Of a stretch of 64,000 nt of DNA, positions 1-64,000 are shown one piece after another. Source of the DNA: Halobaculum limi (GTDB lineage: Archaea; Halobacteriota; Halobacteria; Halobacteriales; Haloferacaceae); contig NZ_CP120468.1 in the NCBI RefSeq assembly GCF_029490015.1, positions 1,426,001 through 1,490,000 on the forward strand, written 5' to 3'. How positions within the stretch are numbered: position 1 is the stretch's first letter; each line of letters starts with the position of its first letter. The translations under genes were made by a program, and so were the position numbers. Under the pieces are notes generated by a model. The model saw only the letters and a program-made list of their open reading frames with translations, made no database searches and was not told the DNA's origin.

Positions 1-638
1 ACGCCGGCGGCGATGTCGGAGAACGACCCCGACCCGCGCTTGTCGAGCACTTTCACCGCGTGCAGCGTCGCCTCCGTCGAGACGCCGCGCACGCCCTGAC
101 TGTTGTCGTCGGCTCCGGCGATGCCGGCACAGTGGGTGCCGTGGTCGTTGTCGTCGTCCCAGTCTTCGGCGTACCGGCCGCGGGATTTGACGAACGCCGT
201 GCCCGATCCGAGGTTCGCCTGCAGGTCCGGGTGGTCGGAGTCGATGCCGGTGTCGAGGATGGCGACGTCCGCGCCCGCGCCGGTCGACCCGTTCGCGTGG
301 GCCACCTCCGAGTCGGTCCGGTCGATGCCCCACGTCAGTTGCTGCGCGAGGGCGTGCATCTCGCCGTTCTCCTCGACGTAGCGCACGTCCGGACGCTGCT
401 GGAGGCCCTGGATGGCGTTCTCGTTGACCCGCATCGTGAGGGCGTCGAAGTTGAACTCCCGCACCACGTCGCTGGCGGCCGACAGCGCCGCCCGACGACC
501 GCTCTCGTCGCTGTAGCCGACGTTGACCTCGATAGTCCCCGGCGACCCGGACGCCATTCCCGCGAGGCCGGTCGTCGCGACCGCCGCGCCGGTCGCCTTC
601 AGTACGTCACGCCGTGTCTTCCCGTCACGATATACCAT
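1..638 (-). CDS. Subtilisin-like serine protease (halolysin type), 5' part only
   Basis: An S8 family protease, probably secreted folded through the Tat route. The N-terminus carries a twin-arginine signal (TRRDVLKATGAA, residues 8-19), followed by an inhibitor-I9-like propeptide and then the catalytic domain. The catalytic Asp is in ILDTGID and the catalytic His in HGTHCAGIAG. The gene runs off the window edge, so the catalytic Ser and any C-terminal extension are not visible. The start at 638 is the ATG directly before the Tat motif, with a TATA-like stretch about 30 bp upstream. The Cys after the active-site His is the pattern seen in proteinase K-like enzymes. The family assignment is secure; substrate and full length are unknown. 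Confidence 0.93.
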   Translation of the reverse strand, partial: MVYRDGKTRRDVLKATGAAVATTGLAGMASGSPGTIEVNVGYSDESGRRAALSAASDVVREFNFDALTMRVNENAIQGLQQRPDVRYVEENGEMHALAQQLTWGIDRTDSEVAHANGSTGAGADVAILDTGIDSDHPDLQANLGSGTAFVKSRGRYAEDWDDDNDHGTHCAGIAGADDNSQGVRGVSTEATLHAVKVLDKRGSGSFSDIAAG

Positions 639-662
639 GACGAACGTGAAAATATGACACAC

Positions 663-672
663 CAATAAAATT
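663..672 (-). promoter_or_regulatory. TATA-like promoter element of the halolysin gene
   Basis: Read on the minus strand this is TTTTATTG-like, centred about 30 bp upstream of the start codon at 638. That spacing fits a leaderless or short-leader haloarchaeal transcript. A perfect inverted repeat (672-686) lies immediately upstream, where a BRE or regulator would bind. Confidence 0.45.
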
Positions 673-717
673 CTATCGAAGATAGATTCAAATAACTACA
701 TATTCAGTTGATTCAAC
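672..717. repeat. AT-rich intergenic segment with two small inverted repeats
   Basis: TCTATC-GAA-GATAGA at 672-686 is a perfect inverted repeat with 6-bp arms. GTTGA-T-TCAAC at 707-717 is a second one with 5-bp arms. The segment is much more AT-rich than its surroundings. It lies between the halolysin start and the upstream region of the DUF2797 gene, so operator function is possible but not shown. Confidence 0.4.
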
Positions 718-839
718 GGCCTCCAGACAGATGTCACGGTGGAGTTTCCGAGGCTCTGCGTGCCACTCGGTGCGCGGTGTCTGGTGGCGACCCACCCGGA
801 GTGGACACGGCTTTACCCACCGAGCGGCTACCCCTCGTT

Positions 840-1685
840 GTGCAGGTCGTGGGCTACGAAACGCCGGCGGGCGCGTTGTTCGTCAGCGACGCCGACCCCG
901 CGACCGATGCCCCGCCCGGGACGCCAACCGGCGACGTCGACCGAATCGCCCTCGACCCCGGAACCGACCTCTCGTGGCGCCTCGGCGAGCGACGCTGTGC
1001 CGGGACGGTCCACGAGGGCGGCCACGTCGTCTGCGACGCCGACGACGCGCCCTACTGCGACGACCACCGCTCGACGTGGGTGTGTGCGCGGTGTACTGGG
1101 ACGTGTCTGAAAGACGAGATGGACTGCTTCGACGACCACGCCATCTACCTCGCGGCGTTCGCGCCGGACACGTTCAAGGTGGGCGTCACCAGAGAGTGGC
1201 GATTGGAGACGCGCCTGCGCGAACAGGGCGCCGACCGCGCGGTCCACCTCCGCACCGTCGACGACGGCCGCATCGCCCGTGAGATCGAGTCGGGGATCGC
1301 CGCGAACGGCCTCGACCGACACAGCGACGAGCCCACCGCGGTCGCCCGTCCCGACACCGATGGAATCCCCGACCGCGTACGGGTGCCGACGAAGGTCGCG
1401 GGCCTCGCAGCCACCGTCGACGAAGCCGCGTGGGACCGCCTCCTCGACGGCGTCGACTACGAGGCCTCCTTCTCGTTCGACTACGACCTCGACCTCAGCG
1501 AACGCCCGGTGGCCGAGACGCTCGCCTCGGGGACCGTCGTCGGGACGAAAGGGCGGATCCTCACGGTGGAGAACGCGGGGACGACGTACGCGGTCGATAT
1601 GCGTGACCTCGTCGGCTACGAACTCCTCGACGGCGACGACGGCGAGGGGCGCGACCTCCAGTCGAGTCTCGGTGCGTTCGGCTGA
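840..1685 (+). CDS. DUF2797 family zinc-cluster protein
   Basis: A 281-residue protein that matches the haloarchaeal DUF2797 family; its biochemical role is unknown. A Cys/His-rich block at about residues 53-96 (Cys 53, 65, 73, 82, 85, 89, 96 and His 76) suggests one or two structural zinc sites. The reading frame is open further upstream, to 708, but the conserved family start resembles VQVVGYETPAG. GTG at 840 is therefore preferred over the longer form, whose first 44 residues are low in acidic residues and look non-coding. It is followed by the transducer operon after an 85-bp gap, so it probably has its own promoter. Confidence 0.8.
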   Translation: MQVVGYETPAGALFVSDADPATDAPPGTPTGDVDRIALDPGTDLSWRLGERRCAGTVHEGGHVVCDADDAPYCDDHRSTWVCARCTGTCLKDEMDCFDDHAIYLAAFAPDTFKVGVTREWRLETRLREQGADRAVHLRTVDDGRIAREIESGIAANGLDRHSDEPTAVARPDTDGIPDRVRVPTKVAGLAATVDEAAWDRLLDGVDYEASFSFDYDLDLSERPVAETLASGTVVGTKGRILTVENAGTTYAVDMRDLVGYELLDGDDGEGRDLQSSLGAFG

Positions 1686-1770
1686 CCCGTCTGTCGCTTC
1701 ACCGGATCCAATCGTGATACTCACGACCGGGAGTTGATACGTTGCGACTGTGTTTGCATCGGCAGATACG

Positions 1771-3342
1771 ATGGTACAGTTCATACGCCGGAGTTTCGCC
1801 GTGAAACTCGTGATCGGGTTCGTGGTGACGGCCGGCGCAGTCGTCGCGTACGGCCTCCTCACGCGCAACGTCGTCGGGACGATACTGATGTCGACCGCCG
1901 GGCAGGTGGTGCTCGGCGCGTACCTCGGCACGAATATCGTCGTCTCGATGCGAACGCTCGAGACACAGACGGAAGCGATCGCGGACGGCGACTTGGACGT
2001 CCGCGTCAGGACCTCGCGCGAAGACGAACTCGGGCGGGTGTACAGTGCCGTCGACCGGATGCGCGGGTCGCTCTCCGAGCGGATCAGGGAAGCACAGACG
2101 GCACAGGAGGAAGCGGAGGTCGCCGAAGAGCGTGCTCAGTCGCTCGCGAGCGACTACCAGCAGGTCGCGAGCGACTACGCGTCGACGATCCGGTCGGTGG
2201 CCGACGGCGACCTCACCGTCCGCGTCGACGTCGACCACGACCACGAGGCGATGGAGACCGTCGGCGAAGAGTTCAACGCCGCGGTGGACGAACTGGAGGC
2301 GACGCTCGCCAGGGTCGACACGTTTGCGACGGACGTCGCGGACGGCGCGGCCGACGTTCGGTCCGCCGCCGAACAGATCGACGACCGGACGGACGACGTG
2401 ATCGAGGCGACCGACGAGATCGACGCAGACACCGACGAACAGCGTGCTCGCACGCGGGCCGGTGCCGACGAGGTCGGTGACCTGTCCTCGACGGCCGAGG
2501 AGATCGCGGTGACCACGGACGACCTCGTGGACACGACCGACGACGCGGCGGTGGCCTCCGAGGAAGCACGCGAGGCGGCCGACGACGCTATCGACACGAT
2601 GGACGACGTCGAGGAGACGATGACGGAGGCGGTCGAGCGGATCGACGCTCTCGACGACGCGACGGCGGAGATCACCGAGGCGGCCGAACTCATCCGCGAC
2701 ATCGCAGCGCAGACCGATATGCTGGCGCTCAACGCCTCTATCGAGGCGGCCCGCGCCGGTGAGGGGGGCACCGAGGGCGACGGCTTCGCCGTCGTCGCCG
2801 AGGAGGTGAAAGGCCTTGCAGAGGAGACCGGCAATCGCGCGGATGCGATCGCCGAGATGATCGCAGAAGTGCGCACCGAGACCGAGCGAGCGGCCGAGTC
2901 GATCCGGACCACCAACGAACAGGTCGGCGAGGGGGCGACGACCGTCGCGGCGGCGGTCGACCGCCTCGACGAGATCGTCGACTACGTCGAAGACATCGAC
3001 CACGGTGTTCGCGAGATCAGCAAGACGACGAGCGAACAGGCTGAGTCGGCCTCGACGGCCGCGCAGACGCTCGACGACCTGGCGGAGATCAGCGACCGGA
3101 CGGCCGACCGAACCGCAGAGGCGGCCGACGCCGCCGCAGAACAGTCGACCGCCGTCGACGCCGTCGTCGCCGAGTCGGAGGCGTTCCGCGAGCGGTCGAC
3201 AGCGTTGACGGACGTCCTCGCCGACTTCTCAATCCGCGAGGGTGCCGGTGACCGGCACTCGACTGCGGCACCCGACGCCGGTGGCAGTCGCCCCGCAGTG
3301 AGCGACGGCGGCGCCGCCGTCCACGACGGGGGTGATCGCTGA
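1771..3342 (+). CDS. Halobacterial transducer (MCP) partner of the sensory rhodopsin, HtrI-like
   Basis: Membrane signal transducer, 523 residues. Two transmembrane helices (about 13-30 and 34-55) are joined by a loop of only a few residues, so there is no extracellular ligand domain; this is the layout of H. salinarum HtrI. A HAMP domain follows (about 55-105), then a second HAMP-like segment ([17 protein letters not shown], about 145-161), and a long Asp/Glu-rich coiled coil. The conserved hairpin tip is at about 308-350 ([12 protein letters not shown]...). It should pass light-induced changes in the rhodopsin to CheA/CheW. The stop codon overlaps the rhodopsin start by one base (TGATG), giving strict translational pairing. 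ATG 1771 aligns with the start of HtrI; a GTG at 1750 in frame is possible but less likely. Confidence 0.93.
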
Positions 3343-4097
3343 TGGTGGCGCCTGGAACGGTCGTGTACGCGCTCGGAACCGTCGCGATGCTCGTCGGTGT
3401 GGCCGTCGTCGTCCACCTCCTCGGCAACGACGACCTCGACGCCGGCGCCGGTCGATTCCGCCTCTTGCTCGCGATCCCCGCGTTCGCGGCGCTGTCGTAC
3501 GCCGCGATGGCCGCCGGGATCGGCCAGTTCTCCGTAGGTGGGTACACCGTCGACACGATGCGGTACGTCGACTGGTTCGTGACCACGCCCGTCCTCGTCG
3601 CCTACGTCGGGCACGTCGTCGACGTCGACAGACGGTGGCTCGTCGGCGCGGCGGGCGCCGACGCGGTGATGATCGCTGCTGGCTGGGTCGCGACGACGAC
3701 CACCGGAGTGACTCGCTGGACCGGATTCGCTGTCTCCTGTGTGGCGTTTCTGGCGCTGTTGTACGTCTTGTTCCGCGTGTTTCCACGGAAGGCACAGACC
3801 GACACGCCGGAACGCCGTCGGCTGTTCTTCCGTCTGCGCAACCAGATCGGGATCCTCTGGATGCTGTACCCGGTCATCTGGCTTGCGAGTCCGGTCGGCT
3901 TCGGCCTCGTCTCGACGCTCGGAACGGCGATGCTGGTGACGTTCATGGACGTGGCCGCGAAGGTGCCGTACACGTGGGTCGTCTACGAACACCGGGGTAT
4001 CTTCGGCCGGACGGACGCGGCGGCGACCGGAACCGACGGAGAGAACGGCGACGTTCGACCGGTGGGCGACGACGGGCCCGCACCAGTGGCCGATTGA
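3342..4097 (+). CDS. Sensory rhodopsin, type I-like
   Basis: Seven-helix retinal photoreceptor, 251 residues. Helix C reads RYVDWFVTTP with counter-ion Asp77, and Tyr88 takes the place of the bacteriorhodopsin proton donor Asp96, as in known SRI. Helix G carries the Schiff-base lysine Lys207 in DVAAKVPY. Helices D-F also resemble SRI more than SRII (for example ADAVMIAAG and LASPVGFG). The SRI-specific His166 is replaced by Gln168 (RLRNQIGILW), which is unusual. The C-terminal tail (about 225-251) is acidic and Gly-rich. It is translationally coupled to the transducer gene upstream. An alternative is a middle-rhodopsin-like receptor; absorption colour cannot be read from the sequence with certainty. 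Confidence 0.93.
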   Translation: MVAPGTVVYALGTVAMLVGVAVVVHLLGNDDLDAGAGRFRLLLAIPAFAALSYAAMAAGIGQFSVGGYTVDTMRYVDWFVTTPVLVAYVGHVVDVDRRWLVGAAGADAVMIAAGWVATTTTGVTRWTGFAVSCVAFLALLYVLFRVFPRKAQTDTPERRRLFFRLRNQIGILWMLYPVIWLASPVGFGLVSTLGTAMLVTFMDVAAKVPYTWVVYEHRGIFGRTDAAATGTDGENGDVRPVGDDGPAPVAD

Positions 4098-4202
4098 CTC
4101 GACCGGCGACCTCTGCCGACAGTTTACTACTCGAGGCAGTGCTATCGAGCAATTAGCCCGGGGGGTACCCGTTGCGTCTGTGCTGTGGCTCTCGTTTTGT
4201 GG

Positions 4203-5939
4203 TCACGTACTCCCCGACCATTCCGCGTCCGAGAGCGTGCGTTGGACGGCTTCCTCGCCGACGGCGGCCGCGAGTTCTTCGAACCCTTGTCTAACCGCGC
4301 GGTCGGAGGCGTTCGCCACCAGTCGCGAGACGATGAACTCCGGCGTCGACTTGCCGATGACGCCGAAGCGAGGCTGGTAGTCGACGAGCAGATCTAGGTC
4401 GTTCGTCAGGCCCTCCGCGAAGATGCCGTCGATGCGGGCCACGTCCGGGAGCGGCGAGAGGTCCTCCGCGAGGTGGGTGACGTACACGCCGACTGCGCCA
4501 CGGTCGACGGTCAGTTCCACGAGGCCGTTGAGCAGGTCCGCCGCCCGACCCGGTTCTGTGATGGCCTCGAATTCGTCGACGAGCATCAGCGTGCGTCCCT
4601 CGCCCACCAGCGGTGGGACGACCGACTTCAGCGTCGACTCCAGCACCCCCGCGTTGAACGAGGCGTGCCGGCGGTGGAAGACGACGGTGTCGAATCGCCC
4701 GACCTCGGCGGCCTCGGCGGGCACCGGCAGGCCCATCGACGCGAGGATGACCACCTGACATACCGTCTCCAACAGCGTCGTCTTCCCGCCGGAGTTGGCC
4801 CCAGTCAACACCGCCACGCGGTTGCCCGTCGGTGCGTCGCCGTCCAGCGAGTGGTCGCCGACGGCGTAGGTGACGGGTTGCACGTCGCCCGAGAGAAAGA
4901 GGTTGCGCGCACCCCTGACGGCGACGCCTGTCGCGTCTAGATCGGGCCGAGTGAGGTCGTGTTCGACGGCGAACCGCGCAAGCGAGAGGAGGAAGGCGAT
5001 GTCGCCGACGGCGTCGACGACGCGTTCCACGTCGACGCCGCCGGCTTCGACGTCGGCCTCGAGATCAGCGCGTACCTGGTCGGCGCGGTCGGCCGCCTCC
5101 GTCTCTAACTCGTCGGCGAGCGTCCGTAGCGTCGACCCGACGAAGTCCGCGGAGTCGACGGCACCGTCGGGCGCGGCCGACTGGACCCGTCCGCGCGTGA
5201 GATCCGTCTCGCCCGCGACGTACTCGACGACCGCCGACTGGAACGCGTCGGCGTCGCGTGCGCCACGCTCGCGCACCGTCTCGACCACGTCGTACGCGGA
5301 GTCCGCGAGTGCGCGGGCGTCTGCGGCCTGTTCGCGCAGGCGGTCGAGTCTGTCGTCGACGCCCGCGGCGACGCCGTCGTCCGTGAGCGCCGCGAGGGCG
5401 TCGGCCGCCTCCCGAAGTGCGCCCTCGTCGACGCCGTCGAGAGCGGCGAAGGTGCCACCACGTAGGCCCGCCGCTCGGAGCGCGAGCGCGCACTCGAGCG
5501 CCGCGCGGTCGGTGCCGCCGGCGTCGTCGTACTCGTCGAATGCCTCGACGACGGCTTCACGATCAGACTCGTCCAGTCCGGCCCACGCGTCGCGCGCCTC
5601 CAACACGTCGTCCAGTCGCTGTCGGCGGCGGTCGTCGCTCGTGAGCGGCGTGAGCACGCGCACGCGGTCGGCGGCGTGAGCGGTGACGGCGTACTCGGCG
5701 GCGATGTCGAGCAACTCGTCGTACACCTCACGAGCGTCACGGGTACCGAACAGATCCATCCCCGCTTTCCCGTACGCTCGGCGGAGCACGCGAGTCGCCC
5801 GGCCGCGCGGCACGCCGCCCTCGACGAGCGTTCGCACGTCCGCCGACTCGATGGCGGCGATGGCCGCCTCCTCGCCGAGCGAATCGCGGAGCGTCTCGGC
5901 CGTCTTGGGCCCGACGCCCCAGTACTGCTCCAGTCGCAT
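4203..5939 (-). CDS. MutS-family ATPase with N-terminal helix-hairpin-helix (MutS5-like)
   Basis: 578-residue protein with the ATPase domain of the MutS family: Walker A GANSGGKTT at 380-388, Walker B LMLVDEF at 451-457, and a conserved helix with THLAEDL. It lacks the MutS mismatch-recognition domain I and the C-terminal Smr nuclease of MutS2. The N-terminus (about 1-50, YWGVGPKTAETL) looks like a helix-hairpin-helix DNA-binding region, followed by a long alpha-helical lever-like region (about 100-320). Haloarchaeal homologues are usually named MutS5 or MutS2-like. A recombination or DNA-structure role is more likely than canonical mismatch repair. It converges with the rhodopsin operon. Confidence 0.85.
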   Translation of the reverse strand: MRLEQYWGVGPKTAETLRDSLGEEAAIAAIESADVRTLVEGGVPRGRATRVLRRAYGKAGMDLFGTRDAREVYDELLDIAAEYAVTAHAADRVRVLTPLTSDDRRRQRLDDVLEARDAWAGLDESDREAVVEAFDEYDDAGGTDRAALECALALRAAGLRGGTFAALDGVDEGALREAADALAALTDDGVAAGVDDRLDRLREQAADARALADSAYDVVETVRERGARDADAFQSAVVEYVAGETDLTRGRVQSAAPDGAVDSADFVGSTLRTLADELETEAADRADQVRADLEADVEAGGVDVERVVDAVGDIAFLLSLARFAVEHDLTRPDLDATGVAVRGARNLFLSGDVQPVTYAVGDHSLDGDAPTGNRVAVLTGANSGGKTTLLETVCQVVILASMGLPVPAEAAEVGRFDTVVFHRRHASFNAGVLESTLKSVVPPLVGEGRTLMLVDEFEAITEPGRAADLLNGLVELTVDRGAVGVYVTHLAEDLSPLPDVARIDGIFAEGLTNDLDLLVDYQPRFGVIGKSTPEFIVSRLVANASDRAVRQGFEELAAAVGEEAVQRTLSDAEWSGST

Positions 5940-6046
5940 ACCCGTGGCTGTGGCCGGAGGGGTGTAGATGGTACCGGTCGCAGTCGGCGGCGGTGCGGTC
6001 GCTGGGAGCGCAGTCTACGCACGACGCTCGCGAGTGTGTCGGGCGA

Positions 6047-6361
6047 TCAGTGGACGGGCGGTTCGGTCGCGTCCGCATTGTCGGTCGACTCAGTCGCTCG
6101 CTCGGTGGGCGGTTCGTCACCTGTCGGTGTCGCAGCATCGGCCGTCATCATCTCGTCGGTCGCTACCGCCGTCGCCAGCAGTTCGCTGAGCAGCAACACC
6201 GCTGCCTCGTGGTCGTCGCGCGACGCCTGCAGCGACATCGGCGTGAGTTCCAGCGAGCGGTACGCTGCGAGGTCGTCGTCGTCCACGGTACCAGTCTCGA
6301 TCAAGCGGTCGGCGAGCATCCGCAACAACCCGTGGAGATGGATCAGTTCGTTCTTCCGCAT
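6047..6361 (-). CDS. UPF0058 family protein
   Basis: 104-residue protein starting MRKNELIHLHGLLRMLADRL, the signature of the archaeal UPF0058 family. It is a small, mostly helical cytosolic protein of unknown role. The C-terminal 35 residues are Thr/Asp/Glu/Pro-rich and probably disordered. The open frame extends well upstream, but Arg-rich composition there marks it as non-coding, so ATG 6361 is the start. It is followed by the MutS-like gene on the same strand after about 107 bp. Confidence 0.8.
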   Translation of the reverse strand: MRKNELIHLHGLLRMLADRLIETGTVDDDDLAAYRSLELTPMSLQASRDDHEAAVLLLSELLATAVATDEMMTADAATPTGDEPPTERATESTDNADATEPPVH

Positions 6362-6477
6362 CTGTCGACAGACGTAGGTGCTCGAACGGGCTAAATCCCG
6401 CGCTGGATGGAGTGTAACAGGCGGATAACCGGATAGCACGGACAACTGGAGCGCGAATCGAACGCCGGCGACAGTGA

Positions 6478-6882
6478 TCAGACGCCGGACGTCGACCCGT
6501 TCTCTGCGCGGTCCCGGTAGACGCGCAGCAACTCTTCGAGGATCATCCCCGAGCGGTCGGTCGTCTCGTAGTTCTCGTCGATGAACTGTTCGGCCTCCGC
6601 GAAGTCGTTGCGGAGTCCGAGTTGCCGGACCGTGATGACGGCATTGAGGAAGTCGCGACCGCCGTCCGCTCCGAGTAACACCGGTTCCTCCTGTAAGTCG
6701 AGTTCGTCGCGGATCTCGCCGTAGTTGAACGTCTCGGGTTCCCACTCGTCGCTCACGAGTGCGAGGACGTACTCCGCCGAAAAGCGGTAGAACTCGGATT
6801 TACTCTCGAAGACCCCGTCTTCGACGAGCGTATCGATCTCGTCGACGACTTCGTCGGGATACCGGACCGTGTCTTTAGCCAT
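6478..6882 (-). CDS. Ribbon-helix-helix (CopG/MetJ-type) DNA-binding protein
   Basis: 134 residues. The N-terminal 45 residues fit a ribbon-helix-helix domain: a short strand (MAKDTVRYPDEVVDEIDTLV) followed by FESKSEFYRFSAEYVLALV. The rest is acidic and helical and may mediate dimerization or sensing. The start is fixed at ATG 6882 because GGAGG lies 8 nt upstream (complement of 6891-6895); the in-frame GTG at 6900 lies upstream of that site. It is divergent from the MFS gene at 7102. It may regulate that gene or itself, but no operator is evident. Confidence 0.78.
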   Translation of the reverse strand: MAKDTVRYPDEVVDEIDTLVEDGVFESKSEFYRFSAEYVLALVSDEWEPETFNYGEIRDELDLQEEPVLLGADGGRDFLNAVITVRQLGLRNDFAEAEQFIDENYETTDRSGMILEELLRVYRDRAENGSTSGV

Positions 6883-6890
6883 TCCGAGTT

Positions 6891-6895
6891 CCTCC
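6891..6895 (-). promoter_or_regulatory. Shine-Dalgarno site of the RHH gene
   Basis: GGAGG on the minus strand ends 8 nt before ATG 6882. It decides the start of the ribbon-helix-helix gene and implies a leadered transcript, unlike many genes of this window. Confidence 0.6.
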
Positions 6896-7101
6896 TTCAC
6901 TGAATTCGTTGGAATGGACCGTATAGAGTCTTTTGGTTACCTCAGCGACGTGACGTGTGTAAACGCTAGCGATACGCCTCCTATCGCGCTATTTTCGCGT
7001 TTGATACGTGAGTACGACATTCAACACGGCTCGGACGTGGTGGCACGCCGAACTCGCCCGGAACCGCACCGTTCAGGTGCGCCGCCTGCACAGCGAGGGT
7101 C

Positions 7102-8475
7102 GTGCAACGGCCGTCGCTCGATGCGGTTCGCGGGTTCGACAGGGCCGTCTACATCGTCGCGGCGGGCCAACTCATCAACGTGTTCGGCGCGGGCATCGTC
7201 TACCCGTTCGCGACGGTCCACTTCCACCTGCAGGTAGGTATCGCGCTGTCTGTCGTCGGCTTCGGTCTCGGCGCGAAGAGTGTCTGCTCGGCCGGCGGAA
7301 CCGCGATCGGCGGCTTTCTCGCCGACGTCATCGGCCGGAAGCCGGTGATGGTCGCGGCGATGGCGCTGTCGGCGCTCGCACTCGCGGCGTTCGCGTTCGT
7401 CCCGACACTCGCGGCGGCCGTCCCCGCGTCGGTCACCTCGCTCACGGGTGTCTCTGCGCTCGGCGTTGCGTTCGTCGGTGTCTGTGTGGTCTCCGGGTTC
7501 GTCGGCGGTCTCTACACGCCCGCGAGCCACGCGATGACCGCGGACCTGACCGACGCCGGCGAACGCGACCGCGGATACGCCCTCCTGAAGGTCGCGAACA
7601 ACGCTGGCTTCGGTGCGGGCTTCGTCGTCGGCGGCCTCCTGTACTCAGTCGCGTCCGTCGCCGTCTTCGTCGCCGACGGCGTCACTTCCGGTATCGTCGC
7701 GCTGGTCATCCTCCTGTTCGTTCCGCGCGTTGCACGCGACGGGGAGTCCGAGAACGAGGACGGAACAGGCGACGACGAGGCCGCTTCCGGCGTGTTCACA
7801 GCGTGGTGGCGGGCGGCTACTCGCCCGCGTGTCTTGGCGCTCGCGGGCCTCAACGTCGGTTTCGCCGTGATGTACGCACAGATGCAGACGACCGTCCCCG
7901 TCGTCGCGAAGGAGGGTTTGGGGCTGACGGCCGCACAACTGGGGACGCTGTACGTCGTCAACCCGCTCACTATCGTCATCCTGCAACTCCCGCTCGTCAG
8001 CGCCGTCGGCGGGTGGCGTCGCACCCGCGGGCTGGTCGTCTCGGCGGCGTTGTGGGCGGTGTCGATGCTCGCGGCGTGGGGGGCAGACACGATGGTTCTC
8101 CCCGCCGATGCGGGCCTCACCACGCCCGTCGTCCTCGTTGGCGTCGCTCTCGTCGGCGGCCACCTGTTCGTCCGCACGGTCGGGGAGATACTCCACGCGC
8201 CGCTGGCATCGGCGCTGATGTCCGACCTGGGGACGACTGCCGAGCGTGGCACGCAGTTGTCGATACTGGAGGTCGCGAAACGCCTCGGCATCGGCGTGGG
8301 GTCGTTCGTTGGCGGCGTGTTCTTCGACTACGGCCTCTCGACGCTGCTGTGGCCGACGCTCGTCGCCGTCTGTGGCGTCGTCGTCGTCGGCCTCCTCGCG
8401 TTCGAGCGGTCGGTGACGCCGCGAGAGAACGGTGCCCGCGGCGACGCCACGGCGGCGACTGCGGGCGGCGATTGA
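7102..8475 (+). CDS. MFS family transporter
   Basis: 457-residue membrane protein with about twelve hydrophobic helices and the MFS signature GGFLADVIGRKPV in the loop between helices 2 and 3. A central acidic loop (about residues 215-232, SENEDGTGDDEA) separates the two six-helix halves. The N-terminus is short and the start is GTG. The C-terminal 20 residues are hydrophilic. The substrate cannot be deduced. It converges with the alcohol dehydrogenase gene with only 10 bp between stops. Confidence 0.85.
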   Translation: MQRPSLDAVRGFDRAVYIVAAGQLINVFGAGIVYPFATVHFHLQVGIALSVVGFGLGAKSVCSAGGTAIGGFLADVIGRKPVMVAAMALSALALAAFAFVPTLAAAVPASVTSLTGVSALGVAFVGVCVVSGFVGGLYTPASHAMTADLTDAGERDRGYALLKVANNAGFGAGFVVGGLLYSVASVAVFVADGVTSGIVALVILLFVPRVARDGESENEDGTGDDEAASGVFTAWWRAATRPRVLALAGLNVGFAVMYAQMQTTVPVVAKEGLGLTAAQLGTLYVVNPLTIVILQLPLVSAVGGWRRTRGLVVSAALWAVSMLAAWGADTMVLPADAGLTTPVVLVGVALVGGHLFVRTVGEILHAPLASALMSDLGTTAERGTQLSILEVAKRLGIGVGSFVGGVFFDYGLSTLLWPTLVAVCGVVVVGLLAFERSVTPRENGARGDATAATAGGD

Positions 8476-8485
8476 GCGCTCGCGC

Positions 8486-9508
8486 TCAGGGTTCGACGAC
8501 GACTTTCACCGTCTCCGGGTCGGTCGCACGCTCGAACGCCGCCGCGACGTCGTCGAGCGCGTAGGTAGCGTCGACGGTGCTCGCGAGGTCGACGCGGCCC
8601 GTGTCGAGCAGATCGATTGCTGTAGGGTAGGTGTCGCGGTAGCGGAACGACCCGCGAACGTCGAGTTCGCGGTCGATGAGTCGGTGGACGTCAACCGGAA
8701 CCTCGCGCTCGCCCGGGAGGCCGACGAGGACGACCGTCCCGCCCGGACGGACGCTCTCGACGGCGTCCGCGAGGCCGGCCGTCGACCCCGACGCCTCGAT
8801 AGCGACGTCGACGCCGTCGCCGGTCGCCGACCGAACCGCCTCGGGCACGTCCGTCTCGTCGCCGCGCAGGGTGCGCGTCGCCCCTCGCTCACGGACTCGA
8901 TCGAGTTTTGTGTCGACGACGTCCGTCACCGTCACGTCCGTCGCACCCGCCGCACCGCCGGCCGCTACCGCCGCGTCGCCGATTGGCCCCGCGCCAGTGA
9001 CGAGTAGCGAGTCGCCGACGCCGACACCACCGCGTCGACACGCGTGAATGCCGACAGAGAGCGGTTCACACAGCGCCCCGGCGACCGTCGACACCGAATC
9101 GGGGAGTCGGTACGCGAAGTCGGCGGGCCACGCGACGTACTCACAGAGCGCCCCATCGTCCGGCGGCGTCGCCATAAACTCCACCTCCGGACAGCGGTTG
9201 TACGCGCCCGACCGACAGTGTCGACACTCGCCGCAGGGAACGCCCGGTTCGAGGGCGACGCGGTCGCCGGCGGCGAAGTCGGTCACGTCGTCGCCGGTGT
9301 CGACGACCTCACCCGCCGACTCGTGGCCGAGGACGAGGTCGTCTTCGACGACGTAGTCACCGATGCGTCCGTGACGCCAGTAGTGGACGTCCGACCCGCA
9401 GACGCCGACGGCGTCGACGCGGACGAGGACCTCACCGGGGTCGGGGTCGGGGCGTTGGCGCTCCTTGATGCGGAACTCCAGGTCGGGAGTGAGGACGGCA
9501 GATCGCAT
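8486..9508 (-). CDS. Zinc-dependent medium-chain alcohol dehydrogenase (sorbitol/threonine dehydrogenase-like)
   Basis: 340-residue NAD(P)-dependent dehydrogenase of the MDR superfamily. The catalytic zinc site is Cys in VGVCGSDVH, His-Glu in LGHESAGEV, and the structural zinc lobe has CGECRHCRSGAYNRC. A Rossmann motif LLVTGAGPIGDAAV follows. The set resembles sorbitol, xylitol or threonine dehydrogenases, so a polyol or related substrate is likely but not proven. ATG 9508 is chosen because the family starts there (MRSAVLTPDL); the frame upstream to 9643 has no family similarity. Confidence 0.87.
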   Translation of the reverse strand: MRSAVLTPDLEFRIKERQRPDPDPGEVLVRVDAVGVCGSDVHYWRHGRIGDYVVEDDLVLGHESAGEVVDTGDDVTDFAAGDRVALEPGVPCGECRHCRSGAYNRCPEVEFMATPPDDGALCEYVAWPADFAYRLPDSVSTVAGALCEPLSVGIHACRRGGVGVGDSLLVTGAGPIGDAAVAAGGAAGATDVTVTDVVDTKLDRVRERGATRTLRGDETDVPEAVRSATGDGVDVAIEASGSTAGLADAVESVRPGGTVVLVGLPGEREVPVDVHRLIDRELDVRGSFRYRDTYPTAIDLLDTGRVDLASTVDATYALDDVAAAFERATDPETVKVVVEP

Positions 9509-9677
9509 ACGCGAGTGCTCACGGTCAGCGCTGAAAAACGACCGGGGCGGTTCCGTCGTACTGGGGTCGCCCCACTCGCCGCCGATACGGGGGCTCAGGA
9601 GGCGACTCGGCGCACGCGGACACGTCACCACCTGACCCTGCACGGCTAACTGCGTGGAGGTACGACTACACTAGCAG

Positions 9678-10709
9678 ATGGCATCTCCGCACGAACTCCT
9701 CGAACTCCTCGAGGAGGGTGACGAGATCAACATCGTCTGCCACAACAACCCGGACCCGGACTGCCTCGCCAGCGCCCTCGCGTTGGGTCGGATCGCGGCC
9801 GCCGCCGGCATCGACGAACGGCGCATCCTCTACAGCGGCGACATCTCCCACCAGCAGAACCGGGCGTTCGTCAACATCCTCGGCATCGATCTCACGCCGT
9901 TCGAGGGGTCGACGATACGAGACCGGCCGCCCGGGTCGATCCTCGCGTTCGTCGACCACTCGGTGCCGGGCGAGAACAACCCCGTTCCGACGGACACGCC
10001 GGTCGACATCGTGATCGACCACCATCCCGCCGAGGGAGTCGAGGCGCGGTTCGTCGAGAGCCGCGAGGAGGTCGGCGCTGCCGCGACCATCCTGACCGAC
10101 TACATCCGCACGCTCGACGTCGACCTCGACGCTGACCTCGCGACCGCGCTCCTGTTCGCGATTCGTTCGGACACGCTCGACTTCCTGCGCGGGGCGACCG
10201 CTGCCGAGTACGACGCGGCGGAGTTCCTGCACGAGTACGCGGACTACGAGATGATCCGACAGCTCTCGACCCCGTCGGTCACCGGCGGAACCGTCGACGC
10301 CATCTCGACCGCCATCGACAACCGGCGGACGTACGGGGCGGTCCTCCTCTCACACGTCGGGCGAACCACCGAACGTGACGCGATCCCACAGGCCGTCGAT
10401 TACCTCGTCCGGTTGGAAGGAGTCGAGACGGCCATCGTCTTCGGCGTCGTCCGCGGTACGGTCCAGATCAGCGCCCGATCACCCGATGCACGGGTCCACG
10501 TCGGCAACGTCCTGCGCACGGCGTTCGAGGACGTCGGGAGTTGCGGTGGGCACCACGATATGGCGGGCGGCGAGATTCCGCTCGGCATCCTCGGCGACTA
10601 CGAGTCCGACGACGACCAGTTGCTCGAGATACTCGAGGAAGTGATCACCGCGCGACTGTTCGCAGAACTCAATCTCTCCGACGGGTCCGGCGATTCGGGG
10701 TCCGAGTGA
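9678..10709 (+). CDS. DHH/DHHA1 family phosphoesterase
   Basis: 343-residue cytosolic phosphoesterase of the NrnA/RecJ-like superfamily. Metal-binding motifs appear in order: HNNPDPDCLAS (about 22-32), FVDHS (about 92-96), IDHHP (about 112-116), and the DHHA1 motif CGGHHDMAGG near residue 294. Members degrade short oligonucleotides, pAp or cyclic dinucleotides; which of these applies here is unknown. It stands alone with its own upstream region (about 170 bp from the divergent dehydrogenase) and converges with the acyl-CoA dehydrogenase gene. Confidence 0.88.
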   Translation: MASPHELLELLEEGDEINIVCHNNPDPDCLASALALGRIAAAAGIDERRILYSGDISHQQNRAFVNILGIDLTPFEGSTIRDRPPGSILAFVDHSVPGENNPVPTDTPVDIVIDHHPAEGVEARFVESREEVGAAATILTDYIRTLDVDLDADLATALLFAIRSDTLDFLRGATAAEYDAAEFLHEYADYEMIRQLSTPSVTGGTVDAISTAIDNRRTYGAVLLSHVGRTTERDAIPQAVDYLVRLEGVETAIVFGVVRGTVQISARSPDARVHVGNVLRTAFEDVGSCGGHHDMAGGEIPLGILGDYESDDDQLLEILEEVITARLFAELNLSDGSGDSGSE

Positions 10710-10745
10710 GGTGCGACTCGGGACCACCGACGTCGGCGTCGGCCC

Positions 10746-11906
10746 TTACTTCGACTGCCGGTAGACGAGGTTGCGCTGGACCTCGCTCGCGCCTTCGTAA
10801 ATGACGGGGATGCGAACGTCGCGGTAGACGCGGGCGATGCGCCGTTCGGTCAGGACGGAGCGGCCGCCGTGGAGTTGCATCCCGCGTTCGGCGACGTCGA
10901 CGGCCATCTCCGTCGAGTTGAGCTTCGCCATCGCCGCCCACAGGCCGGCGTCCTCGTGGTTCGCCAGTTTCTCCGCCGCCCGCCAGTTGAGCGAGCGAGC
11001 GGCCTCGAACTCGGTCCGCATATCTGCTAGGTCGTGCTGGACGGACTGGAAGTCGGAGATGGAGCGGTTGAACGCCTCGCGGTCGTGGACGAACTCCCAC
11101 GCCTCTTCGATGGCCGCCGCGGCGAGGCCGAGACCGTGCCCGCCGACGACGACGCGGCCGTGGTTGAAGAAGTCCGCGAGCATGTAGAAGCCGCCGCCCT
11201 CCGTGCCGACGAGGTTCTCCTCGGGCACGAAGCAGTCTTCCATCACGATGTGGCCCTGCTTGGACGCGCGCATCCCCATCTTCTCAGGGATGTGCTCGGC
11301 CTCGTAGCCGTCGCGGTCCGTCTCGACGATGAAACACGAGTAGTTGCCGTAGCGGTCGTCGGAGTCACCAGTCTTGGCGTACACGGTGAGCCAGTCGCCT
11401 TCGACGGCGTTGCCGACCCAGTACTTCTCGCCGGTGATCTCGTAGCCGCCGTCGACCTTCTCGGCTTTCGTCGTCATCCCCGCGAGGTCGGAGCCTGTCT
11501 GCGGTTCGGACACTGCAAGGCCGGATATCTGCTCGCCCTCGGCGACGGGGCGGACGTACTCCTCACACTGCTGCTCGTTCCCGTAGTCGTAGACGAGTTC
11601 GTTGCCGAAGGAGGCGAGCATCAGCGTCAGGCCGATGCCCGCGTCGGCGCGGTAGAACTCCTCTGCGAGCGCCAGCATCTCGTAGATGTCGAAGCCGCGG
11701 CCGCCGTACTCCTCGGGGATGTCCTGTCCGACGAGGCCGGCCTCCTGCCCGGCCTCGAGCACCTCCCACGGATAGTCGTCCGCGCGGAAGTGTTCTTCCG
11801 CGACCGGCGCGATGTGTTCTTCTGCGAACTCGCGGGCCTCCTGTTTGACCGCGCGGGCGTGTTCGGGAACGACCGATTCGTCCAACAGACCGAGGTCGGT
11901 GTTCAT
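10746..11906 (-). CDS. Acyl-CoA dehydrogenase
   Basis: 386-residue FAD enzyme that introduces the alpha-beta double bond into acyl-CoA, passing electrons to electron-transfer flavoprotein. The family signatures are present: GLAVSEPQTGSD in the beta domain, the FAD-binding QLHGG region as MQLHGGRSV, and the catalytic base Glu371 in IYEGASEVQR. Length is normal. It is the last of four co-oriented genes for acyl-CoA metabolism, but a gap of about 116 bp separates it from the ligase gene, so it may have its own promoter. Chain-length preference cannot be read. Confidence 0.92.
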   Translation of the reverse strand: MNTDLGLLDESVVPEHARAVKQEAREFAEEHIAPVAEEHFRADDYPWEVLEAGQEAGLVGQDIPEEYGGRGFDIYEMLALAEEFYRADAGIGLTLMLASFGNELVYDYGNEQQCEEYVRPVAEGEQISGLAVSEPQTGSDLAGMTTKAEKVDGGYEITGEKYWVGNAVEGDWLTVYAKTGDSDDRYGNYSCFIVETDRDGYEAEHIPEKMGMRASKQGHIVMEDCFVPEENLVGTEGGGFYMLADFFNHGRVVVGGHGLGLAAAAIEEAWEFVHDREAFNRSISDFQSVQHDLADMRTEFEAARSLNWRAAEKLANHEDAGLWAAMAKLNSTEMAVDVAERGMQLHGGRSVLTERRIARVYRDVRIPVIYEGASEVQRNLVYRQSK

Positions 11907-12022
11907 ACTGAACGATGATGACTCCCGCAGTATAACACCCGTGGAACGGCGAACCCCGGGACTCGCGTTTACTCGGCGTCGGTCGCCGCTCGACTCGCGG
12001 GCTACTCGAAGACGCGGCGTGA

Positions 12023-14134
12023 TTACTCTTCGTCGTCTTCGTCGCTCTCGCCGTCCTCATCGCCAACGGCCTCACTGTCGTCTGCTTCCTCCTCGTCGAG
12101 AGAGACGGACTCGTCTACGTCCTCGGCTGTCATCTCCGGGGTCGACTCGGACCCCTCGGAGTCGCTGTCGTCCGACGACGGGTCTACCTCCGCATCAGCC
12201 TCCGCGTCGACTGCGATGTCGGCTTCGTCGACTGTCTCAGATCCGAGGTCGGAGCCAGCACCTGGGTCGACGTTCGCCTCCTGTTCGACTTCCGCCTCCT
12301 GCGCCGCCGCCTCGGCTTCCTGCGCGTCCGTCTCCTTCGCGTCCACCTCCTCCGCGTCCGTCTCCTTCGCGTCCACCTCCTCCGCGTCCGTCTCCTCCGC
12401 GACCGCCTCCTGTGCGTCGGTTTCTTCGATTCCACTCGGGTCGATGTCGGCCGGTTGGCCGTCGTCGCGAACGTCGGCAGTCGCTGTCGCGTCGTCGCTC
12501 TGTGCGGCCACGAGTCGGTCGCGAACCTCGGGGCGCCGAACCGTTCCAGACACCGTCCGCGGGAGTTCGTCTGCGAACGCGATGGTTCGCGGTATCTTGA
12601 ACCCCGCAAGCCGTTCCCGGCAGAACGCCTCTACGTCCTCGGTCGTGAGGTCGGGGTCGTCGGCGACCACCATCGCGGCGACGCGTTCGCCCCACTCCTC
12701 GTCGGGGATGCCGACAACGACGGCCTCCGCGATGCCCGCGTGTTCGCGCAAGGTCGCGGCGACTTCGCCGGGTTCGACGTTCTCGCCGCCGGTGATGATC
12801 CGGTCGTCGAGACGGTTCAACAGGTAGATGAAGCCGTCTTCGTCGCGATAGCCCACGTCGCCAGTCCGGAGTGCGCCGCCATCGGTGAACGCCGCGGCGG
12901 TCGCCTCGGGGTCGTCGTAGTAGGCGTCGGCGATGGCCGGACCAGCGACGACGAGTTCGCCCGTTTCGCCCGTCGGCAGGGGCGTTCCGTCGGCATCACA
13001 GACGGCCACGTCGACCCACAACAGCGGTCTGCCGACGGTGCCGACCTGTGCGAACGCCTCGTCGGGAGGCGCGGTCGCGAGTTGCGAGGCCGCCTCGGTC
13101 ATCCCCCACGTCGGGTGGACGGGGACCGAGTAGTTGCGGCACCGCTCGATGAGTGCGTCGGGGGCGGGCGCACCGCCGAGCAACACGGTTCGAAGTGAGT
13201 CGGGGAGCGTTCCGCGTGCGTCGAGCATCCGCTTGAGCATCGTCGGCACGAGCGAGACGCCCGTCGCCTCGTAGCGTCGGATGTCGTCGACCGCCGCGCC
13301 CGCGTCGAACTTCCGCCGGAGAACGACGCTCGTGCCGTACAGCGCCGCCCGGTACAGCGGCATAATCCCGCCGGTGTGGTGGAGTGAGAGCGTCGCGAGG
13401 TAGCGGTCGTCCGGAAGGACGCCCAGTCGGAACGCCGACGCCGTCGCCGACGCGAGGACGTTCCCCATCGTCAACGGCACGAGTTTGGGGTCGCCGGTCG
13501 ACCCCGACGTGAACAGCATCAACAGATGGTCACCCCGCCCCCACCGGACGGACGGCACCGACCCGTCCGGCGCCGCGTCGATGTCGACCACGCGGTCGTC
13601 CTCGGGCGTGTCAACCGAGACGACCGGCACGTGCGGGCGAGGTGTGGCCGGGCCGCCAGCGTCCTCCTCGATGTCCTCGTCGGCGATGCGTGCGGGCTGA
13701 AATCCGTCCTCGGTCCGCCAGCCAGTCTCCGTCGCGTCCGCTTCGTCGCTCTCGGCGGAGGGCGCTGCTCGATCCAGCGCCGCCTCGACGGCGACCGTCT
13801 CGGTGTCGGCTCCACAGACGAGTGCCGTCGCGTCGGCGGCGTCGAGTTTCGGTCTGAGTTCCGCGGCGGTGAGGCGGTCGGAACACGGGACGATCCGAAC
13901 GCCGAGACGCATCGCGGCGTGGACGAGGACGACGTACTCCGCGCGGTTGCCGAGGACGACTGCGAGGTGGTCGCCGGGGACGATACCAAGTCCCGCGAGT
14001 CGAGACGCCAACGCCTCGACGCGGGCGTCGAGGTCGGCGTAGGTGAGCGTCTCCCCGGTGGCCGCGAGGACGAGTGCCTCCGCGTCGGGCGTCGCCGCCA
14101 CACGGTGGGAGAGCCAATCGCGCATGCCTCCCAT
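12023..14134 (-). CDS. menE: MenE-like acyl-CoA ligase (O-succinylbenzoate-CoA ligase) with long acidic tail
   Basis: 703-residue ANL-superfamily adenylating enzyme. The AMP-binding P-loop LFTSGSTGDPK lies at about 208-217, and LSLHHTGG, LLGGAPAP, TWGMTEAASQ and GGENVEPGE follow in the order seen in MenE, which activates o-succinylbenzoate in menaquinone synthesis. The family usually ends near residue 545; here a ~159-residue tail of Glu/Asp/Ala/Ser repeats (EETDAEEVDAK-like) follows. The usual C-terminal catalytic Lys (SGK) is Thr (SGTVRR, about 529-534). ATG 14134 has GGAGG 7 nt upstream (complement of 14142-14146); ATG 14125 is the alternative. Neighbours concern acyl-CoA metabolism, so another carboxylate substrate is possible. 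Confidence 0.78.
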   Translation of the reverse strand: MGGMRDWLSHRVAATPDAEALVLAATGETLTYADLDARVEALASRLAGLGIVPGDHLAVVLGNRAEYVVLVHAAMRLGVRIVPCSDRLTAAELRPKLDAADATALVCGADTETVAVEAALDRAAPSAESDEADATETGWRTEDGFQPARIADEDIEEDAGGPATPRPHVPVVSVDTPEDDRVVDIDAAPDGSVPSVRWGRGDHLLMLFTSGSTGDPKLVPLTMGNVLASATASAFRLGVLPDDRYLATLSLHHTGGIMPLYRAALYGTSVVLRRKFDAGAAVDDIRRYEATGVSLVPTMLKRMLDARGTLPDSLRTVLLGGAPAPDALIERCRNYSVPVHPTWGMTEAASQLATAPPDEAFAQVGTVGRPLLWVDVAVCDADGTPLPTGETGELVVAGPAIADAYYDDPEATAAAFTDGGALRTGDVGYRDEDGFIYLLNRLDDRIITGGENVEPGEVAATLREHAGIAEAVVVGIPDEEWGERVAAMVVADDPDLTTEDVEAFCRERLAGFKIPRTIAFADELPRTVSGTVRRPEVRDRLVAAQSDDATATADVRDDGQPADIDPSGIEETDAQEAVAEETDAEEVDAKETDAEEVDAKETDAQEAEAAAQEAEVEQEANVDPGAGSDLGSETVDEADIAVDAEADAEVDPSSDDSDSEGSESTPEMTAEDVDESVSLDEEEADDSEAVGDEDGESDEDDEE
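12301..12420. repeat. 30-bp tandem repeats encoding the acidic tail of the ligase
   Basis: The 30-bp unit at 12331-12360 is repeated exactly at 12361-12390. Degenerate units flank it at 12301-12330 and 12391-12420. The period is a multiple of three, so copy-number change would lengthen or shorten the tail in steps of ten residues without breaking the frame. Confidence 0.85.
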
Positions 14135-14171
14135 CTGCACCCCTCCCCACTACGCTCTTTCCATCCGGCCG

Positions 14172-14558
14172 TCAGTGTTCGACGAACTCGACGAGGACGC
14201 CGCCGGTGTCGCGCGGGTGGAGGAACGCAACCTGGTGGCCCCACGCGCCGGGCCGTGGCTCCTCGTCGATCAGTTCGATGTTCATCTCCCGGGCGCGGTC
14301 GAGCGCCGCCGCCGCGTCGTCGGTTGCGAACGCGAGGTGATGGATCCCGGGCCCGTTGCGGTCGAGGTATCGGGCGATGGCGCCCTCGTCGTCGAGCGGT
14401 TCCAGCAGTTCGAGATACGAGTCACCCACATCGAGAAAGACGACGGCCATCCCGTCGAACTCCTCTTCGTGGACGATATCGCAGTCGAGGAGGTCGACGT
14501 ACAACGCGGCGAGTCCGGCGGCGTCGTCGGTGGCGACGCCGGCGTGATCGAGGTGCAC
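14172..14558 (-). CDS. mce: Methylmalonyl-CoA epimerase
   Basis: 128-residue vicinal-oxygen-chelate protein that interconverts (S)- and (R)-methylmalonyl-CoA. Two beta-alpha-beta-beta-beta repeats carry the metal ligands: His in MHLDHAGVA, Glu in YLELLEPL, His in GIHHLAF and Glu in VLVEFVEH. It lies 50 bp downstream of the mutase large-subunit gene on the same strand, so the two probably share a transcript and act consecutively in propionyl-CoA use. Confidence 0.93.
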   Translation of the reverse strand: MHLDHAGVATDDAAGLAALYVDLLDCDIVHEEEFDGMAVVFLDVGDSYLELLEPLDDEGAIARYLDRNGPGIHHLAFATDDAAAALDRAREMNIELIDEEPRPGAWGHQVAFLHPRDTGGVLVEFVEH

Positions 14559-14608
14559 GCTTGTCGGGTCGGTCGGAGCCGCGAAAAATCACCCGGCGAG
14601 TGCGGTGG

Positions 14609-16288
14609 CTACTGTCCCGGCTTGTACTCGCCGAACTCCTCGCGCATCACGTCACAGATCTCGCCGACCGTCGCGTACGCCTTGACCGCGTCGACGATGT
14701 GGGGCATCACGTTCGCCTCGCCTTGGCAGGCGTCGCGAAGACCGGCGAGTGCGTCCTCGACAGCCTCGGAGTCGCGGTCGTCGCGCAACTGTTCGACCCG
14801 GTCGATCTGTGCCTGCTCTTCCTCCTCGGAGACGTCTTCGAGGTCCATCTGCGGGTCGTCGTCTTCGATCTGGTACTCGTTGACGCCGACGATGATCCGC
14901 TCGCCCTCCTCGATCTCACGCTGTCGCTCGAACGCTGTATCCTGGATCTGCCGCTGGACCCACTGGTTCTTCACGGCGTCGAGCATCCCGCCGCGGCGGT
15001 CGACCTCCTCCAGAATGTCGAACGCCTCCTCCTCGATGCCGTCGGTGAGGCTCTCGACGTAGTAACTCCCGGCGAGGGGGTCGATGGTGTCGGCGGCCCC
15101 GGACTCGTGGGCGAGGATCTGCTGGGTACGGAGCGCCGTGCGGACGGACTTCTCCGTCGGCAGCGACAGCGCCTCGTCTTTGCCGTTCGTGTGGAGCGAC
15201 TGCGTTCCCCCCAGCACCGCCGCGAGCGCCTGATAGCCGACGCGAACGACGTTGTTCTCGATCTGCTGGGCGGTGAGCATCGACCCCGCGGTCTGCGTGT
15301 GGAACTTCAACTGCTTCGACTTGGGATTCTGTGCGCCGAAGCGCTCTTCCATAATCTTCGCCCACATCCGGCGGGCAGCGCGGAACTTCGCCACCTCCTC
15401 TAAGATGTTGTTGTGGGCGTTGAAGAAGAACGACAACTGGGGCGCGAACTCGTCGACGTCGAGACCGGCGTCGACGGCCGCCTGCACGTACTCGATGCCG
15501 TTGCCGAGGGTGAACGCGATTTCCTGTGCCGCCGTCGACCCGGCCTCGCGAATGTGGTAGCCGGAGATTGAGATGGTGTTGAAGTTTGGCGTCTCATCGG
15601 CGCAGAACGCGAAGATGTCCGTGATCAGCCGCATCGACGGCTCCGGCGGGTAGATGTAGAGGTTCCGCGCGATGTACTCTTTCATAATGTCGTTCTGGAT
15701 GGTGCCCCGCAGTTCCGCCCGGTCGACGTCCTGCCGGTCACCGACGGCGACGTACATCGCCAGCAGGACTGCGGCAGGGGCGTTGATGGTCATCGAGGTG
15801 GACACCTCGTCCAGCGGAATGTCGTCGAAGACGCGCTCGAAGTCCTCCAGTGAGTCGATGGCGACGCCCGATTTCCCCACCTCACCGGCGGCCATCGCGG
15901 CGTCGGAGTCGTACCCCATCTGCGTGGGCAGGTCGAACGCCATCGACAGGCCCGACGACCCCTGGTCGATGAGGTACTGGAACCGCTCGTTCGTCTCCGC
16001 GGCGGTGCCCATCCCCGCGTACTGCCGCATCGTCCACAGTCGGCCGCGGTGCATCGTCGGGTAGACGCCCCGTGTGTACGGTTCTTCGCCGGGGAAGCCG
16101 AGGTCTTCGTCGTAGTCGAGGTCGTCGACGTCGGCAGGCGTGTACAGTCGTTTCACGTCCTGTCCCCCCGTGTCGGTCGTGAACTCCTCCTTCCGTTCCC
16201 CGAACCGGTCGAGCGTCGAGGAGAGGGTCTCCTCCTCCCACTCCTGTTTGCCCTCGCGGATGGCTTCGAGGTCGTCCGGGTCGAACAT
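14609..16288 (-). CDS. mcmA1: Methylmalonyl-CoA mutase, large (catalytic) subunit
   Basis: 559-residue catalytic subunit lacking the cobalamin-binding domain, as in archaeal two-subunit mutases; it would need a separate B12 subunit, which is not in this window. Signatures are [16 protein letters not shown] and [15 protein letters not shown] near the N-terminus, [13 protein letters not shown] in the middle, and [20 protein letters not shown] near the C-terminus. It converts methylmalonyl-CoA to succinyl-CoA. ATG 16288 ([14 protein letters not shown]) fits the family start; the upstream open frame lacks similarity. It is divergent from the membrane protein at 16410. Confidence 0.94.
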
Positions 16289-16375
16289 ACACGATACCTC
16301 ACCGCCCCACGGCTTAAGCGAGGGGGAGACACCGGCCACGAGCATCCGGCAGTCCACCGCATCGCCGTCGCGTAT

Positions 16376-16386
16376 GGGCTTTATAT
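16376..16386 (+). promoter_or_regulatory. TATA box for the membrane protein gene
   Basis: CTTTATATCC lies about 27 bp upstream of ATG 16410, the expected spacing for a leaderless haloarchaeal mRNA. It is one of the clearest TATA boxes in the window. Confidence 0.6.
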
Positions 16387-16409
16387 CCCTCCCGTCGGTT
16401 GGCACCCGT

Positions 16410-16871
16410 ATGCAACTCGCTCCGTTACAGGCCGCGCTCACCGCGGCGTACGTATTCCACACGCTGTTTGCCGGCCTCTGGGTCGGTGCTGTCGTTCTCG
16501 CCGCGTGGAAGGTCGTCCCCCTGGCCGTCGACGGCGACGTGACTCCCGAACTGCTCGGAAGCGTCACGTCCGGCGTCTCCACTATCACTCGCGTCGGTGC
16601 CCTCGTCTTCCTCGCGACGGGAGGGCATATGGCCGCGACCGTCTACGGCGCGGAAGGGCTGTTTATGCCGCCGCGTGGCCACGTCGTGCTCACGATGTTG
16701 GCGCTGTGGGTCGTGATGACCGGCCTCGTCGAGGTCGGCGGCAGTAAGATCCGATCTGCGCTCGACGAGGGGAAGGTTCGGACCGCCGCCCGCAACGGCG
16801 GGACGTTCTACAAGGCCGCCGCTGGCGTCGGTCTTGTCTTGCTCCTCCTCGGCGGCTACCTCGCCGCCTGA
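16410..16871 (+). CDS. Integral membrane protein, CopD-like fold
   Basis: 153 residues with four hydrophobic helices (about 5-33, 60-80, 92-112 and 132-152). The pattern [17 protein letters not shown] and a GGHM motif recall CopD/CopD-like or cytochrome-b561-type small membrane proteins; copper or heme binding is possible but unproven. ATG 16410 is supported by a TATA box at the leaderless distance. The longer frame back to 16140 is antisense to the mutase and not coding. The next gene follows in the same direction after 69 bp. Confidence 0.75.
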
Positions 16872-16940
16872 GCGGCCACTCCACACACTCTCACTTCCGT
16901 TCTGCCAAACTTCCAAGTCGCCGCCCACCGAGCGACCGCT

Positions 16941-17600
16941 ATGGTTCTCTCCGACGACGTGTCGCGGTTCGTCCGCGCCGCCGGCCCCGACCACACGGAC
17001 GTACAAGAGCGGATGGCAGCGTTCGCCCGAGAACACGACTTCCCGAACATCGGCCCCGAATCGGGCGCGGTCCTCCGACTGCTCGCGCGACTCACCGACG
17101 CCGACACCGTCTTCGAATTCGGGTCGGGATTCGGATACTCGGCGTCGTGGTTCCTCCGCGGCGGCGCACAGCGAGTGATCCTCACCGAATTCGACGCCGA
17201 CGAACTCGACAAGGGACGGGAGTTTCTGGCCGACGCCGGCCTCGCTGACCGCTGTGTCTTCGAGGAAGGCGACGCGATGGAGACGGTCGAGCGATACGAC
17301 GGCCCGTTCGACGTGGTGCTCATCGACCACCAGAAGGAGCGGTACGCCGACGCGTTCCACGCCGCCCGCGACAAACTCGCGCCCGGCGGCGTCGTCGCCG
17401 CGGACAACATTATGCGCGGACCAATCGACTTCGACGCGCTCCTCGCGTACCTCGAAGGCGACGCCGAGGCCCTCGACCACGAGAACGACCAGACACAGGG
17501 GATCGCCGACTACCTCGACGCCGTCCGCGCGGACGACGCATTCGAGACGACGATTCTGCCCGTCGGGTCGGGACTCGCGGTGAGTACGCGCGTGGAGTAG
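16941..17600 (+). CDS. SAM-dependent O-methyltransferase (COG4122 type)
   Basis: 219-residue class I methyltransferase. SAM motif I is VFEFGSGFGYSASWF (about 57-71), motif II ILTEFDADELD, and the acidic post-motif is FDVVLIDHQKERY. GGVVAADNIMRG matches the metal-binding region of catechol O-methyltransferase-like enzymes. The substrate is unknown. It has the same direction as the upstream membrane protein with 69 bp between them, so an operon is possible. Confidence 0.83.
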   Translation: MVLSDDVSRFVRAAGPDHTDVQERMAAFAREHDFPNIGPESGAVLRLLARLTDADTVFEFGSGFGYSASWFLRGGAQRVILTEFDADELDKGREFLADAGLADRCVFEEGDAMETVERYDGPFDVVLIDHQKERYADAFHAARDKLAPGGVVAADNIMRGPIDFDALLAYLEGDAEALDHENDQTQGIADYLDAVRADDAFETTILPVGSGLAVSTRVE

Positions 17601-17729
17601 ACAGCGCGGACGACGACGAACGTTCAAACCCGAAGCCGGGGACAACAGCCCCGTGACCTGAATCTGGCCCCGTCGCGTCCAGCGGGTGTGTGACACGCCG
17701 CGGCGGGTAGCCGAGTGTCGCCTGTCAGC

Positions 17730-18485
17730 CTACTCGATGCGGAGTTCGACCGTCCCCAGCGACGCGAACGCGGCGACGACCGACTCGCCCGCCTCGACGG
17801 CGACTGGTTCTGTCAGCGACCCGGTCGTGACGAGCGTGCCCGCTGCGAGTCCTCCTACCTCGTCGGCGAGCCACGTGAGCGCCGCGAGCGGATGCCCGAG
17901 TACGTCCGCGCCGACGCCCGAATCGACCGGCGAACCCTCGATACGGAGCGTGACCGACTCGTCGGCGAGTGCGATTCCCGCGGGGTCGACGTCGTCGCCG
18001 ACGACGAGTCCGGCGTCGAGTGAGTTGTCGGCGACGGCCAGCGCCGCGTCGAACGTCCACCCGGTTCGGCTGTCGACGAGTTCTATCGCCGGGACGACCG
18101 CCGAGACCGCTTCGCGGGCGTCTCTGCGTGTCGATCCTGCGGAGAGGTCGGACCCGAGACGGAAGGCGAGTTCGGGTTCGACGCGCACGTCGACGAAGCG
18201 ATCCGCAGAGACGGCCGTCGGCGACGAAGACACCGTGTCGGCCAACAGTCTACCGTATCCCGGTTCGTCGACCCCGAGGTCTCGGCGGACGCGGTCGTTC
18301 GTGAAGCCGATCTTGTAGCCGACTGGAGCGCCGCGAGTCGTCTGGAGTCGCTCGACGAGTCGCTCCTGCACGCGATACCCCGCTGCCACCGAGTCGACGG
18401 TGGGAACTGTCGTCGGGTCGACCGCCGTCGCCGTCTCGTGGGCGGTCGCCAGCGCCGCGGCGAGGTCGTCCGCCGGCGTCGTCAT
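17730..18485 (-). CDS. 2-oxopent-4-enoate hydratase-like protein (MhpD/FAH family)
   Basis: 251-residue protein of the fumarylacetoacetase superfamily, nearest to MhpD-type hydratases and 4-oxalocrotonate decarboxylases. Family features are the N-terminal helical region, VGYKIGFTN, and the metal ligands in VRVEPELAFRLG plus VVPAIELVDSRTG. The predicted reaction is hydration of a 2-hydroxyalkadienoate in aromatic meta-cleavage, but no other gene of that pathway is nearby. ATG 18485 overlaps the stop of the creatininase-family gene (ATGA), so the two are translationally coupled. Confidence 0.82.
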   Translation of the reverse strand: MTTPADDLAAALATAHETATAVDPTTVPTVDSVAAGYRVQERLVERLQTTRGAPVGYKIGFTNDRVRRDLGVDEPGYGRLLADTVSSSPTAVSADRFVDVRVEPELAFRLGSDLSAGSTRRDAREAVSAVVPAIELVDSRTGWTFDAALAVADNSLDAGLVVGDDVDPAGIALADESVTLRIEGSPVDSGVGADVLGHPLAALTWLADEVGGLAAGTLVTTGSLTEPVAVEAGESVVAAFASLGTVELRIE

Positions 18486-19276
18486 CGTCGACTGCCGGGC
18501 TGCGGATCGACGTGGGGTTTCGGCATCAGGTCTGCGAACGGCTGGTCGTCGAGCCACTCCAGCAGGTGCACCAACTGGTCGCTCGCCGCCTCGAACAACT
18601 CTGCGCCCTTCTCCGGCGTCGCGTCAGTCTGGTCGCCGAAGACGCCGTTCTCAGAGTTGTCCGGCGAGTCGTAGAAGGTCCGTGAGCCGAACTGCCGGAC
18701 ATCTTCGGCAGTGATGTCGACGAGGCCACCGTCGCGAGCGTCAGCCAAGCGGTCCGTTCGCACCAACTCCTCCGCGATGTGCATAATCATCGCCGTCTCC
18801 TTCGGCCCGCCGTGGGGGCCGTTGTGCTCGAAGATGTCCGAGACGAGGTCTGGGATGGACTCGTCCCACATCCACTCGATGGCGTACGCCGTCTCGTCAC
18901 GGCGGAGTCGACGCCCGACCTCGCGGAGATGTTGGGTGTTGCCGCCGTGGGCATTCACGTACACGATGCGGTCGATGCCGTGGTACGTGAGGTTGCGCGA
19001 GAAACTCTCGACGTAGTCGCGGAACACGCTCGGTTCGACCCACATCGTCCCGTGGAACTGCCGGTGGTGTTCGGAGACGGCGATCCGGACCGGCGGCGTA
19101 CAGAGGAACCCAGTTCGGTCGGTCGCCTCGCGGGCGAGTGCTTCGGCGATGAGGTAGTCCGTCGCCAGCGGGAGGTGGGGGCCGTGCTGTTCGGTCGACC
19201 CGAGCGGGACGACGGCGACCGATTCCTCGGCGACGTAGTCGCCCAGTTCCGGCCACGTCTGCTGCGAGAGATACAC
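18482..19276 (-). CDS. Creatininase family amidohydrolase
   Basis: 264-residue metal-dependent hydrolase of the creatininase family. Metal ligands are visible in PLGSTEQHGPHLPLATD (Glu and His), VNAHGGNTQHL and the C-terminal GPHGGPKETAMIM. Relatives include creatininase, FAPy deformylase of archaeal cofactor synthesis and MftE peptidase, so the substrate is open. GTG 19276 gives MYLSQQTWPEL, the usual start near the first strand; the frame upstream to 19555 lacks acidic character. Its last four bases overlap the start of the hydratase-like gene. Confidence 0.83.
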   Translation of the reverse strand: MYLSQQTWPELGDYVAEESVAVVPLGSTEQHGPHLPLATDYLIAEALAREATDRTGFLCTPPVRIAVSEHHRQFHGTMWVEPSVFRDYVESFSRNLTYHGIDRIVYVNAHGGNTQHLREVGRRLRRDETAYAIEWMWDESIPDLVSDIFEHNGPHGGPKETAMIMHIAEELVRTDRLADARDGGLVDITAEDVRQFGSRTFYDSPDNSENGVFGDQTDATPEKGAELFEAASDQLVHLLEWLDDQPFADLMPKPHVDPQPGSRR

Positions 19277-19409
19277 GGTCGAGACAGGAGCGCGAACGGG
19301 ATGAAACGCGGGGGTGACGGCGGAACAGATCCGATACTGCTCGACTGCCACGGGAGCGATTCGTCCGCCGTTCGCCACGCTTTTGCTCGCCGCGACCGAC
19401 TCGCCGCGT

Positions 19410-19790
19410 ATGTTCGGAGGTGGCGGGATGAACCCGCGCAAGATGCAGCAGATGATGAAGCAGATGGGTATCGACGTGACCGAACTTGACGCGACCAAAG
19501 TCGTCATCACGACCGAGGACGGCGAGGAACTCGTCTTCGACGGGCCGCAGGTCACGAAGATGGACGCTCAGGGCCAGGAGACCTACCAGGTCGTCGGGTC
19601 ACCCGAGACGCGCGACGCCGACGCGGGCGCGGAACCGGATGCCGACGTTACCGAGGTCGAAGCCGGCGGCGTCCCCGACGAGGACGTCGAACTCGTCGCC
19701 GCCCGCGCGGGCGTCAGCAAGGCGGAGGCTCGTGAAGCGCTCGAAGAGGCCGACGGCGACCTCGCGGCCGCCATCTCAACGTTCGAGTGA
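19410..19790 (+). CDS. nac: Nascent polypeptide-associated complex protein
   Basis: 126-residue archaeal homodimeric NAC, a ribosome-bound chaperone for nascent chains. The Met-rich start ([20 protein letters not shown]) leads into the NAC beta-barrel domain ([21 protein letters not shown]). A C-terminal UBA domain (about 87-126, [20 protein letters not shown]) closes the protein. The middle (about 65-85) is an acidic linker. The stop overlaps the TrmI start (GTGA), a widespread archaeal gene order. Confidence 0.95.
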
Positions 19791-20530
19791 GCGCGTACCT
19801 CCTCGTCCACGCCGAGTCGGATCGGGAGTATCTACGCGGCCCGGGCGACGAACTCCAGACCGACCTCGGCGTGCTCGAGGTGCCCGACGACGTGGAACAC
19901 GGGCAGGTACTGGAGACGCATCTGGGCGAACCGTTCCACGTTCGCCGCCTGCGTGGCCCGGACCTGTTCAACCACTTCCAGCGCACGGGCGCACCGATGA
20001 TGCCGCGCGACATCGGCCTCGTCATCGGCCACACCGGCGCGCAGTCGGGCGACCGCGTCCTCGACGCCGGCACTGGAACGGGAGTCCTCTCAGGCTATCT
20101 CGGTCGTCTCGGTGCGAACGTCACCACCTACGAGATCGACGCCGAGTTCGCCGAGAACGCCCGCGAGAATATGTCGATGGCCGGCGTGAGCGACCGCGTC
20201 GACGTTCGCACGGGCGACCTCACCGACAACCTCGACGAGTTGGCCGAGGGCGACTCCTTCGACCTCATCACCCTCGACACCGCCGACGCCGCGGAAGTCG
20301 TCGCGCGCGCGCCAGAATTGCTCGTCCCCGGCGGCTACGTCGCCGTGTACACACCGTTCGTGGAGGACGCCCGAGATACGGAACTGGCCGCCCGCGAGGC
20401 TGGACTCGGCGGCGTCGAGACGCTGGAGACGATTCAGCGGGAACTCACCGTGGACGACCGCGGCACGCGACCGAGTACGGCGGGCGTCGGCCACACCGGC
20501 TACCTCCTGTTCGCTCGCCGCGTCGAGTGA
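19787..20530 (+). CDS. trmI: tRNA (adenine-N1)-methyltransferase TrmI
   Basis: 247-residue class I methyltransferase that makes m1A at positions 57/58 of tRNA. The N-terminal small domain is followed by [29 protein letters not shown]-type SAM motifs (the core [14 protein letters not shown] is at about 91-104), [14 protein letters not shown] and the acidic LITLDTADA. The GTG start overlaps the nac stop, so the pair is translationally coupled. Confidence 0.92.
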
Positions 20531-20587
20531 TAATCCAACGCGGACGGAACCTGAAAAGTAAAGTCGGGGTGCCGCACACGTTGTGCT

Positions 20588-21430
20588 ATGTCGACAGGTC
20601 CCCACTCGACACTCGCCGGCCGGGTGTGCTCGCAGGCGTCCGGCGCACTCGTCGTCGCACCTCCACCCTCGCTCGTTCGTGCGGTCGTCTCGCGACTCTC
20701 CGCACCACCCGACGCGTCAGCGTCGGATCAGGCGACTGGCCGCGTTCGACTCCTGTGTACCGAGGCTGCCGTCCGGACGGCGATGGTTGACTTTCTCACC
20801 GCGAGCGGCGCGGCCGACGCTGTCGCCGACGGTCGACTCGCCGTCCGAACCGTGCCGTCGCTCGATTCGAGTTTCACCCTCGCCGACGGAGCGGTCTACG
20901 CCCACGTCTCGATACCGGAGACACAGGCGAGTGAACCGACGATGCCGACGGGGTTCGGTGACGTGTCCGGCGACGACGAGTCCCTCTACACGGCACTCTC
21001 GGCCCCGTACGAACAGACGTGGGCGAACGCGGACGAGTACGACCCGGACGTACCGCCGCGGTCGCAGGTCGTCGAATCGTTCCGTGAGCGGTGGCCCGAA
21101 GCGGCAGAGACGTTGGCGGCGACGTTCGCGTCGGCGGAGACGCTCCGGACCGACAGCGCCGTCGACCCGGTTCTCGTATGCACGCTCGTCGCCGCACGCC
21201 ATCGCCTGCTGACGATGCACCTCGGCGAGTGGGTGGAAGACGTCGGCTTCTCCAGTCGGACGGAGGTCTCCCGCGCGAAGGGGCGACTCGTCGACGCCGA
21301 CCTCGCGGACACCGAACCGGAGACGGAGGGCGTTGGCCGGCCGCGACACCGACTCGTTCCGACCGCGGCCGTCGAACAGGCGACGGGAGCCGAACTGCTC
21401 GCGACGGCGCGGGCGACGCTGGTCGAGTGA
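20588..21430 (+). CDS. TbsP-like (DUF5821) transcriptional regulator
   Basis: 280-residue haloarchaeal protein that resembles DUF5821/TbsP regulators, which control sugar and gluconeogenic genes in Haloferax. The N-terminal 100 residues look like an alpha/beta sensor-type domain. The C-terminus (about 205-280) is a winged helix: LTMHLGEWVEDVGFSSRTEV is the recognition region, and RPRHRLVPT the wing. No ligand motif is evident. The gene stands alone with a 57-bp upstream region. The family match is from memory of the C-terminal pattern and is moderately sure. Confidence 0.62.
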   Translation: MSTGPHSTLAGRVCSQASGALVVAPPPSLVRAVVSRLSAPPDASASDQATGRVRLLCTEAAVRTAMVDFLTASGAADAVADGRLAVRTVPSLDSSFTLADGAVYAHVSIPETQASEPTMPTGFGDVSGDDESLYTALSAPYEQTWANADEYDPDVPPRSQVVESFRERWPEAAETLAATFASAETLRTDSAVDPVLVCTLVAARHRLLTMHLGEWVEDVGFSSRTEVSRAKGRLVDADLADTEPETEGVGRPRHRLVPTAAVEQATGAELLATARATLVE

Positions 21431-21480
21431 CCGATCGGGGGACACCGATAAGTCGATCCGAACCGTTGCCACGAACGGTA

Positions 21481-21717
21481 ATGAGCGCCGACGATATGGA
21501 AGACCCGAGTACACGCGAGACGACGACCTGGCCCGACTTCGGCATCGCGCTGTACGAACGGCTCACCGGCCGCGGCGCGGAGATCAGTTACACGTTCGAC
21601 GATATGGAGATCGACGTCCCCAGTCAGGCAGGTGCAGACGCCGAACACGCTCACTGGCGACTCAACGGGACGCTCCGAATCGCCTCACACAGACACGAGA
21701 ATACCGACGAGGAGTAG
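21481..21717 (+). CDS. Small haloarchaeal protein of unknown function
   Basis: 78 residues beginning MSADDMEDPSTRETTTWPDF, with a central region (YERLTGRGAEISYTFDDMEIDVP) that looks like a single alpha/beta unit and a His-rich C-terminus (HAHWRLNGTLRIASHRH). I do not recognise a named family. It is acidic in character, uses haloarchaeal codons, and is followed after 6 bp by another small gene, so they are probably co-transcribed. Confidence 0.62.
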   Translation: MSADDMEDPSTRETTTWPDFGIALYERLTGRGAEISYTFDDMEIDVPSQAGADAEHAHWRLNGTLRIASHRHENTDEE

Positions 21718-21723
21718 TCGCTC

Positions 21724-22077
21724 GTGAGCGACGCCTCCCCGGATCGGATCACGGTCGGCGACCTCCGGATCGAAGCCGACATTGAGGCCTCTGTCGACGG
21801 CGACTCGCTTCGCGTTCGCTCACGGGACGGCCGGATGGAGGTGTACGCTGACTGCTTCGCTGCGATCCGCGCGTTGTCGGACCTCCCGGAGGTACTCCCG
21901 TCGCGTCTCGGTGACGCGCTCGATTCCGTCCCGGTCGGCGTCCACCTCTATGGTGTCGAAATCGCACGGATCGACCCGGGCGTGTCGCCGGGGCCGCTGT
22001 CGCGCGCACTCGGTACTGCGCCCGCCCGGGTTCACCTGCGGGCACTCGCCCGCGCACTTACTCGCCGCCCCGACTGA
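21724..22077 (+). CDS. Hypothetical haloarchaeal protein
   Basis: 117 residues from a GTG start 6 bp after the previous gene. The first half contains beta strands (ITVGDLRIEADIEASV, SLRVRSRDGRMEVY), and the second half is amphipathic with several Leu/Pro segments. No catalytic motif or membrane helix is evident. The close spacing suggests an operon with the 78-residue protein. Function unknown. Confidence 0.62.
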   Translation: MSDASPDRITVGDLRIEADIEASVDGDSLRVRSRDGRMEVYADCFAAIRALSDLPEVLPSRLGDALDSVPVGVHLYGVEIARIDPGVSPGPLSRALGTAPARVHLRALARALTRRPD

Positions 22078-22104
22078 CGCGCCACCCGCCGGCGTGTCCG
22101 TCGG

Positions 22105-22701
22105 TCACTTGGTCGCCCGCATCAACGCGAACAGTTCCTCACGAAACCGATCTGGATCGATCGCCGCCTCGATAGCGTCGGTCGCTCCGTCGTCGGGAGC
22201 CTCCCGCACTGCGGTCGGATACGCGCCGCCGACGAGCAGGTACGACCCCCCGACCGGACGGAGCGCAGCCCACCCCTTCGCGCGGACGCTCACGCCGTCG
22301 AGTCGACACAGCGCGTCGTAGCCAGCGGTACGGGCGTCGTCGTCGACCGCGGGACCGTCGCCGTCGGCGTCTCGCGTACGGCGGACGCCCTCGAATCCGC
22401 GCTCGCCGAGCGTGTCGGCGAACCCCGTGAACGCGCGGTTGGCGACGAGTCCCGTCAGCGCCACCGATGGCTTCGTCGCTGGCGACAGCGTGAGTCTGCT
22501 CGCGACGAAAAAGCGCCACACCCGCTCCAGTCCGATCGCGTTGGCCAGTCGCTCGCGGAGGGCGACGTCCTCGAACACGAGCGTCGCCGCCTCGACGGTG
22601 ACGACTTTCGCGTCGAAGGCAGTCGTCTCCTCGCGACTGCGCTCGCGCCACCTGCCGGCGGCGATGGCGTCCGGCGGCGGCGACGGGAAGCGATCCGACA
22701 T
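22105..22701 (-). CDS. Hypothetical protein, paralogue of the gene at 29860-30525
   Basis: 198-residue cytosolic protein. It shares a pattern with the 221-residue protein encoded at 29860-30525: FFV-x-x/T-R, a G-x-x-AN-x-A segment (GLVANRAFTGF against GFAANQACREF), an L-x-E-x-G region, and a GG/A-AYPTE/A motif near the C-terminus (LLVGGAYPTAV against LLAGAAYPTES). No catalytic motif is evident. It converges with the small-gene pair before it and is divergent from tfe. Function unknown. Confidence 0.7.
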   Translation of the reverse strand: MSDRFPSPPPDAIAAGRWRERSREETTAFDAKVVTVEAATLVFEDVALRERLANAIGLERVWRFFVASRLTLSPATKPSVALTGLVANRAFTGFADTLGERGFEGVRRTRDADGDGPAVDDDARTAGYDALCRLDGVSVRAKGWAALRPVGGSYLLVGGAYPTAVREAPDDGATDAIEAAIDPDRFREELFALMRATK

Positions 22702-22817
22702 TCTTTGCGTGCCACCGTCACACGCGACGGAGATAACTGTGCGGTGCCGTCGTGTGAAGCCGACAGAGAACTACCGAGTCGGTGACTTTAACCGACATCC
22801 ACCCCCACATTCGACAA

Positions 22818-23354
22818 ATGGCTTTTGAGGATCTCTTGGCCGACCCTGTCATCCAGAAGTACCTCCACGAACTCGTCGGCCCGACGGGGATGCCCGTCGC
22901 GGCGGCCCCGCCGGACGGCGAGGTCACCGACGAGGAACTCGCCGAGGACATGGGACTGGAACTGAACGACGTGCGCCGGGCGCTGTTCATCCTGTACGAG
23001 AACGACCTGGCCTCCTACCGGCGCGTCCGCGACGAGGACTCCGGGTGGCTCACCTACCTGTGGACGTTCCACTACGAGAACATCCCCGAGAACTTGGAAG
23101 AGGAGATGCACCGCCTGCTGGAGGGGTTGGAGAAGCGCCGCGAGTACGAGTCCGACCACCAGTTTTACCTCTGTGAGATCGACTCCATCCGCTTCGAGTT
23201 CGAGGAGGCGATGGAGTTCGGCTTCGAGTGCCCCGAGTGCGGGTCGCCGCTGGAGTCGATGGAGAACTCCCGCCTCGTCGAGGCGATGGAGTGGCGCATC
23301 GACGAGTTGCGCGACGAACTCAACGTCGACATCGAAGCCGAGGCGGAAGCGTAG
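22818..23354 (+). CDS. tfe: Transcription initiation factor E alpha subunit (TFE)
   Basis: 178-residue basal transcription factor that stabilises the open complex with TBP and TFB. An extended winged helix (about 1-90) is followed by a coiled helix and a C-terminal zinc ribbon. The ribbon shows Cys119, Cys138 and Cys141; the position of the expected second Cys is Asp122 (FYLCEIDSIRF), so only three canonical ligands are present. An acidic C-terminal tail ends the protein. Its stop is directly followed by the DUF2110 start, the usual archaeal pairing. Confidence 0.94.
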   Translation: MAFEDLLADPVIQKYLHELVGPTGMPVAAAPPDGEVTDEELAEDMGLELNDVRRALFILYENDLASYRRVRDEDSGWLTYLWTFHYENIPENLEEEMHRLLEGLEKRREYESDHQFYLCEIDSIRFEFEEAMEFGFECPECGSPLESMENSRLVEAMEWRIDELRDELNVDIEAEAEA

Positions 23355-24026
23355 ATGGTCGTTATCGCGACTAAGTGCTACGTCGAGGGTGAGGCCCGCG
23401 ACCGCGCACTCGACGGGATGACTTCGCTCATCGGTAACGATCTGGGCGACCTCGACGTGGAGTTCGAGGTGGGCGTCCGCCACGACGACTTCATCTCGGT
23501 GACGGTGTCGGGCCCCGACGAGACGGTCGCCCGCAACGTCCTCCGCGAGGAGTACGGCGAGGTGACCGACCACTTCACCGACGGCGAGACGTACACCGGC
23601 ACGCTGGAGGGGTGGGACGACGACGGCTTCGTCCTCGACGCGGGCACGGAGATCCGGATCCCCGCCGACGGCCTCGGCCTCGGTGCCGGGTCGCCGACGC
23701 AGGTGCGCGACCGCTTCGGCATCGTCCAGCACATGCCGCTCCAGTTCGTCTACGACGCAGAGAACGGTCACGAACTCGCCGACGCCGAGCGTGACCGCCT
23801 GTACGACTGGACGCGCGGACAGGGCCGCGTCAACGTCAACTCCGCCACTCGCGCGGAGGTGCGTGCGACCGTGAACCGGGCAGGTCACGCGAACGACATC
23901 GTGACCGTCGAGCGCATCGGGTTGCTCGAACAGAGCATCATCTGCCGGGAGAACACCGACCCGCCGGGACTGCTCGCGTCCATCGGCGGCTACCTACCCT
24001 CCGAACTGAAAGCGGTCATCCCGTAG
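23355..24026 (+). CDS. DUF2110 family protein
   Basis: 223-residue protein that directly follows tfe without a gap, a conserved archaeal neighbourhood. An N-terminal alpha/beta domain (about 1-70) is followed by an S1/OB-like barrel segment (TYTGTLEGWDDDGFVLDAG) and a helical C-terminal part (RVNVNSATRAEVRATVNRAG). The context suggests a role in transcription or RNA handling, but no function has been shown for the family as far as I know. Confidence 0.85.
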   Translation: MVVIATKCYVEGEARDRALDGMTSLIGNDLGDLDVEFEVGVRHDDFISVTVSGPDETVARNVLREEYGEVTDHFTDGETYTGTLEGWDDDGFVLDAGTEIRIPADGLGLGAGSPTQVRDRFGIVQHMPLQFVYDAENGHELADAERDRLYDWTRGQGRVNVNSATRAEVRATVNRAGHANDIVTVERIGLLEQSIICRENTDPPGLLASIGGYLPSELKAVIP

Positions 24027-24030
24027 GCCT

Positions 24031-24849
24031 ATGACACGACGGAGACGACTCCTCGCGGTCGCCGGCCTCGCCGTGATGCTCTCGCTGTCCGGGTGCCTCG
24101 GCATCCTCGGCGGCGGCTCTGTGTCCGACGAGCGACTCGACGCCACGCCACCGGGCGGCGCGTACGACTGGAACGCTAGCGTCGACGCCGACCGCGACGC
24201 GCACATCACCATCTACGAGAACGCCTCGTTCGCCGCTATCTACGCGGTCGACGGGAACGAGATCGAACTGTACCGCCGCGACGGCCTCGGTGGGCGCAAC
24301 CCCCTCGACGTGCGTGCGATCCGGTATCGCTACCCCAACGGGACCGTCATCACGGGGACCGAACTCCGCGAACGCGGTGCGATCGAGCAGACGCGCGACG
24401 TGGTCCGTATCACCTTCCCCGGCGAGGGCGATGTTGAGGGCGACCGCATCGCGGTCACGGCCGGGTCGACGCCAAAGCGGTTCGCGCTCCCGACGTACGT
24501 GAAAGGCTCCTACGAGGTGGTGTTGCCGCCGAATCGTAGGGTGTCGCTGCCGGTGTTCGGCGACACCAGTCCGGGCGGTGCGACCACGTCCGTCGACGAC
24601 GCGGACCGCCTCCACGTCGTCTGGGACGACGTGCAGACCAACTCGGTCGTCGTGCAGTTCTACCTCCCGCAGGACGTGCAGATATTCGGCGCAGTGTTCG
24701 CTGTGTTCACCGTCGTCGGTCTCGGCGGCCTCTACTACTACCGCCGCCAGATCGAGGCGCTGCGCGAACAGCGTGAAGACCTGGGTCTCGACGTGGACAC
24801 CGACACCGACGACCTCGACGACGACGACCCACCGCCGGGAATGCGCTGA
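24031..24849 (+). CDS. Membrane-anchored lipoprotein (DUF5803-like)
   Basis: 272 residues. The N-terminus is a lipoprotein signal (RRRRLLAVAGL...LSLSGC, lipobox Cys22), probably Tat- or Sec-exported and lipid-anchored. An extracellular beta-rich domain follows. A transmembrane helix near 212-232 (IFGAVFAVFTVVGLGGLYYY) then puts a charged, acidic tail (about 233-272) in the cytoplasm. It begins 4 bp after the DUF2110 gene and is likely in the tfe operon. Function unknown. Confidence 0.78.
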   Translation: MTRRRRLLAVAGLAVMLSLSGCLGILGGGSVSDERLDATPPGGAYDWNASVDADRDAHITIYENASFAAIYAVDGNEIELYRRDGLGGRNPLDVRAIRYRYPNGTVITGTELRERGAIEQTRDVVRITFPGEGDVEGDRIAVTAGSTPKRFALPTYVKGSYEVVLPPNRRVSLPVFGDTSPGGATTSVDDADRLHVVWDDVQTNSVVVQFYLPQDVQIFGAVFAVFTVVGLGGLYYYRRQIEALREQREDLGLDVDTDTDDLDDDDPPPGMR

Positions 24850-24922
24850 CCGGGCGCTGCTCTCGACCGGCTACACTCCCGAAACCGACGCCGCTTTTCA
24901 CCTGCCCTTCGTCGGCTTGCAT

Positions 24923-25648
24923 ATGACGAGCGACGCCGCCGCGAGTCTCGCGGTGCCGACGGACGCCGACCTCCCGCCGTTGGCGTTGGATATCGACGGG
25001 ACGTTGACGACGCCCGACCACACCGTCGACCCGCGGGTGTTCGACGTGTTGCCCGACTGGCCTGCACCGATCGTGTTGGCGACGGGCAAGTCGTTCCCGT
25101 ACCCCATCGCGCTGTGTCACTTCATCGGCATTCCGGAGCGTGTCGTCGCGGAGAACGGCGGCGTCGTCTGCGTCGACGAGCGGGTTCGGCTGACGGGCGA
25201 CGCCGACCGCGTGGCCGCCGCGACCGACGCATTCCTCGAGGCCGGCGGCGACCTCTGCTGGGGCGAGGCCGACACGGTCAACCGCTGGCGCGAGACGGAG
25301 GTGGCCGCCAGTCGCGACGCCGACGCCGACCTGTTGCGCGCGGTCGCCGAGGAGTTCGACCTGTCGTTCATCGACACCGGCTACGCCTACCACCTCACCG
25401 ACCCCGCCGTGAGCAAGGGCGCGGCGTTGCGGGAGGCAGCGGCGGTCCTCGACCGGGAGGCGAGCGAGTTCGTCGCCGTTGGCGATTCGATGAACGACGC
25501 CTCGACGTTCGAGGTCGCACGCGAGGGATACGCAGTCGCCAACGCCGACGAGACGGCGCGGGAGGCGGCCGACGTCGTCCTCGACGAGGGGTATATGGAC
25601 GGCACGCTGACGGCGCTTCAGCGCGTAATCGAACAAGCAGACCGCTGA
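24923..25648 (+). CDS. Phosphoglycolate phosphatase, archaeal HAD family
   Basis: 241-residue HAD-superfamily phosphatase of the archaeal PGP/Cof type. Motif I is LALDIDGTLT with nucleophile Asp23, motif II is VLATGKS, motif III has the Lys of SKGAALREA, and motif IV is AVGDSMNDASTFE. It hydrolyses 2-phosphoglycolate or a related sugar phosphate. ATG 24923 lies about 25 bp after a GC-poor stretch. The gene follows the lipoprotein gene after 73 bp. Confidence 0.9.
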   Translation: MTSDAAASLAVPTDADLPPLALDIDGTLTTPDHTVDPRVFDVLPDWPAPIVLATGKSFPYPIALCHFIGIPERVVAENGGVVCVDERVRLTGDADRVAAATDAFLEAGGDLCWGEADTVNRWRETEVAASRDADADLLRAVAEEFDLSFIDTGYAYHLTDPAVSKGAALREAAAVLDREASEFVAVGDSMNDASTFEVAREGYAVANADETAREAADVVLDEGYMDGTLTALQRVIEQADR

Positions 25649-25669
25649 GACGGCTCCTCGGCACCCTGG

Positions 25670-25981
25670 CTACTCGGGCGTCGTCGACGCCGCGACCCAC
25701 TCACCGAACGCGTCGCTGACAGCGTTCTCCTCGAACCGCTCGATACACGGCGTGTCGTACGGGTGCAGCGCTTCGATCCGTGCTTCTGTCTCTTCGACGC
25801 GGTCCTCGCTCGTCTTCACGAACAACAGTTCCTCGGGGTCGTTCTCCACGACCTCACCATCCCAGCGATACGTCGACCGGCAGGGGACACGGTTGACGCA
25901 CGCGGCGAGTCGCTCCTCTACGAGCGTCGCCGCCAGATCGGTGGCGGCCGACGGCGGCGCGGTGACGTACAGCGTCGCCAC
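25670..25981 (-). CDS. cutA: Divalent-cation tolerance protein CutA
   Basis: 103-residue trimeric alpha/beta protein of the CutA family. Conserved segments are LYVTAPPSAATDLAATLVEERLAACVN near the N-terminus, STYRWDGEV, EELLFVKTSEDRVEE, and HPYDTPCIERF. The start is GTG 25981, 2 nt after the stop of the HEWD gene upstream, so the two are co-transcribed. The physiological role of CutA is unsettled even in well-studied organisms. Confidence 0.92.
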   Translation of the reverse strand: MATLYVTAPPSAATDLAATLVEERLAACVNRVPCRSTYRWDGEVVENDPEELLFVKTSEDRVEETEARIEALHPYDTPCIERFEENAVSDAFGEWVAASTTPE

Positions 25982-25983
25982 GC

Positions 25984-26181
25984 CTACGCCTCGGTCGCGC
26001 GGTCGTCGACGTCCTCGAACGGAACGAACGAGCCGTTGATGTCCCACTCGTGGATGCAGTAGACGCCGCCGACGGCGTCCGCGTCGGCGACCACCCAACT
26101 CTCTACTTCGTCGTCGAATCGCTCCTCGCGACCACACCGCTCGCAGGTGCGCTGGTGGGGACGGCGGATACGGACAGGCAT
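25984..26181 (-). CDS. HEWD-motif small zinc-finger protein
   Basis: 65 residues. The N-terminal basic stretch (MPVRIRRPHQR) is followed by CERCGRE, then by VYCIHEWDINGSFVPF, the HEWDINGSF motif of a small haloarchaeal family. The Cys pair and the later Cys/His (YCIH) could bind a zinc ion. A TATA-like GTTTAAG lies about 30 bp upstream of ATG 26181. It is the first gene of a two-gene operon with cutA. Function unknown. Confidence 0.75.
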   Translation of the reverse strand: MPVRIRRPHQRTCERCGREERFDDEVESWVVADADAVGGVYCIHEWDINGSFVPFEDVDDRATEA

Positions 26182-26348
26182 ACTCGATAGGGGCACGCGC
26201 CCGAACTTAAACCCTCTCGGGCCCGTCGCCGTCGGGGGCTGCCAGCGTCGAGAGGTCGGCCTCGCGGACGTGCATATCCACAGGTGGCGACCCGATCCAC
26301 AGACTCGTTAGGGGTGGTGTTTTTGCTCCGCCCCTCGAACGGACGGCG

Positions 26349-26903
26349 ATGGGATTCCACACGTTCGACGTCGATCGCGCCGACGCGCTCGAAGACCCCG
26401 GCCGATTCCGCTACTGTTCGGCGGAGGAACTGCTGTCGCTGCTGGCTGTCGGTCCTGACGCGACGGTCGCAGACCTCGGGTCGGGCACCGGCTTCTACAC
26501 CGACGTCGTCGCACCCCACGTCGACACCTGCTACGCCGTCGACGTACAAGCGGAGATGCACGAGTTGTACGCCGAGAAGGGCCTCCCGACCACTGTCGAG
26601 ACGGTGACCGCTGGTGTCGAGGACCTCCCCTTCGACGACGACACGCTCGACGCCGCCTTCTCGACGATGACGTATCACGAGTACGCTGGCGAGGACTCGC
26701 TGGCGGAACTCGCACGCGTCGTCGCACCCGGCGGTCGCGTCGTCACCGTCGACTGGACCCGCAGTGGGTCGGGCGATGCCGGCCCGCCCACGGACGAACG
26801 CTTCGCCGTCGGCGACGCCGCGAGCGCGTTCGAGGACGCCGGATTCAGTGTCGAACGCGCGGAGACACGCACTGAGACGTTCGTCTGCGTCGCGCGGCGC
26901 TGA
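26349..26903 (+). CDS. Class I SAM-dependent methyltransferase
   Basis: 184-residue methyltransferase of the UbiE/type 11 kind. SAM motif I is VADLGSGTGFYTDVV (about 39-53), motif II has YAVDVQAEMHEL, and LPFDDDTLDAAFSTMTYHE is the post-motif region. GGRVVTVDWTRSGSGDAGPP resembles the C-terminal strand of arsenite or small-molecule methyltransferases. The substrate is unknown. Expression is likely from its own promoter (a T-rich stretch at about 26320). Confidence 0.83.
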   Translation: MGFHTFDVDRADALEDPGRFRYCSAEELLSLLAVGPDATVADLGSGTGFYTDVVAPHVDTCYAVDVQAEMHELYAEKGLPTTVETVTAGVEDLPFDDDTLDAAFSTMTYHEYAGEDSLAELARVVAPGGRVVTVDWTRSGSGDAGPPTDERFAVGDAASAFEDAGFSVERAETRTETFVCVARR

Positions 26904-26927
26904 CCGCGTTCCCCGCCGCACCGACGA

Positions 26928-29324
26928 TTACGCGTCGTGGCCGTCCCAGAACCGTTCTAACCCGAATTGGAGCATATCCGCGCTCACCGGGCGGAACTCC
27001 TCGCGTTCGTACTCGGGGAGGTACTCCCGGACGGCGTTCCACGACTCGCGGGCGTAGCGAGCGTCCACGAGGCAGCGGACGCCCACCTCGTCGGTGCCCC
27101 GGATGACGCGCCCGATAGCCTGTCGCGCCTTCCGCACCGCCGGGACCGTCAGCGCCGTCTCGAAGCCGTCGCCGAACTCGCGGTCGTACGCCGTCTTCAC
27201 GGCTCTGGTCCGCGGCGACGACGTGTTGATGATCGGGACGCCGCAGACGACGGCCGCCGCGAGGCGGTCGCCCTCGTAGTCGACACCCTCCGTCAGCGTG
27301 CCGCGGATACTCGTCACGAGCACCTTCGACTCGCCCGCGAAGAAGTCGCTCTTCAGCGACTCGGTGACGGCGTCGTCGCTCGACTCGTCGAGGAGGACGG
27401 GCTTGTCGACTTGGCTGTTGTCCTCCAACGACTCGGCCATCCACTCGGCCTCGCCGTAACTCGGCATCCCGACGAGGACGTTCCCCGGCGTCGTCGCCGC
27501 GACCGTCGCGACGGCGTCGACGTGCGCGCGGCGCGTCTCGTTGTCCTCGCCCGGAGCGCCGCGATTCGAGAACGTGAACTTCGGCACGTCGAGCGCGAAC
27601 GACGCGCGATTCTCCTCAGGGAAGCCAAGTCCGTACGTCCGGTCCTCGACGGGTCGTCCCTCCGATTCGAGGTGGTTGAGGCCGGTCACTTCGCGGAACA
27701 CCGAAAGCGGCGCGAGCGTCGCCGACATCAGGACGCCACCGCCGAACTCCGCGAGGCGGTCCCCGATGGCGTCGGCGGGCACGCAGTTGTGCAGGGCGAG
27801 GCGCGCGGAGTAGGCCCGTCGCCACGACTCCGGTGGCTCCGTCTCGTCCCACGTTCGCCGAAGTTCCAGTTCTCTGAAGTACGTCTCGTGGTCACAGCGA
27901 TACCAGGCGTTCAGCGTGCGCCCGACGCCCGGTGCGGCGCGCTGGCGGTCCTCGTCTTCCGCCTCGTCGAGAATCCTGGCGACGACCGCGCCAACCTGTT
28001 CGGCGCGGGACCACACTCGCTCGCCGTAACCAGCCTCGCGTGCCCACTCAGTTATCTCGTCGACGGCGGGTTCTTCGGGGTCTCGGAGGGGAATCTCCTC
28101 GTCGTCCAAGTCGGTGAGGTTCGCGCGCCAGCCGCGACGCTCACGGTCAAGGAACGACTCGACGCGCCGATCCAGTTCCTCGCGGAGGTCGACGACGAAC
28201 TCGCGGAGGAGTTTCACCTCGTCGAGGCTCACCTCGGCGTCCGCGAGTTCGCCGCGCACGAGGTCGGCGTCGGTCGTCCCCTCTGTCTGCTTGCCGGCGT
28301 CTTCGAACTGCACCGGCTGGATGACCCGCGTCAGTTCGTTCTCGGCGTCGCGCAGGCTGGCGTCGGCGACGCCGTCGGAGACCAGGTCGCGGACGCGGGG
28401 TTCGAGCATATGTGCCTCGTCGCAGACGACGAACGTCGAGTCGTCGACGAGTGCGCCCGTGAAGCCGCCGACAGTCGTCGGGTCGAACGCGTGATAGTAG
28501 TTGCCGATGACGACCTCTATCTCGGGCAGCATCGCGCCCATCACCGAGTGGGGGCAGGTGCCGTGGCCCGCCGCGAGGCCGACCAACTCCTCGGCGTCGA
28601 CGAGGCCCCGGTCGGTGAAGTCGAAGGGGACCGCCTCGGCGGCGTCGCCCTCTTCGGGGAGGTCCGCGAGGTACTGCGCGTAAAAGGGGCAGTACTCGAC
28701 GCCGTCGCGGGTCGAACTTCCCCCGTGATCCGGCATCTCGGGAAGGTAGGGCGTCGGTTCGCCCGCAGTTTCGAGGTAGTTCACGCCGTCGTCGGCGGTG
28801 TCGGCAAAGCCGGTCTGTGCCCGGCGTGCCTGTTCGGCGAGTGCCCCGGGCGTCGTGTCGCCTCCCTCGCCGACCAGGTCGCGGGTTCGCTCGCGAAGCC
28901 CCTCACAGCGGTCGTACACGTTCGACGTGTCGACGCCGCCGCGGTTCTCGCGGGCGTACGGACAGACGTCCGCCTTCCCGACGAGCGTCAGTCCGGAGAC
29001 GGGCCGCCAGTCGTCGGGCAGGTCGTCGTTGATGGCGCGGAGGTCGGCCTCGAACTGGCGCAACTGCTGTTTGACGCTCGTCAACACCAGCACGCGCTCG
29101 TAGTCGCTGTCGGGGTCGCGCACGAGGTCGATGCCGGCTGTCAGCGCTAGCATCGTCTTGCCCGTGCCGCAGGCTCCTTCGAGTGCGAGAAAGCCGTCTC
29201 GGGCCGCGACGTCGCGGGCGGCCTCGATGCCGTCCGCCTGTTCGGGGTACGGTTCGGGGTGCCCGAACACGGTTCGCCACGTCTCCTCCGTCGCCTCGCT
29301 CACGGTGTCATCGGTGGTTGCCAC
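26928..29324 (-). CDS. ATP-dependent Fe-S DNA helicase, XPD/DinG (Rad3) family
   Basis: 798-residue superfamily 2 helicase. Walker A is GACGTGKT (50-57), motif II VCDEAH (300-305), and motif VI QAIGRVIRG near the C-terminus. Four Cys (121, 140, 212, 257) are placed as in the 4Fe-4S cluster domain of XPD-type helicases, so 5'-3' unwinding is likely. It probably acts in repair or R-loop/G-quadruplex removal. GTG 29324 (MATTDDTVSE) is the only suitable start; the open frame further upstream is Arg-rich and not coding. It converges with the methyltransferase gene. Confidence 0.92.
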   Translation of the reverse strand: MATTDDTVSEATEETWRTVFGHPEPYPEQADGIEAARDVAARDGFLALEGACGTGKTMLALTAGIDLVRDPDSDYERVLVLTSVKQQLRQFEADLRAINDDLPDDWRPVSGLTLVGKADVCPYARENRGGVDTSNVYDRCEGLRERTRDLVGEGGDTTPGALAEQARRAQTGFADTADDGVNYLETAGEPTPYLPEMPDHGGSSTRDGVEYCPFYAQYLADLPEEGDAAEAVPFDFTDRGLVDAEELVGLAAGHGTCPHSVMGAMLPEIEVVIGNYYHAFDPTTVGGFTGALVDDSTFVVCDEAHMLEPRVRDLVSDGVADASLRDAENELTRVIQPVQFEDAGKQTEGTTDADLVRGELADAEVSLDEVKLLREFVVDLREELDRRVESFLDRERRGWRANLTDLDDEEIPLRDPEEPAVDEITEWAREAGYGERVWSRAEQVGAVVARILDEAEDEDRQRAAPGVGRTLNAWYRCDHETYFRELELRRTWDETEPPESWRRAYSARLALHNCVPADAIGDRLAEFGGGVLMSATLAPLSVFREVTGLNHLESEGRPVEDRTYGLGFPEENRASFALDVPKFTFSNRGAPGEDNETRRAHVDAVATVAATTPGNVLVGMPSYGEAEWMAESLEDNSQVDKPVLLDESSDDAVTESLKSDFFAGESKVLVTSIRGTLTEGVDYEGDRLAAAVVCGVPIINTSSPRTRAVKTAYDREFGDGFETALTVPAVRKARQAIGRVIRGTDEVGVRCLVDARYARESWNAVREYLPEYEREEFRPVSADMLQFGLERFWDGHDA

Positions 29325-29407
29325 GGGTTTCAGTCCGTCGATGGTCCCGGTTCGGTACGTGAACCTTCGCCTCGGCGGCGGCCGTGCGACCGCCGCCGGG
29401 CCGCGAC

Positions 29408-29797
29408 TTACAGGAGGCTCCCGCCGAGGACGATGACGGAGAGGTTGTTGGCGAACACGAACAGTCCCGACGCGACGAGCAGTCCGAGCCACGTCTCGAT
29501 GACGACGCCGTAGTAGGGACGAGCGTGCGCCGGCGTCACCCGGTACGTCTCGATGAGGCCGTAGAACACGACGACCGCGATGACCGTCGCCGCGAGGTTC
29601 ATCGCGACGAGGACGGACACTGGCTGGCCGAGCGCCCACCGGACCACCGGGTTCGACTCGTACTGAATCCCGACGAGCGCCGCCGCGTACATCGTCGTGA
29701 GCAGGTCGACCGTGATGAGCAGAAACAGCGCGACGGCCGCCCAACTCCAGTACTCCTGCACCCGGTCGGTGATAGCGGCGTCGCGCAACTGTGTCAC
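29408..29797 (-). CDS. Small integral membrane protein (DUF5658-like)
   Basis: 129 residues with three to four hydrophobic helices (about 17-40, 55-78 and 95-125). The segment LLITVDLLTTMYAAALVGIQYESNPVVRW resembles small haloarchaeal membrane proteins of the DUF5658 type, where a helix is followed by an E-x-NP motif. The GTG start at 29797 precedes a short hydrophilic N-terminus. It lies upstream of the helicase on the same strand with 83 bp between them. Function unknown. Confidence 0.7.
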   Translation of the reverse strand: MTQLRDAAITDRVQEYWSWAAVALFLLITVDLLTTMYAAALVGIQYESNPVVRWALGQPVSVLVAMNLAATVIAVVVFYGLIETYRVTPAHARPYYGVVIETWLGLLVASGLFVFANNLSVIVLGGSLL

Positions 29798-29859
29798 GAT
29801 TCGCTCGGCGGGGAGTGAGTATCTAAGACTAACGGCGCGACTATCGTCGGCGAAACTCG

Positions 29860-30525
29860 CTACCCGCCGTCGTCCCCGACTGCCTCGACGAGCGACCGAG
29901 CCTCGCCTTGCGCGTCCGGGTGGGGGGCGAACGACCGCGTGTGCGTCACGTCTGCGTCGACGGCGGCGTCGACGACCGCCGCCAGCGACTCGGTCGGGTA
30001 CGCCGCGCCCGCCAGCAGGAAGGTGTCGCGCCACGGTCGGATCGCCGCCAGTACTTCCACCGGGAGCAGCAGCGTCCCACCCGTCGCCTCCTCGATCACG
30101 GCCGCCGCGTCGACTGGGTATCGGGCCGTTATCTCGAACAGCCGTCCCTCGACGTCGCCGGCGTCGTACCGTCGGGTTGGTCCGGCGTCGACATCGCGCA
30201 AGCCGGACTCGCGCAAGTCGGCGAGGAACTCCCGACACGCCTGATTCGCCGCGAAGCCGACGACCGACGCGGGCGACACCGGTGCGCGTTCAAAGCCGGG
30301 ACGGAAGTGACACCGCGTGACGAAGAACGCCCGCGCGGCGCGGTCCGCCGCCGTCGACGGCACGGCCGCCGCGACGCTCGGGTCGTCGTAAAACTGCGTC
30401 CGCACGGCGACGGTGACGAACGGGGAGTCGAACCCGACTTCCGTCTCGTCACCGGCGAACTCGTAGCCCGCAGCGGCGAGGGCGGCGTCGGGGACCGGCG
30501 GCGCGGGAACCGATCTGTCGCTCAC
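29860..30525 (-). CDS. Hypothetical protein, paralogue of the gene at 22105-22701
   Basis: 221-residue soluble protein with short Pro/Ala-rich ends. A central motif set matches the 198-residue protein at 22105-22701: AFFVTRCHFRP, GFAANQACREFLADLRESG, and FLLAGAAYPTES. The spacing is similar, so this is an old duplication in one family. No catalytic or metal motif was recognised. It sits on the same strand as the membrane protein downstream of it. Function unknown. Confidence 0.7.
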   Translation of the reverse strand: MSDRSVPAPPVPDAALAAAGYEFAGDETEVGFDSPFVTVAVRTQFYDDPSVAAAVPSTAADRAARAFFVTRCHFRPGFERAPVSPASVVGFAANQACREFLADLRESGLRDVDAGPTRRYDAGDVEGRLFEITARYPVDAAAVIEEATGGTLLLPVEVLAAIRPWRDTFLLAGAAYPTESLAAVVDAAVDADVTHTRSFAPHPDAQGEARSLVEAVGDDGG

Positions 30526-30566
30526 GACCGTGCCTCCGGACGGCGTCGTGAAAAGCGAGGTGGCGA

Positions 30567-31937
30567 TTACGGCCCCCGGCCCACCCAGACGCTGTCGGTC
30601 GACGTGTTGCCGTCGGCAGAGGCGGTCGCACTCGCCGGCACCGCCGTCCCGGTTCCCGTCTCCACGGTCGCTCGCCCGGTGCGACCGTCACGGCGGTCCG
30701 CGGCGGCCGCGACCGCGGCGGCGGGGTCGACGCGGCCGTCCTCGGCGGTCGTTCGGAGCAGTTGTTCGACTTCTGCAGGCGTGAGCGTATCGTCCCCTGC
30801 TTCGGCGGTCATCGCGATGACGACGCTCGCGACACGAGGGGCGGCGGCAGACGTGCCTCGCAGCAGCGTTCCATCGTCGAGGCGAACGGTTCCGTCCGCG
30901 CGAACGTCCGTGTCTGCGGGGGAGTACTCCGCGAGTCGACCGTTCGACCCAACTGCACCCACGGAGATGACTCCCGGTGCGGCCGTGGGTGCGATGGCGC
31001 TCCCGTTGGCCCCGGCGAATGCGAGGCGATGCCGGGCGGCGTACAGGTCGACGGGGCCGGTTCCGGGGTCGCGTGCGTACACGGCGACGTAGTAGTTGCC
31101 GCGGGGAAGCACCGCGTCGATGGCCTCGGCGTAACCGGATTCGCGCGTCGACTTCGCCACGAGCGTGTCTTCACCGGGCGTGTCACGGTAGAGGTACAGG
31201 TCGTAGTCGGCCGCGTCCTCCCAGTACAGTCGGAGGGTGACGGTTCCGTCGATGGTGCCGTTTCCGAGGCGGTTCCCCTGCGTACCGTCGTCGCCGAAGG
31301 CGACCCAGCCCCCGTTGGCCGCCGTGCCGCGCCAGTGTCGTTTGGCGGTGTTGCCGCCGGAGGTGACGAACACCGTCCCCGAGGTGGCGGCGCGTTCGGC
31401 CGCTTCGGCGATGCGCTCGCGCCCGTCGGCAGTCCGCGGGAAGTAACTCCCGGCGTCGACGATGACGTCGACGTCTTGGGCGACCAGCCACTCGACGGCG
31501 CGGGCGTACTCGTCGGGTGTCGGCTCGTAGCCGACCGACGCGAGATACAGCGAGGAGTCACGGGCGCGTTCGGCGACGACGCTCGCGACTGCGGTGTCGT
31601 GCTTACCGGCGACGAGGCCGAATCGCGGCGAGGTCGTCCGGTAGCGGTCGGCGACACGACCGTCCAGCGTCGCGGAGTCGGCGAACGCACTCCCGATGAC
31701 GCCGACGCGAACGGCGTCGTCAGTTCCGCTGGGCGCGGCCGGGTCGATAGCTGGCACGTCGGCGTCGTCGTCGACGCCACCCGAAACCGGCGGGCCGAGT
31801 GGGCCAGAACCGGACACCTTCCGCGGGGTCGCGTCACCGTACCCGTTCGTGACGCTGGTCACGTCCGCACCGACGAGGCCAGCGCCGACGCTGGTGACGA
31901 GGAGGATCACCACGAGAACCACGGGCGAACGGCTCAC
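30567..31937 (-). CDS. Degenerate subtilase-fold protein with inserted beta-sandwich domain
   Basis: 456 residues. The N-terminal hydrophobic helix (about 4-24) is a signal or membrane anchor. The subtilase fold follows, with His113 (GKHDTAVASVV), Asn196 (VTSGGNTA) and Ser363 (GTSAAAPRVA) in place. The catalytic Asp position reads VGVIGSAF (Gly82), so the standard triad is incomplete. Between Asn and Ser lies an insert (about 203-305, LRLYWEDAADYDLYLYR, NYYVAVYAR) like the pre-peptidase C-terminal beta-sandwich. The tail (about 420-456) is Thr/Ala-rich. The GTG start lies 4 bp after the stop of the membrane winged-helix gene, so the two are co-transcribed. It may be a pseudoprotease or binding protein. 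Confidence 0.8.
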   Translation of the reverse strand: MSRSPVVLVVILLVTSVGAGLVGADVTSVTNGYGDATPRKVSGSGPLGPPVSGGVDDDADVPAIDPAAPSGTDDAVRVGVIGSAFADSATLDGRVADRYRTTSPRFGLVAGKHDTAVASVVAERARDSSLYLASVGYEPTPDEYARAVEWLVAQDVDVIVDAGSYFPRTADGRERIAEAAERAATSGTVFVTSGGNTAKRHWRGTAANGGWVAFGDDGTQGNRLGNGTIDGTVTLRLYWEDAADYDLYLYRDTPGEDTLVAKSTRESGYAEAIDAVLPRGNYYVAVYARDPGTGPVDLYAARHRLAFAGANGSAIAPTAAPGVISVGAVGSNGRLAEYSPADTDVRADGTVRLDDGTLLRGTSAAAPRVASVVIAMTAEAGDDTLTPAEVEQLLRTTAEDGRVDPAAAVAAAADRRDGRTGRATVETGTGTAVPASATASADGNTSTDSVWVGRGP

Positions 31938-31941
31938 GGCA

Positions 31942-32766
31942 CTACCGCTCGCGAAGGCGGCCGACGGCGATGACGGTCGCGAGAACGAGCAGGCCGCCCG
32001 CGAAGAACGCCGCGCCCGGCGGGAGCGCACCCAGCGCCGCTCCGCCGGTCGCGCCGACGGCGTCACCGATACGCGGGGCCGTCTCCGGCCCCGACAGCGT
32101 CGCCACGTCCGCGCCGAACAGCGCCTGCACGAGGAGACTCGCGCCCGCGAGCACCGCGAGTGCGCCGAGGAAGCCGCCCAGCGAGTCGGTCAGCGACGAC
32201 CGGTCGGACTCGCCGCCGACGGCGACCACCACGCGGTCGTCGGTCGGGCCGTAGACGGTCATCTCACGGCCCTTTACCGAATACCGGGTGTCGACCGTCT
32301 CGACGAGGCCGGCGTCGACTAGTTTGGAGACGTGGTGGCGCACGTTCTGCACGGACGTGTCGGCGGCGTCGGCCAGTTCCGACGCCGTGTGTGGCTCCTC
32401 GTGGACCGCGGTGAGGATTCGTCGAGCGGTCTCGGGTGCGAGCGCACCGATGAGGTCGTCGGCGCCGTCGTCGTCGAGCCAACAGACGCGGACCTGCTGA
32501 TCGGGTTCAGTCGGAGTACCGTCCTCGGGGTCTGCGGCAGCCTCACTCGCTGCTCCGGCGCTGGCGGTCGTCTCGGTTCGTTCCGTCTCGTCGGCCGCGT
32601 CTGTGGTCGCGTCCTCGGGCAACGAGACGGGGGTGGACGCGTCGGACCCGGTAGCGGCCCCGCCGTCTGCGCGGGGTTCGCTGGCGTCGCCATCGCTGGC
32701 GTCGTCGCCGTCGGCCCCCTCGGCGTCCGTCGAGTCGTCCGGACTCGACGGGAGCGTCCCAGACAT
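31942..32766 (-). CDS. Membrane-anchored winged-helix transcription regulator
   Basis: 274 residues in three parts. Residues 1-90 are a Glu/Asp/Ser/Thr/Ala-rich disordered region. Residues about 95-180 form an ArsR/MarR-type winged helix (PETARRILTAVHEEPHTASEL, NVRHHVSKLVDAGLVE, MTVYGPTDDR). Two transmembrane helices follow (about 196-216 and 250-269), with a 33-residue extracellular loop and a short Arg-rich cytoplasmic end. DNA binding would therefore occur at the membrane. The gene is the first of a two-gene operon with the degenerate subtilase. Start ATG 32766. It is likely to sense an envelope signal, which is inference from the architecture. Confidence 0.8.
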   Translation of the reverse strand: MSGTLPSSPDDSTDAEGADGDDASDGDASEPRADGGAATGSDASTPVSLPEDATTDAADETERTETTASAGAASEAAADPEDGTPTEPDQQVRVCWLDDDGADDLIGALAPETARRILTAVHEEPHTASELADAADTSVQNVRHHVSKLVDAGLVETVDTRYSVKGREMTVYGPTDDRVVVAVGGESDRSSLTDSLGGFLGALAVLAGASLLVQALFGADVATLSGPETAPRIGDAVGATGGAALGALPPGAAFFAGGLLVLATVIAVGRLRER

Positions 32767-32790
32767 ACGGTCCAATATAAGATACACGAC

Positions 32791-32800
32791 CAAAACGTTT
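32791..32800. promoter_or_regulatory. Palindromic operator-like site upstream of the membrane regulator
   Basis: AAACGTTT (32793-32800) is a perfect 8-bp palindrome 27-34 bp upstream of ATG 32766, near where a TATA box or BRE would be expected. A TTATATT stretch at 32774-32780 lies closer to the start. The site could serve autoregulation; there is no direct evidence. Confidence 0.3.
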
Positions 32801-32906
32801 CGGTCGGTTTGGGTGACGGATCGCTGGGAACACAGCGATTCGACTCCAGGATCTGTCACCGTATCTCGCTTAGCCACGAGAACCAGTCAGTCGACTCGAG
32901 TATCTC

Positions 32907-34130
32907 TCACGGTTGTACCCGCCGATCGTCGGGCGGCGTCGGGAAGCGCCCAGCGAGATACAGCGCCCCGGTGACGACCAAGATGAGTGCCACGCCGGCC
33001 GCGAACAGGCGGAACACCCAGTCGAACGCGAGTCCAGCGTCGGTGAGTGCGCCGACGACGCCAGAGCCGTTGGCTTCGAACAACAGCGCCGTCCCCGAGA
33101 AGACGGCGTACGCGCTGGCGCGGTCGGGCGCTGGGAGCGTCGAGAGCATATACGTGTCTACCGCCGGGAACAGGGCGTGGGCGGCGTAGCCGATGAGCGC
33201 CGAGACGACGGCGAACGACGCGAGCGACCCTGCGAACGTCAGCGCGACCAGCGAGACGAGAAACGCCGCGTTGAGCGCCAGCAGGTACGGCACCTTCGGC
33301 AACCGATCTGCGAGGCGACCGCCCAACCAGAAGGCGGGGACGCCCGCCGCGAACGCGACCGTTAGCAGGAAGTTCGCGTTCGCGGGCGTCAGCCCCTCCG
33401 AGAGCAAGTAACTCACGTAGAAGTTGAACACGCCCTGCCACGCGAACCCCGAGACGGCAACCAGCGACATCCCCGCGAGGACGATGCGCCAGTGCGACAG
33501 CGCCGCCCGGAAGTTCCGCGACTCCACACCGCCGTCCGGTTCGGCGTCGTTCGGGTCCCCGCTCGTGTCCGACCTGACGTCTTCTCGTCGTCGAACGACC
33601 ACGACCAGCGACGCCGTCGAGACGGCCGCACCGACCGCCAGCAGGCCGAACACGACGCGCCAGTCGCCCGCCTGCGCGATGACCCCGAGCACCAGCGCCG
33701 GCGCGAGGACGCTCGCCACCTGACTCGCGGTGCCGTGAATCCCCACCGCTCGCCCCGTCGCGTCGGGGTACAGTTTGCCGATGAGCGGGATTGCAGCGAC
33801 GAAGTAGCCGCCCGTCGAGAGGCCGACGGCGAATGCGCCCGCCTGCAACCCGAGCAGGGAGTCGGTCGTCGCCGTGAACGCCGACGCGACTGCGAGGGCG
33901 ACGCCGGTGGCGACGACGACGCGTTCGCGGGCCACTCTCGTCAGCACCCACCCGACGGGGATGCGCGGGGCCGCGGTTCCGATCCACACCAGCGACGTCA
34001 CCGACCCGACCGCGGCCGCCGAGATACCCAGTTCCTGCTGGAACTCCGGGACCAGCGGCGCGAACGCCACCCTCCCCATATTGACAAGGAAGACGAGGCC
34101 GCAGAGCGTGGTGAACAGGCGGCGCGTCAC
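32907..34130 (-). CDS. MFS family transporter
   Basis: 407-residue membrane protein with about twelve helices. The first half has the MFS loop PVGWVLTRVARERVVVA and SQVASVLAPALVLG; the second has WLGGRLADRLPKVPYL. The cytoplasmic loop between the halves (about 185-205) is acidic. The start is GTG 34130. It is divergent from the glycosyltransferase gene at 34248 with 117 bp between. Substrate unknown. Confidence 0.87.
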   Translation of the reverse strand: MTRRLFTTLCGLVFLVNMGRVAFAPLVPEFQQELGISAAAVGSVTSLVWIGTAAPRIPVGWVLTRVARERVVVATGVALAVASAFTATTDSLLGLQAGAFAVGLSTGGYFVAAIPLIGKLYPDATGRAVGIHGTASQVASVLAPALVLGVIAQAGDWRVVFGLLAVGAAVSTASLVVVVRRREDVRSDTSGDPNDAEPDGGVESRNFRAALSHWRIVLAGMSLVAVSGFAWQGVFNFYVSYLLSEGLTPANANFLLTVAFAAGVPAFWLGGRLADRLPKVPYLLALNAAFLVSLVALTFAGSLASFAVVSALIGYAAHALFPAVDTYMLSTLPAPDRASAYAVFSGTALLFEANGSGVVGALTDAGLAFDWVFRLFAAGVALILVVTGALYLAGRFPTPPDDRRVQP

Positions 34131-34247
34131 GCTCGGACGTGCACGCGGCGGGGGTCAAGCGTTCCGGATCGGATGCCACGACCGCTCCGAGTCGGCCCCA
34201 ATCCAGTAGGCTCAAACCCCGACCGGGCGAATCGCCGGCAACTCACC

Positions 34248-35312
34248 GTGCGCGTCCTCGACTACCTCGAACTCTCCTCGCAACTCGACCGCGCGGGCAT
34301 CGGCACCGCCCACGACCAACAGGTCGAGGCGCTGACCCGCGCCCGCGACGCCGGCGCCGACGTCGAGGTGTTCACCTCGCCGTGGCCCGACGGCGACCCT
34401 ACCGAAGGCATCGCTCGTGGCCTCCGCGGCGACGGCTTCCTCGTCGACGTCGACGTGGTCCACCTGAACCTCATCGGCCCCGCGAGCGTCGCACTCGCCC
34501 GTCACGCCAAGCGCACAGATACGCCCCTCGTCCTCCACTGTCACGTCACTAGCGAGGACTTCCGCGAGAGTTTCCGCGGGTCGAACACCATCGCGCCGGC
34601 ACTCCGTCGATACCTCCGCTGGTTCTACTCGCAAGCCGACCTGGTGCTCACGCCCTCAGAGTACACGAAGCAGCGACTGGAGGGGTACCCCGTCGACGCA
34701 CCCATCCGCGCGATGTCGAACGGCATCGACCACGGCTCCGTCGAGGGACACGAGCAGTTCCGCAAGTCGTACCGCGAGCGCTTCGACCTCGATGGTGTGG
34801 TGATGTTCGCCGTCGGGTCCGTCTTCGAGCGGAAGGGGTTGACCGACTTCTGTGAGGTGGCGAATCGGACAGACCACGACTTCGCGTGGTTCGGCACCGT
34901 CGACGACGGCCCGCAGGCGTCCCCGACGGTCAAGCAGTGGACGCAGCATCCGCCCGAGAACGTCACGTTCACCGGGTGGGTCGACGACAAACCCGGCGCG
35001 TTCGGCGCGGGCGACGTGTTCTTTTTCCCGACGAAAGAGGAGAATCAGGGCATCGTCGTCCTCGAGGCGATGGCGTGCGGGAAGCCGTGCGTCCTCCGCG
35101 ACATCCCCGTGTTCCGCGAGTACTTCGAGGACGGCCACGACTGCCTGTTGTGTGACTCGCGCGCGGAGTTCGTCGAGGCGCTGGACCGACTCGCGACCGA
35201 CGCCGACCTCCGCGAGCGACTCGGCGCGAACGCTCGCGAGACGGCGGCCGAACACTCGCTGGACCGGGTGGGTCAGGAACTGGTGGCGACGTACGAGGAG
35301 TTGCTGTCGTGA
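34248..35312 (+). CDS. Glycosyltransferase family 4 (GT-B)
   Basis: 354-residue cytosolic or membrane-associated glycosyltransferase. The N-terminal Rossmann part (VRVLDYLELSSQLDRAGIGTA) binds the acceptor; the C-terminal part carries GSVFERKGLTDF and the NDP-sugar site FFFPTKEENQGIVVLEAMACGKP with the E-x7-E pattern. The likely reaction is sugar transfer from a nucleotide sugar to a lipid or glycan. GTG 34248 is the first start in this frame consistent with the family; the frame upstream is antisense to the MFS gene. A second glycosyltransferase follows after 85 bp. Confidence 0.87.
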   Translation: MRVLDYLELSSQLDRAGIGTAHDQQVEALTRARDAGADVEVFTSPWPDGDPTEGIARGLRGDGFLVDVDVVHLNLIGPASVALARHAKRTDTPLVLHCHVTSEDFRESFRGSNTIAPALRRYLRWFYSQADLVLTPSEYTKQRLEGYPVDAPIRAMSNGIDHGSVEGHEQFRKSYRERFDLDGVVMFAVGSVFERKGLTDFCEVANRTDHDFAWFGTVDDGPQASPTVKQWTQHPPENVTFTGWVDDKPGAFGAGDVFFFPTKEENQGIVVLEAMACGKPCVLRDIPVFREYFEDGHDCLLCDSRAEFVEALDRLATDADLRERLGANARETAAEHSLDRVGQELVATYEELLS

Positions 35313-35397
35313 GCGGATTGGTCGCCGTGTCGACCCACCGCTCGTGCCGCCCGCGAGACGAAACGGGTTTGGGCCGACCCCCAGAAGGCTCTCGTCA

Positions 35398-36525
35398 GTG
35401 ACTCCCCGAACGGTCGCCGCCTTCACCGACACGTACCTCCCGACGGTGAACGGCGTCACGTACACGCTCCAGTCGTGGCGACGACGCTGGCAGGAGCGCG
35501 GCGGCCGAATGGACGTGGTGTTCCCCGGCGCACCCGACTACGACCCCGGCGACGGCGAGTACACTACCCGCAGCGTCGGCTTCCCCTTCTACGACGGCTT
35601 CCGCCTCGGCCTGCCCGGCGTCCCCGATGCCGTCCGCGACGCCGACGTGGTCCACGCGCACACGCCGTTCGCACTCGGTCTCTCGGGGCTGTATCTCTCC
35701 CGTCGCATCGACGCGCCGCTGGTCGCCTCCTACCACACACCGACCGCGGAGTACGCCGACTACATCGCCGCCGGTCCCGTCGCCGACGCCATCGAACACG
35801 CCGCCCGCGGCTACGAACGCCGGTATCTGAACGCCGCAGACGCGGTGGTGGTGCCGAGCGAACCCGCGGCGAACCACCTGCGCAACATCGGCGTGCGCTC
35901 GCGCGTTGACGTGGTTCCTAACGGTGTCGACACCGAGTTCTTCGCCCGTCCGGACGACGAGACCCTCACCGCGTTCCGCGAGCGATACGCGCTTCCCGAC
36001 CGTGATGAGGGCCCCGTCGTCGGCTACACCGGTCGCCACGGCTTCGAGAAGGAGTTGACGCAAATTCCGCCGGCGGTCGCCGCCGCAGATAGCGATCCGA
36101 CGCTCGTGTTCGGCGGCGACGGTCCCGCACGCGACGCGGTCGAGGCAGCCTGCGAGGATGCTGGCGTCGACGCGCGCTTCCTCGGCTTCCTCCCGCGTGA
36201 GGAGTTGCCCGCGCTGTACGCCACGCTCGATGCGTTCGTGTTCCCCTCGCCCGTCGAGACGCAGGGTCTCGTCGCCTTAGAGGCGAACGCCTGCGGGACG
36301 CCCGTCGTCGGCGTCGAGGCAGGTGCGCTGGAAGACACCGTCGTCGACGGCGAGACGGGCTATCACTTCCCCCACGAGGACACCGCCGCCTTCGCCGACG
36401 CCATCGACCGGGCACTCGCAGACCGCGAGCGACTCAGCGAGCGCTGTCTCGCCCGGCGCGACCAGACGAGCGTGGAACACGCGGTCGACAAACTCGAAGC
36501 GGTGTACGACGCGGTGTCGGAGTAG
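35398..36525 (+). CDS. Glycosyltransferase family 4 (GT-B), glucosyl-lipid type
   Basis: 375-residue glycosyltransferase with FTDTYLPTVNGVTYTLQSW at its start, a sequence shared with PimB/diacylglycerol glucosyltransferase-like enzymes. ASYHTPTAEY and VVPNGVDTEFF lie in the N-terminal domain. VFPSPVETQGLVALEANACGTPVVG is the NDP-sugar site. It likely transfers a sugar to a membrane lipid. It follows the other glycosyltransferase after 85 bp, and the pair could make a glycolipid together. GTG start at 35398. Confidence 0.87.
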   Translation: MTPRTVAAFTDTYLPTVNGVTYTLQSWRRRWQERGGRMDVVFPGAPDYDPGDGEYTTRSVGFPFYDGFRLGLPGVPDAVRDADVVHAHTPFALGLSGLYLSRRIDAPLVASYHTPTAEYADYIAAGPVADAIEHAARGYERRYLNAADAVVVPSEPAANHLRNIGVRSRVDVVPNGVDTEFFARPDDETLTAFRERYALPDRDEGPVVGYTGRHGFEKELTQIPPAVAAADSDPTLVFGGDGPARDAVEAACEDAGVDARFLGFLPREELPALYATLDAFVFPSPVETQGLVALEANACGTPVVGVEAGALEDTVVDGETGYHFPHEDTAAFADAIDRALADRERLSERCLARRDQTSVEHAVDKLEAVYDAVSE

Positions 36526-36662
36526 GCACCGACAGCGTACTCGGCGTGACGGATTCGAGCGTCACAGTCGCGACGCTCGTGAGTGTCTACGACCGGTTCG
36601 CTGGAAAACGGCAACGGCAGCGGTCGTCGGACCGAGGCTCCGACCAGTCGGTCGACTGCGCC

Positions 36663-37076
36663 TCAGTCGTCCTCTAACGCCTGTGCGATCCGCTGAAGCT
36701 GTCGGGTCGCGTCGCGAACCTCGTCGCGGAGTTGTCGGACCTCGCGCACGAGTTCCTCGTTGCCAGCCGACTCTTCTTCGCGGGCGCCGGGGCCGCCCAT
36801 CCCGCCGGGGCCGCCGCCCATCCCGCCGGGGCCGCCGCCACCGCCCATCATCCCGCCCATCATCTGCGCGAAGGGGTTGCCGCCGCCCATCCCGCCGGGG
36901 CCGCCGCCACCGCCCATCATCTCCTCGGGAGAGGGTGCGCCGCCTTCTCCCTCTTCGCGCTCTTGCTCTCGTCGCTCGCGGATCTCTTCGACTCGCTCGC
37001 GGAAGGACTTCTCTTCCCCATCGTCGCCAGCGCTCTCCTCGGCGTCGGTTCCGGAATCCTCAGGGTCGTCTGCCAT
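36663..37076 (-). CDS. Gly/Met-rich low-complexity protein with coiled-coil end
   Basis: 137 residues. Residues about 1-45 are acidic with a predicted coiled coil (FRERVEEIRERREQEREE). The middle (about 50-97) is a Gly/Met/Pro repeat (MMGGGGGPGGMGGG, twice or more). The C-terminus (about 105-137) is a second helix (LVREVRQLRDEVRDATRQL). The arrangement suggests a small oligomeric or phase-forming protein; no catalytic motif is seen. It diverges from the CRTAC1 gene at 37166 with 89 bp between. Function unknown. Confidence 0.7.
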   Translation of the reverse strand: MADDPEDSGTDAEESAGDDGEEKSFRERVEEIRERREQEREEGEGGAPSPEEMMGGGGGPGGMGGGNPFAQMMGGMMGGGGGPGGMGGGPGGMGGPGAREEESAGNEELVREVRQLRDEVRDATRQLQRIAQALEDD

Positions 37077-37165
37077 ACGCCGCGGTTCGACCCGGCGGCC
37101 GAAAAGCGTTGTTCCTCGGACAGCGGAACCGAGTCCTCTTATGTGATGACCACCGAGACAGCGGC

Positions 37166-38647
37166 GTGTTCGCGGACCGGTCTCACGCCATCGCCGACGA
37201 CACGCCCCACCGAGGGTACGGAGTCGCCGTGACGCCCGGAACGAGCGGCCCCTGTGCGCTCGTCGCCGGGCACGGACCGGGGAACCGCTTGCTGTGCTGG
37301 CGCGACGGCGCGCTACGCGACGTGGCCACGCCCGCCGTCGCCGACGAGGGACGCCACGCCATCGGCGTCGTCGCCGCCGACCTCGACGCCGACGGGATGG
37401 AAGAACTGTACGTCCACAACACCGACGCCTACGAGGGCCGCTGTCGCGATACGGACCTCCTCCTTGACCCCGTCGACGTGCGCCCGGACGACCCCGACGT
37501 GCGCTGGCGCGACCTGTTCGGCCTCGCGGTCAACGCCGACCGCGGCAACTTCCGAGCGGGTCGGTCGGTCGCCGCCCTCGACCGCTACGGGACCGGCCGC
37601 TACGGCGTGTTCGTCGCCTCCTACGGCGCTCCATCCCGCTTCTATGAACTCGGAGACGACGGCCAACTCTCGGATATGGCCGAGGCCGTCGGCCTCGAGA
37701 TGGAGGGCGGCGCGCGGTCGCTGCTCGCGGGGTCGCTCGTGAGCGACCGGATGGATCTGTTCGTCGGCGTCGAACGCGGTCCCAACCGCCTGTTTCGCAA
37801 CGACGCGGGCCACTTCACCGAGGTCGGGGCCGCAGTCGGCGTCGACGCACCCGAGACGAATGCTCGCGGCGTCACCGTCGCCGACGGCGACCTCGCAGTC
37901 GGCGCGTGGGAGACGCCGAGTCGCCTGTTCGCGGACGGGGGCGACACGCTCGCGGCCGCGTCGACCGACGGTGGGCCCGGCCGGGAGACGGTCGGCCACC
38001 GATCCGGTCAGCCGACCACGGTCGGCGGTGACGACGGCCACCGCGGGCGGCCGGCCAGACGGTTCACCGACGCCACGCCTGCGTCGTTCGCCGCGACGAG
38101 TCGGACGCGGACGCTCGTCGCCGCCGACTTCGACAACGACGGCCGCGAGGAACTGTTCTGTAACGCGATGGGCGCACCCAACAGTCTGTTTCGCAAGACT
38201 GGGGACGGTTGGACGGAGATAGACGCGGGCGACGCCGCCGAACCCCGTGGACTGGGAACCGGCGCGGCGGTCGCCGACTTCGACGGCGACGGCGCACTCG
38301 AACTGCTCGTCGTCCACGGCGAACTCGCGGCCCAACCGCTCACGCTGTACGGTGTCGACGGTGCGAGTGAGAACGACTGGCTTCGCGTCCGCCCGACTAC
38401 GCAGTACGGTGCACCCGCCCGCGGTGCGACCGTCACCGTCGAGACGCCGTCGTGGACGCGGACGAAGACGGTGTGTGCGGGGTCGGGCTACCTCTGTCAG
38501 ATGGAACCGGTCGCACACTTCGGCCTCGGCGACGCTCGACCGGAGCGGGTGACCGTCCGGTGGCCGGACGGCCGAACCGAGACGCTCGACGGCCCGGCGG
38601 CACGAACCGAACACGGGGTCGCACACCCGATGGCCCCGCGCTTCTGA
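37166..38647 (+). CDS. CRTAC1 family protein with FG-GAP repeats and ASPIC/UnbV domain
   Basis: 493-residue beta-propeller protein. Calcium-binding FG-GAP/VCBS-type segments recur (VVAADLDADGMEELYV, LVAADFDNDGREELF, AVADFDGDGALELL). The C-terminal part fits the ASPIC/UnbV domain (PARGATVTVE, HFGLGDARPERVTVRWPDG). No signal peptide is visible at the chosen start GTG 37166 (MFADRSHAIADDTPHRGYG), which is where related proteins begin. A low-complexity insert at about 265-300 is Gly/Asp-rich. The AIR-synthase-like gene follows after 37 bp. Binding partner unknown. Confidence 0.8.
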   Translation: MFADRSHAIADDTPHRGYGVAVTPGTSGPCALVAGHGPGNRLLCWRDGALRDVATPAVADEGRHAIGVVAADLDADGMEELYVHNTDAYEGRCRDTDLLLDPVDVRPDDPDVRWRDLFGLAVNADRGNFRAGRSVAALDRYGTGRYGVFVASYGAPSRFYELGDDGQLSDMAEAVGLEMEGGARSLLAGSLVSDRMDLFVGVERGPNRLFRNDAGHFTEVGAAVGVDAPETNARGVTVADGDLAVGAWETPSRLFADGGDTLAAASTDGGPGRETVGHRSGQPTTVGGDDGHRGRPARRFTDATPASFAATSRTRTLVAADFDNDGREELFCNAMGAPNSLFRKTGDGWTEIDAGDAAEPRGLGTGAAVADFDGDGALELLVVHGELAAQPLTLYGVDGASENDWLRVRPTTQYGAPARGATVTVETPSWTRTKTVCAGSGYLCQMEPVAHFGLGDARPERVTVRWPDGRTETLDGPAARTEHGVAHPMAPRF

Positions 38648-38684
38648 CGGAACCGATTTGGGCACCGCGGTCGGAAGTCGACCC

Positions 38685-39734
38685 GTGACAGACGACCGGC
38701 CGCCGCGACGAGGCAAAGTCGACCGCGACACCTTCGAGTCGGTCGTCCGTTCGTCGCTCGGGGCCAACCGCGAGGACGTCCGTCTCGGGCCGACCCACGG
38801 CGTCGACTTCGGCGTCCTCGACATCGGTGGCCGTGCGCTCGTGACGGCGACCGACCCCATCTCGATGCTCCCCGACCTCGGGTACGAGGAGGCGGGCCGA
38901 TTCGCGGTCGGGTTCACCCTGAGCGACGTGGCCGTCTCCGGAGTCGCGCCGACACACCTGTGCCCCTCGTTCACGCTCCCGAGCGACGTGAGCGACGAGG
39001 AGTTCGCCGCCTTCTGGACGGGGATGACCGCCGAGTGCGAGACGCTTGGGGTCGCGATTCCCACTGGGCACACCGCCCGCTACCCCGGCGCGTCGCTCCC
39101 CTGGGTCGGCGCGGCGACCGTCCTCGGCGTCGGCGACCACGACGACGTGATCCGACCGGATGGCGCTCGCCCCGGTGACCGCCTCCTCGTCACGAACGGC
39201 CCGGGCGTCGAGACGGCCGCGCTGTTCGCCTCGCTGTTCCCCGACGCACTCGCGGACGCTGGCCTCGACGAGTCCACCGTCGCCGAGTCGGCGAGTCTCC
39301 TCCCCGAGACGAGCGTCGTTCGCGACGCACTCGCCGCGGCCCGTGCGGGACGGGCGGGCGACGGCGGCGTGACCGCGATGCACGACGCGACGGAAGGAGG
39401 ACTGCGGGGTGCGCTGTGTGAGATGGCCGCGGCCGCTGACGTCGGCTTCGACGTCGACTCCGCGGCGGTGCCGACGAACGAGGCGGTCCTCGCGACGTGT
39501 TCGGCGCTGGATATCGACCCGTGGACGTGTACCACCTCGGGGACGCTCCTGTTGGCAGTCGCTCCCGCCGCTGTCGGCCGGGTCGTCGGCGCGTTGCGTG
39601 ACCGCGGCACGCCCGTCGGCGTCGCTGGCACCGTCACGTCGGAGGCCGGCGTGACACTCGACGGTGCGGCCGTCGACCCGCCCGCCGAAGACGGATCCTG
39701 GGGCGTCTACGAGCGACTGTCTGCGCGGCGCTGA
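38685..39734 (+). CDS. AIR synthase-related protein (HypE/ThiL-like)
   Basis: 349-residue ATP-dependent enzyme of the PurM-like superfamily. The N-terminal half has VLDIGGRALVTATDP and FAVGFTLSDVAVSG with Asp ligands for ATP/Mg. The C-terminal half has MHDATEGGLRGALCEMA, which matches HypE-type proteins. No hydrogenase maturation genes are near, and the C-terminal Cys of true HypE is absent (the end reads GVYERLSARR). The substrate is unknown. The GTG start lies 37 bp after the CRTAC1 stop, so co-transcription is likely. Confidence 0.83.
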   Translation: MTDDRPPRRGKVDRDTFESVVRSSLGANREDVRLGPTHGVDFGVLDIGGRALVTATDPISMLPDLGYEEAGRFAVGFTLSDVAVSGVAPTHLCPSFTLPSDVSDEEFAAFWTGMTAECETLGVAIPTGHTARYPGASLPWVGAATVLGVGDHDDVIRPDGARPGDRLLVTNGPGVETAALFASLFPDALADAGLDESTVAESASLLPETSVVRDALAAARAGRAGDGGVTAMHDATEGGLRGALCEMAAAADVGFDVDSAAVPTNEAVLATCSALDIDPWTCTTSGTLLLAVAPAAVGRVVGALRDRGTPVGVAGTVTSEAGVTLDGAAVDPPAEDGSWGVYERLSARR

Positions 39735-39830
39735 GGAACCGCCAACTGATAGTCCGGTGACTTCCGTACTGCAGCCTCGGCGTCGAGAACCCGCACGTAA
39801 TTTGCAGGTCGATATTCATTCACCAAAATA

Positions 39831-39840
39831 ACATATAGTC
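39831..39840 (+). promoter_or_regulatory. TATA-like element of the DUF7344-DICT operon
   Basis: ACATATAGTC lies about 26-32 bp upstream of ATG 39864, the usual leaderless distance. The flanking 40 bp are AT-rich compared with the region. Confidence 0.5.
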
Positions 39841-39863
39841 GGGGAACGTAGTCGTATGGAGAG

Positions 39864-40250
39864 ATGAGAGACACCACCGAGGGACACGACCATCCGCCCG
39901 AACAGGACGCGGAGTCGGACCAAGCACCTGGGTTGGCGGACGACGACCTCTACCGTGCGCTCGCTGCGACCGAGCGGAGACGGGTGCTGTACGTGCTCCA
40001 AGAGTCCGGCGAACAGACGGTGGGGCAACTCGCGACGCTGTTGGCCGGGTGGGAGGCGTCGACGTCCGGGCGGATGCGCGATTCGCGCGACCACGACCGG
40101 ATCGCAATCGAACTCGTCCACGTCCACCTCCCGATGCTCGCAGACCTCGGACTGCTCACGTTCCACCAGGAGGCTGACCGCGTTCGCCCGGTGGAGATAG
40201 GCGCGGCGGTGGCTGACCTCCTCGAACAGAGCATCGACGCCGAGCAATGA
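39864..40250 (+). CDS. DUF7344 winged-helix protein
   Basis: 128-residue haloarchaeal regulator. The conserved core is DDLYRALAATERRRVLYVLQESGEQTVGQLATLL (core of helix-turn-helix), then RIAIELVHVHLPMLADLGLLTFH with the wing. The N-terminal 27 residues are acidic and disordered. Its stop overlaps the start of the DICT-domain gene (ATGA). A TATA-like box precedes it. It is similar in layout to the second DUF7344 gene at 52238-52564. Confidence 0.82.
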   Translation: MRDTTEGHDHPPEQDAESDQAPGLADDDLYRALAATERRRVLYVLQESGEQTVGQLATLLAGWEASTSGRMRDSRDHDRIAIELVHVHLPMLADLGLLTFHQEADRVRPVEIGAAVADLLEQSIDAEQ

Positions 40251-40969
40251 CCGCCGGGACGCGGATGCTGGACTCGTTGCTCCGGGAACTCGAGTCGGAG
40301 ACGACTCGCGTCACGGTGTACCGTCGCGAGAGCGACCCGCCTATCGACGACATCTTTCCAAACCGAAACGTCGACATCACCTACAAAGCCCTCCCACCGG
40401 CCGGACCGGACCCGTTCGTCGTGGTCGAACGGAACAGCGAGTTCGTCGGCGTCCTCGGACTCTCGGAGTTGGAGGCGCTGGTCGAACCGCCCATCGTCCG
40501 CTCGCAGGACGACGACGGCGTCTCGGAGGCGTATCGGGTGTTCTTCGACGTCCTCGACGACACGGTGTTCACCGCGATGGACCGCACGACGCTGTTGGCG
40601 GTGAGTCGCGAGATAGAAGACCGCGCGTACCGCGTCGGGACCGGCACGCTCCGCGTGAGTTTCCAGCGATTTTCAGCCTTCCAGTCACAGATCGCGGTGT
40701 ACCGGTCTCTCGCGGCCGACACGTCGCTCGACATCCACATCCACGGCGTGGCCGACTGGGACCCGCCGGCTATCGACGGCATCACGTACCACGACTCCGA
40801 CGCAGGCTCACTCGGCCGCTACTGGGCCCTGACGTTCGACGGCGGCGGCGACCCGATGCAGGCGTCCGGCCTCCTCGCGGAGGAACGCGACGACGGCTAC
40901 ACCGGCTTCTGGAGCGACGACGCCGGTATCGTCGCGAACATCGAACGCGGTCTCGTCGAACACGTCTGA
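40247..40969 (+). CDS. DICT sensory-domain protein
   Basis: 240-residue protein resembling the DICT domain of haloarchaeal sensors (diguanylate-cyclase and two-component-associated). Characteristic parts are LRELESETTRVTVYRRESDPPIDDIF, FVVVERNSEFVGVLGLSEL, and SREIEDRAYRVGTGTLRVSFQRFS near the middle. It lacks a kinase or HTH domain, so it probably acts with the overlapping DUF7344 protein. The ligand is unknown. The convergent esterase gene follows. Confidence 0.82.
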   Translation: MTAGTRMLDSLLRELESETTRVTVYRRESDPPIDDIFPNRNVDITYKALPPAGPDPFVVVERNSEFVGVLGLSELEALVEPPIVRSQDDDGVSEAYRVFFDVLDDTVFTAMDRTTLLAVSREIEDRAYRVGTGTLRVSFQRFSAFQSQIAVYRSLAADTSLDIHIHGVADWDPPAIDGITYHDSDAGSLGRYWALTFDGGGDPMQASGLLAEERDDGYTGFWSDDAGIVANIERGLVEHV

Positions 40970-41026
40970 GCGTCGTTACCGCCCGCTCCTCTCATCTGCG
41001 ACCCTCGACCACGGGGCGCCCGTGGC

Positions 41027-42022
41027 TCAGTTCTTGGCTTTCCGGTTGCTCGTCGCCGCCGCGAGTCGGTCGCTCGTCGCTTCCGCGAGGTCGTCGAAGG
41101 CGGCGTCGGCCGCGTCGACATCGTCCGCGAACGAGAGGAAGCCGTGACACATCCCTTCGTAGTCGAGGTGGTCGACGCCCACGCCCGCGTCTGCGAGACG
41201 AGTGGCGTACGCCGCGCCGTCGTCGCGCAACGGGTCACACTCGCCGGTGACGACGACGCCCGGTGCGGTCACCGAGAGGTCGCCCGCGCGAAGTGGTGCG
41301 GCGTAGGGGTTGGCGGCGTCGACGTCCGATCGAAGGTACTGCTCCCAGAAGTGGCGCATATCCTCACGGGTCAGCAACGGCCCGTCGGCGTTCGACTCGT
41401 AGGAGTCGGTGTCGAACGCGCGGTCGGTGATCGGATACAACAGCGTCTGGACCGCCGGAGCCGCGTCGTTCGGTGTCGCGAGCGAGGCCGCCGCCGCGAG
41501 ATTCCCGCCGGCAGAGGAGCCAGCGACGCCGACGACGCCGTTGCCGCCGAACTCGGCGGTGTAACCGCGAGTCCACTCCAGCGCCCGAATGGCGTCGTCG
41601 ATGGCGGCCGGGAACGGGTGTTCGGGCGCGAGGCGGTAATCGACGGAGACGATGACCGCACCCACGCGTCGACAGAGTCGCCGCGCGAGGTCGTCCGCCG
41701 AGTCGAGCGTGCCGAGACACCAGCCGCCACCGTGGAAGAAGACGAGCGTCGGCGCGGGCGTCTCTTCGGGGCGATACACCCGGAGCGGCAGGTCGTCTCC
41801 GTCCGGGCCGGAGATGGCGAGGTCGAGGGTTCTTCCGACCGGAAGGTCGGTTCCGGCCGTGTCGTCGGTGAACAACTCGTCTTCGATGTGGCGGGCGCTC
41901 TCCACCGAGAGCGCGTGCCACGGCGGGACGCCGAGCGACTCGATGTCGGCGACGACCTCGCGAACCTCCGGGTCGAGACCGTAGAGGCAGTCGGCGTCAC
42001 CCGCTGAATCGGACGCAGTCAT
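41027..42022 (-). CDS. Alpha/beta hydrolase, HSL-type esterase
   Basis: 331-residue carboxylesterase of the hormone-sensitive-lipase family. The oxyanion hole HGGGW lies near residue 96, the nucleophile Ser in GSSAGGN, the acid Asp in GECDPLRDDG and the His in GMCHGFLS. Substrates are usually short-chain acyl esters. The N-terminal cap region (about 1-70) is acidic. ATG 42022 is the only good start. Divergent from the MFS gene at 42113. Confidence 0.88.
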   Translation of the reverse strand: MTASDSAGDADCLYGLDPEVREVVADIESLGVPPWHALSVESARHIEDELFTDDTAGTDLPVGRTLDLAISGPDGDDLPLRVYRPEETPAPTLVFFHGGGWCLGTLDSADDLARRLCRRVGAVIVSVDYRLAPEHPFPAAIDDAIRALEWTRGYTAEFGGNGVVGVAGSSAGGNLAAAASLATPNDAAPAVQTLLYPITDRAFDTDSYESNADGPLLTREDMRHFWEQYLRSDVDAANPYAAPLRAGDLSVTAPGVVVTGECDPLRDDGAAYATRLADAGVGVDHLDYEGMCHGFLSFADDVDAADAAFDDLAEATSDRLAAATSNRKAKN

Positions 42023-42112
42023 ACGGACGCGAACGGCTGGCAGCGGTATGAAACGCGGGCCTTCGTGGTGGCCCGGTGGCGATTCCGGGCGAAGCCGGCG
42101 GCGTCGGCGCCG

Positions 42113-43435
42113 ATGACCGGAACCGTGCCCCTCTTGCGCGCCCGCCGCCGAGCGGTCGACGTGTCGCTCTCGCTCCGGAGTCTCGTCGGCGCCGACGCGG
42201 ACGTCCTCGCCGACCGCGACTTCCGACTGCTCCTCCTCGCCTCGCTCATCTCGCCGATGGGCGCGTCGGTCGTCTCGCCGATCGTCGAGTCGCTAGCAGG
42301 ACCGTACGGCGTCTCGGCGACGGAGGTGGCGCTGCTGCTGTCTGCGTTCACCGCGCCCGGCATCGTCTGTATCCCGCTGTCGGGCGTCCTCGCGGATCGG
42401 TACGGGCGCAAACCCGTCCTCGCGGGTGGCCTCGCGCTGTTTGGTCTCGCCGGGTTGGGCCTCGCACTGACGACCGACTTTCGGGTGGCGTTAGCCCTGC
42501 GACTCCTGCAGGGCGTCGGCTATACCGGTATCGGCCCCATTCTCATCACGGCGACTGGCGACCTGTTCTCGGGCGCTCGCGAGTCGGCCGCACAGGGCGT
42601 GCGATTCACCGCTGTCGGCGCATCGCTGACCGTGTTTCCGTTCCTCTCGGGGGTGCTCGTCGCGTTCGCGTGGCAGTTCCCGTTCCTCCTGTACGCCGCC
42701 GCGCTCCCGGTCGCCGTCGTCGTCGCGGTGCGGTTCACCGAACCTGCAGACCTCGGCGGCGACTCGGACACCGATGACGACGATGCCAGTGGGGGCGTCC
42801 GTGCGTTGTTGGCGCTGGCTCGCCAGCCACGCGTCGCCGCGACGTTGCTCGGGCGGGCCGCGCCGGGGTTCCTCTGGTTCGCGTTCCTCACGTACAACTC
42901 CATCGTGGTCGTGCGACTGCTCGGCGGAACGCCCGGCGCGGCGGGCGCACTCGTCGCCGTCGCCTCCGTCACGAGCGCCGTCGCGACGACGCAGGTGGGT
43001 CGCCTCACCGCCCGCTTCGGTCGGACGCTCCCCACTTTCGCCTCCTTGGTCGTCGGTGCGGTCGGCTTGGCGGGACTGGCGCTCGCGCCGTCAGTGCCGG
43101 CCGCACTCGCTGCCGGGATTCCGGTCGGCGCGGGCTTTTCGGTCGCGCTGACGCTGTACCGCTCGGCCATCACCGGCCTCGCGAGCGACGACCTCCGTGG
43201 GGGCCTCGTCAGCCTCGGTGAGTCCATTGGTCGCGTCGGATCGACGGGCGCACCCATCGCGATGGGTGCGGTCGTCACGCTCCTCACTGCGCCACTCGGC
43301 TACGCTGGGGCGGTTCGGGCCGTCTCGCTTGTCGTCGCCGCCGGCGTCGTCGTCGTCGGGGGCGTACTGTTGGTCGTCGGCGAACAGGGTGCGGGGACGG
43401 GCGCGGCGACGGACGCGACCGCCGGCGACGACTGA
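42113..43435 (+). CDS. MFS family transporter
   Basis: 440-residue membrane protein with about twelve helices. The MFS loop LSGVLADRYGRKPVLAGG follows helix 2, and the second-half loop is acidic (SDTDDDDASGG, about residues 215-228). ATG 42113 precedes a basic N-terminus; an earlier in-frame start at 42065 adds 16 residues without support. The gene could serve drug or metabolite efflux. It is followed by kynureninase after 86 bp. Confidence 0.85.
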   Translation: MTGTVPLLRARRRAVDVSLSLRSLVGADADVLADRDFRLLLLASLISPMGASVVSPIVESLAGPYGVSATEVALLLSAFTAPGIVCIPLSGVLADRYGRKPVLAGGLALFGLAGLGLALTTDFRVALALRLLQGVGYTGIGPILITATGDLFSGARESAAQGVRFTAVGASLTVFPFLSGVLVAFAWQFPFLLYAAALPVAVVVAVRFTEPADLGGDSDTDDDDASGGVRALLALARQPRVAATLLGRAAPGFLWFAFLTYNSIVVVRLLGGTPGAAGALVAVASVTSAVATTQVGRLTARFGRTLPTFASLVVGAVGLAGLALAPSVPAALAAGIPVGAGFSVALTLYRSAITGLASDDLRGGLVSLGESIGRVGSTGAPIAMGAVVTLLTAPLGYAGAVRAVSLVVAAGVVVVGGVLLVVGEQGAGTGAATDATAGDD

Positions 43436-43521
43436 CCCCACGCGGCAGTCGCCGTCGCGTCTCTCACGGCCGCGCCGGCCGGGAGCCGAACCACTAACTG
43501 CGAGCGGTCGAAGCCGACGCT

Positions 43522-44880
43522 ATGAACCACACCGACGCCGGCGACGACGCCGGCGGTTCCGACGGCGCTGGCTACTCGTTGGCCGACGCCCGCGCCCGCG
43601 ACGAGGCCGACACACTGGCCGACTACCGCGCCCACTTCTCGGTGCCCGACGGCGAGCGCTACATGGACGGCAACTCGCTGGGACTCGCCTCCGACACCGC
43701 GCTGGCGACGCTGGAACGCGTCGTCGACGAATGGAAGGACCTCGCCATCCGCGGGTGGGAGGCCGCCGACCCCGACTGGTTCCACTACGGCGAACACCTC
43801 GGTGACCTCCTCGCGCCGCTGGTCGGTGCCGACGGCGACGAAGTCGTCGTCGCCAACTCCACGACGGTCAACATCCACACCCTCGTCGGCACGTTCCTCG
43901 ACACGCTCCCCGGCACGCCCGCCGGTCCAGACCCGAGCGCCGACCCGCCCGCAGTCCTCGTCAACGATCTGGACTTCCCGACCGACCACTACGCCATCCG
44001 CGCGCAGTTTCGCCAACGCGGCCTCGACCCCGACGAGCAGTTGGTCGCCGTCGAGTCGCGCGACGGCCGCACCATCGACGAAGCCGACATCGAGGCGATG
44101 CTGGCCAACCGCGACGACGTCGGCATCGTGTTTATGCCGTCGGTGCTGTACCGTTCGGGCCAGTTGCTCGACGTCGGCCGCATCACGGAGGCCGCGCACG
44201 ATAACGGCGCACTCGTCGGCTTCGACTGCGCCCACTCCGTCGGCGCGGTGCCGCACGACCTTCGGGACGCCGGCGATTCGGGCGTGGACTTCGCGGTGTG
44301 GTGTTCCTACAAGTACCTGAACGCCGGGCCGGGAGCGACCGCTGGCCTGTACGTCCACGAGCGACACCACGGAGCGACGCCAGCGCTGGCGGGGTGGTGG
44401 GGCAACGACAAGTCGACCCAGTTCGAGATGCGCCACACGTACGAACCGGCAGCCTCGGCGGGCGCGTGGCAGATCGGAACCGTACCGATGCTCTCCTCTG
44501 CCCCTATCGAGGGCGCGACCGAACTCGTCCGCGACGCCGGCATCGACGCCGTGCGCGAGAAGTCGCTCGCGCTGACCGACTACCTCATCGACCTGGTCGA
44601 CGAGTACCTCGGCGACGACTTCTCGGTGGGCACGCCACGCGACCACGGCCGTCGAGGCGGCCACGTCGCCGTCGAACACCCGGAGGCGTACCGCGTGAGC
44701 GAGGCACTTCGCGACCGGGACGTGGTGGTGGACTTCCGCCCGCCGAACGTCGTTCGGATCTGTCCTGCCCCGATGTACACCCGATTCGAGGACGTGTGGC
44801 AGGTGGTCGAGACGATGCGCGACATCGTCGAGACCGACGCGCATCTCGACTACGACGCCCGCGGCGGCGGCGTCACCTGA
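43522..44880 (+). CDS. kynU: Kynureninase
   Basis: 452-residue PLP enzyme that splits kynurenine to anthranilate and alanine. The PLP-binding lysine is Lys264 in WCSYKYLNAGPG; the cofactor-ring Asp is in GFDCAHSVG. Other conserved parts are YMDGNSLGL and WFHYGEHLG, and GWWGNDKSTQFEM near the substrate site. Length is normal for the family. Kynurenine formamidase and tryptophan 2,3-dioxygenase genes are not in the window. The N-terminal 15 residues (DAGDDAGGSDG) are a haloarchaeal acidic extension. Confidence 0.94.
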   Translation: MNHTDAGDDAGGSDGAGYSLADARARDEADTLADYRAHFSVPDGERYMDGNSLGLASDTALATLERVVDEWKDLAIRGWEAADPDWFHYGEHLGDLLAPLVGADGDEVVVANSTTVNIHTLVGTFLDTLPGTPAGPDPSADPPAVLVNDLDFPTDHYAIRAQFRQRGLDPDEQLVAVESRDGRTIDEADIEAMLANRDDVGIVFMPSVLYRSGQLLDVGRITEAAHDNGALVGFDCAHSVGAVPHDLRDAGDSGVDFAVWCSYKYLNAGPGATAGLYVHERHHGATPALAGWWGNDKSTQFEMRHTYEPAASAGAWQIGTVPMLSSAPIEGATELVRDAGIDAVREKSLALTDYLIDLVDEYLGDDFSVGTPRDHGRRGGHVAVEHPEAYRVSEALRDRDVVVDFRPPNVVRICPAPMYTRFEDVWQVVETMRDIVETDAHLDYDARGGGVT

Positions 44881-44948
44881 CTGGGGGTGTCGGTCGCCAA
44901 CCAGTCTGATCGTCAACACTATGTTCCGTAGATGGGTACCCGAACACC

Positions 44949-45404
44949 GTGTCCCGCAGTTCCCTCCCCTCCCTCCCACTCTCAGCGACGTGGACGTACG
45001 CGCTTGTCGGCGGTGTCGTCTCGATGCCCCTCACAGTCGGTGCCTACTGGCTGTCGGGAATGGGGTCGAACTTCTCGGTGAATCTGATCGTGGTCGGCGG
45101 TCTCGTCGCAGGCGTCCTCGCCGAGCGACACGACGGCCCCGACGTGAACGCTGTGAGCGCCGGTCTGCGTGCCGGAATCGTCGGCGGCCTGCCCGGATAC
45201 GTCTGGTTTTGGTCGTCGATCCGTGAGATCGGAACGTCGTTCGCGACGGCGTGGTCGTCGCCGGTCGCGGGAGCCGTGTTGATGGCCGTCGCCGCCGGGT
45301 TCGTCGTCGCAATCTCCGCCCTGCCTGGCCTCATCGGCGGCGCTATCGGCGGGTGGCTGGTCGAGCGCTTCACCGAGCGTCCGGCGGGGGCCGACCCGTC
45401 GTGA
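44949..45404 (+). CDS. Small membrane protein (DUF5518-like)
   Basis: 151 residues with four hydrophobic helices (about 15-35, 43-60, 68-95 and 100-135) and Gly-rich helical surfaces (GGVVSMPLTVGAYW, GGLVAGVLAERHDGP, ALPGLIGGAIGGW). This composition is typical of haloarchaeal DUF5518 proteins. The start is GTG 44949. It ends 43 bp before a convergent 41-residue gene. Function unknown. Confidence 0.7.
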   Translation: MSRSSLPSLPLSATWTYALVGGVVSMPLTVGAYWLSGMGSNFSVNLIVVGGLVAGVLAERHDGPDVNAVSAGLRAGIVGGLPGYVWFWSSIREIGTSFATAWSSPVAGAVLMAVAAGFVVAISALPGLIGGAIGGWLVERFTERPAGADPS

Positions 45405-45447
45405 ACACCTGAGCGACTAATCCGTCCAGATCAATCGACCGCTCGGT

Positions 45448-45573
45448 TCACTCCCCGAGGAACCGAAGCAAGCCACCGATCAGCAGCGTGAGACCGCCGA
45501 GGATGAACGTTCCCGGCAGTGGGAGGACGAACAGTCCGACACCGACGAGCAGCACTTTGGTCGAGAGGCGCAC
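45448..45573 (-). CDS. 41-residue single- or two-helix membrane protein
   Basis: A short reading frame from GTG 45573 encodes MRLSTKVLLVGVGLFVLPLP and then GTFILGGLTLLIGGLLRFLGE. It has two hydrophobic helices separated by the turn PLPG, with a basic N-terminus. This pattern is typical of small haloarchaeal membrane proteins that are often not annotated. No partner is evident. It ends 43 bp before the stop of the convergent DUF5518-like gene. The evidence is composition only. Confidence 0.6.
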   Translation of the reverse strand: MRLSTKVLLVGVGLFVLPLPGTFILGGLTLLIGGLLRFLGE

Positions 45574-45630
45574 GCAACACAGTCGACGCTTGCGCCTGAA
45601 ATGCTCGGTGGGGATTCCGGCGGTGCCGGA

Positions 45631-46542
45631 TTACTGACGCTCGTACTCGGGGTCGAACATCTGCGCGGAGGTGGGCGCGGGGTCGCCTTCGGTGAGGTTG
45701 TACGCCGAGAGGTCGGCGTCGCTCGCACCTGCCGCCCGCAGGAGGTCCTCGTCGTACGCCGAGTGGCCCGTGTACTCCGCCGGGTCTCGGTCGAGGATGG
45801 AGAGGACGGCGTCCGCGAGGACGTGCGGCGTCCGCCAGTCGTCCTCCGTGCCGAGGCCGAAGTACCGGGTCGCCCGCGTGTCGACGGCAGTGACCGGCCA
45901 GAAGGTGTTACAGCCGATGTCGTCGCCCGCCAACTCCGCCGCAAGCGAGAGCGTGACGAACGACATCCCGAGTTTCGACCACGCGTAGGCGGCCTTTCCG
46001 GGCGCGCGGTCGACGGCGACCGGCGGTGCGTTCGTGAGGATCCACCCCTGGTCTTGCTCGCGGAGGTGCGGGATGAACGCCCGCGAGACGAGGTACGTGC
46101 CGCGGATGTTCACGTCCGTCAGCAGGTCGAAGCGGTTGGCGGGCAGATCCGTGACGTTCGCGAGTTGGATCGCCGACGCATTGTTGATCACGATGTCGAT
46201 TTGGCCGAACTCGTCGATGGCCTCCTGCACGGCGGCCTCCACCGCCTCCTCGTCGCGCACGTCGAGTTTGATGGCGTGGGCGTCGACGCCGCGTGCCTCA
46301 CACTGTTCGGCCGTCTTGTGGATGGTTCCGGGGAGGTCGCCGCCGGGTTCGGCGGTCTTGCCCGTCGAGACGACGTTGCAGCCGCACTCTGCGAGCGTCA
46401 GCGCGATGCGCTTGCCGATGCCGCGGGTCGTCCCCGTGACGAACGCCGTCGACCCCGACAGGTCGGGCGCGTCGAACGGCGGGTCGGCGTGGGCGGGTCC
46501 GGCTGGCATCGCTTCGTCTGCGTCGGGTGATGGGTCGGCCAT
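45631..46542 (-). CDS. Short-chain dehydrogenase (HSDL2-like)
   Basis: 303-residue NAD(P)-dependent oxidoreductase. The Rossmann motif is FVTGTTRGIGKRIAL (about 34-48), NNASAIQL follows, and the catalytic Tyr186 and Lys190 are in YAWSK. The usual catalytic Ser position reads Ala172 (LTNAPPVAV). The sequence resembles hydroxysteroid dehydrogenase-like 2 proteins, without their C-terminal SCP2 domain. The C-terminus (SAYNLTEGDPAPTSAQMFD) is family-typical. Substrate unknown. Confidence 0.86.
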   Translation of the reverse strand: MADPSPDADEAMPAGPAHADPPFDAPDLSGSTAFVTGTTRGIGKRIALTLAECGCNVVSTGKTAEPGGDLPGTIHKTAEQCEARGVDAHAIKLDVRDEEAVEAAVQEAIDEFGQIDIVINNASAIQLANVTDLPANRFDLLTDVNIRGTYLVSRAFIPHLREQDQGWILTNAPPVAVDRAPGKAAYAWSKLGMSFVTLSLAAELAGDDIGCNTFWPVTAVDTRATRYFGLGTEDDWRTPHVLADAVLSILDRDPAEYTGHSAYDEDLLRAAGASDADLSAYNLTEGDPAPTSAQMFDPEYERQ

Positions 46543-46639
46543 ATCTCACATCTCTCAGGGGGGTTGGTGTAACTACCGGCGTGTCGTATCGCAAACGTGT
46601 CTGCCGTTTGTGCGCGTTGTCTCCGGTGACGCCGACCGC

Positions 46640-48307
46640 TCACTCCGCCCCGCCGCCGCGAACGGCGACCGCGCGAATCGCCTGCCGATAGCGGTCGGCC
46701 AGCGTCGCGAGCAGTCGACGCTCTGCGGGGTCGAACCCGAGCGCGAGCAACACCGCGACGTACGCGCCGAGACCGAGGAGTGTGCCGGCGACGGCGGCGG
46801 GGTACTGCGGGAGTATCGTCCGTGCGCCGAGGGCGACGAGCGTGAACGGCACCGCGGCCGCCAGCGGCTTCAGATGCGCCCGGGTGAACGGCTGTAATCC
46901 CTCGACGCGGTACAGCACCGCCACCTCCAAGCCGTTGTTGACGCCGAGCATCAGGAGGTAACTCGCGACCAAGCCCGCGAGGCCGAACTCGATGGTCAGC
47001 GGGATGGCGGTGACGGCGAGAAACAGCGTGATGGCCGTGTTGGTCACCAACAGCGCCCGCTGGTGGTCGGTCATCCGCAGGAGGATGCCGACGCTGCCGG
47101 CGGCACACGCGAGAAACTGGGCGAGGACGAACCCCGGCAACAGGGGCGCGTAGCGGACGAACGTCGGCCCGAACAGCGCCATCACCGACTCCCGGTAGAC
47201 GATGACCGGCACCGACAGGCCGGTGACGCCGACGAGGACGAGGCGACTCGTGACGTGGTACAACCGGGAGAGCGCCTCGCGGTGGCCGTCGTCGTTGAGG
47301 GCGGCCGCGACCGGCGGGATGAACTGGTTCACGCCCATCAGCGGCAGGCGGACGAGGCTCCCGACGAGGACGCCGACGGCGAACACGCCGCCAGCCGTGC
47401 CCGAGAGAAACACCGCGATGAGCGGATAGAAGCCGAGTCGCTGGGTCGTCGTCGCGAAGCCGCTGAGGAACAACGGCGTCGTGTAGCCGACGTAGCGCCG
47501 CCGAATCGCGTCGCCGTCGGGGACACGGACGCGGGGGCGGAAGCCGCGCGAACGAATCAGCCACACGAGGCCACCGACGGCGACGACGCCCATCGCGAGT
47601 GGGAGGCCGATAGCGACGCCAGCGAGGTCACCGAGCAACAGAACGCCGACCGCGCCGACGGCCAACTGTGCGAGGGGGAACGCAACCCGCTGGAAGGCGT
47701 TGAGCGCTGTCACCTCCTCGGTCGCTCGCAGCAGGCGGGCGACAGTGAACATCCCGACCGTCAGCGGGAGGCCCGCGCCGAACACCTGAAGATACAGCGG
47801 GAACGGCGCACCCTTCCCGGTGAGCGTCGCGATAGCGGGGGAAGCGAGATACAACGCCGCGCCGAACAGCGTCGAGACGCCGAGCAACAGCGTCGTCGCG
47901 AACGTCGCGATGGCGTCGCGTTCGGCGGCCGTCTCCGTCGTCGGGAGGAACTGGCTCAGGCCGCTTCCGAAGCCGAGCGCGAGACGACGGAGAAATCGCT
48001 GAAGGCGTCGCGCAAGCGCGAACAGCCCGTACGGTCCGGCGGCGAAGGTATTGGTGAGTATCGCGGTGAACGCGAGCGTCAGACCCCGCTGGACGAGGAT
48101 ACTCGGCGTGGAGACGACCGCACCGTGTGCGACCCGCTCTAAGGCGTCCGCGAGGCGAGCGTCGACGGACCCGCGCTCGGTGTATCTGTCGCTGGTCTCG
48201 GTTCCGGCGTCGGTGTCGGACGTGGCGACAGAACCGGCGTCGCTCCCGACCGCGTCAGCGACACCGTCGGCAGCATCTCTCTCGCCAGTCTCCTCGCCGG
48301 AGTCCAT
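46640..48307 (-). CDS. Oligosaccharide flippase family protein (MVF/Wzx-like)
   Basis: 555-residue membrane protein with about twelve to fourteen helices. It begins with a 60-residue acidic cytoplasmic extension (MDSGEETGERDAADG...) that is unusual in length, followed by STPSILVQRGLTLAFTAILTNT, the start of the polysaccharide transport domain. LARRLQRFLRRLALGFGSGL and LPLMGVNQFIPP match this superfamily. It probably moves a lipid-linked sugar across the membrane. The glycosyltransferase pair at 34-36 kb could supply one, but is 10 kb away. Confidence 0.85.
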   Translation of the reverse strand: MDSGEETGERDAADGVADAVGSDAGSVATSDTDAGTETSDRYTERGSVDARLADALERVAHGAVVSTPSILVQRGLTLAFTAILTNTFAAGPYGLFALARRLQRFLRRLALGFGSGLSQFLPTTETAAERDAIATFATTLLLGVSTLFGAALYLASPAIATLTGKGAPFPLYLQVFGAGLPLTVGMFTVARLLRATEEVTALNAFQRVAFPLAQLAVGAVGVLLLGDLAGVAIGLPLAMGVVAVGGLVWLIRSRGFRPRVRVPDGDAIRRRYVGYTTPLFLSGFATTTQRLGFYPLIAVFLSGTAGGVFAVGVLVGSLVRLPLMGVNQFIPPVAAALNDDGHREALSRLYHVTSRLVLVGVTGLSVPVIVYRESVMALFGPTFVRYAPLLPGFVLAQFLACAAGSVGILLRMTDHQRALLVTNTAITLFLAVTAIPLTIEFGLAGLVASYLLMLGVNNGLEVAVLYRVEGLQPFTRAHLKPLAAAVPFTLVALGARTILPQYPAAVAGTLLGLGAYVAVLLALGFDPAERRLLATLADRYRQAIRAVAVRGGGAE

Positions 48308-48374
48308 CGCTTCGGTCGAGTGGCGAGGCGGAGAAAAGCCCGACGGAGCGCCGCGACTCTGGTTGGGTCGCCGA

Positions 48375-49286
48375 CTACTCTGGGTCCGGCACGTAGCCGT
48401 CGCCCACGCGCACGTCGAGAGCGGTCTGGAGGGTGCGGAAGTCGAGGCGCTCGTGGGCCGCCACCTCGCCGTCGCGGCTGAACGTGATCGGGTGGTCGCC
48501 GTCGCTCACGACGTGGAGTTCGCCGGCCCGGAAGTGGGTGACGCCGTCGGTTCCTTCACCGAGCAGTCGGTGGACCGCCGCCTCGAACGCGAGGTTCTTC
48601 GGGGGCATCCGCTCGACGACGACCACGTCGAAACGGCCGTCTTCCATATTCGCCTGCCCGCCCTCCTCGACGAACTTGCGGGCGTTGCCGACGAGGACGC
48701 ACGTCGCGTCGCCCGCCCACGACTGGGTCGGTGACTCCACGCGCACGTCGAGGCCGTCGAACGCCATCGTCTCTCGAGCGCCGGTGATGAGGAACGCGAG
48801 CGTCCCGAACCGCTCTTTCAGGTCGCCAGAGGTGCCCGTGCTCGCGTCCGCCGGGAGGCCGGCGATACACGAGACGAGGAACGGGTCGGTGTCGTCGGCG
48901 TCGCTGCCCTCGGCGACGCCCACGTCGAGTGCGCGCACCTCGCCGGTGTCCGAACACTCGATACCCTCGTCGATGGAGTCGATGCCGAGGTTCTCGGCGA
49001 GGAGGTTCGCGGTGCCGCCCGGAATTATCGCGAGCGTCACGTCGCCGAGGGCGTCGGCCGTCCACAGGCCACGAAGCACGTCGTTGATAGTCCCGTCGCC
49101 GCCACACACCGCGAGCGTCGAGACGCCGTTCTCTCCGGCCTCGCGTGCCAACTCGACGGTGTGATCGCGGCTCTCGGTCTCCGTGACGGCGAAGCCGCGT
49201 GCCTCCATCGCCCGGCGGACGTACGCGGCGTGGTCGCTGGTGCCGCTGTTGGGATTGACGAGACACCGACGCGAGCCGATCTGCAT
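48375..49286 (-). CDS. Diacylglycerol/lipid kinase family protein
   Basis: 303-residue member of the DAGK catalytic domain family (YegS-like). Key parts are CLVNPNSGTSDH near the N-terminus, CGGDGTINDVLRGLW (the ATP-binding GGDGT), and IPGGTANLLAENLG. It phosphorylates a lipid such as diacylglycerol or an archaeol-type diether. ATG 49286 is preferred; the 21-residue extension upstream has no support. It lies next to the flippase on the same strand. Confidence 0.9.
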   Translation of the reverse strand: MQIGSRRCLVNPNSGTSDHAAYVRRAMEARGFAVTETESRDHTVELAREAGENGVSTLAVCGGDGTINDVLRGLWTADALGDVTLAIIPGGTANLLAENLGIDSIDEGIECSDTGEVRALDVGVAEGSDADDTDPFLVSCIAGLPADASTGTSGDLKERFGTLAFLITGARETMAFDGLDVRVESPTQSWAGDATCVLVGNARKFVEEGGQANMEDGRFDVVVVERMPPKNLAFEAAVHRLLGEGTDGVTHFRAGELHVVSDGDHPITFSRDGEVAAHERLDFRTLQTALDVRVGDGYVPDPE

Positions 49287-49376
49287 ACCCGATCGGTCTC
49301 CATCTGGACAGTTAACCCTCGCGACGTGGCGGCCGCGGTGACAGGCCACCCTACTGCCGGGGAGGCGGTCCCCCGC

Positions 49377-49895
49377 TCACGTCGAGGGTGTCGCCGCGTC
49401 GCCCACTCGCAGCGTCGCGAGCGGCGGCGATCCGGCGTTCCCGAACCGCGTCGGCGCACACTCGACGAACCGGCAGTCGTCTTCCCCGACCACGAGTCCG
49501 GCCTGCATCGGCGTGTCCGCGGTCGCAGTCCACGTTCCGGTGTCCTCCGGCGTCGCCGTCCCGCACGGCCGCGGCCGCCACCGCCACGACTGCCACCACT
49601 CCACGTCGTCGTGGAGATTCGCGATCACCTCGTGTTCGGCGGTGGGCAACGAGAGGTCGAGGTACCCGCCGTCGCCCGCGGGAACGCGGTAGCGCCCGTC
49701 CGTGGCAGTCGTCCCGCCACGGCGAACAAGCACCGACACCTCGCGTGGACGGTCCGTGTCGTTACGCACGTGCAGATAGTCGCCCGTGATACCGTCCGGG
49801 TCGTCGCCGCTGTCGACACAGCCTGCGATCCCGGTAACGGCCGTCATCGCACCCGCCTCGATGAGTCGTCGTCGAGTGAGCAGCGTGGAGGGCAC
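49377..49895 (-). CDS. Tat-exported lipoprotein of unknown function
   Basis: 172 residues from GTG 49895. The N-terminus TRRRLIEAGAMTAVTGIAGC has a twin-arginine-like signal and a lipobox (IAGC). The mature part is a beta-rich domain (ITGDYLHVRNDTDRPREVSVL, GGYLDLSLPTAEHEVIANLHDD) ending with Cys-containing segments (EDDCRFVEC). It probably sits on the outer face of the membrane as a beta-sandwich protein. No known function. Confidence 0.72.
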   Translation of the reverse strand: MPSTLLTRRRLIEAGAMTAVTGIAGCVDSGDDPDGITGDYLHVRNDTDRPREVSVLVRRGGTTATDGRYRVPAGDGGYLDLSLPTAEHEVIANLHDDVEWWQSWRWRPRPCGTATPEDTGTWTATADTPMQAGLVVGEDDCRFVECAPTRFGNAGSPPLATLRVGDAATPST

Positions 49896-49991
49896 GCTCG
49901 GGGCGTTCTCGCGGCGGCGACAAACGCCTGTCGCCACTCCGTTCGTTAACGCCCGGGCAACCGCTTTCCGCGTCGGCACCCAATCACCCGT

Positions 49992-50450
49992 GTGTCCCGT
50001 TTCACTCGCCTCGTCGTCGCGGTCGCCGTCCTCCCCCACGAGGCCGCCCACGCGGCAGTCGCGCGGCTGTTCGGCTTCGAGGCGGAGGTGTCGGTGTTGC
50101 CCGCGTGGAACGGCGCGGGGCGACCGCTCGGCCAGTTCGACGCACGGGTCCCGGAGGCGACGCCCGGCGCGGTCATTCGCGCGGTCGCACTCGCACCGCT
50201 CGTGTACGTCGTCGTCGCGGCCGTCCTGGACTTCCTGTTACCCGACGGGTCGGGACTCCGGTATCTCGCTATCGCGCCGCTGGCGTACTGGGCGGCGCTG
50301 TCGAGCGGCGACCTCGCGGTGGCCGCAGACCCCGCGACGGTGCGCGAACGGGGGCGGTTCGTCGTCGACGACGAGGGGTGGAGCGGCCCGACCGCCGACG
50401 CCCTCACCGTCCTGACGACGGGTGCGGTCGCGGGGCTGTTGCTGGCGTAG
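49992..50450 (+). CDS. Membrane protein with HExxH motif (M50-like or DUF3267-like)
   Basis: 152 residues. VAVAVLPHEAAHAAVARLFG (about 10-29) places HEAAH in the first hydrophobic helix, as in intramembrane zinc metalloproteases. A second possible ligand region is the Asp in LDFLLPDG (about 79-86). Two to three further hydrophobic segments follow. The protein is much shorter than canonical site-2 proteases, so it may be a reduced relative or a non-proteolytic membrane protein. GTG start; a MATE gene follows after 88 bp. Confidence 0.65.
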   Translation: MSRFTRLVVAVAVLPHEAAHAAVARLFGFEAEVSVLPAWNGAGRPLGQFDARVPEATPGAVIRAVALAPLVYVVVAAVLDFLLPDGSGLRYLAIAPLAYWAALSSGDLAVAADPATVRERGRFVVDDEGWSGPTADALTVLTTGAVAGLLLA

Positions 50451-50538
50451 TCGCACTGTGCAACTCCCGGCCGCTACCGCGCTGTCGCCGCCAGCCACGA
50501 ACGGAAGCGATTAGCCGCGCCCACCCCGACCGTGAGCC

Positions 50539-51963
50539 GTGTCACGGCTTCGCCGCGCCGGGTCAGCGCTCGCCGCGGCGCTCGCGAGTGCGGGCGTCAT
50601 CGAGGAGTCGCGCCTGCGGGCGACCACGGATCTGGCGTGGCCGCGCATCGTCACCGGCTTCGCCATTATGTCCAAGCGGACGGTCGACCTGGCGCTGGTC
50701 GGACTCGTCATCGGCCCGACGGCGGTCGCGGGGCTGACGCTCGCGAACGCCTTCTGGATGGTCGCGAAGTTCCTCGCCATCGGCCTCGCGGGCGGTACCG
50801 TCTCGCTCGTCTCGCAGAACTACGGCGGCGGCGACACCGACCGCGCGGCGTCGGTCGTTCGGCTGAGTGTCATCATCTCCGTCGCCATCGCGGTGCCCGC
50901 AGTCGTGTTGTTCGCGAGCGCCGCCGAACCGCTCGTCGCGCTGCTGGGCGGCGACGAAGCGAGTATCGGCTACGGCGCGACGTATCTCGCGGTCGTCGCG
51001 CCCGGTCTCTTGTTCGAGTTCCTCAACCTCGTCGCCAGTCGGACGTACGCCGGCGTCAGCGACACAGTCACGCCGATGGTCGTTCGCGCGGGCGGTGCGG
51101 TCGCCAACATCGCGCTGTCGGCGACGTTCGTCCTCGCACTCGATATGGGTGTCGCGGGCGCAGCGCTCGGAACCGCGCTGGCGACGGCGCTCGTCACCGT
51201 GGTGTTCGCGTGGGGGATGACCGGCCACGACTACGTCCGCGGGCGCGGCGCGAGTCCCGTCCCGCTGACGCTGGAGCGACCGATCGTCGACCGCGACTTG
51301 CTCGCACAGATCGGTCGCGTGTCGTCGCCGCTGGTGGCCCGCCGCGCCGCACAGGGACTCGTCGTGTTCCCGTTGCTCGCCATCGCGGCGACGTTCGGCC
51401 CGGTCGCCGTCGCCGCTGTCGGCGTCGGCCGACAGGTCCGGGCGCTATTGGGGAGTTTCTCGTGGGGCTTCTCTATCGCCGCCTCGACGCTCGTGGGACA
51501 GGAACTCGGGAAGGGCGCAGAAGCGGAGGCGGAGGCGTTCGGTTCGCAGATCACTCGGCTATCGGCTGTGGTGTACGTCGTCGCCGCGGCGGTCGTCGTC
51601 GCCTTCGCCGACCCCATCGCGAGCGTGTTCGTCGACGACCCCGCGAACCTGGCGCTGTCCGCGCAGTTCGTCGCCGTCGCGGGCGTCAGCGTCGTCGCCT
51701 CGGGCATCGACGGATCGATCACCGGCGTGCTTCGCGGCGCGGGCGACACCCGCGTCCCGTTCGTCGCGACGCTGGCGGGGGCGTACCTCGCGGCGGTCCC
51801 GGTTGCGTACCTCGGAACGGTCGTCCCGGTACTCGGCGTCTCGGGCCTGCTGATTGCGCTCGTTGCGGAGACGGCGGTGCCGATGGTGGTGAACGCCCGG
51901 CGCTTCCGCTCGAATCGATGGAAGGCAGTCAGCCGGGCGTACCGGCCGAGCGCGGACGATTGA
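50539..51963 (+). CDS. MATE family efflux transporter
   Basis: 474-residue membrane protein with twelve hydrophobic helices in two similar halves. Typical features are AGLTLANAFWMVAKFLAIGL, GGTVSLVSQNYGGGD and the second-half GFSIAASTLVGQELGKG, where the conserved GQ-x-x-G sequence marks a MATE protein. It likely exports cationic drugs or metabolites in exchange for Na+ or H+. The start is GTG 50539. It converges with the HalOD1-DUF7344 operon. Confidence 0.9.
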   Translation: MSRLRRAGSALAAALASAGVIEESRLRATTDLAWPRIVTGFAIMSKRTVDLALVGLVIGPTAVAGLTLANAFWMVAKFLAIGLAGGTVSLVSQNYGGGDTDRAASVVRLSVIISVAIAVPAVVLFASAAEPLVALLGGDEASIGYGATYLAVVAPGLLFEFLNLVASRTYAGVSDTVTPMVVRAGGAVANIALSATFVLALDMGVAGAALGTALATALVTVVFAWGMTGHDYVRGRGASPVPLTLERPIVDRDLLAQIGRVSSPLVARRAAQGLVVFPLLAIAATFGPVAVAAVGVGRQVRALLGSFSWGFSIAASTLVGQELGKGAEAEAEAFGSQITRLSAVVYVVAAAVVVAFADPIASVFVDDPANLALSAQFVAVAGVSVVASGIDGSITGVLRGAGDTRVPFVATLAGAYLAAVPVAYLGTVVPVLGVSGLLIALVAETAVPMVVNARRFRSNRWKAVSRAYRPSADD

Positions 51964-51983
51964 GCGTCGCCCGCGCGGTTAGG

Positions 51984-52241
51984 TCACGTCGGCTGTGAGG
52001 GGTACAGGTCGGCGGGGTCGTGCCCGTCGATCCGAACGGTCCCGTCGCCACGGAGGGTCACGAGATGCTCGTCGACAACGAACTCGAACTGCCACTGGTC
52101 GTTGGTGATCGACGCGAACGAGTCGAGGACGTCGGCGTCGACCCACTCGTAGAGGTTGAACGTGAGGTCGAGTGGGTCGACGCCGCGTGCGGTCGCGAGC
52201 GCCTCGATCACCGCCATCGACAGCGGATCGTCGGTGCTCAC
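51984..52241 (-). CDS. HalOD1 output-domain protein
   Basis: 85-residue single-domain protein: LSMAVIEALATARGVDPLDL, then LYEWVDADVLDSFA, and a closing beta hairpin (FEFVVDEHLVTLRGDGTVRI). This matches the HalOD1 domain, which is usually the output part of haloarchaeal sensors. Here it stands alone. The GTG start overlaps the stop of the DUF7344 gene upstream (GTGA), so the two are coupled. Its partners are unknown. Confidence 0.85.
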   Translation of the reverse strand: MSTDDPLSMAVIEALATARGVDPLDLTFNLYEWVDADVLDSFASITNDQWQFEFVVDEHLVTLRGDGTVRIDGHDPADLYPSQPT

Positions 52242-52564
52242 GTTGCCTCTGGGAGCGGCGTTTGGTGCTCACGCTCCCGGAGCACGCTCAGTAACGGTTC
52301 GGTCCGGTCGAACATCGGTCCCCGTGTCAACAGGTTCTCCGCTTCGTCGAACTCGACCAACGCACACGCCTCCAGTTTCGGCAGGTGGACGTGGTGAAAC
52401 TGCACGCGCGCGGTTCGCTCTGTCTCGTCTCGCGTCGGCAGTTCTGCCGGCACGTCCAGTCCACCGCTGGGTCCGCCGTCGAGGAGTTGCCACAGCAGGC
52501 GTCGACGATGCCAGTCGCTCAGTACGTCGTACAGATCGTCGACGGTCAGTGCGGGTCCTGACAT
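52238..52564 (-). CDS. DUF7344 winged-helix protein
   Basis: 108-residue haloarchaeal winged-helix regulator. The core is LTVDDLYDVLSDWHRRRLLW (helix-turn-helix region) and ARVQFHHVHLPKLEACALVEFD, the same pattern as the 128-residue protein at 39864-40250. Its stop overlaps the HalOD1 gene. It is divergent from the hydroxyacyl-CoA dehydrogenase gene, with 143 bp between. Target genes unknown. Confidence 0.82.
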   Translation of the reverse strand: MSGPALTVDDLYDVLSDWHRRRLLWQLLDGGPSGGLDVPAELPTRDETERTARVQFHHVHLPKLEACALVEFDEAENLLTRGPMFDRTEPLLSVLREREHQTPLPEAT

Positions 52565-52676
52565 ACCGTGTGATAGTCGACTCGTCAGCCGCATAACCGA
52601 TTCAACCAGTTTGGTACACGGTCGCGGCCAGTCCGTTTCAGATGCCACCTCGACGCTCACCGGGTGGACCACCCAC

Positions 52677-52685
52677 CCTTATGTC
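52677..52685 (+). promoter_or_regulatory. TATA-like element for the 3-hydroxyacyl-CoA dehydrogenase gene
   Basis: CCTTATGTC lies about 27 bp upstream of ATG 52708. This favours ATG 52708 over the in-frame ATG at 52681, which would sit within the promoter. Confidence 0.5.
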
Positions 52686-52707
52686 GGCGGGTCGCACCCT
52701 CACGGGC

Positions 52708-53595
52708 ATGCGAGTGACCGTACTCGGCGCGGGGACGATGGGACGCGGCATCGCGCAGGTGGCCGCCGCCGCGAGTCACGACGTCGCGCTTCGAGACATC
52801 GAGCAGTCGTACGTCGACGACGGCATCGCCGGCATCGAGGCGACGCTCTCAGAGGGCGTCGACCGCGGGAAGGTGACGCCCGAGGAACGTGCGGCGACGC
52901 TCGACCGCATCACCGGCACCACGTCGCTGGCCGACGCCGCGGCGGGCGCGGACCTCGTCGTGGAAGCCGTCCCGGAAGACGCCGACCTGAAGAAACAGAC
53001 GCTGACCGAGGCGGAAGAGTACGTCGACGAGACGACCGTGTTGGCGTCGAACACCTCCGCGCTGTCGGTGACGGACTTGGCGAGTGCGCTCGACCGGCCG
53101 CGTCGACTGCTCGGTCTCCACTTCTTCAACCCCGTCCACCTGATGGGGTTGGTCGAAGTCGTCGTCGCCGAACAGACCGACGACGCGACGCTGGAGGTCG
53201 CCCGTGAGTTCGTCGACTCCATCGGGAAGACGGCCGTCGAGGTGCGCGACTCGCCGGGGTTCGCCTCCTCGCGACTCGGCGTCGCGCTCGGCGTCGAGGC
53301 GATTCGAATGTACGAGGAGGGCGTCGCCGGCGTCGAGGACATCGACGCCGCGATGGAACTCGGCTACAACCACCCGATGGGGCCGCTCGAACTCACCGAC
53401 GTCGTCGGCCTCGACGTACGCCTCGACATCCTCGAACACCTCCGCGAGGAACTGGGCGAGCGATTCCGCCCGCCGCAGGCACTCAAGCGGAAGGTTCGCG
53501 CCGGGAAGGTGGGGAAGAAAGCCGGCGAGGGGTTCTACGTCTGGGAGGACGGCGAAGCGGTTCGACCCGCGGACGACGGAGGTGCGGGGACGTGA
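52708..53595 (+). CDS. 3-hydroxyacyl-CoA dehydrogenase
   Basis: 295-residue NAD-dependent beta-oxidation enzyme. The Rossmann motif is VLGAGTMGRGIAQVAA (5-20). LASNTSALSVTDLA and GLHFFNPVHLMGLVEVV carry catalytic Ser and His, and the C-terminal helical domain has NHPMGPLELTDVVGLD. It oxidises L-3-hydroxyacyl-CoA to 3-ketoacyl-CoA. ATG 52708 is chosen by the TATA spacing. The enoyl-CoA hydratase gene overlaps its stop (GTGA), giving two consecutive pathway steps from one transcript. Confidence 0.94.
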   Translation: MRVTVLGAGTMGRGIAQVAAAASHDVALRDIEQSYVDDGIAGIEATLSEGVDRGKVTPEERAATLDRITGTTSLADAAAGADLVVEAVPEDADLKKQTLTEAEEYVDETTVLASNTSALSVTDLASALDRPRRLLGLHFFNPVHLMGLVEVVVAEQTDDATLEVAREFVDSIGKTAVEVRDSPGFASSRLGVALGVEAIRMYEEGVAGVEDIDAAMELGYNHPMGPLELTDVVGLDVRLDILEHLREELGERFRPPQALKRKVRAGKVGKKAGEGFYVWEDGEAVRPADDGGAGT

Positions 53596-54431
53596 CTGCG
53601 AGTGACGGCGAGCAGCCGACTCCCGAGGCTGTCGCCGCCGACTGCGAGTACGTCGCTTGCGCGGTGGGCGACCGCATCGAGGGTGTCGCGACGGTGACTA
53701 TCTCTCGGCCGGACGCGCGAAACGCGCTGAACGCGCAGGTTCGAGAGGAGTTGACGCGCGTGGTCGGGGCCATCGACGACGCCGACAGCGGCGTCCGCGT
53801 CGTCGTCCTCACCGGCGCGGACGAGGCGAAGGCGTTCGTCGCGGGCGCGGACGTGTCGGAACTGCGTGAGCGGGGGATGCTCGAACAGCGCCGCGCCAGC
53901 GAGCGACCGCGGGTGTACGAACACGTCGCCGACCTCCGCCAGCCAGTGATCGCTCGCATCAACGGCCACGCCCTCGGCGGCGGGAGCGAACTCGCGCTGG
54001 CGTGTGACGTGCGCATCGCCCACGAACGCGCGAAACTCGGCCAACCCGAGATCAATTTGGGCATCATCCCCGGCGGCGGCGCGACCCAGCGCCTCGTCCG
54101 CCTCATCGGCGAGGGGCAGGCGATGAAACTGATCCTCTCAGGCGAACTGATCGACGCCGCGGAGGCCGCCGACATCGGCCTCGTCGACGAGGTCCACGGG
54201 GACGACGCGTTCGACGACCGCGTGTACGAGTTGGCGGCGTCGATGGCCGACAAGAGCCCCGTCGCCTTGGAGTACGCCAAGACCGCGGTGCAGGCCGCCT
54301 CACGGATGGGACTGGACGAGGGAATCGACTACGAGGCGGAACTGTTCGCCGCGCTGTTCGCGACCGAAGACAAGAACGAGGGCATCGACGCGTTCTTCGA
54401 GGACCGAGACCCCGAGTGGGAGGGTCGGTAG
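53592..54431 (+). CDS. Enoyl-CoA hydratase/isomerase
   Basis: 279-residue crotonase-fold enzyme that hydrates trans-2-enoyl-CoA. The CoA/oxyanion regions are AFVAGADVSEL and GHALGGGSELALACDVRIA; catalytic Glu candidates lie in PEINLGIIPGGGATQRL. The C-terminal helices (MADKSPVALEYAKTAV) match the family. It starts with GTG overlapping the dehydrogenase stop, so the two are translationally coupled. The N-terminal 30 residues are an acidic extension. Confidence 0.93.
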   Translation: MTASDGEQPTPEAVAADCEYVACAVGDRIEGVATVTISRPDARNALNAQVREELTRVVGAIDDADSGVRVVVLTGADEAKAFVAGADVSELRERGMLEQRRASERPRVYEHVADLRQPVIARINGHALGGGSELALACDVRIAHERAKLGQPEINLGIIPGGGATQRLVRLIGEGQAMKLILSGELIDAAEAADIGLVDEVHGDDAFDDRVYELAASMADKSPVALEYAKTAVQAASRMGLDEGIDYEAELFAALFATEDKNEGIDAFFEDRDPEWEGR

Positions 54432-54466
54432 CGCGGGAGCGTCCCGGGCGCTCCGCCGCCTGCTAC

Positions 54467-54994
54467 TCAGTACCGGACGACTGCGTCGACGATGCCGACC
54501 GTCTGCCCGACGCCGACGAGGGCGAGGCCGGCCAGTCGAAGCGGCGCGGTCGGCACGACTCCGGCGAGCGTGACGTCGAGGTAGACGACCGCGCCGAGTG
54601 CCGACAGCGCCGCCGCCGCGTAGTTCACCGTCCGGGCGTTCCCGGTCGATTCGCGGCCGGTGTACCACAGCGCCGGGACCGGAAGGAACGTCCACCCGAC
54701 GACCGACACCGCGGCCAGTGGGGACGACCCTGGTGCGGCGGCGGTGAGCAGTCCCGCGGTCCCCGCGAGTGTGATCGGAATCCCGACGAGAATGACCGTC
54801 CGCCACGCCCGCAACACCCCTTCACGCATATCATCCCACGAGAGAACGACGAACGCAACGAGCAACACGTCCATCACGAGGTGTGCGATCAGCACCGACC
54901 GCTCGGTCACGAGCGACAGGTGCGCGGCGATGGTGAACGTCCACGCCAGCGGAACGAGGCCGGCGGGGCCAGTCTCGCGAATGCGTCGGAACAC
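54467..54994 (-). CDS. Integral membrane protein of unknown function
   Basis: 175 residues with about six hydrophobic helices and few charges (for example VLIAHLVMDVLLVAFVVLSW and TVILVGIPITLAGTAGLLTA). The start GTG 54994 is chosen because the upstream 18 codons in the same frame are Arg/Cys-rich. No family is recognised. A second membrane protein gene lies 37 bp upstream on the same strand. Confidence 0.65.
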   Translation of the reverse strand: MFRRIRETGPAGLVPLAWTFTIAAHLSLVTERSVLIAHLVMDVLLVAFVVLSWDDMREGVLRAWRTVILVGIPITLAGTAGLLTAAAPGSSPLAAVSVVGWTFLPVPALWYTGRESTGNARTVNYAAAALSALGAVVYLDVTLAGVVPTAPLRLAGLALVGVGQTVGIVDAVVRY

Positions 54995-55031
54995 GCAGGC
55001 GAGACGCGGGTCGCGGTGAAAACAGTTCGGC

Positions 55032-55517
55032 CTACAGGAGGCTCGCACCGATTGCGACCACCGGCACGAGGACGACGAGGTAGACGGCGGCTTCGATCGC
55101 CCACGCCCGACGGATCGCCTCGATCCGCTGTTTGGGGAGCCCTCGAGAGCGCGGCAACACGACGAGTGCGAAGAAGCCGACCATCAGCGGGTACATCGCC
55201 ACGCCCGCCAGTGCCGTTGCCAGCAGTCCGGGACCGAGTACTCCCTCGGCGGCGAGGAGCATCCAGACGAACAGCGGACCGGAGAGCATCCCGGCGACGT
55301 AGTGGACGACGCTAGCGAGTCGCTCGGGCGCTCGGTCGGGGTGTTTCTCGGTGAGAACTCCGCTGGCGATGTTCGGGGGCGTCCATCCTTCGTCGATACG
55401 GTCCATCACGCGGTCCATCGCGAGCGTCGCGAGGACGCCGCCGACGAGTCCGACGACGAACAACAACGGTACCGACAGCGACGCACTCGCCTGCGGTGGC
55501 GGAACTGACTGAAGCAC
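55032..55517 (-). CDS. Integral membrane protein of unknown function
   Basis: 161 residues with four hydrophobic helices (about 13-35, 65-85, 90-115 and 135-160). A conserved-looking loop (DRVMDRIDEGWTPPNIASGVLTEKHPD, shown here only in part by its key residues) lies between helices 1 and 2. GTG 55517 is the start; the frame upstream has no acidic character. It lies between DHFR and another membrane protein on the same strand. Function unknown. Confidence 0.67.
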   Translation of the reverse strand: MLQSVPPPQASASLSVPLLFVVGLVGGVLATLAMDRVMDRIDEGWTPPNIASGVLTEKHPDRAPERLASVVHYVAGMLSGPLFVWMLLAAEGVLGPGLLATALAGVAMYPLMVGFFALVVLPRSRGLPKQRIEAIRRAWAIEAAVYLVVLVPVVAIGASLL

Positions 55518-55545
55518 GACCCGTCGTAGGGGTGGGGCGTACGTA

Positions 55546-56076
55546 TCAGTTGTCGCCGTCGGCGTCAGTGTCGGTCGCTTCTTCATCTCCCCCGCCGTCG
55601 ATTCGCACCCACTCTTCGAGCGTGAAGCGGTCGTACTCGGTGGCCGACTCGAGTTCCCAGTCGGCCTCGTCCCACTCGGGGTAGTGAGAGTCGCCGTCGT
55701 ACTCGCCGTGGACGCGACTGAGCGCCATCCGGTCGACGTGCGGTTGGAACAACTCGTAGATGACGCCGCCGCCGATGACGTAGGCGGTGTCTGCGCCGAG
55801 CGACGCCACAATCTGGACCGCGTCCGCGACGTCCTCGGCGTGGTGGGCCGTCTCGACGTCGAAGGAGTCCCGACTGCGCGAGAGGACGATCTGTGCGGAC
55901 CCGGGGAGGTCGTCGAGCATCGACTCGAACGTCTTCCGGCCGAGGATCACCGGGTCGTTGCGGATCCGCTCGCGGTACTGCCGCTTGTCGGCGGGGATCG
56001 ACGGCCACGGGAGTTCGCCGTCGGCACCGATGACGCCGTTCTCCGCGACAGCCGCGACGGAGACGAGTTCGATCAT
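55546..56076 (-). CDS. folA: Dihydrofolate reductase
   Basis: 176-residue NADPH-dependent enzyme that reduces dihydrofolate. [20 protein letters not shown] opens the protein, followed by [30 protein letters not shown] (the GRKT region), IVLSRS and [12 protein letters not shown] (GG motif). Length is normal, with an acidic C-terminal extension ([16 protein letters not shown]). ATG 56076 is the family start. It is divergent from the tubulin-like gene, with 146 bp between. Confidence 0.93.
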
Positions 56077-56222
56077 ACTCGAGAGACGGCGGCCGGTCGG
56101 AAACCGCTTTCCCACCGTCGCGTCGGTGGTGTGAGTTCCTCGCGTGCCGTGCGTGTCTCCCGACCGTCGAATCCGTTCGCACCTCCGTCACGATTATGCA
56201 CCCGCGGTGGGGCGTTCGAGGT

Positions 56223-57392
56223 ATGCGAATCGGAGTCGTCGGCGTGGGCCGGGCCGGGAACGCGCTGACGGATGCACTGCTCGCCGACGAAGACGCTCGT
56301 GGGGTTGAGTACGTTGCCGAGGCGGTCGCCATCGACACCGACGCGGGCGACCTCAACTCACTCGACCGGGTCGACGAACAGCGCCGCCACTTGCTGGGCG
56401 CGGTTCACACCGACGGCGAGGGGACCGCCGGTGACGCGAAACTGGCCGCAGAGATAGTCCGCGAGGAGCGGCCAGAACTACAGGCGGCGGTCGACGCGAT
56501 TCCCGTCGGAAGCGTCGACGCGACCGTTGTAATCGCCGCGCTCGGCGGCGGGACTGGGGCCGGTGTCGCCCCCGCCGTCGTCGACTTGCTCACGCAGTTG
56601 ACGGGGACGCCGGTGTACACCGTCGGTATCCTCCCGGGCGTCGCGGAGGTCGGCGGCGACGGCGGAGCCACCGGCGTCAGCGACGGGCCGAAGCGGACGG
56701 ACGACGCCGTCGCCGGCGACCACGCCGACCGACCGCTCTCGTCGAACGCGGCCGGGGCGGTTCGGGCGCTGTCGGCCGCGAGCGACGACCTCCTGCTCGC
56801 AGACCTAGACGTGTGGAGAGCCAGCGGTGCACCGTACACGCCCGCGTGGGACCGTCTCGACACCGACCTCACGACCCGGCTGGGGTCGCTGTTCGCCGCC
56901 GGCGAGACGGATGCGCCGACGCCCGAACGAATCCTCGACGCGAGCGAACTCCACAACACACTCGGCGCGGGCGGGGTGTCCGCCGTTGGATCGGCGAGCA
57001 ACGCCGTCGAGAACGGCCGCCGCGAGGGGCTCGTCGGAGGCCTCCTCGACCGAGTGACCGGCGCAGACGGCCCCGCGGTCGACGAGGGCGAGGCCGTCTC
57101 CGTCGCGACGAACACGACTCGAAAGGCGCTCACGCATCGCCTGTCGCTGCCGTGTGACCTGACGAGTGCATCGCGGGCGGCAGTCGTCTTTCACGCGCCG
57201 CCGGCGTGGCTGAGTCGCCGTGGCCTCGAACGCGCCCGGTCGCTGGTCGAGGAGGAGACGGGTGTCCCGGAGATTCGGTGGGGAGACTACCCTGACCCCA
57301 CCGCCGAGGAGTTCCGAGTGACCGTCCTAGTGACAGGCGTCGACCGCGCGGACCGACTGGCCGCACTCCGCCCCGACGAGTTCGACGCCTGA
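56223..57392 (+). CDS. FtsZ/CetZ-like tubulin-superfamily protein
   Basis: 389-residue GTPase-fold protein. The N-terminal nucleotide site has GVVGVGRAGNAL, and the tubulin signature is ALGGGTGAGVAP (107-118, core GGGTGAG). The T7-loop region reads RILDASELHNTLGAGG, resembling CetZ-like proteins. An unusual Gly/Asp/Ala-rich insert (about 140-175) separates the two halves, and the C-terminal domain (about 280-389) is short. It may act in cell shape or envelope organisation rather than division. A TATA-like TTATG lies about 27 bp upstream of ATG 56223. Confidence 0.82.
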   Translation: MRIGVVGVGRAGNALTDALLADEDARGVEYVAEAVAIDTDAGDLNSLDRVDEQRRHLLGAVHTDGEGTAGDAKLAAEIVREERPELQAAVDAIPVGSVDATVVIAALGGGTGAGVAPAVVDLLTQLTGTPVYTVGILPGVAEVGGDGGATGVSDGPKRTDDAVAGDHADRPLSSNAAGAVRALSAASDDLLLADLDVWRASGAPYTPAWDRLDTDLTTRLGSLFAAGETDAPTPERILDASELHNTLGAGGVSAVGSASNAVENGRREGLVGGLLDRVTGADGPAVDEGEAVSVATNTTRKALTHRLSLPCDLTSASRAAVVFHAPPAWLSRRGLERARSLVEEETGVPEIRWGDYPDPTAEEFRVTVLVTGVDRADRLAALRPDEFDA

Positions 57393-57454
57393 GCCGTTCC
57401 GCGGCTGTCGTCGAAACCGACCCGTTTACGCCCCCGGCCGGTCGACTCGGGTGT

Positions 57455-57664
57455 ATGAGTTCGGACGACGACCCCACCGTTCCCATCGTCTGTGAGGAGT
57501 GCGACACCCGAACGCGGGTTCCGCTGTCGACGCTCGCCGAGTCGGTCGAACGGCACAACGACACGCGCCACGACGGCGAGACCGTCGCTCGAGTCGACCC
57601 GGCACTCGCAGATCAGATCGCCGACCTCGTCGTCGAGGACATGGGGCTTCTCGACGAGGAGTGA
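57455..57664 (+). CDS. Small haloarchaeal protein with CxxC motif
   Basis: 69 residues, MSSDDDPTVPIVCEECDTRT, then a helical stretch and an acidic end (VVEDMGLLDEE). The CEEC pair could belong to a small zinc-binding unit, though only one pair is seen. A TTTACG TATA-like element lies about 30 bp upstream. Function unknown; real status is likely from the codon use and the leaderless spacing. Confidence 0.65.
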   Translation: MSSDDDPTVPIVCEECDTRTRVPLSTLAESVERHNDTRHDGETVARVDPALADQIADLVVEDMGLLDEE

Positions 57665-57825
57665 CTCGCGGACACGAGAACCGAGTACGAGTGCCGATTC
57701 GAGTCTGCCTGCGGGCGTCTGTGCCCGTCTCGCCCGAGGTGATGTCGCCGCTCTCACTCTCCCCTGAACCCGCCATTTGACACTCGTACCGCCGAATTTC
57801 GACTGTATCCATAGGTGTCAGATAC

Positions 57826-57837
57826 ACTTATATTGTT
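57826..57837 (+). promoter_or_regulatory. TATA box of the 100-residue protein gene
   Basis: CACTTATATTG lies about 25-32 bp upstream of ATG 57859. It argues for ATG 57859 over the GTG at 57841. Confidence 0.6.
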
Positions 57838-57858
57838 AGTGTGACAATTATCGAACGT

Positions 57859-58161
57859 ATGTCAGAACCCACCCTCGCGGAGGTGAAGGAGTTGGACGAC
57901 GGCGCAGTTCGGATCATCGACACCCCACACGGGACGAACGCGGGATTCATGATGGGACGGCCGTCGACGTACCGGGAGTCCGCCGACCGGGTTCGGTGGG
58001 TCGACGAGGCGTGTTCGGTCATCACGGCCATCTACGAGGGAGCGGCAGTCGCTGACGCGGTCGGCGACTCGGAGTTCGACACGGAGAAACTCGCGGTGCT
58101 AATCGAGAAGACAGAGGGACTCGACCTCACCGCCGAGGACGTCCTCGCCGCCGTCGAGTAG
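57859..58161 (+). CDS. Hypothetical haloarchaeal protein
   Basis: 100 residues. The N-terminal half has VKELDDGAVRIIDTPHGTNA and MMGRPSTYRESADRVRW; the C-terminal half is a helical region (CSVITAIYEGAAVADAV, LDLTAEDVLAAVE). No family is recognised. The start is fixed by a clear TATA box. It converges with the ATP-grasp gene. Function unknown. Confidence 0.65.
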   Translation: MSEPTLAEVKELDDGAVRIIDTPHGTNAGFMMGRPSTYRESADRVRWVDEACSVITAIYEGAAVADAVGDSEFDTEKLAVLIEKTEGLDLTAEDVLAAVE

Positions 58162-58209
58162 GCCAGAGCGGACCACTGGCGACGCACACTCATCGCGTTT
58201 CGATTCGGC

Positions 58210-59571
58210 TTACCGTCGCCCGTCTCCGGCGTCGCGCCCACCGTCTCCGATCATTCGCTCCGCGAGCGTGGACGGGACGGCGTCTGCTCGACGCTCGGCG
58301 TTCGGTTCGTCGGTAGTCTGGGCCGACTCCGCTTCCACGCGACCCGGCTTGGGGTCTGTCTGTGTGTTCCGACTCGCAACTGCATCGAGCGTGTTCTGCG
58401 CGTGACGGACGAACGGTCCGGGGTCGCGTACCGAGAGGTAGTCGAAGCGGGGCGAACTGACGAGCGACGTCGCGATTTCGGCCGCCCGTCGGGGGAACGA
58501 CGGCCGTTCGACGAGCGGATTCTGCTCGCGAAGGACGCTCCAGAGGTGGAGCACCTCCCCGGACAGAAGGTGTCCCGCGATACCGACGCGGTAGTCTGGA
58601 TCCACTTCGACCCGGCCGCCGGACGCCATCCCCCAGTAGAGCGCCGGGAAGTCGACGCCCGCTTGCACCGTGAACGGCAGCGACGACCAGAATCGGGGAT
58701 TCACCTCCATCAGTTTGAACTCGCCCGTCTCCGGGTCGCGGAGGAACTCGACCATCGCCACGCCGTGCCAGTCCAGTTCGTCGAGGAGGGCCAGACCAGC
58801 CTGTCTCAGTTCGGGGATGTCGACCGACTCCCGGTAAGCGCTCGGCCCGCCGCAGTACTTCCAGCCGCGCACCTGTCGATGCTGGAAGGTCGCGACGGCC
58901 TCTCCGTGGTCGTACAGCGCGAAGAAGCCGTACTCGTCGGTGCTGTCGACGTACTCCTGGACGAGGGGGACGTGTCCCATCTCGCTGACGAGGTCGGCTT
59001 CGGTGGGGCGCTCGCCCGGCAAGACGTACTGCGTCGAACTGTCGACGACGGCGCTGTCGGTGACGCTGTCGTCGTACTCTGTGGCGTTCATCGTGAACCG
59101 CGGTTTGACAATGACCTCGTGGTCCCATTCGTCCCACTCGTCGAACGGTCGCGTCTCGGGGGCCGCGACGCCGGCCCGCCGTGCCGCGTCGAACAGGCGG
59201 ACGCGGTCTTGCACCGACCGAAGCGTCTCGAGTGTCGGCCACGGTGTCCCGACGTGGTCTGCGAGCGACTCGCGGTTCCGTGCGAGAACGTAGATATCTG
59301 CCTCACAGAAGGGGAGAATCGTCGTGACGTCCGACCGACGGGCCAGTCGAATCAGCGCCGCCTCGTACCCAGCCAAGTCCGTCATCGGCGAGGGGACGCG
59401 CACTCGCTGGTCGCAGTACTTCGAGGCGAACCCCGGCGATCGTTCCCGTTCGGACACCGCGATCGTTCGCACTCCACGCTTCCCCAGCGACCGGAGTGCG
59501 GCGGTGCTACTCGCAGCCGTAGCTGCAGGTATCACCGCGCTCCCCACAGTCTCCCGCGACTTCTGACTCAT
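58210..59571 (-). CDS. ATP-grasp family ligase (carbamoyl-phosphate-synthase-like)
   Basis: 453-residue enzyme with a pre-ATP-grasp N-terminal domain (AVIPAATAASSTAALRSLGKRG) and an ATP-grasp core. Nucleotide contacts are suggested by the Lys in EVIVKPRFTMNATEY and by LVQEYVDSTDEYGFFALYD. The metal-binding end motif is LMEVNPRFWSSLPF. Such haloarchaeal proteins join a carboxylate to an amine or thiol; the substrate is unknown. The C-terminal 60 residues are Arg/Asp/Glu-rich. No pathway partner is nearby. ATG 59571 begins MSQKSRETVGSAVIP. Confidence 0.83.
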   Translation of the reverse strand: MSQKSRETVGSAVIPAATAASSTAALRSLGKRGVRTIAVSERERSPGFASKYCDQRVRVPSPMTDLAGYEAALIRLARRSDVTTILPFCEADIYVLARNRESLADHVGTPWPTLETLRSVQDRVRLFDAARRAGVAAPETRPFDEWDEWDHEVIVKPRFTMNATEYDDSVTDSAVVDSSTQYVLPGERPTEADLVSEMGHVPLVQEYVDSTDEYGFFALYDHGEAVATFQHRQVRGWKYCGGPSAYRESVDIPELRQAGLALLDELDWHGVAMVEFLRDPETGEFKLMEVNPRFWSSLPFTVQAGVDFPALYWGMASGGRVEVDPDYRVGIAGHLLSGEVLHLWSVLREQNPLVERPSFPRRAAEIATSLVSSPRFDYLSVRDPGPFVRHAQNTLDAVASRNTQTDPKPGRVEAESAQTTDEPNAERRADAVPSTLAERMIGDGGRDAGDGRR

Positions 59572-59668
59572 ACGTGGAGGGACCGAACACGAAGTGATTG
59601 TAAGCGACGTCATAATCAGATAGGTAGGTGGTAACCGTTGGGGCTGCGCTCGATAGCGCGTGAGACTG

Positions 59669-60685
59669 TCACTCGGGGACGACGACGACGCTGCCCGTCT
59701 TGTGACCCGTGTCGATATGTCGGTGTGCGTCTGCGATCGCGTCGAGTGTGTACTCCCGGTCGATGACTGGGCGGAACTCCCCTGCTTCGACGCGGTCGCG
59801 GAGTGCGACGAGGTGTGCACGCTTCGTCGCCGCCGATGCTACCCCGGTGGCCGCGAACGTCGCCCGTTTGTCACCGATCAGTCGGGTCTGTGCCATCCGG
59901 ATCAAGATGTCTACCGAGGGCACGGTCGTGAGGTACCGACCGCCGGGGGTCAACGAGTCGCGACACTCCGCGAACGAGCGCTTCCCCACCACGTCGAAGA
60001 TGACGTCGTACGCCGCACCGGTCATCGTGAAGTCGGTGGTCGTGTAGTCGACGACCGCCGCCGCACCGAGCGACCGAACCAGGTCGACGTGCGCCGTACT
60101 GCACACGCCCGTGACTGTCGCTCCTGCCTCCGCCGCGATCTGTACTGCGGCCGTCCCGATGGATCCGGACGCACCGTTGATCAGGATGGACTCGCCTACA
60201 TGAAGGTCCGCGTGGGCAGTCAGGAACTCCATCGCCGTCAGTCCGCCGTCGCAGACGGCCGCAGCCTCGCTGTACGTCAGGATCGACGGCATCACCGCCA
60301 CGGCACCGTCTTCGGGGACACACAGGTACTCGGCGTGGGCGCCGCTTCCGGGCGCGACTGTGCCGAACACGTCGTCGCCCGGTGCGAACTGTACGACGTC
60401 GCGGCCGACCGCTTCCACCTCGCCGGCGAACACGTCGCCTGGGACCGCCTTCGGGCGTCTGAGACCGTTGAACAACCGGATGGGGAACGGTGACCCCTCA
60501 CGAGCGGCCGCGTCCGATGGCCCGACGACCGTCGCTCGAACCCGGATCAGTAGTTCGTCGGTGTCCGGCGTCGGAACCGGAACGTCGTCGACGCGGAGCA
60601 CGTCCGGTGAGCCGTACTGATTCGCTACGACCGCTCGCATCTGTGTCGTACGCTGTGCTGCCTGTTCTTCGATGCTCGGTGCCAT
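59669..60685 (-). CDS. NAD(P)-dependent alcohol dehydrogenase, quinone-oxidoreductase type
   Basis: 338-residue medium-chain reductase without zinc. The N-terminal GroES-like domain (MRAVVANQYGSPDVLRVDDV from residue 16) is followed by GDVFAGEVEAVG and the Rossmann motif LINGASGSIGTAAVQIA. There is no Cys/His zinc set, so it is a quinone reductase or zeta-crystallin type that reduces quinones or enones. The first 15 residues (MAPSIEEQAAQRTTQ) are an extension; Met16 is an alternative start. It is divergent from the vapBC region. Confidence 0.85.
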   Translation of the reverse strand: MAPSIEEQAAQRTTQMRAVVANQYGSPDVLRVDDVPVPTPDTDELLIRVRATVVGPSDAAAREGSPFPIRLFNGLRRPKAVPGDVFAGEVEAVGRDVVQFAPGDDVFGTVAPGSGAHAEYLCVPEDGAVAVMPSILTYSEAAAVCDGGLTAMEFLTAHADLHVGESILINGASGSIGTAAVQIAAEAGATVTGVCSTAHVDLVRSLGAAAVVDYTTTDFTMTGAAYDVIFDVVGKRSFAECRDSLTPGGRYLTTVPSVDILIRMAQTRLIGDKRATFAATGVASAATKRAHLVALRDRVEAGEFRPVIDREYTLDAIADAHRHIDTGHKTGSVVVVPE

Positions 60686-60765
60686 TAGCGGAGTACGTAC
60701 GCTCGGAGAGTGCCTAAACCGAGCGTATGGATGGTGAAACAGTGGTGGCTGTCACGCGGATGTGG

Positions 60766-60881
60766 GCCGTTCGGAAAACGAATGGGCGCTGCAGGCTTCT
60801 GTTCGAGTGGCGACTGATTCCCCTTGGAGGCTGTGAGGCGGTCAAAATCAGCGGATCTGAGATACACCGAAAGACACAGTA
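60766..60881 (+). repeat. Direct repeat copy 1, upstream of vapB
   Basis: This stretch recurs in the same orientation at 61720-61835. Over the 100 bp from 60782 to 60881 the two copies align without gaps with about 84 matches (counted by eye); blocks of 25 bp and 21 bp are identical. This copy ends 24 bp before the vapB start and so includes its likely promoter region. It has the look of a dispersed element end, but no transposase is seen. Confidence 0.85.
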
Positions 60882-60905
60882 TTCTGTGTATCCATAGATC
60901 CCTGT

Positions 60906-61136
60906 ATGCCCACTATCACCGTCAACGTGGATGACGACCTCAAAGAGCGAATGGAAAATCACCCCGAGATCAACTGGAGTGAAGTCACGCGCCAAGCCAT
61001 TCAACAGAAGGTCGAGACGCTGGAGGTGATGGACGAACTCACCAGCGAGAGCGACCTCACCGAGAACGACGTCCATGAAATCGCCCAGAAGATCAACGAA
61101 AGCGGACGTAGGCGCGTTGACGAGGAATCGGCGTAG
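60906..61136 (+). CDS. vapB: VapB-like antitoxin
   Basis: 76-residue antitoxin. The N-terminal MPTITVNVDDDLKERMENHP resembles a ribbon-helix-helix DNA-binding unit, followed by INWSEVTRQAIQQKVETLEV. The acidic C-terminal part (SDLTENDVHEIAQKIN) would wrap the toxin. Stop and toxin start are 9 bp apart, so the two are co-transcribed. Codon use is less GC-rich than in neighbouring genes. Confidence 0.85.
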   Translation: MPTITVNVDDDLKERMENHPEINWSEVTRQAIQQKVETLEVMDELTSESDLTENDVHEIAQKINESGRRRVDEESA

Positions 61137-61145
61137 ACACGACGA

Positions 61146-61562
61146 ATGAAGCTGGTCATCGACGCCAACGTCGTCATCTCTGCACTCATCGCCGATTCGA
61201 AAACGCGGGAACTCATCGTCACACTCGAACCCGACCTGCTGACACCTGCGTTTGTCCACGACGAAATCGGGAACTACCAGGATCTGATCGTGGAGAAGTC
61301 CGGGATGGAACCGGACCGAGTCGCACAGTTCATCGATCTTCTGTTCCAGTATGTCGAAATCGTTCCAGCCAAGGAGTTCTATCCCGCTATCGAGAGAGCA
61401 GATGAAGCAATTGGCGACACCGATCCCGACGATGTACTGTATTTGGCGTGTGCGATAGCCTGCGATGCGTCCCTCTGGAGTGACGATTCCGATTTCGACG
61501 AGCAGGATCTAGTTGAGGCGTACTCAACGAGTGACGTCATCAACTCGTTCGACACGCTCTGA
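61146..61562 (+). CDS. vapC: VapC-like PIN-domain toxin
   Basis: 138-residue PIN-domain ribonuclease. Catalytic acidic residues are in VIDANVVISAL (Asp6), HDEIGNY (Glu40 region), DPDDVLYLACA (Asp97/Asp98 region) and DDSDF near the end. It probably cleaves tRNA or rRNA when free of antitoxin. Like vapB it has lower GC than its surroundings, and both lie between the direct repeats, pointing to acquisition as a unit. Confidence 0.88.
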   Translation: MKLVIDANVVISALIADSKTRELIVTLEPDLLTPAFVHDEIGNYQDLIVEKSGMEPDRVAQFIDLLFQYVEIVPAKEFYPAIERADEAIGDTDPDDVLYLACAIACDASLWSDDSDFDEQDLVEAYSTSDVINSFDTL

Positions 61563-61719
61563 CTCAATGTGCGATTGATTTTCTGAATCGGTATCTGTTT
61601 GGCTGTACGCGAACCTCGGAGGGAAGCGCGCTCGTTCGGAATCGTTCGCCTATCGAACGAACTCACACTCAGCAGTAACAGGAGAAACGTGAACAACCTA
61701 CCCACGTCTGCCGGATTTA

Positions 61720-61835
61720 GCCTGTTCGAGAAGCGATGGGCGCTGCAGGCTTCTGTTCGAAATACGAACGATTCCCCTTGGAGGCTGTGAAACGGTCAAA
61801 ATCTTCTGATTTGAGAGATCCCGGAAGACACAGTA
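61720..61835 (+). repeat. Direct repeat copy 2, downstream of vapC
   Basis: Second copy of the element at 60766-60881, in the same orientation, 954 bp further on. Identical blocks are 61736-61760 (25 bp) and 61770-61790 (21 bp). The copies diverge after 61835, so the repeated unit has a definite right edge. With copy 1 it brackets the vapBC genes. Confidence 0.85.
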
Positions 61836-62050
61836 ATCCGGTATTCATACGCCCGATCTTGCTTCGCCACGGGGAGAGCCTCCGAACCTGAATTTCCGCT
61901 TTCGATTCACAGCACAAATTCCGGTGACCGTTCACTCGGAGGGACGGGGCGGTGCCTGCCCGGTTACATAGCTAGGCTTGATGGTGCGGACGACTCACTA
62001 TTGACCGTTCGGTCCCGAATAGATTGTCCCTTCCCCAAATATCAGGTCTG

Positions 62051-62068
62051 GGACAGGTATAACCGTCC
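62051..62068 (+). promoter_or_regulatory. TATA-like stretch with dyad symmetry before the CBS gene
   Basis: GGTATAACC is flanked by GGAC (62051-62054) and GTCC (62065-62068). It lies about 35-40 bp upstream of ATG 62096. The symmetry could be a regulator site over the TATA box; support is weak. Confidence 0.3.
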
Positions 62069-62095
62069 TGGACCCCTCTCACTAGAGAGTTACTC

Positions 62096-63304
62096 ATGGA
62101 TATCTCCGAGATACTCTCACCGAATTTCACCGAGTTCGACATCGGCACACCGCTCTCGAAGGTCGCCGGGGCGTTCGAGGATCAGGAACTCGATGCCGTC
62201 ATCGTAACGGACGGCGACGAGTATCGCGGTGTCGTCAGCCGCCAACAGCTGGCCTCCTCGTCCAACCAGCCCTCTGCGAAGATCGGCTCACAGGTACAGC
62301 ACCTCCCGACGGTCGACCGCACCGAGGACATCCGCGAGGTCGCACGACTCATGATCGGGAGCGGCGCCAAAACGCTCCCCGTACTCCGCGATGACCGTGT
62401 CGTCGGTGTGGTGACTGGCGATGCCGTGCTTGAGGCTGTCCGTCCGTTTCTCGACGCAGCGACCGTCGACGACGCGTACACGGCGGAATTGGTCAGTGCG
62501 ACCCCTGAAACCACGATCGGGAAAGCCCTCAATCTGCTTCGAGAGGCCGGAATCGCCCATCTCCCGGTCGTCGACGGGGACGACCTCACGGGCATGCTGA
62601 GCCTGTACGACGTCATCGAGTTCACGACGCGGGGCGGCAGCAAGAGCCAGGGCGGGTCGTCGAGTGGCTTCGGTGGCCGCGGCGGTGGCGGACAGAATCG
62701 TGGCGGGTTCGGGGCGCGCGAGGGCGATTCCGACCGAATGCTCGATCTGCCGATACGGAACCTGATGTCCGATACCGTCGCGACGGTCGAGCGGAGCGCT
62801 CCGCTCGACGAGGTCGTCGAGACGATGTTCGAGCGGGAGATTTCCTCGCTCGTCGTCACGGCCGACGGGACCGGTGAGCCAGTCGGGATCATCACGAAGA
62901 CGGACGTCATCGAGGCGCTCACCTGGGAGCGTGACGACCGGAACCCCGTGCAGGTGTTCGGCCTCGAGCTGCTGGAGGGGATGGACTACGACGACGTCTC
63001 CACACTGATCGAGGACATGACCTCGAAGTACGGCGAGATGAGTGTGATCAAGGCCAGTATCGAACTGCAGGAGCACAAAGAACAATCGCGGGGGGTTCCA
63101 CTGGTACTGGCGCGGATCCGACTGGTCACAGACCGCGGCTACTTCACGGCCGATGGGGAAGGGTACGGTGGCTCTCACGCCCTTCGACTCGCCGCGAACG
63201 CGGTCGAACGCCAACTCCTCAAGGGGAAGACTTACGGCGACTCGAAGAAGCATCCCGACACTGACGAGCAGGCACAGCTCTATGGCTGGTGGCTCGGCGG
63301 GTAA
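62096..63304 (+). CDS. CBS-domain protein with C-terminal HPF/RaiA-like domain
   Basis: 402 residues. Four CBS repeats in two pairs (about 1-60, 65-115, 125-180, 220-285) bind adenine nucleotides. A Gly/Ser/Arg-rich linker (SKSQGGSSSGFGGRGGGG, about 183-200) separates pairs. The C-terminal part (about 290-402) resembles the ribosome hibernation factor fold: VIKASIELQEHKEQSRG and LRLAANAVERQLLKGKTYGD. If correct, nucleotide level could control ribosome binding in this protein; that is inference. It starts at ATG 62096 just after the gene-poor segment. Confidence 0.8.
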   Translation: MDISEILSPNFTEFDIGTPLSKVAGAFEDQELDAVIVTDGDEYRGVVSRQQLASSSNQPSAKIGSQVQHLPTVDRTEDIREVARLMIGSGAKTLPVLRDDRVVGVVTGDAVLEAVRPFLDAATVDDAYTAELVSATPETTIGKALNLLREAGIAHLPVVDGDDLTGMLSLYDVIEFTTRGGSKSQGGSSSGFGGRGGGGQNRGGFGAREGDSDRMLDLPIRNLMSDTVATVERSAPLDEVVETMFEREISSLVVTADGTGEPVGIITKTDVIEALTWERDDRNPVQVFGLELLEGMDYDDVSTLIEDMTSKYGEMSVIKASIELQEHKEQSRGVPLVLARIRLVTDRGYFTADGEGYGGSHALRLAANAVERQLLKGKTYGDSKKHPDTDEQAQLYGWWLGG

Positions 63305-63358
63305 TCGGCTCGATATCGACGGACAGACGAGCACCCGTCTCCCGGTTGCCCACTCGCT

Positions 63359-63399
63359 CGTCACGGAGCGTCCGGACCTTGTGGTCCGTGCTAGTGACG
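63359..63399. terminator. Imperfect hairpin downstream of the CBS gene
   Basis: CGTCAC (63359-63364) pairs with GTGACG (63394-63399), and CGGACC (63373-63378) pairs with GGTCCG (63383-63388) around a TTGT loop. It lies 55 bp after the CBS stop and could be a terminator or a processed RNA hairpin. There is no T-run, so a role in termination is uncertain. Confidence 0.35.
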
Positions 63400-63489
63400 A
63401 ACGAACGGGTCCAATACGACGATGTGGGGGCCTGCCGTACGGGTGGCTACTGCGGACGCACCGTCGCGGGACGCCGTTATGCATCGACA

Positions 63490-63717
63490 TCACGCAGACG
63501 TGCTCTCGGGACCACCCGAACCGCTGTCCGGCACGTCTTCGGGGCGGTCGGCGAAGTCCGGTACTGAGTCATCGGGATCACCGGACGTCTCTAGATACGT
63601 GGCTGACATACCTACCAGTAGCTGACAGAGCCGTCCTAATGGTAACACACCGAGCGTCTCCTGCAGATGCCCCTTCGCCGGGGTCGCTGGTCGGGAGTCG
63701 TGCTCGTAGATCGACAC
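63490..63717 (-). CDS. Hypothetical small protein
   Basis: 75 residues from GTG 63717: a short hydrophobic-amphipathic middle (GVLPLGRLCQLLVGMSATYL) and an acidic C-terminal tail (DPDDSVPDFADRPEDVPDSG). Composition fits a haloarchaeal protein, but no family or promoter was recognised, so it may be non-coding. It lies between the CBS gene and the last gene of the window. Confidence 0.38.
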   Translation of the reverse strand: MSIYEHDSRPATPAKGHLQETLGVLPLGRLCQLLVGMSATYLETSGDPDDSVPDFADRPEDVPDSGSGGPESTSA

Positions 63718-63803
63718 GGGGGCGGGGGATTCTACGGTGTGTTCGAGGGGGCTCGCTTATCGGCAGCCCTACCGTTATCCGCCTGGGTCCCCTACAGTGG
63801 TGT

Positions 63804-64000
63804 ATGGCAGATGACAGACAGGGGCGAGACGACCAGGCGGATCGCGAGGACGAACGCCAGCGTGAGCGTGAGGTAGAGGAGGCCCGAACCCGCGGCGACG
63901 AGAAGGAGCCGGTGGGCGATGACCCCCGCGGGCGGCTTGGTGATCTCGATGGAGTACTCGGATCTCACGACTACCCAGTTATGACGGACCAGTTGGTCGA
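63804..64000 (+). CDS. DUF5789 family protein, N-terminal part
   Basis: The visible 65 residues begin with a long acidic/Arg/Gln helix (DDRQGRDDQADREDERQRE) and then reach LGDLDGVLGSHDYPVMTDQL, the typical DUF5789 motif. The gene runs off the window edge. A TTATCC TATA-like element lies about 28 bp upstream of ATG 63804. DUF5789 proteins are small haloarchaeal proteins of unknown function. Confidence 0.75.
   Translation, partial: MADDRQGRDDQADREDERQREREVEEARTRGDEKEPVGDDPRGRLGDLDGVLGSHDYPVMTDQLV

Follow-up and report, generated by a model that had tools for sequence, protein, structure and literature searches.

A two-gene pair of Halobaculum limi, encoding a membrane-anchored winged-helix regulator and a predicted exported protein of subtilase fold, points to an undescribed outside-to-gene signalling route in salt-loving archaea. 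The pair lies in the window, the whole 64,000-nucleotide stretch of DNA that was analysed (Table 1). The adjacency of the two genes is not due to chance, because the same pairing was found at 103 of 116 homologous loci, and the pair is an old, conserved and co-inherited unit of the class Halobacteria. We propose that it forms an envelope-to-DNA signalling module of haloarchaea in which the subtilase acts on an outer loop of the regulator, probably with a relocated catalytic acid, and we give this proposal an even chance of being correct. One-component transmembrane signalling in archaea is little known, and the class-wide presence of the two-gene system, including in Haloarcula hispanica, makes the question testable.

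Table 1. Features of the regulator-subtilase pair, in window coordinates
Feature	Position	Strand	Details or basis
Near-palindrome GACCGAAACGTTTTGGTC (18 bp) over BRE/TATA-like element	32788..32805	-	22-39 nt upstream of ATG
Regulator gene (HTH-TM)	31942..32766	-	274 aa from ATG; HTH_20 and HVO_1552_C
Winged-helix domain, residues about 97-174	32245..32478	-	AlphaFold2 pLDDT >90
TM helix 1, residues 199-217	32116..32172	-	hydrophobicity; AlphaFold2
Predicted extracytoplasmic loop, residues 218-250 (33 residues)	32017..32115	-	topology prediction
PRIGD loop motif, residues 231-235	32062..32076	-	loop comparison
TM helix 2, residues 251-269, followed by Arg-rich cytoplasmic tail	31960..32016	-	hydrophobicity; AlphaFold2
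Subtilase-fold gene, predicted exported product	30567..31937	-	456 aa, GTG start
N-terminal hydrophobic export signal or anchor, residues 1-25	31863..31937	-	sequence
Gly82 codon (subtilisin Asp32 position)	31692..31694	-	sequence, family alignment
His113-Asp114, catalytic His and first candidate substitute acid	31596..31601	-	family alignment
Asp161 (VIVDAGSY), second candidate substitute acid	31455..31457	-	family alignment
Asn196, oxyanion-hole Asn	31350..31352	-	family alignment
Jelly-roll/PPC-like β-sandwich insert, about residues 206-305	31023..31322	-	AlphaFold2, Foldseek, insert profile
Ser363, nucleophile, in GTSAAAP	30849..30851	-	family alignment

Layout and conservation of the gene pair

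The regulator gene ends with a TAG stop codon (31942-31944), and a 4-bp gap (31938-31941) separates it from the GTG of the subtilase gene. A first-pass annotation of this DNA had reported this spacing, a winged helix followed by two transmembrane (TM) helices in the regulator, and a β-sandwich insert in the subtilase. The spacing agreed with the ORF coordinates, the regulator architecture was borne out by Pfam, AlphaFold2 and hydrophobicity, and the insert appeared in the AlphaFold2 model. The numbering it had given for Gly82, His113, Asn196 and Ser363 was exact, as these residues lie in VGVIGS, KHDTAVA, SGGN and GTSAAAP, respectively. It had placed the pair at 30567-32800; the lower end holds, whereas the upper end was loose, with the regulator gene starting at 32766.

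To describe the distribution of the pair, we searched 391 genomes of the class Halobacteria with a profile built from 22 relatives. It matched in 136 genomes, and 116 subtilase loci were read; because sampling relied on a family A profile, the counts describe relatives of this protein rather than all subtilases. The regulator gene lies upstream of the subtilase gene in 59 loci, including that of the window (family A), and downstream in 44 (family B). At these 103 loci the two genes always share a strand and, with few exceptions, are immediate neighbours. Phylogenetic analysis resolved the families as separate clades (family A, 58 rows, SH-aLRT 96; family B, 45 rows, SH-aLRT 100). Twelve of the 13 loci without a regulator formed a third group, mostly of long multidomain subtilases, and the remaining one was a family B member. 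Divergence of the HTH ran in parallel with that of the subtilase (r 0.85 and 0.88), which matches the expectation for co-inheritance. Conserved pairing, on which the first-pass annotation had staked its reading, was thus upheld across haloarchaea in two gene orders.

The family A subtilase was absent from two of ten sampled congeneric relatives (G003 and G008). On pHH400, Haloarcula hispanica carries a family B pair made up of an S8 peptidase (HAH_RS18460) and a helix-turn-helix protein (HAH_RS18465). At one of the 59 family A loci (L086, G026:C12:18000-35000), only the C-terminal part of the subtilase is open, about 3.2 kb from an intact regulator, and an insertion or rearrangement is the likely cause. 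At locus L261 (G184:C1:788000-797200), a family B subtilase (4014-5324) has Gly in place of the Asp and stands without a detectable adjacent regulator; it is possibly a decaying copy that has lost its partner. Directly before the family B pair of L090, a 1953-aa ORF (1188-7046) gave several weak matches to the subtilase profile.

The regulator and its predicted outer loop

The regulator has an acidic, disordered N-terminus, followed by the winged helix and a C-terminal HVO_1552_C-type part. Pfam matched HTH_20 (E 1.8e-15, above cut-off) and HVO_1552_C (E 9.7e-9; 35.8 bits against a cut-off of 27), which places the protein in the HVO_1552 family (PF24267). Its recognition helix, TSVQNVRHHV, is common to the paired regulators and slightly altered in unpaired relatives. 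TM helix 1 starts about 25 residues past the wing, and neither Pfam nor the model of the window regulator gave a HAMP or cytoplasmic sensory domain between the HTH and the membrane. AlphaFold2 placed the winged helix at residues 99-174 with high confidence, and its helices 186-218 and 250-273, predicted with lower confidence, correspond to the TM pair. Hydrophobicity and charge suggest that both ends of the regulator are probably cytoplasmic.

We compared the loop between the TM helices (loop peptide GPETAPRIGDAVG) across the surveyed regulators. Family A loops are compact (23-37 residues) and carry a PR[VIM]xD-type (PRxxD) motif in 54 of 58 cases, with the four exceptions being the close variants TRIPD, TRVPD, VRVGQ and VRSPD. 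Only two of 44 family B regulators have the motif, and this family carries another conserved loop. The survey also gave 25 unpaired HVO_1552 paralogues, whose loops are 32-132 residues long and of low complexity and in no case contain PRxxD. The motif is thus found only in paired regulators while the recognition helix is, with small changes, common to all groups. Contact between the loop and the subtilase is the most straightforward explanation, although conservation of the loop could instead serve dimerisation.

In SREBP, a TM hairpin likewise displays a short loop on the outside. The predicted layout of the window regulator, with a DNA-binding domain, a TM hairpin and a short outer loop, resembles that of SREBP. 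Here, too, a predicted exported S8 subtilase might cut the loop, in the position of the site-1 protease (S1P) of SREBP (PMC11231238). The regulators of the two systems are without homology, however, and the conserved loop motif is PR[VIM]xD rather than the RxxL/RxxK site of S1P. Compared with S1P, the window subtilase also lacks the Asp and a C-terminal TM anchor.

With a DNA-binding domain, TM helices and a conserved, predicted exported partner encoded next door (103/116 loci), the pair also resembles the co-component regulators ToxR/ToxS, TcpP/TcpH and VtrA/VtrC, which share the cytoplasmic winged helix, the membrane anchor and the adjacent exported partner (PMC10269533). Those systems come from bacteria and have periplasmic sensory domains, and their partners are often lipocalin-like, whereas the window pair has an archaeal HTH_20-type helix, two TM helices, a short loop and a subtilase partner. 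An archaeal HTH with two C-terminal TM helices is common to the HVO_1552 family and to ArnR/ArnR1, which in 2019 were presented as the first membrane-bound regulators from archaea to undergo biochemical study (PMC6396743). ArnR has a HAMP and a cytoplasmic sensory domain (PMC6396743), whereas the window regulator has neither. In the other HVO_1552-type paralogues examined, by contrast, the loops are long and of low complexity, and no partner subtilase came into view. The window genome contains a second HVO_1552_C regulator above cut-off (G000:C1:329537-330022, + strand), with no adjacent match to a family A or B subtilase.

The subtilase active site and possible modes of action

The second protein of the pair matched Peptidase_S8 (PF00082) at 2e-12, above cut-off. 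In the AlphaFold2 model, the core has pLDDT values mostly above 90, and jelly-roll strands at about 221-300 fall between Asn196 and Ser363; PPC, a β-sandwich family, reached only 0.42 on this insert in Pfam. Foldseek searches with the model matched subtilisins and Csp proteins (E 1e-9 to 7e-14). The best full-length PDB matches were 4i0w, 9pr8, 9pr9 and 6mw4, with CspB (4i0w) at the top and C. difficile CspA and CspC chains among them, and the engineered anion-triggered subtilisins 3f49, 3bgo and 6ube were also among the matches. A phmmer search of the single subtilase against the PDB gave no match, whereas the profile and model searches did. The insert profile matched the jelly-roll domain of Tk-SP from Thermococcus kodakarensis (E 1.8e-7 for that segment), although Tk-SP has this domain at its C-terminus, whereas in the window subtilase it separates the Asn half from the Ser half. 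In a viral fold library, the top matches were ordinary viral subtilases only. An N-terminal hydrophobic segment is present in 43 of 58 family A and 38 of 44 family B subtilases. Pfam found no propeptide family on the window subtilase, and residues 1-71 are mostly of low confidence in the model.

In the Csp subtilases of clostridia, a jelly roll likewise interrupts the protease domain (PMC3567191), and two of these proteins, the pseudoproteases CspC and CspA, act in germinant signalling (PMC6636752). The Csp proteins retain a prodomain, whereas none was found in the window subtilase, and they have no membrane regulator. At its catalytic positions CspC has G485, T170 and D105, having lost Ser and His and kept Asp (PMC6636752). 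The window subtilase shows the reverse, a loss of Asp only, and not the loss of two of the three catalytic residues seen in CspC and CspA.

Within family A, position 82 is Gly in 45 of 58 proteins, with all four GGN codons in use, and Asp in 13. In family B, where the subtilase stands beside the same type of regulator, Asp82 is kept in 42 of 44 rows. Losses of Asp82 outside family A are scattered (A, T, S, V or G), whereas within family A the substitute is always Gly. His113, Asn196 and Ser363 are invariant wherever readable, including in all 45 Gly82 proteins of family A. The window protein therefore has the profile, fold, His, Ser and Asn of an S8 peptidase and differs from it at the Asp32 position.

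Two candidate acids lie elsewhere in the protein. Asp114 follows the catalytic His in 37 of the 45 Gly82 proteins, with the other eight being Gly82/Gly114. In every Asp82 protein the residue after His is Gly (Asp114 in 0/65), including L078, which is nested within the Gly82 clade. This mutual exclusion of Asp82 and Asp114 is suggestive; it rests on few independent events, with a tree minimum of two changes at position 82 and about five at 114 within family A, too few for an independent-pairs test to reach significance. Asp161 is invariant in family A (58/58 rows) and absent from family B and unpaired rows. It lies in VxVD(A/S)GSY, where Tk-SP has VINLSLG, and adjoins the Ser125 equivalent. In sedolisins (S53), which belong to the same clan, the acid sits away from the Asp32 site. 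Four relatives from bacterial MAGs (L157, L160, L166 and L168) have an S53-like active site within an S8-like, jelly-roll-insert protein family, with Ser82, Glu113 and VDD at 161-162. Because Asp at 161 thus recurs in a second lineage without Asp82, a relocated acid appears more likely than plain decay. With its candidate acids at other sites, a clade that kept His, Asn and Ser but has Gly in place of Asp would amount to a natural experiment in catalytic triad rewiring.

We infer topology, physical contact, residual activity and gene control in the proposed module as follows. The winged helix would be held at the cytoplasmic side by the two-helix hairpin, which would display the short conserved loop outside, and the co-encoded jelly-roll subtilase would act on this loop by cutting or holding. 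Loop cutting could free or destabilise the DNA-binding part, and extracellular events would then change transcription, possibly including that from the pair's own promoter. In the window lineage, in which Gly replaced the Asp32 equivalent, the role of the acid would probably fall to Asp161 and/or Asp114, making the subtilase a slow or conditional protease, probably not simply a dead one. The same-strand pairing in two clades of opposite order, the restriction of the compact PRxxD loop to paired regulators, the invariant His, Asn and Ser, the presence of Asp114 only with Gly82 and the constancy of Asp161 all argue for this module. Site-2 proteases (M50) in the window genome add weakly to it, as they occur in all 14 control genomes too. 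The eight Gly82 proteins without Asp114, the few events behind the exclusion and the missing propeptide family, unlike in most active subtilases, speak against it. A narrower version seems doubtful to us, namely that this lineage, with its acid at Asp161 and/or after His, serves a membrane-hairpin transcription factor as its dedicated site-1-like protease; if true, it would be an archaeal convergent counterpart of SREBP/S1P signalling.

The first-pass annotation had read the pair as an envelope-sensing system of no described form, built on a dead protease. Sensing of the envelope gains genomic support from the conserved pairing, from a loop motif found only with a partner and from the CspC receptor precedent, but the dead protease was not established. 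Such a protein, lacking activity through Gly82, would bind a ligand or protein outside and switch the anchored regulator, like ToxS with ToxR or CspC in germination. The loss of Asp in most of family A, the pseudoproteases CspC and CspA with their jelly-roll insert among the nearest folds (PMC6636752), the missing propeptide and the known co-component partners of membrane-anchored regulators (PMC10269533) are all consistent with it. However, His, Asn and Ser are retained throughout, whereas CspC lost Ser and His; alternative acids are present; and paired relatives with a full triad (13 in family A, 42 in family B) suggest that the triad was intact in the early pair. We regard a pseudoprotease as possible but improbable; a protease whose acid has moved or is conditional seems to us somewhat more likely. 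As for novelty, the open-licence literature yielded no paper on either HVO_1552 or a haloarchaeal pair of subtilase and regulator, but the shape of the pair parallels ToxR/ToxS co-component pairs (PMC10269533) and SREBP with site-1 protease.

Haloarchaea live in molar chloride. Nitrite or azide restores activity to engineered D32G subtilisin, and formate and chloride do so weakly, chloride even at 10 mM (PMC7935941), so Gly82 alone is not proof of a dead enzyme, least of all in such a habitat. By this analogy, acid relocation or anion dependence is plausible. The engineered D32G/D32A subtilisins (PMC7935941; 3bgo, 3f49, 6ube) lost the same residue, with Gly inserted and His and Ser retained; they are artificial, whereas the window clade is natural and has Asp161 and mostly Asp114. 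An environmental anion such as chloride, formate or nitrite might fill the Gly82 cavity, with the pair sensing ionic conditions, and the eight Gly82/Gly114 proteins would suit this idea. Since Asp114 of most members could itself occupy the cavity, and Asp161 is present in all, we consider an anion trigger very unlikely. It is also unlikely, if less so, that the regulator merely controls its neighbour in an autoregulated operon, with the subtilase being a general exported protease or adhesin and no signalling through the loop. Adjacent regulators are common for proteases, and the operon promoter with its near-palindrome is conserved in the genus, but this account leaves the membrane anchoring and the pair-restricted loop motif unexplained, and pairing has been maintained in two gene orders across the class.

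Promoter and genomic neighbourhood

Most family A loci have a BRE/TATA-like element some 22-39 nt upstream of the ATG, a spacing like that of leaderless transcripts. The near-palindrome GACCGAAACGTTTTGGTC is present in most of the window's genus, and a genome search allowing up to two mismatches found only the operon's own site. It is possibly an autoregulatory operator of a leaderless operon, and its symmetry may also be accidental.

Many family A loci share a syntenic block of an MFS transporter, the pair, a DUF5658-like protein and a helicase-like gene, so the pair looks inherited as a unit by vertical descent. As a functional clue, these neighbours gave no lead. In the window, the DUF5658-like neighbour is a membrane protein with a sub-threshold DUF5658 match (29408-29860, - strand), and at least 20 of 57 family A loci have it as a syntenic neighbour of the pair. 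Between it and the subtilase gene lies a 221-aa ORF (29860-30525, - strand) with no match in Pfam or in related loci, which is either specific to the window genome or spurious. Further along, a 137-aa protein (36663-37076, - strand), also encoded in several loci of the genus, has a long stretch rich in Gly, Met and Pro, GGGGGPGGMGGG, flanked by charged and coiled-coil-like ends.
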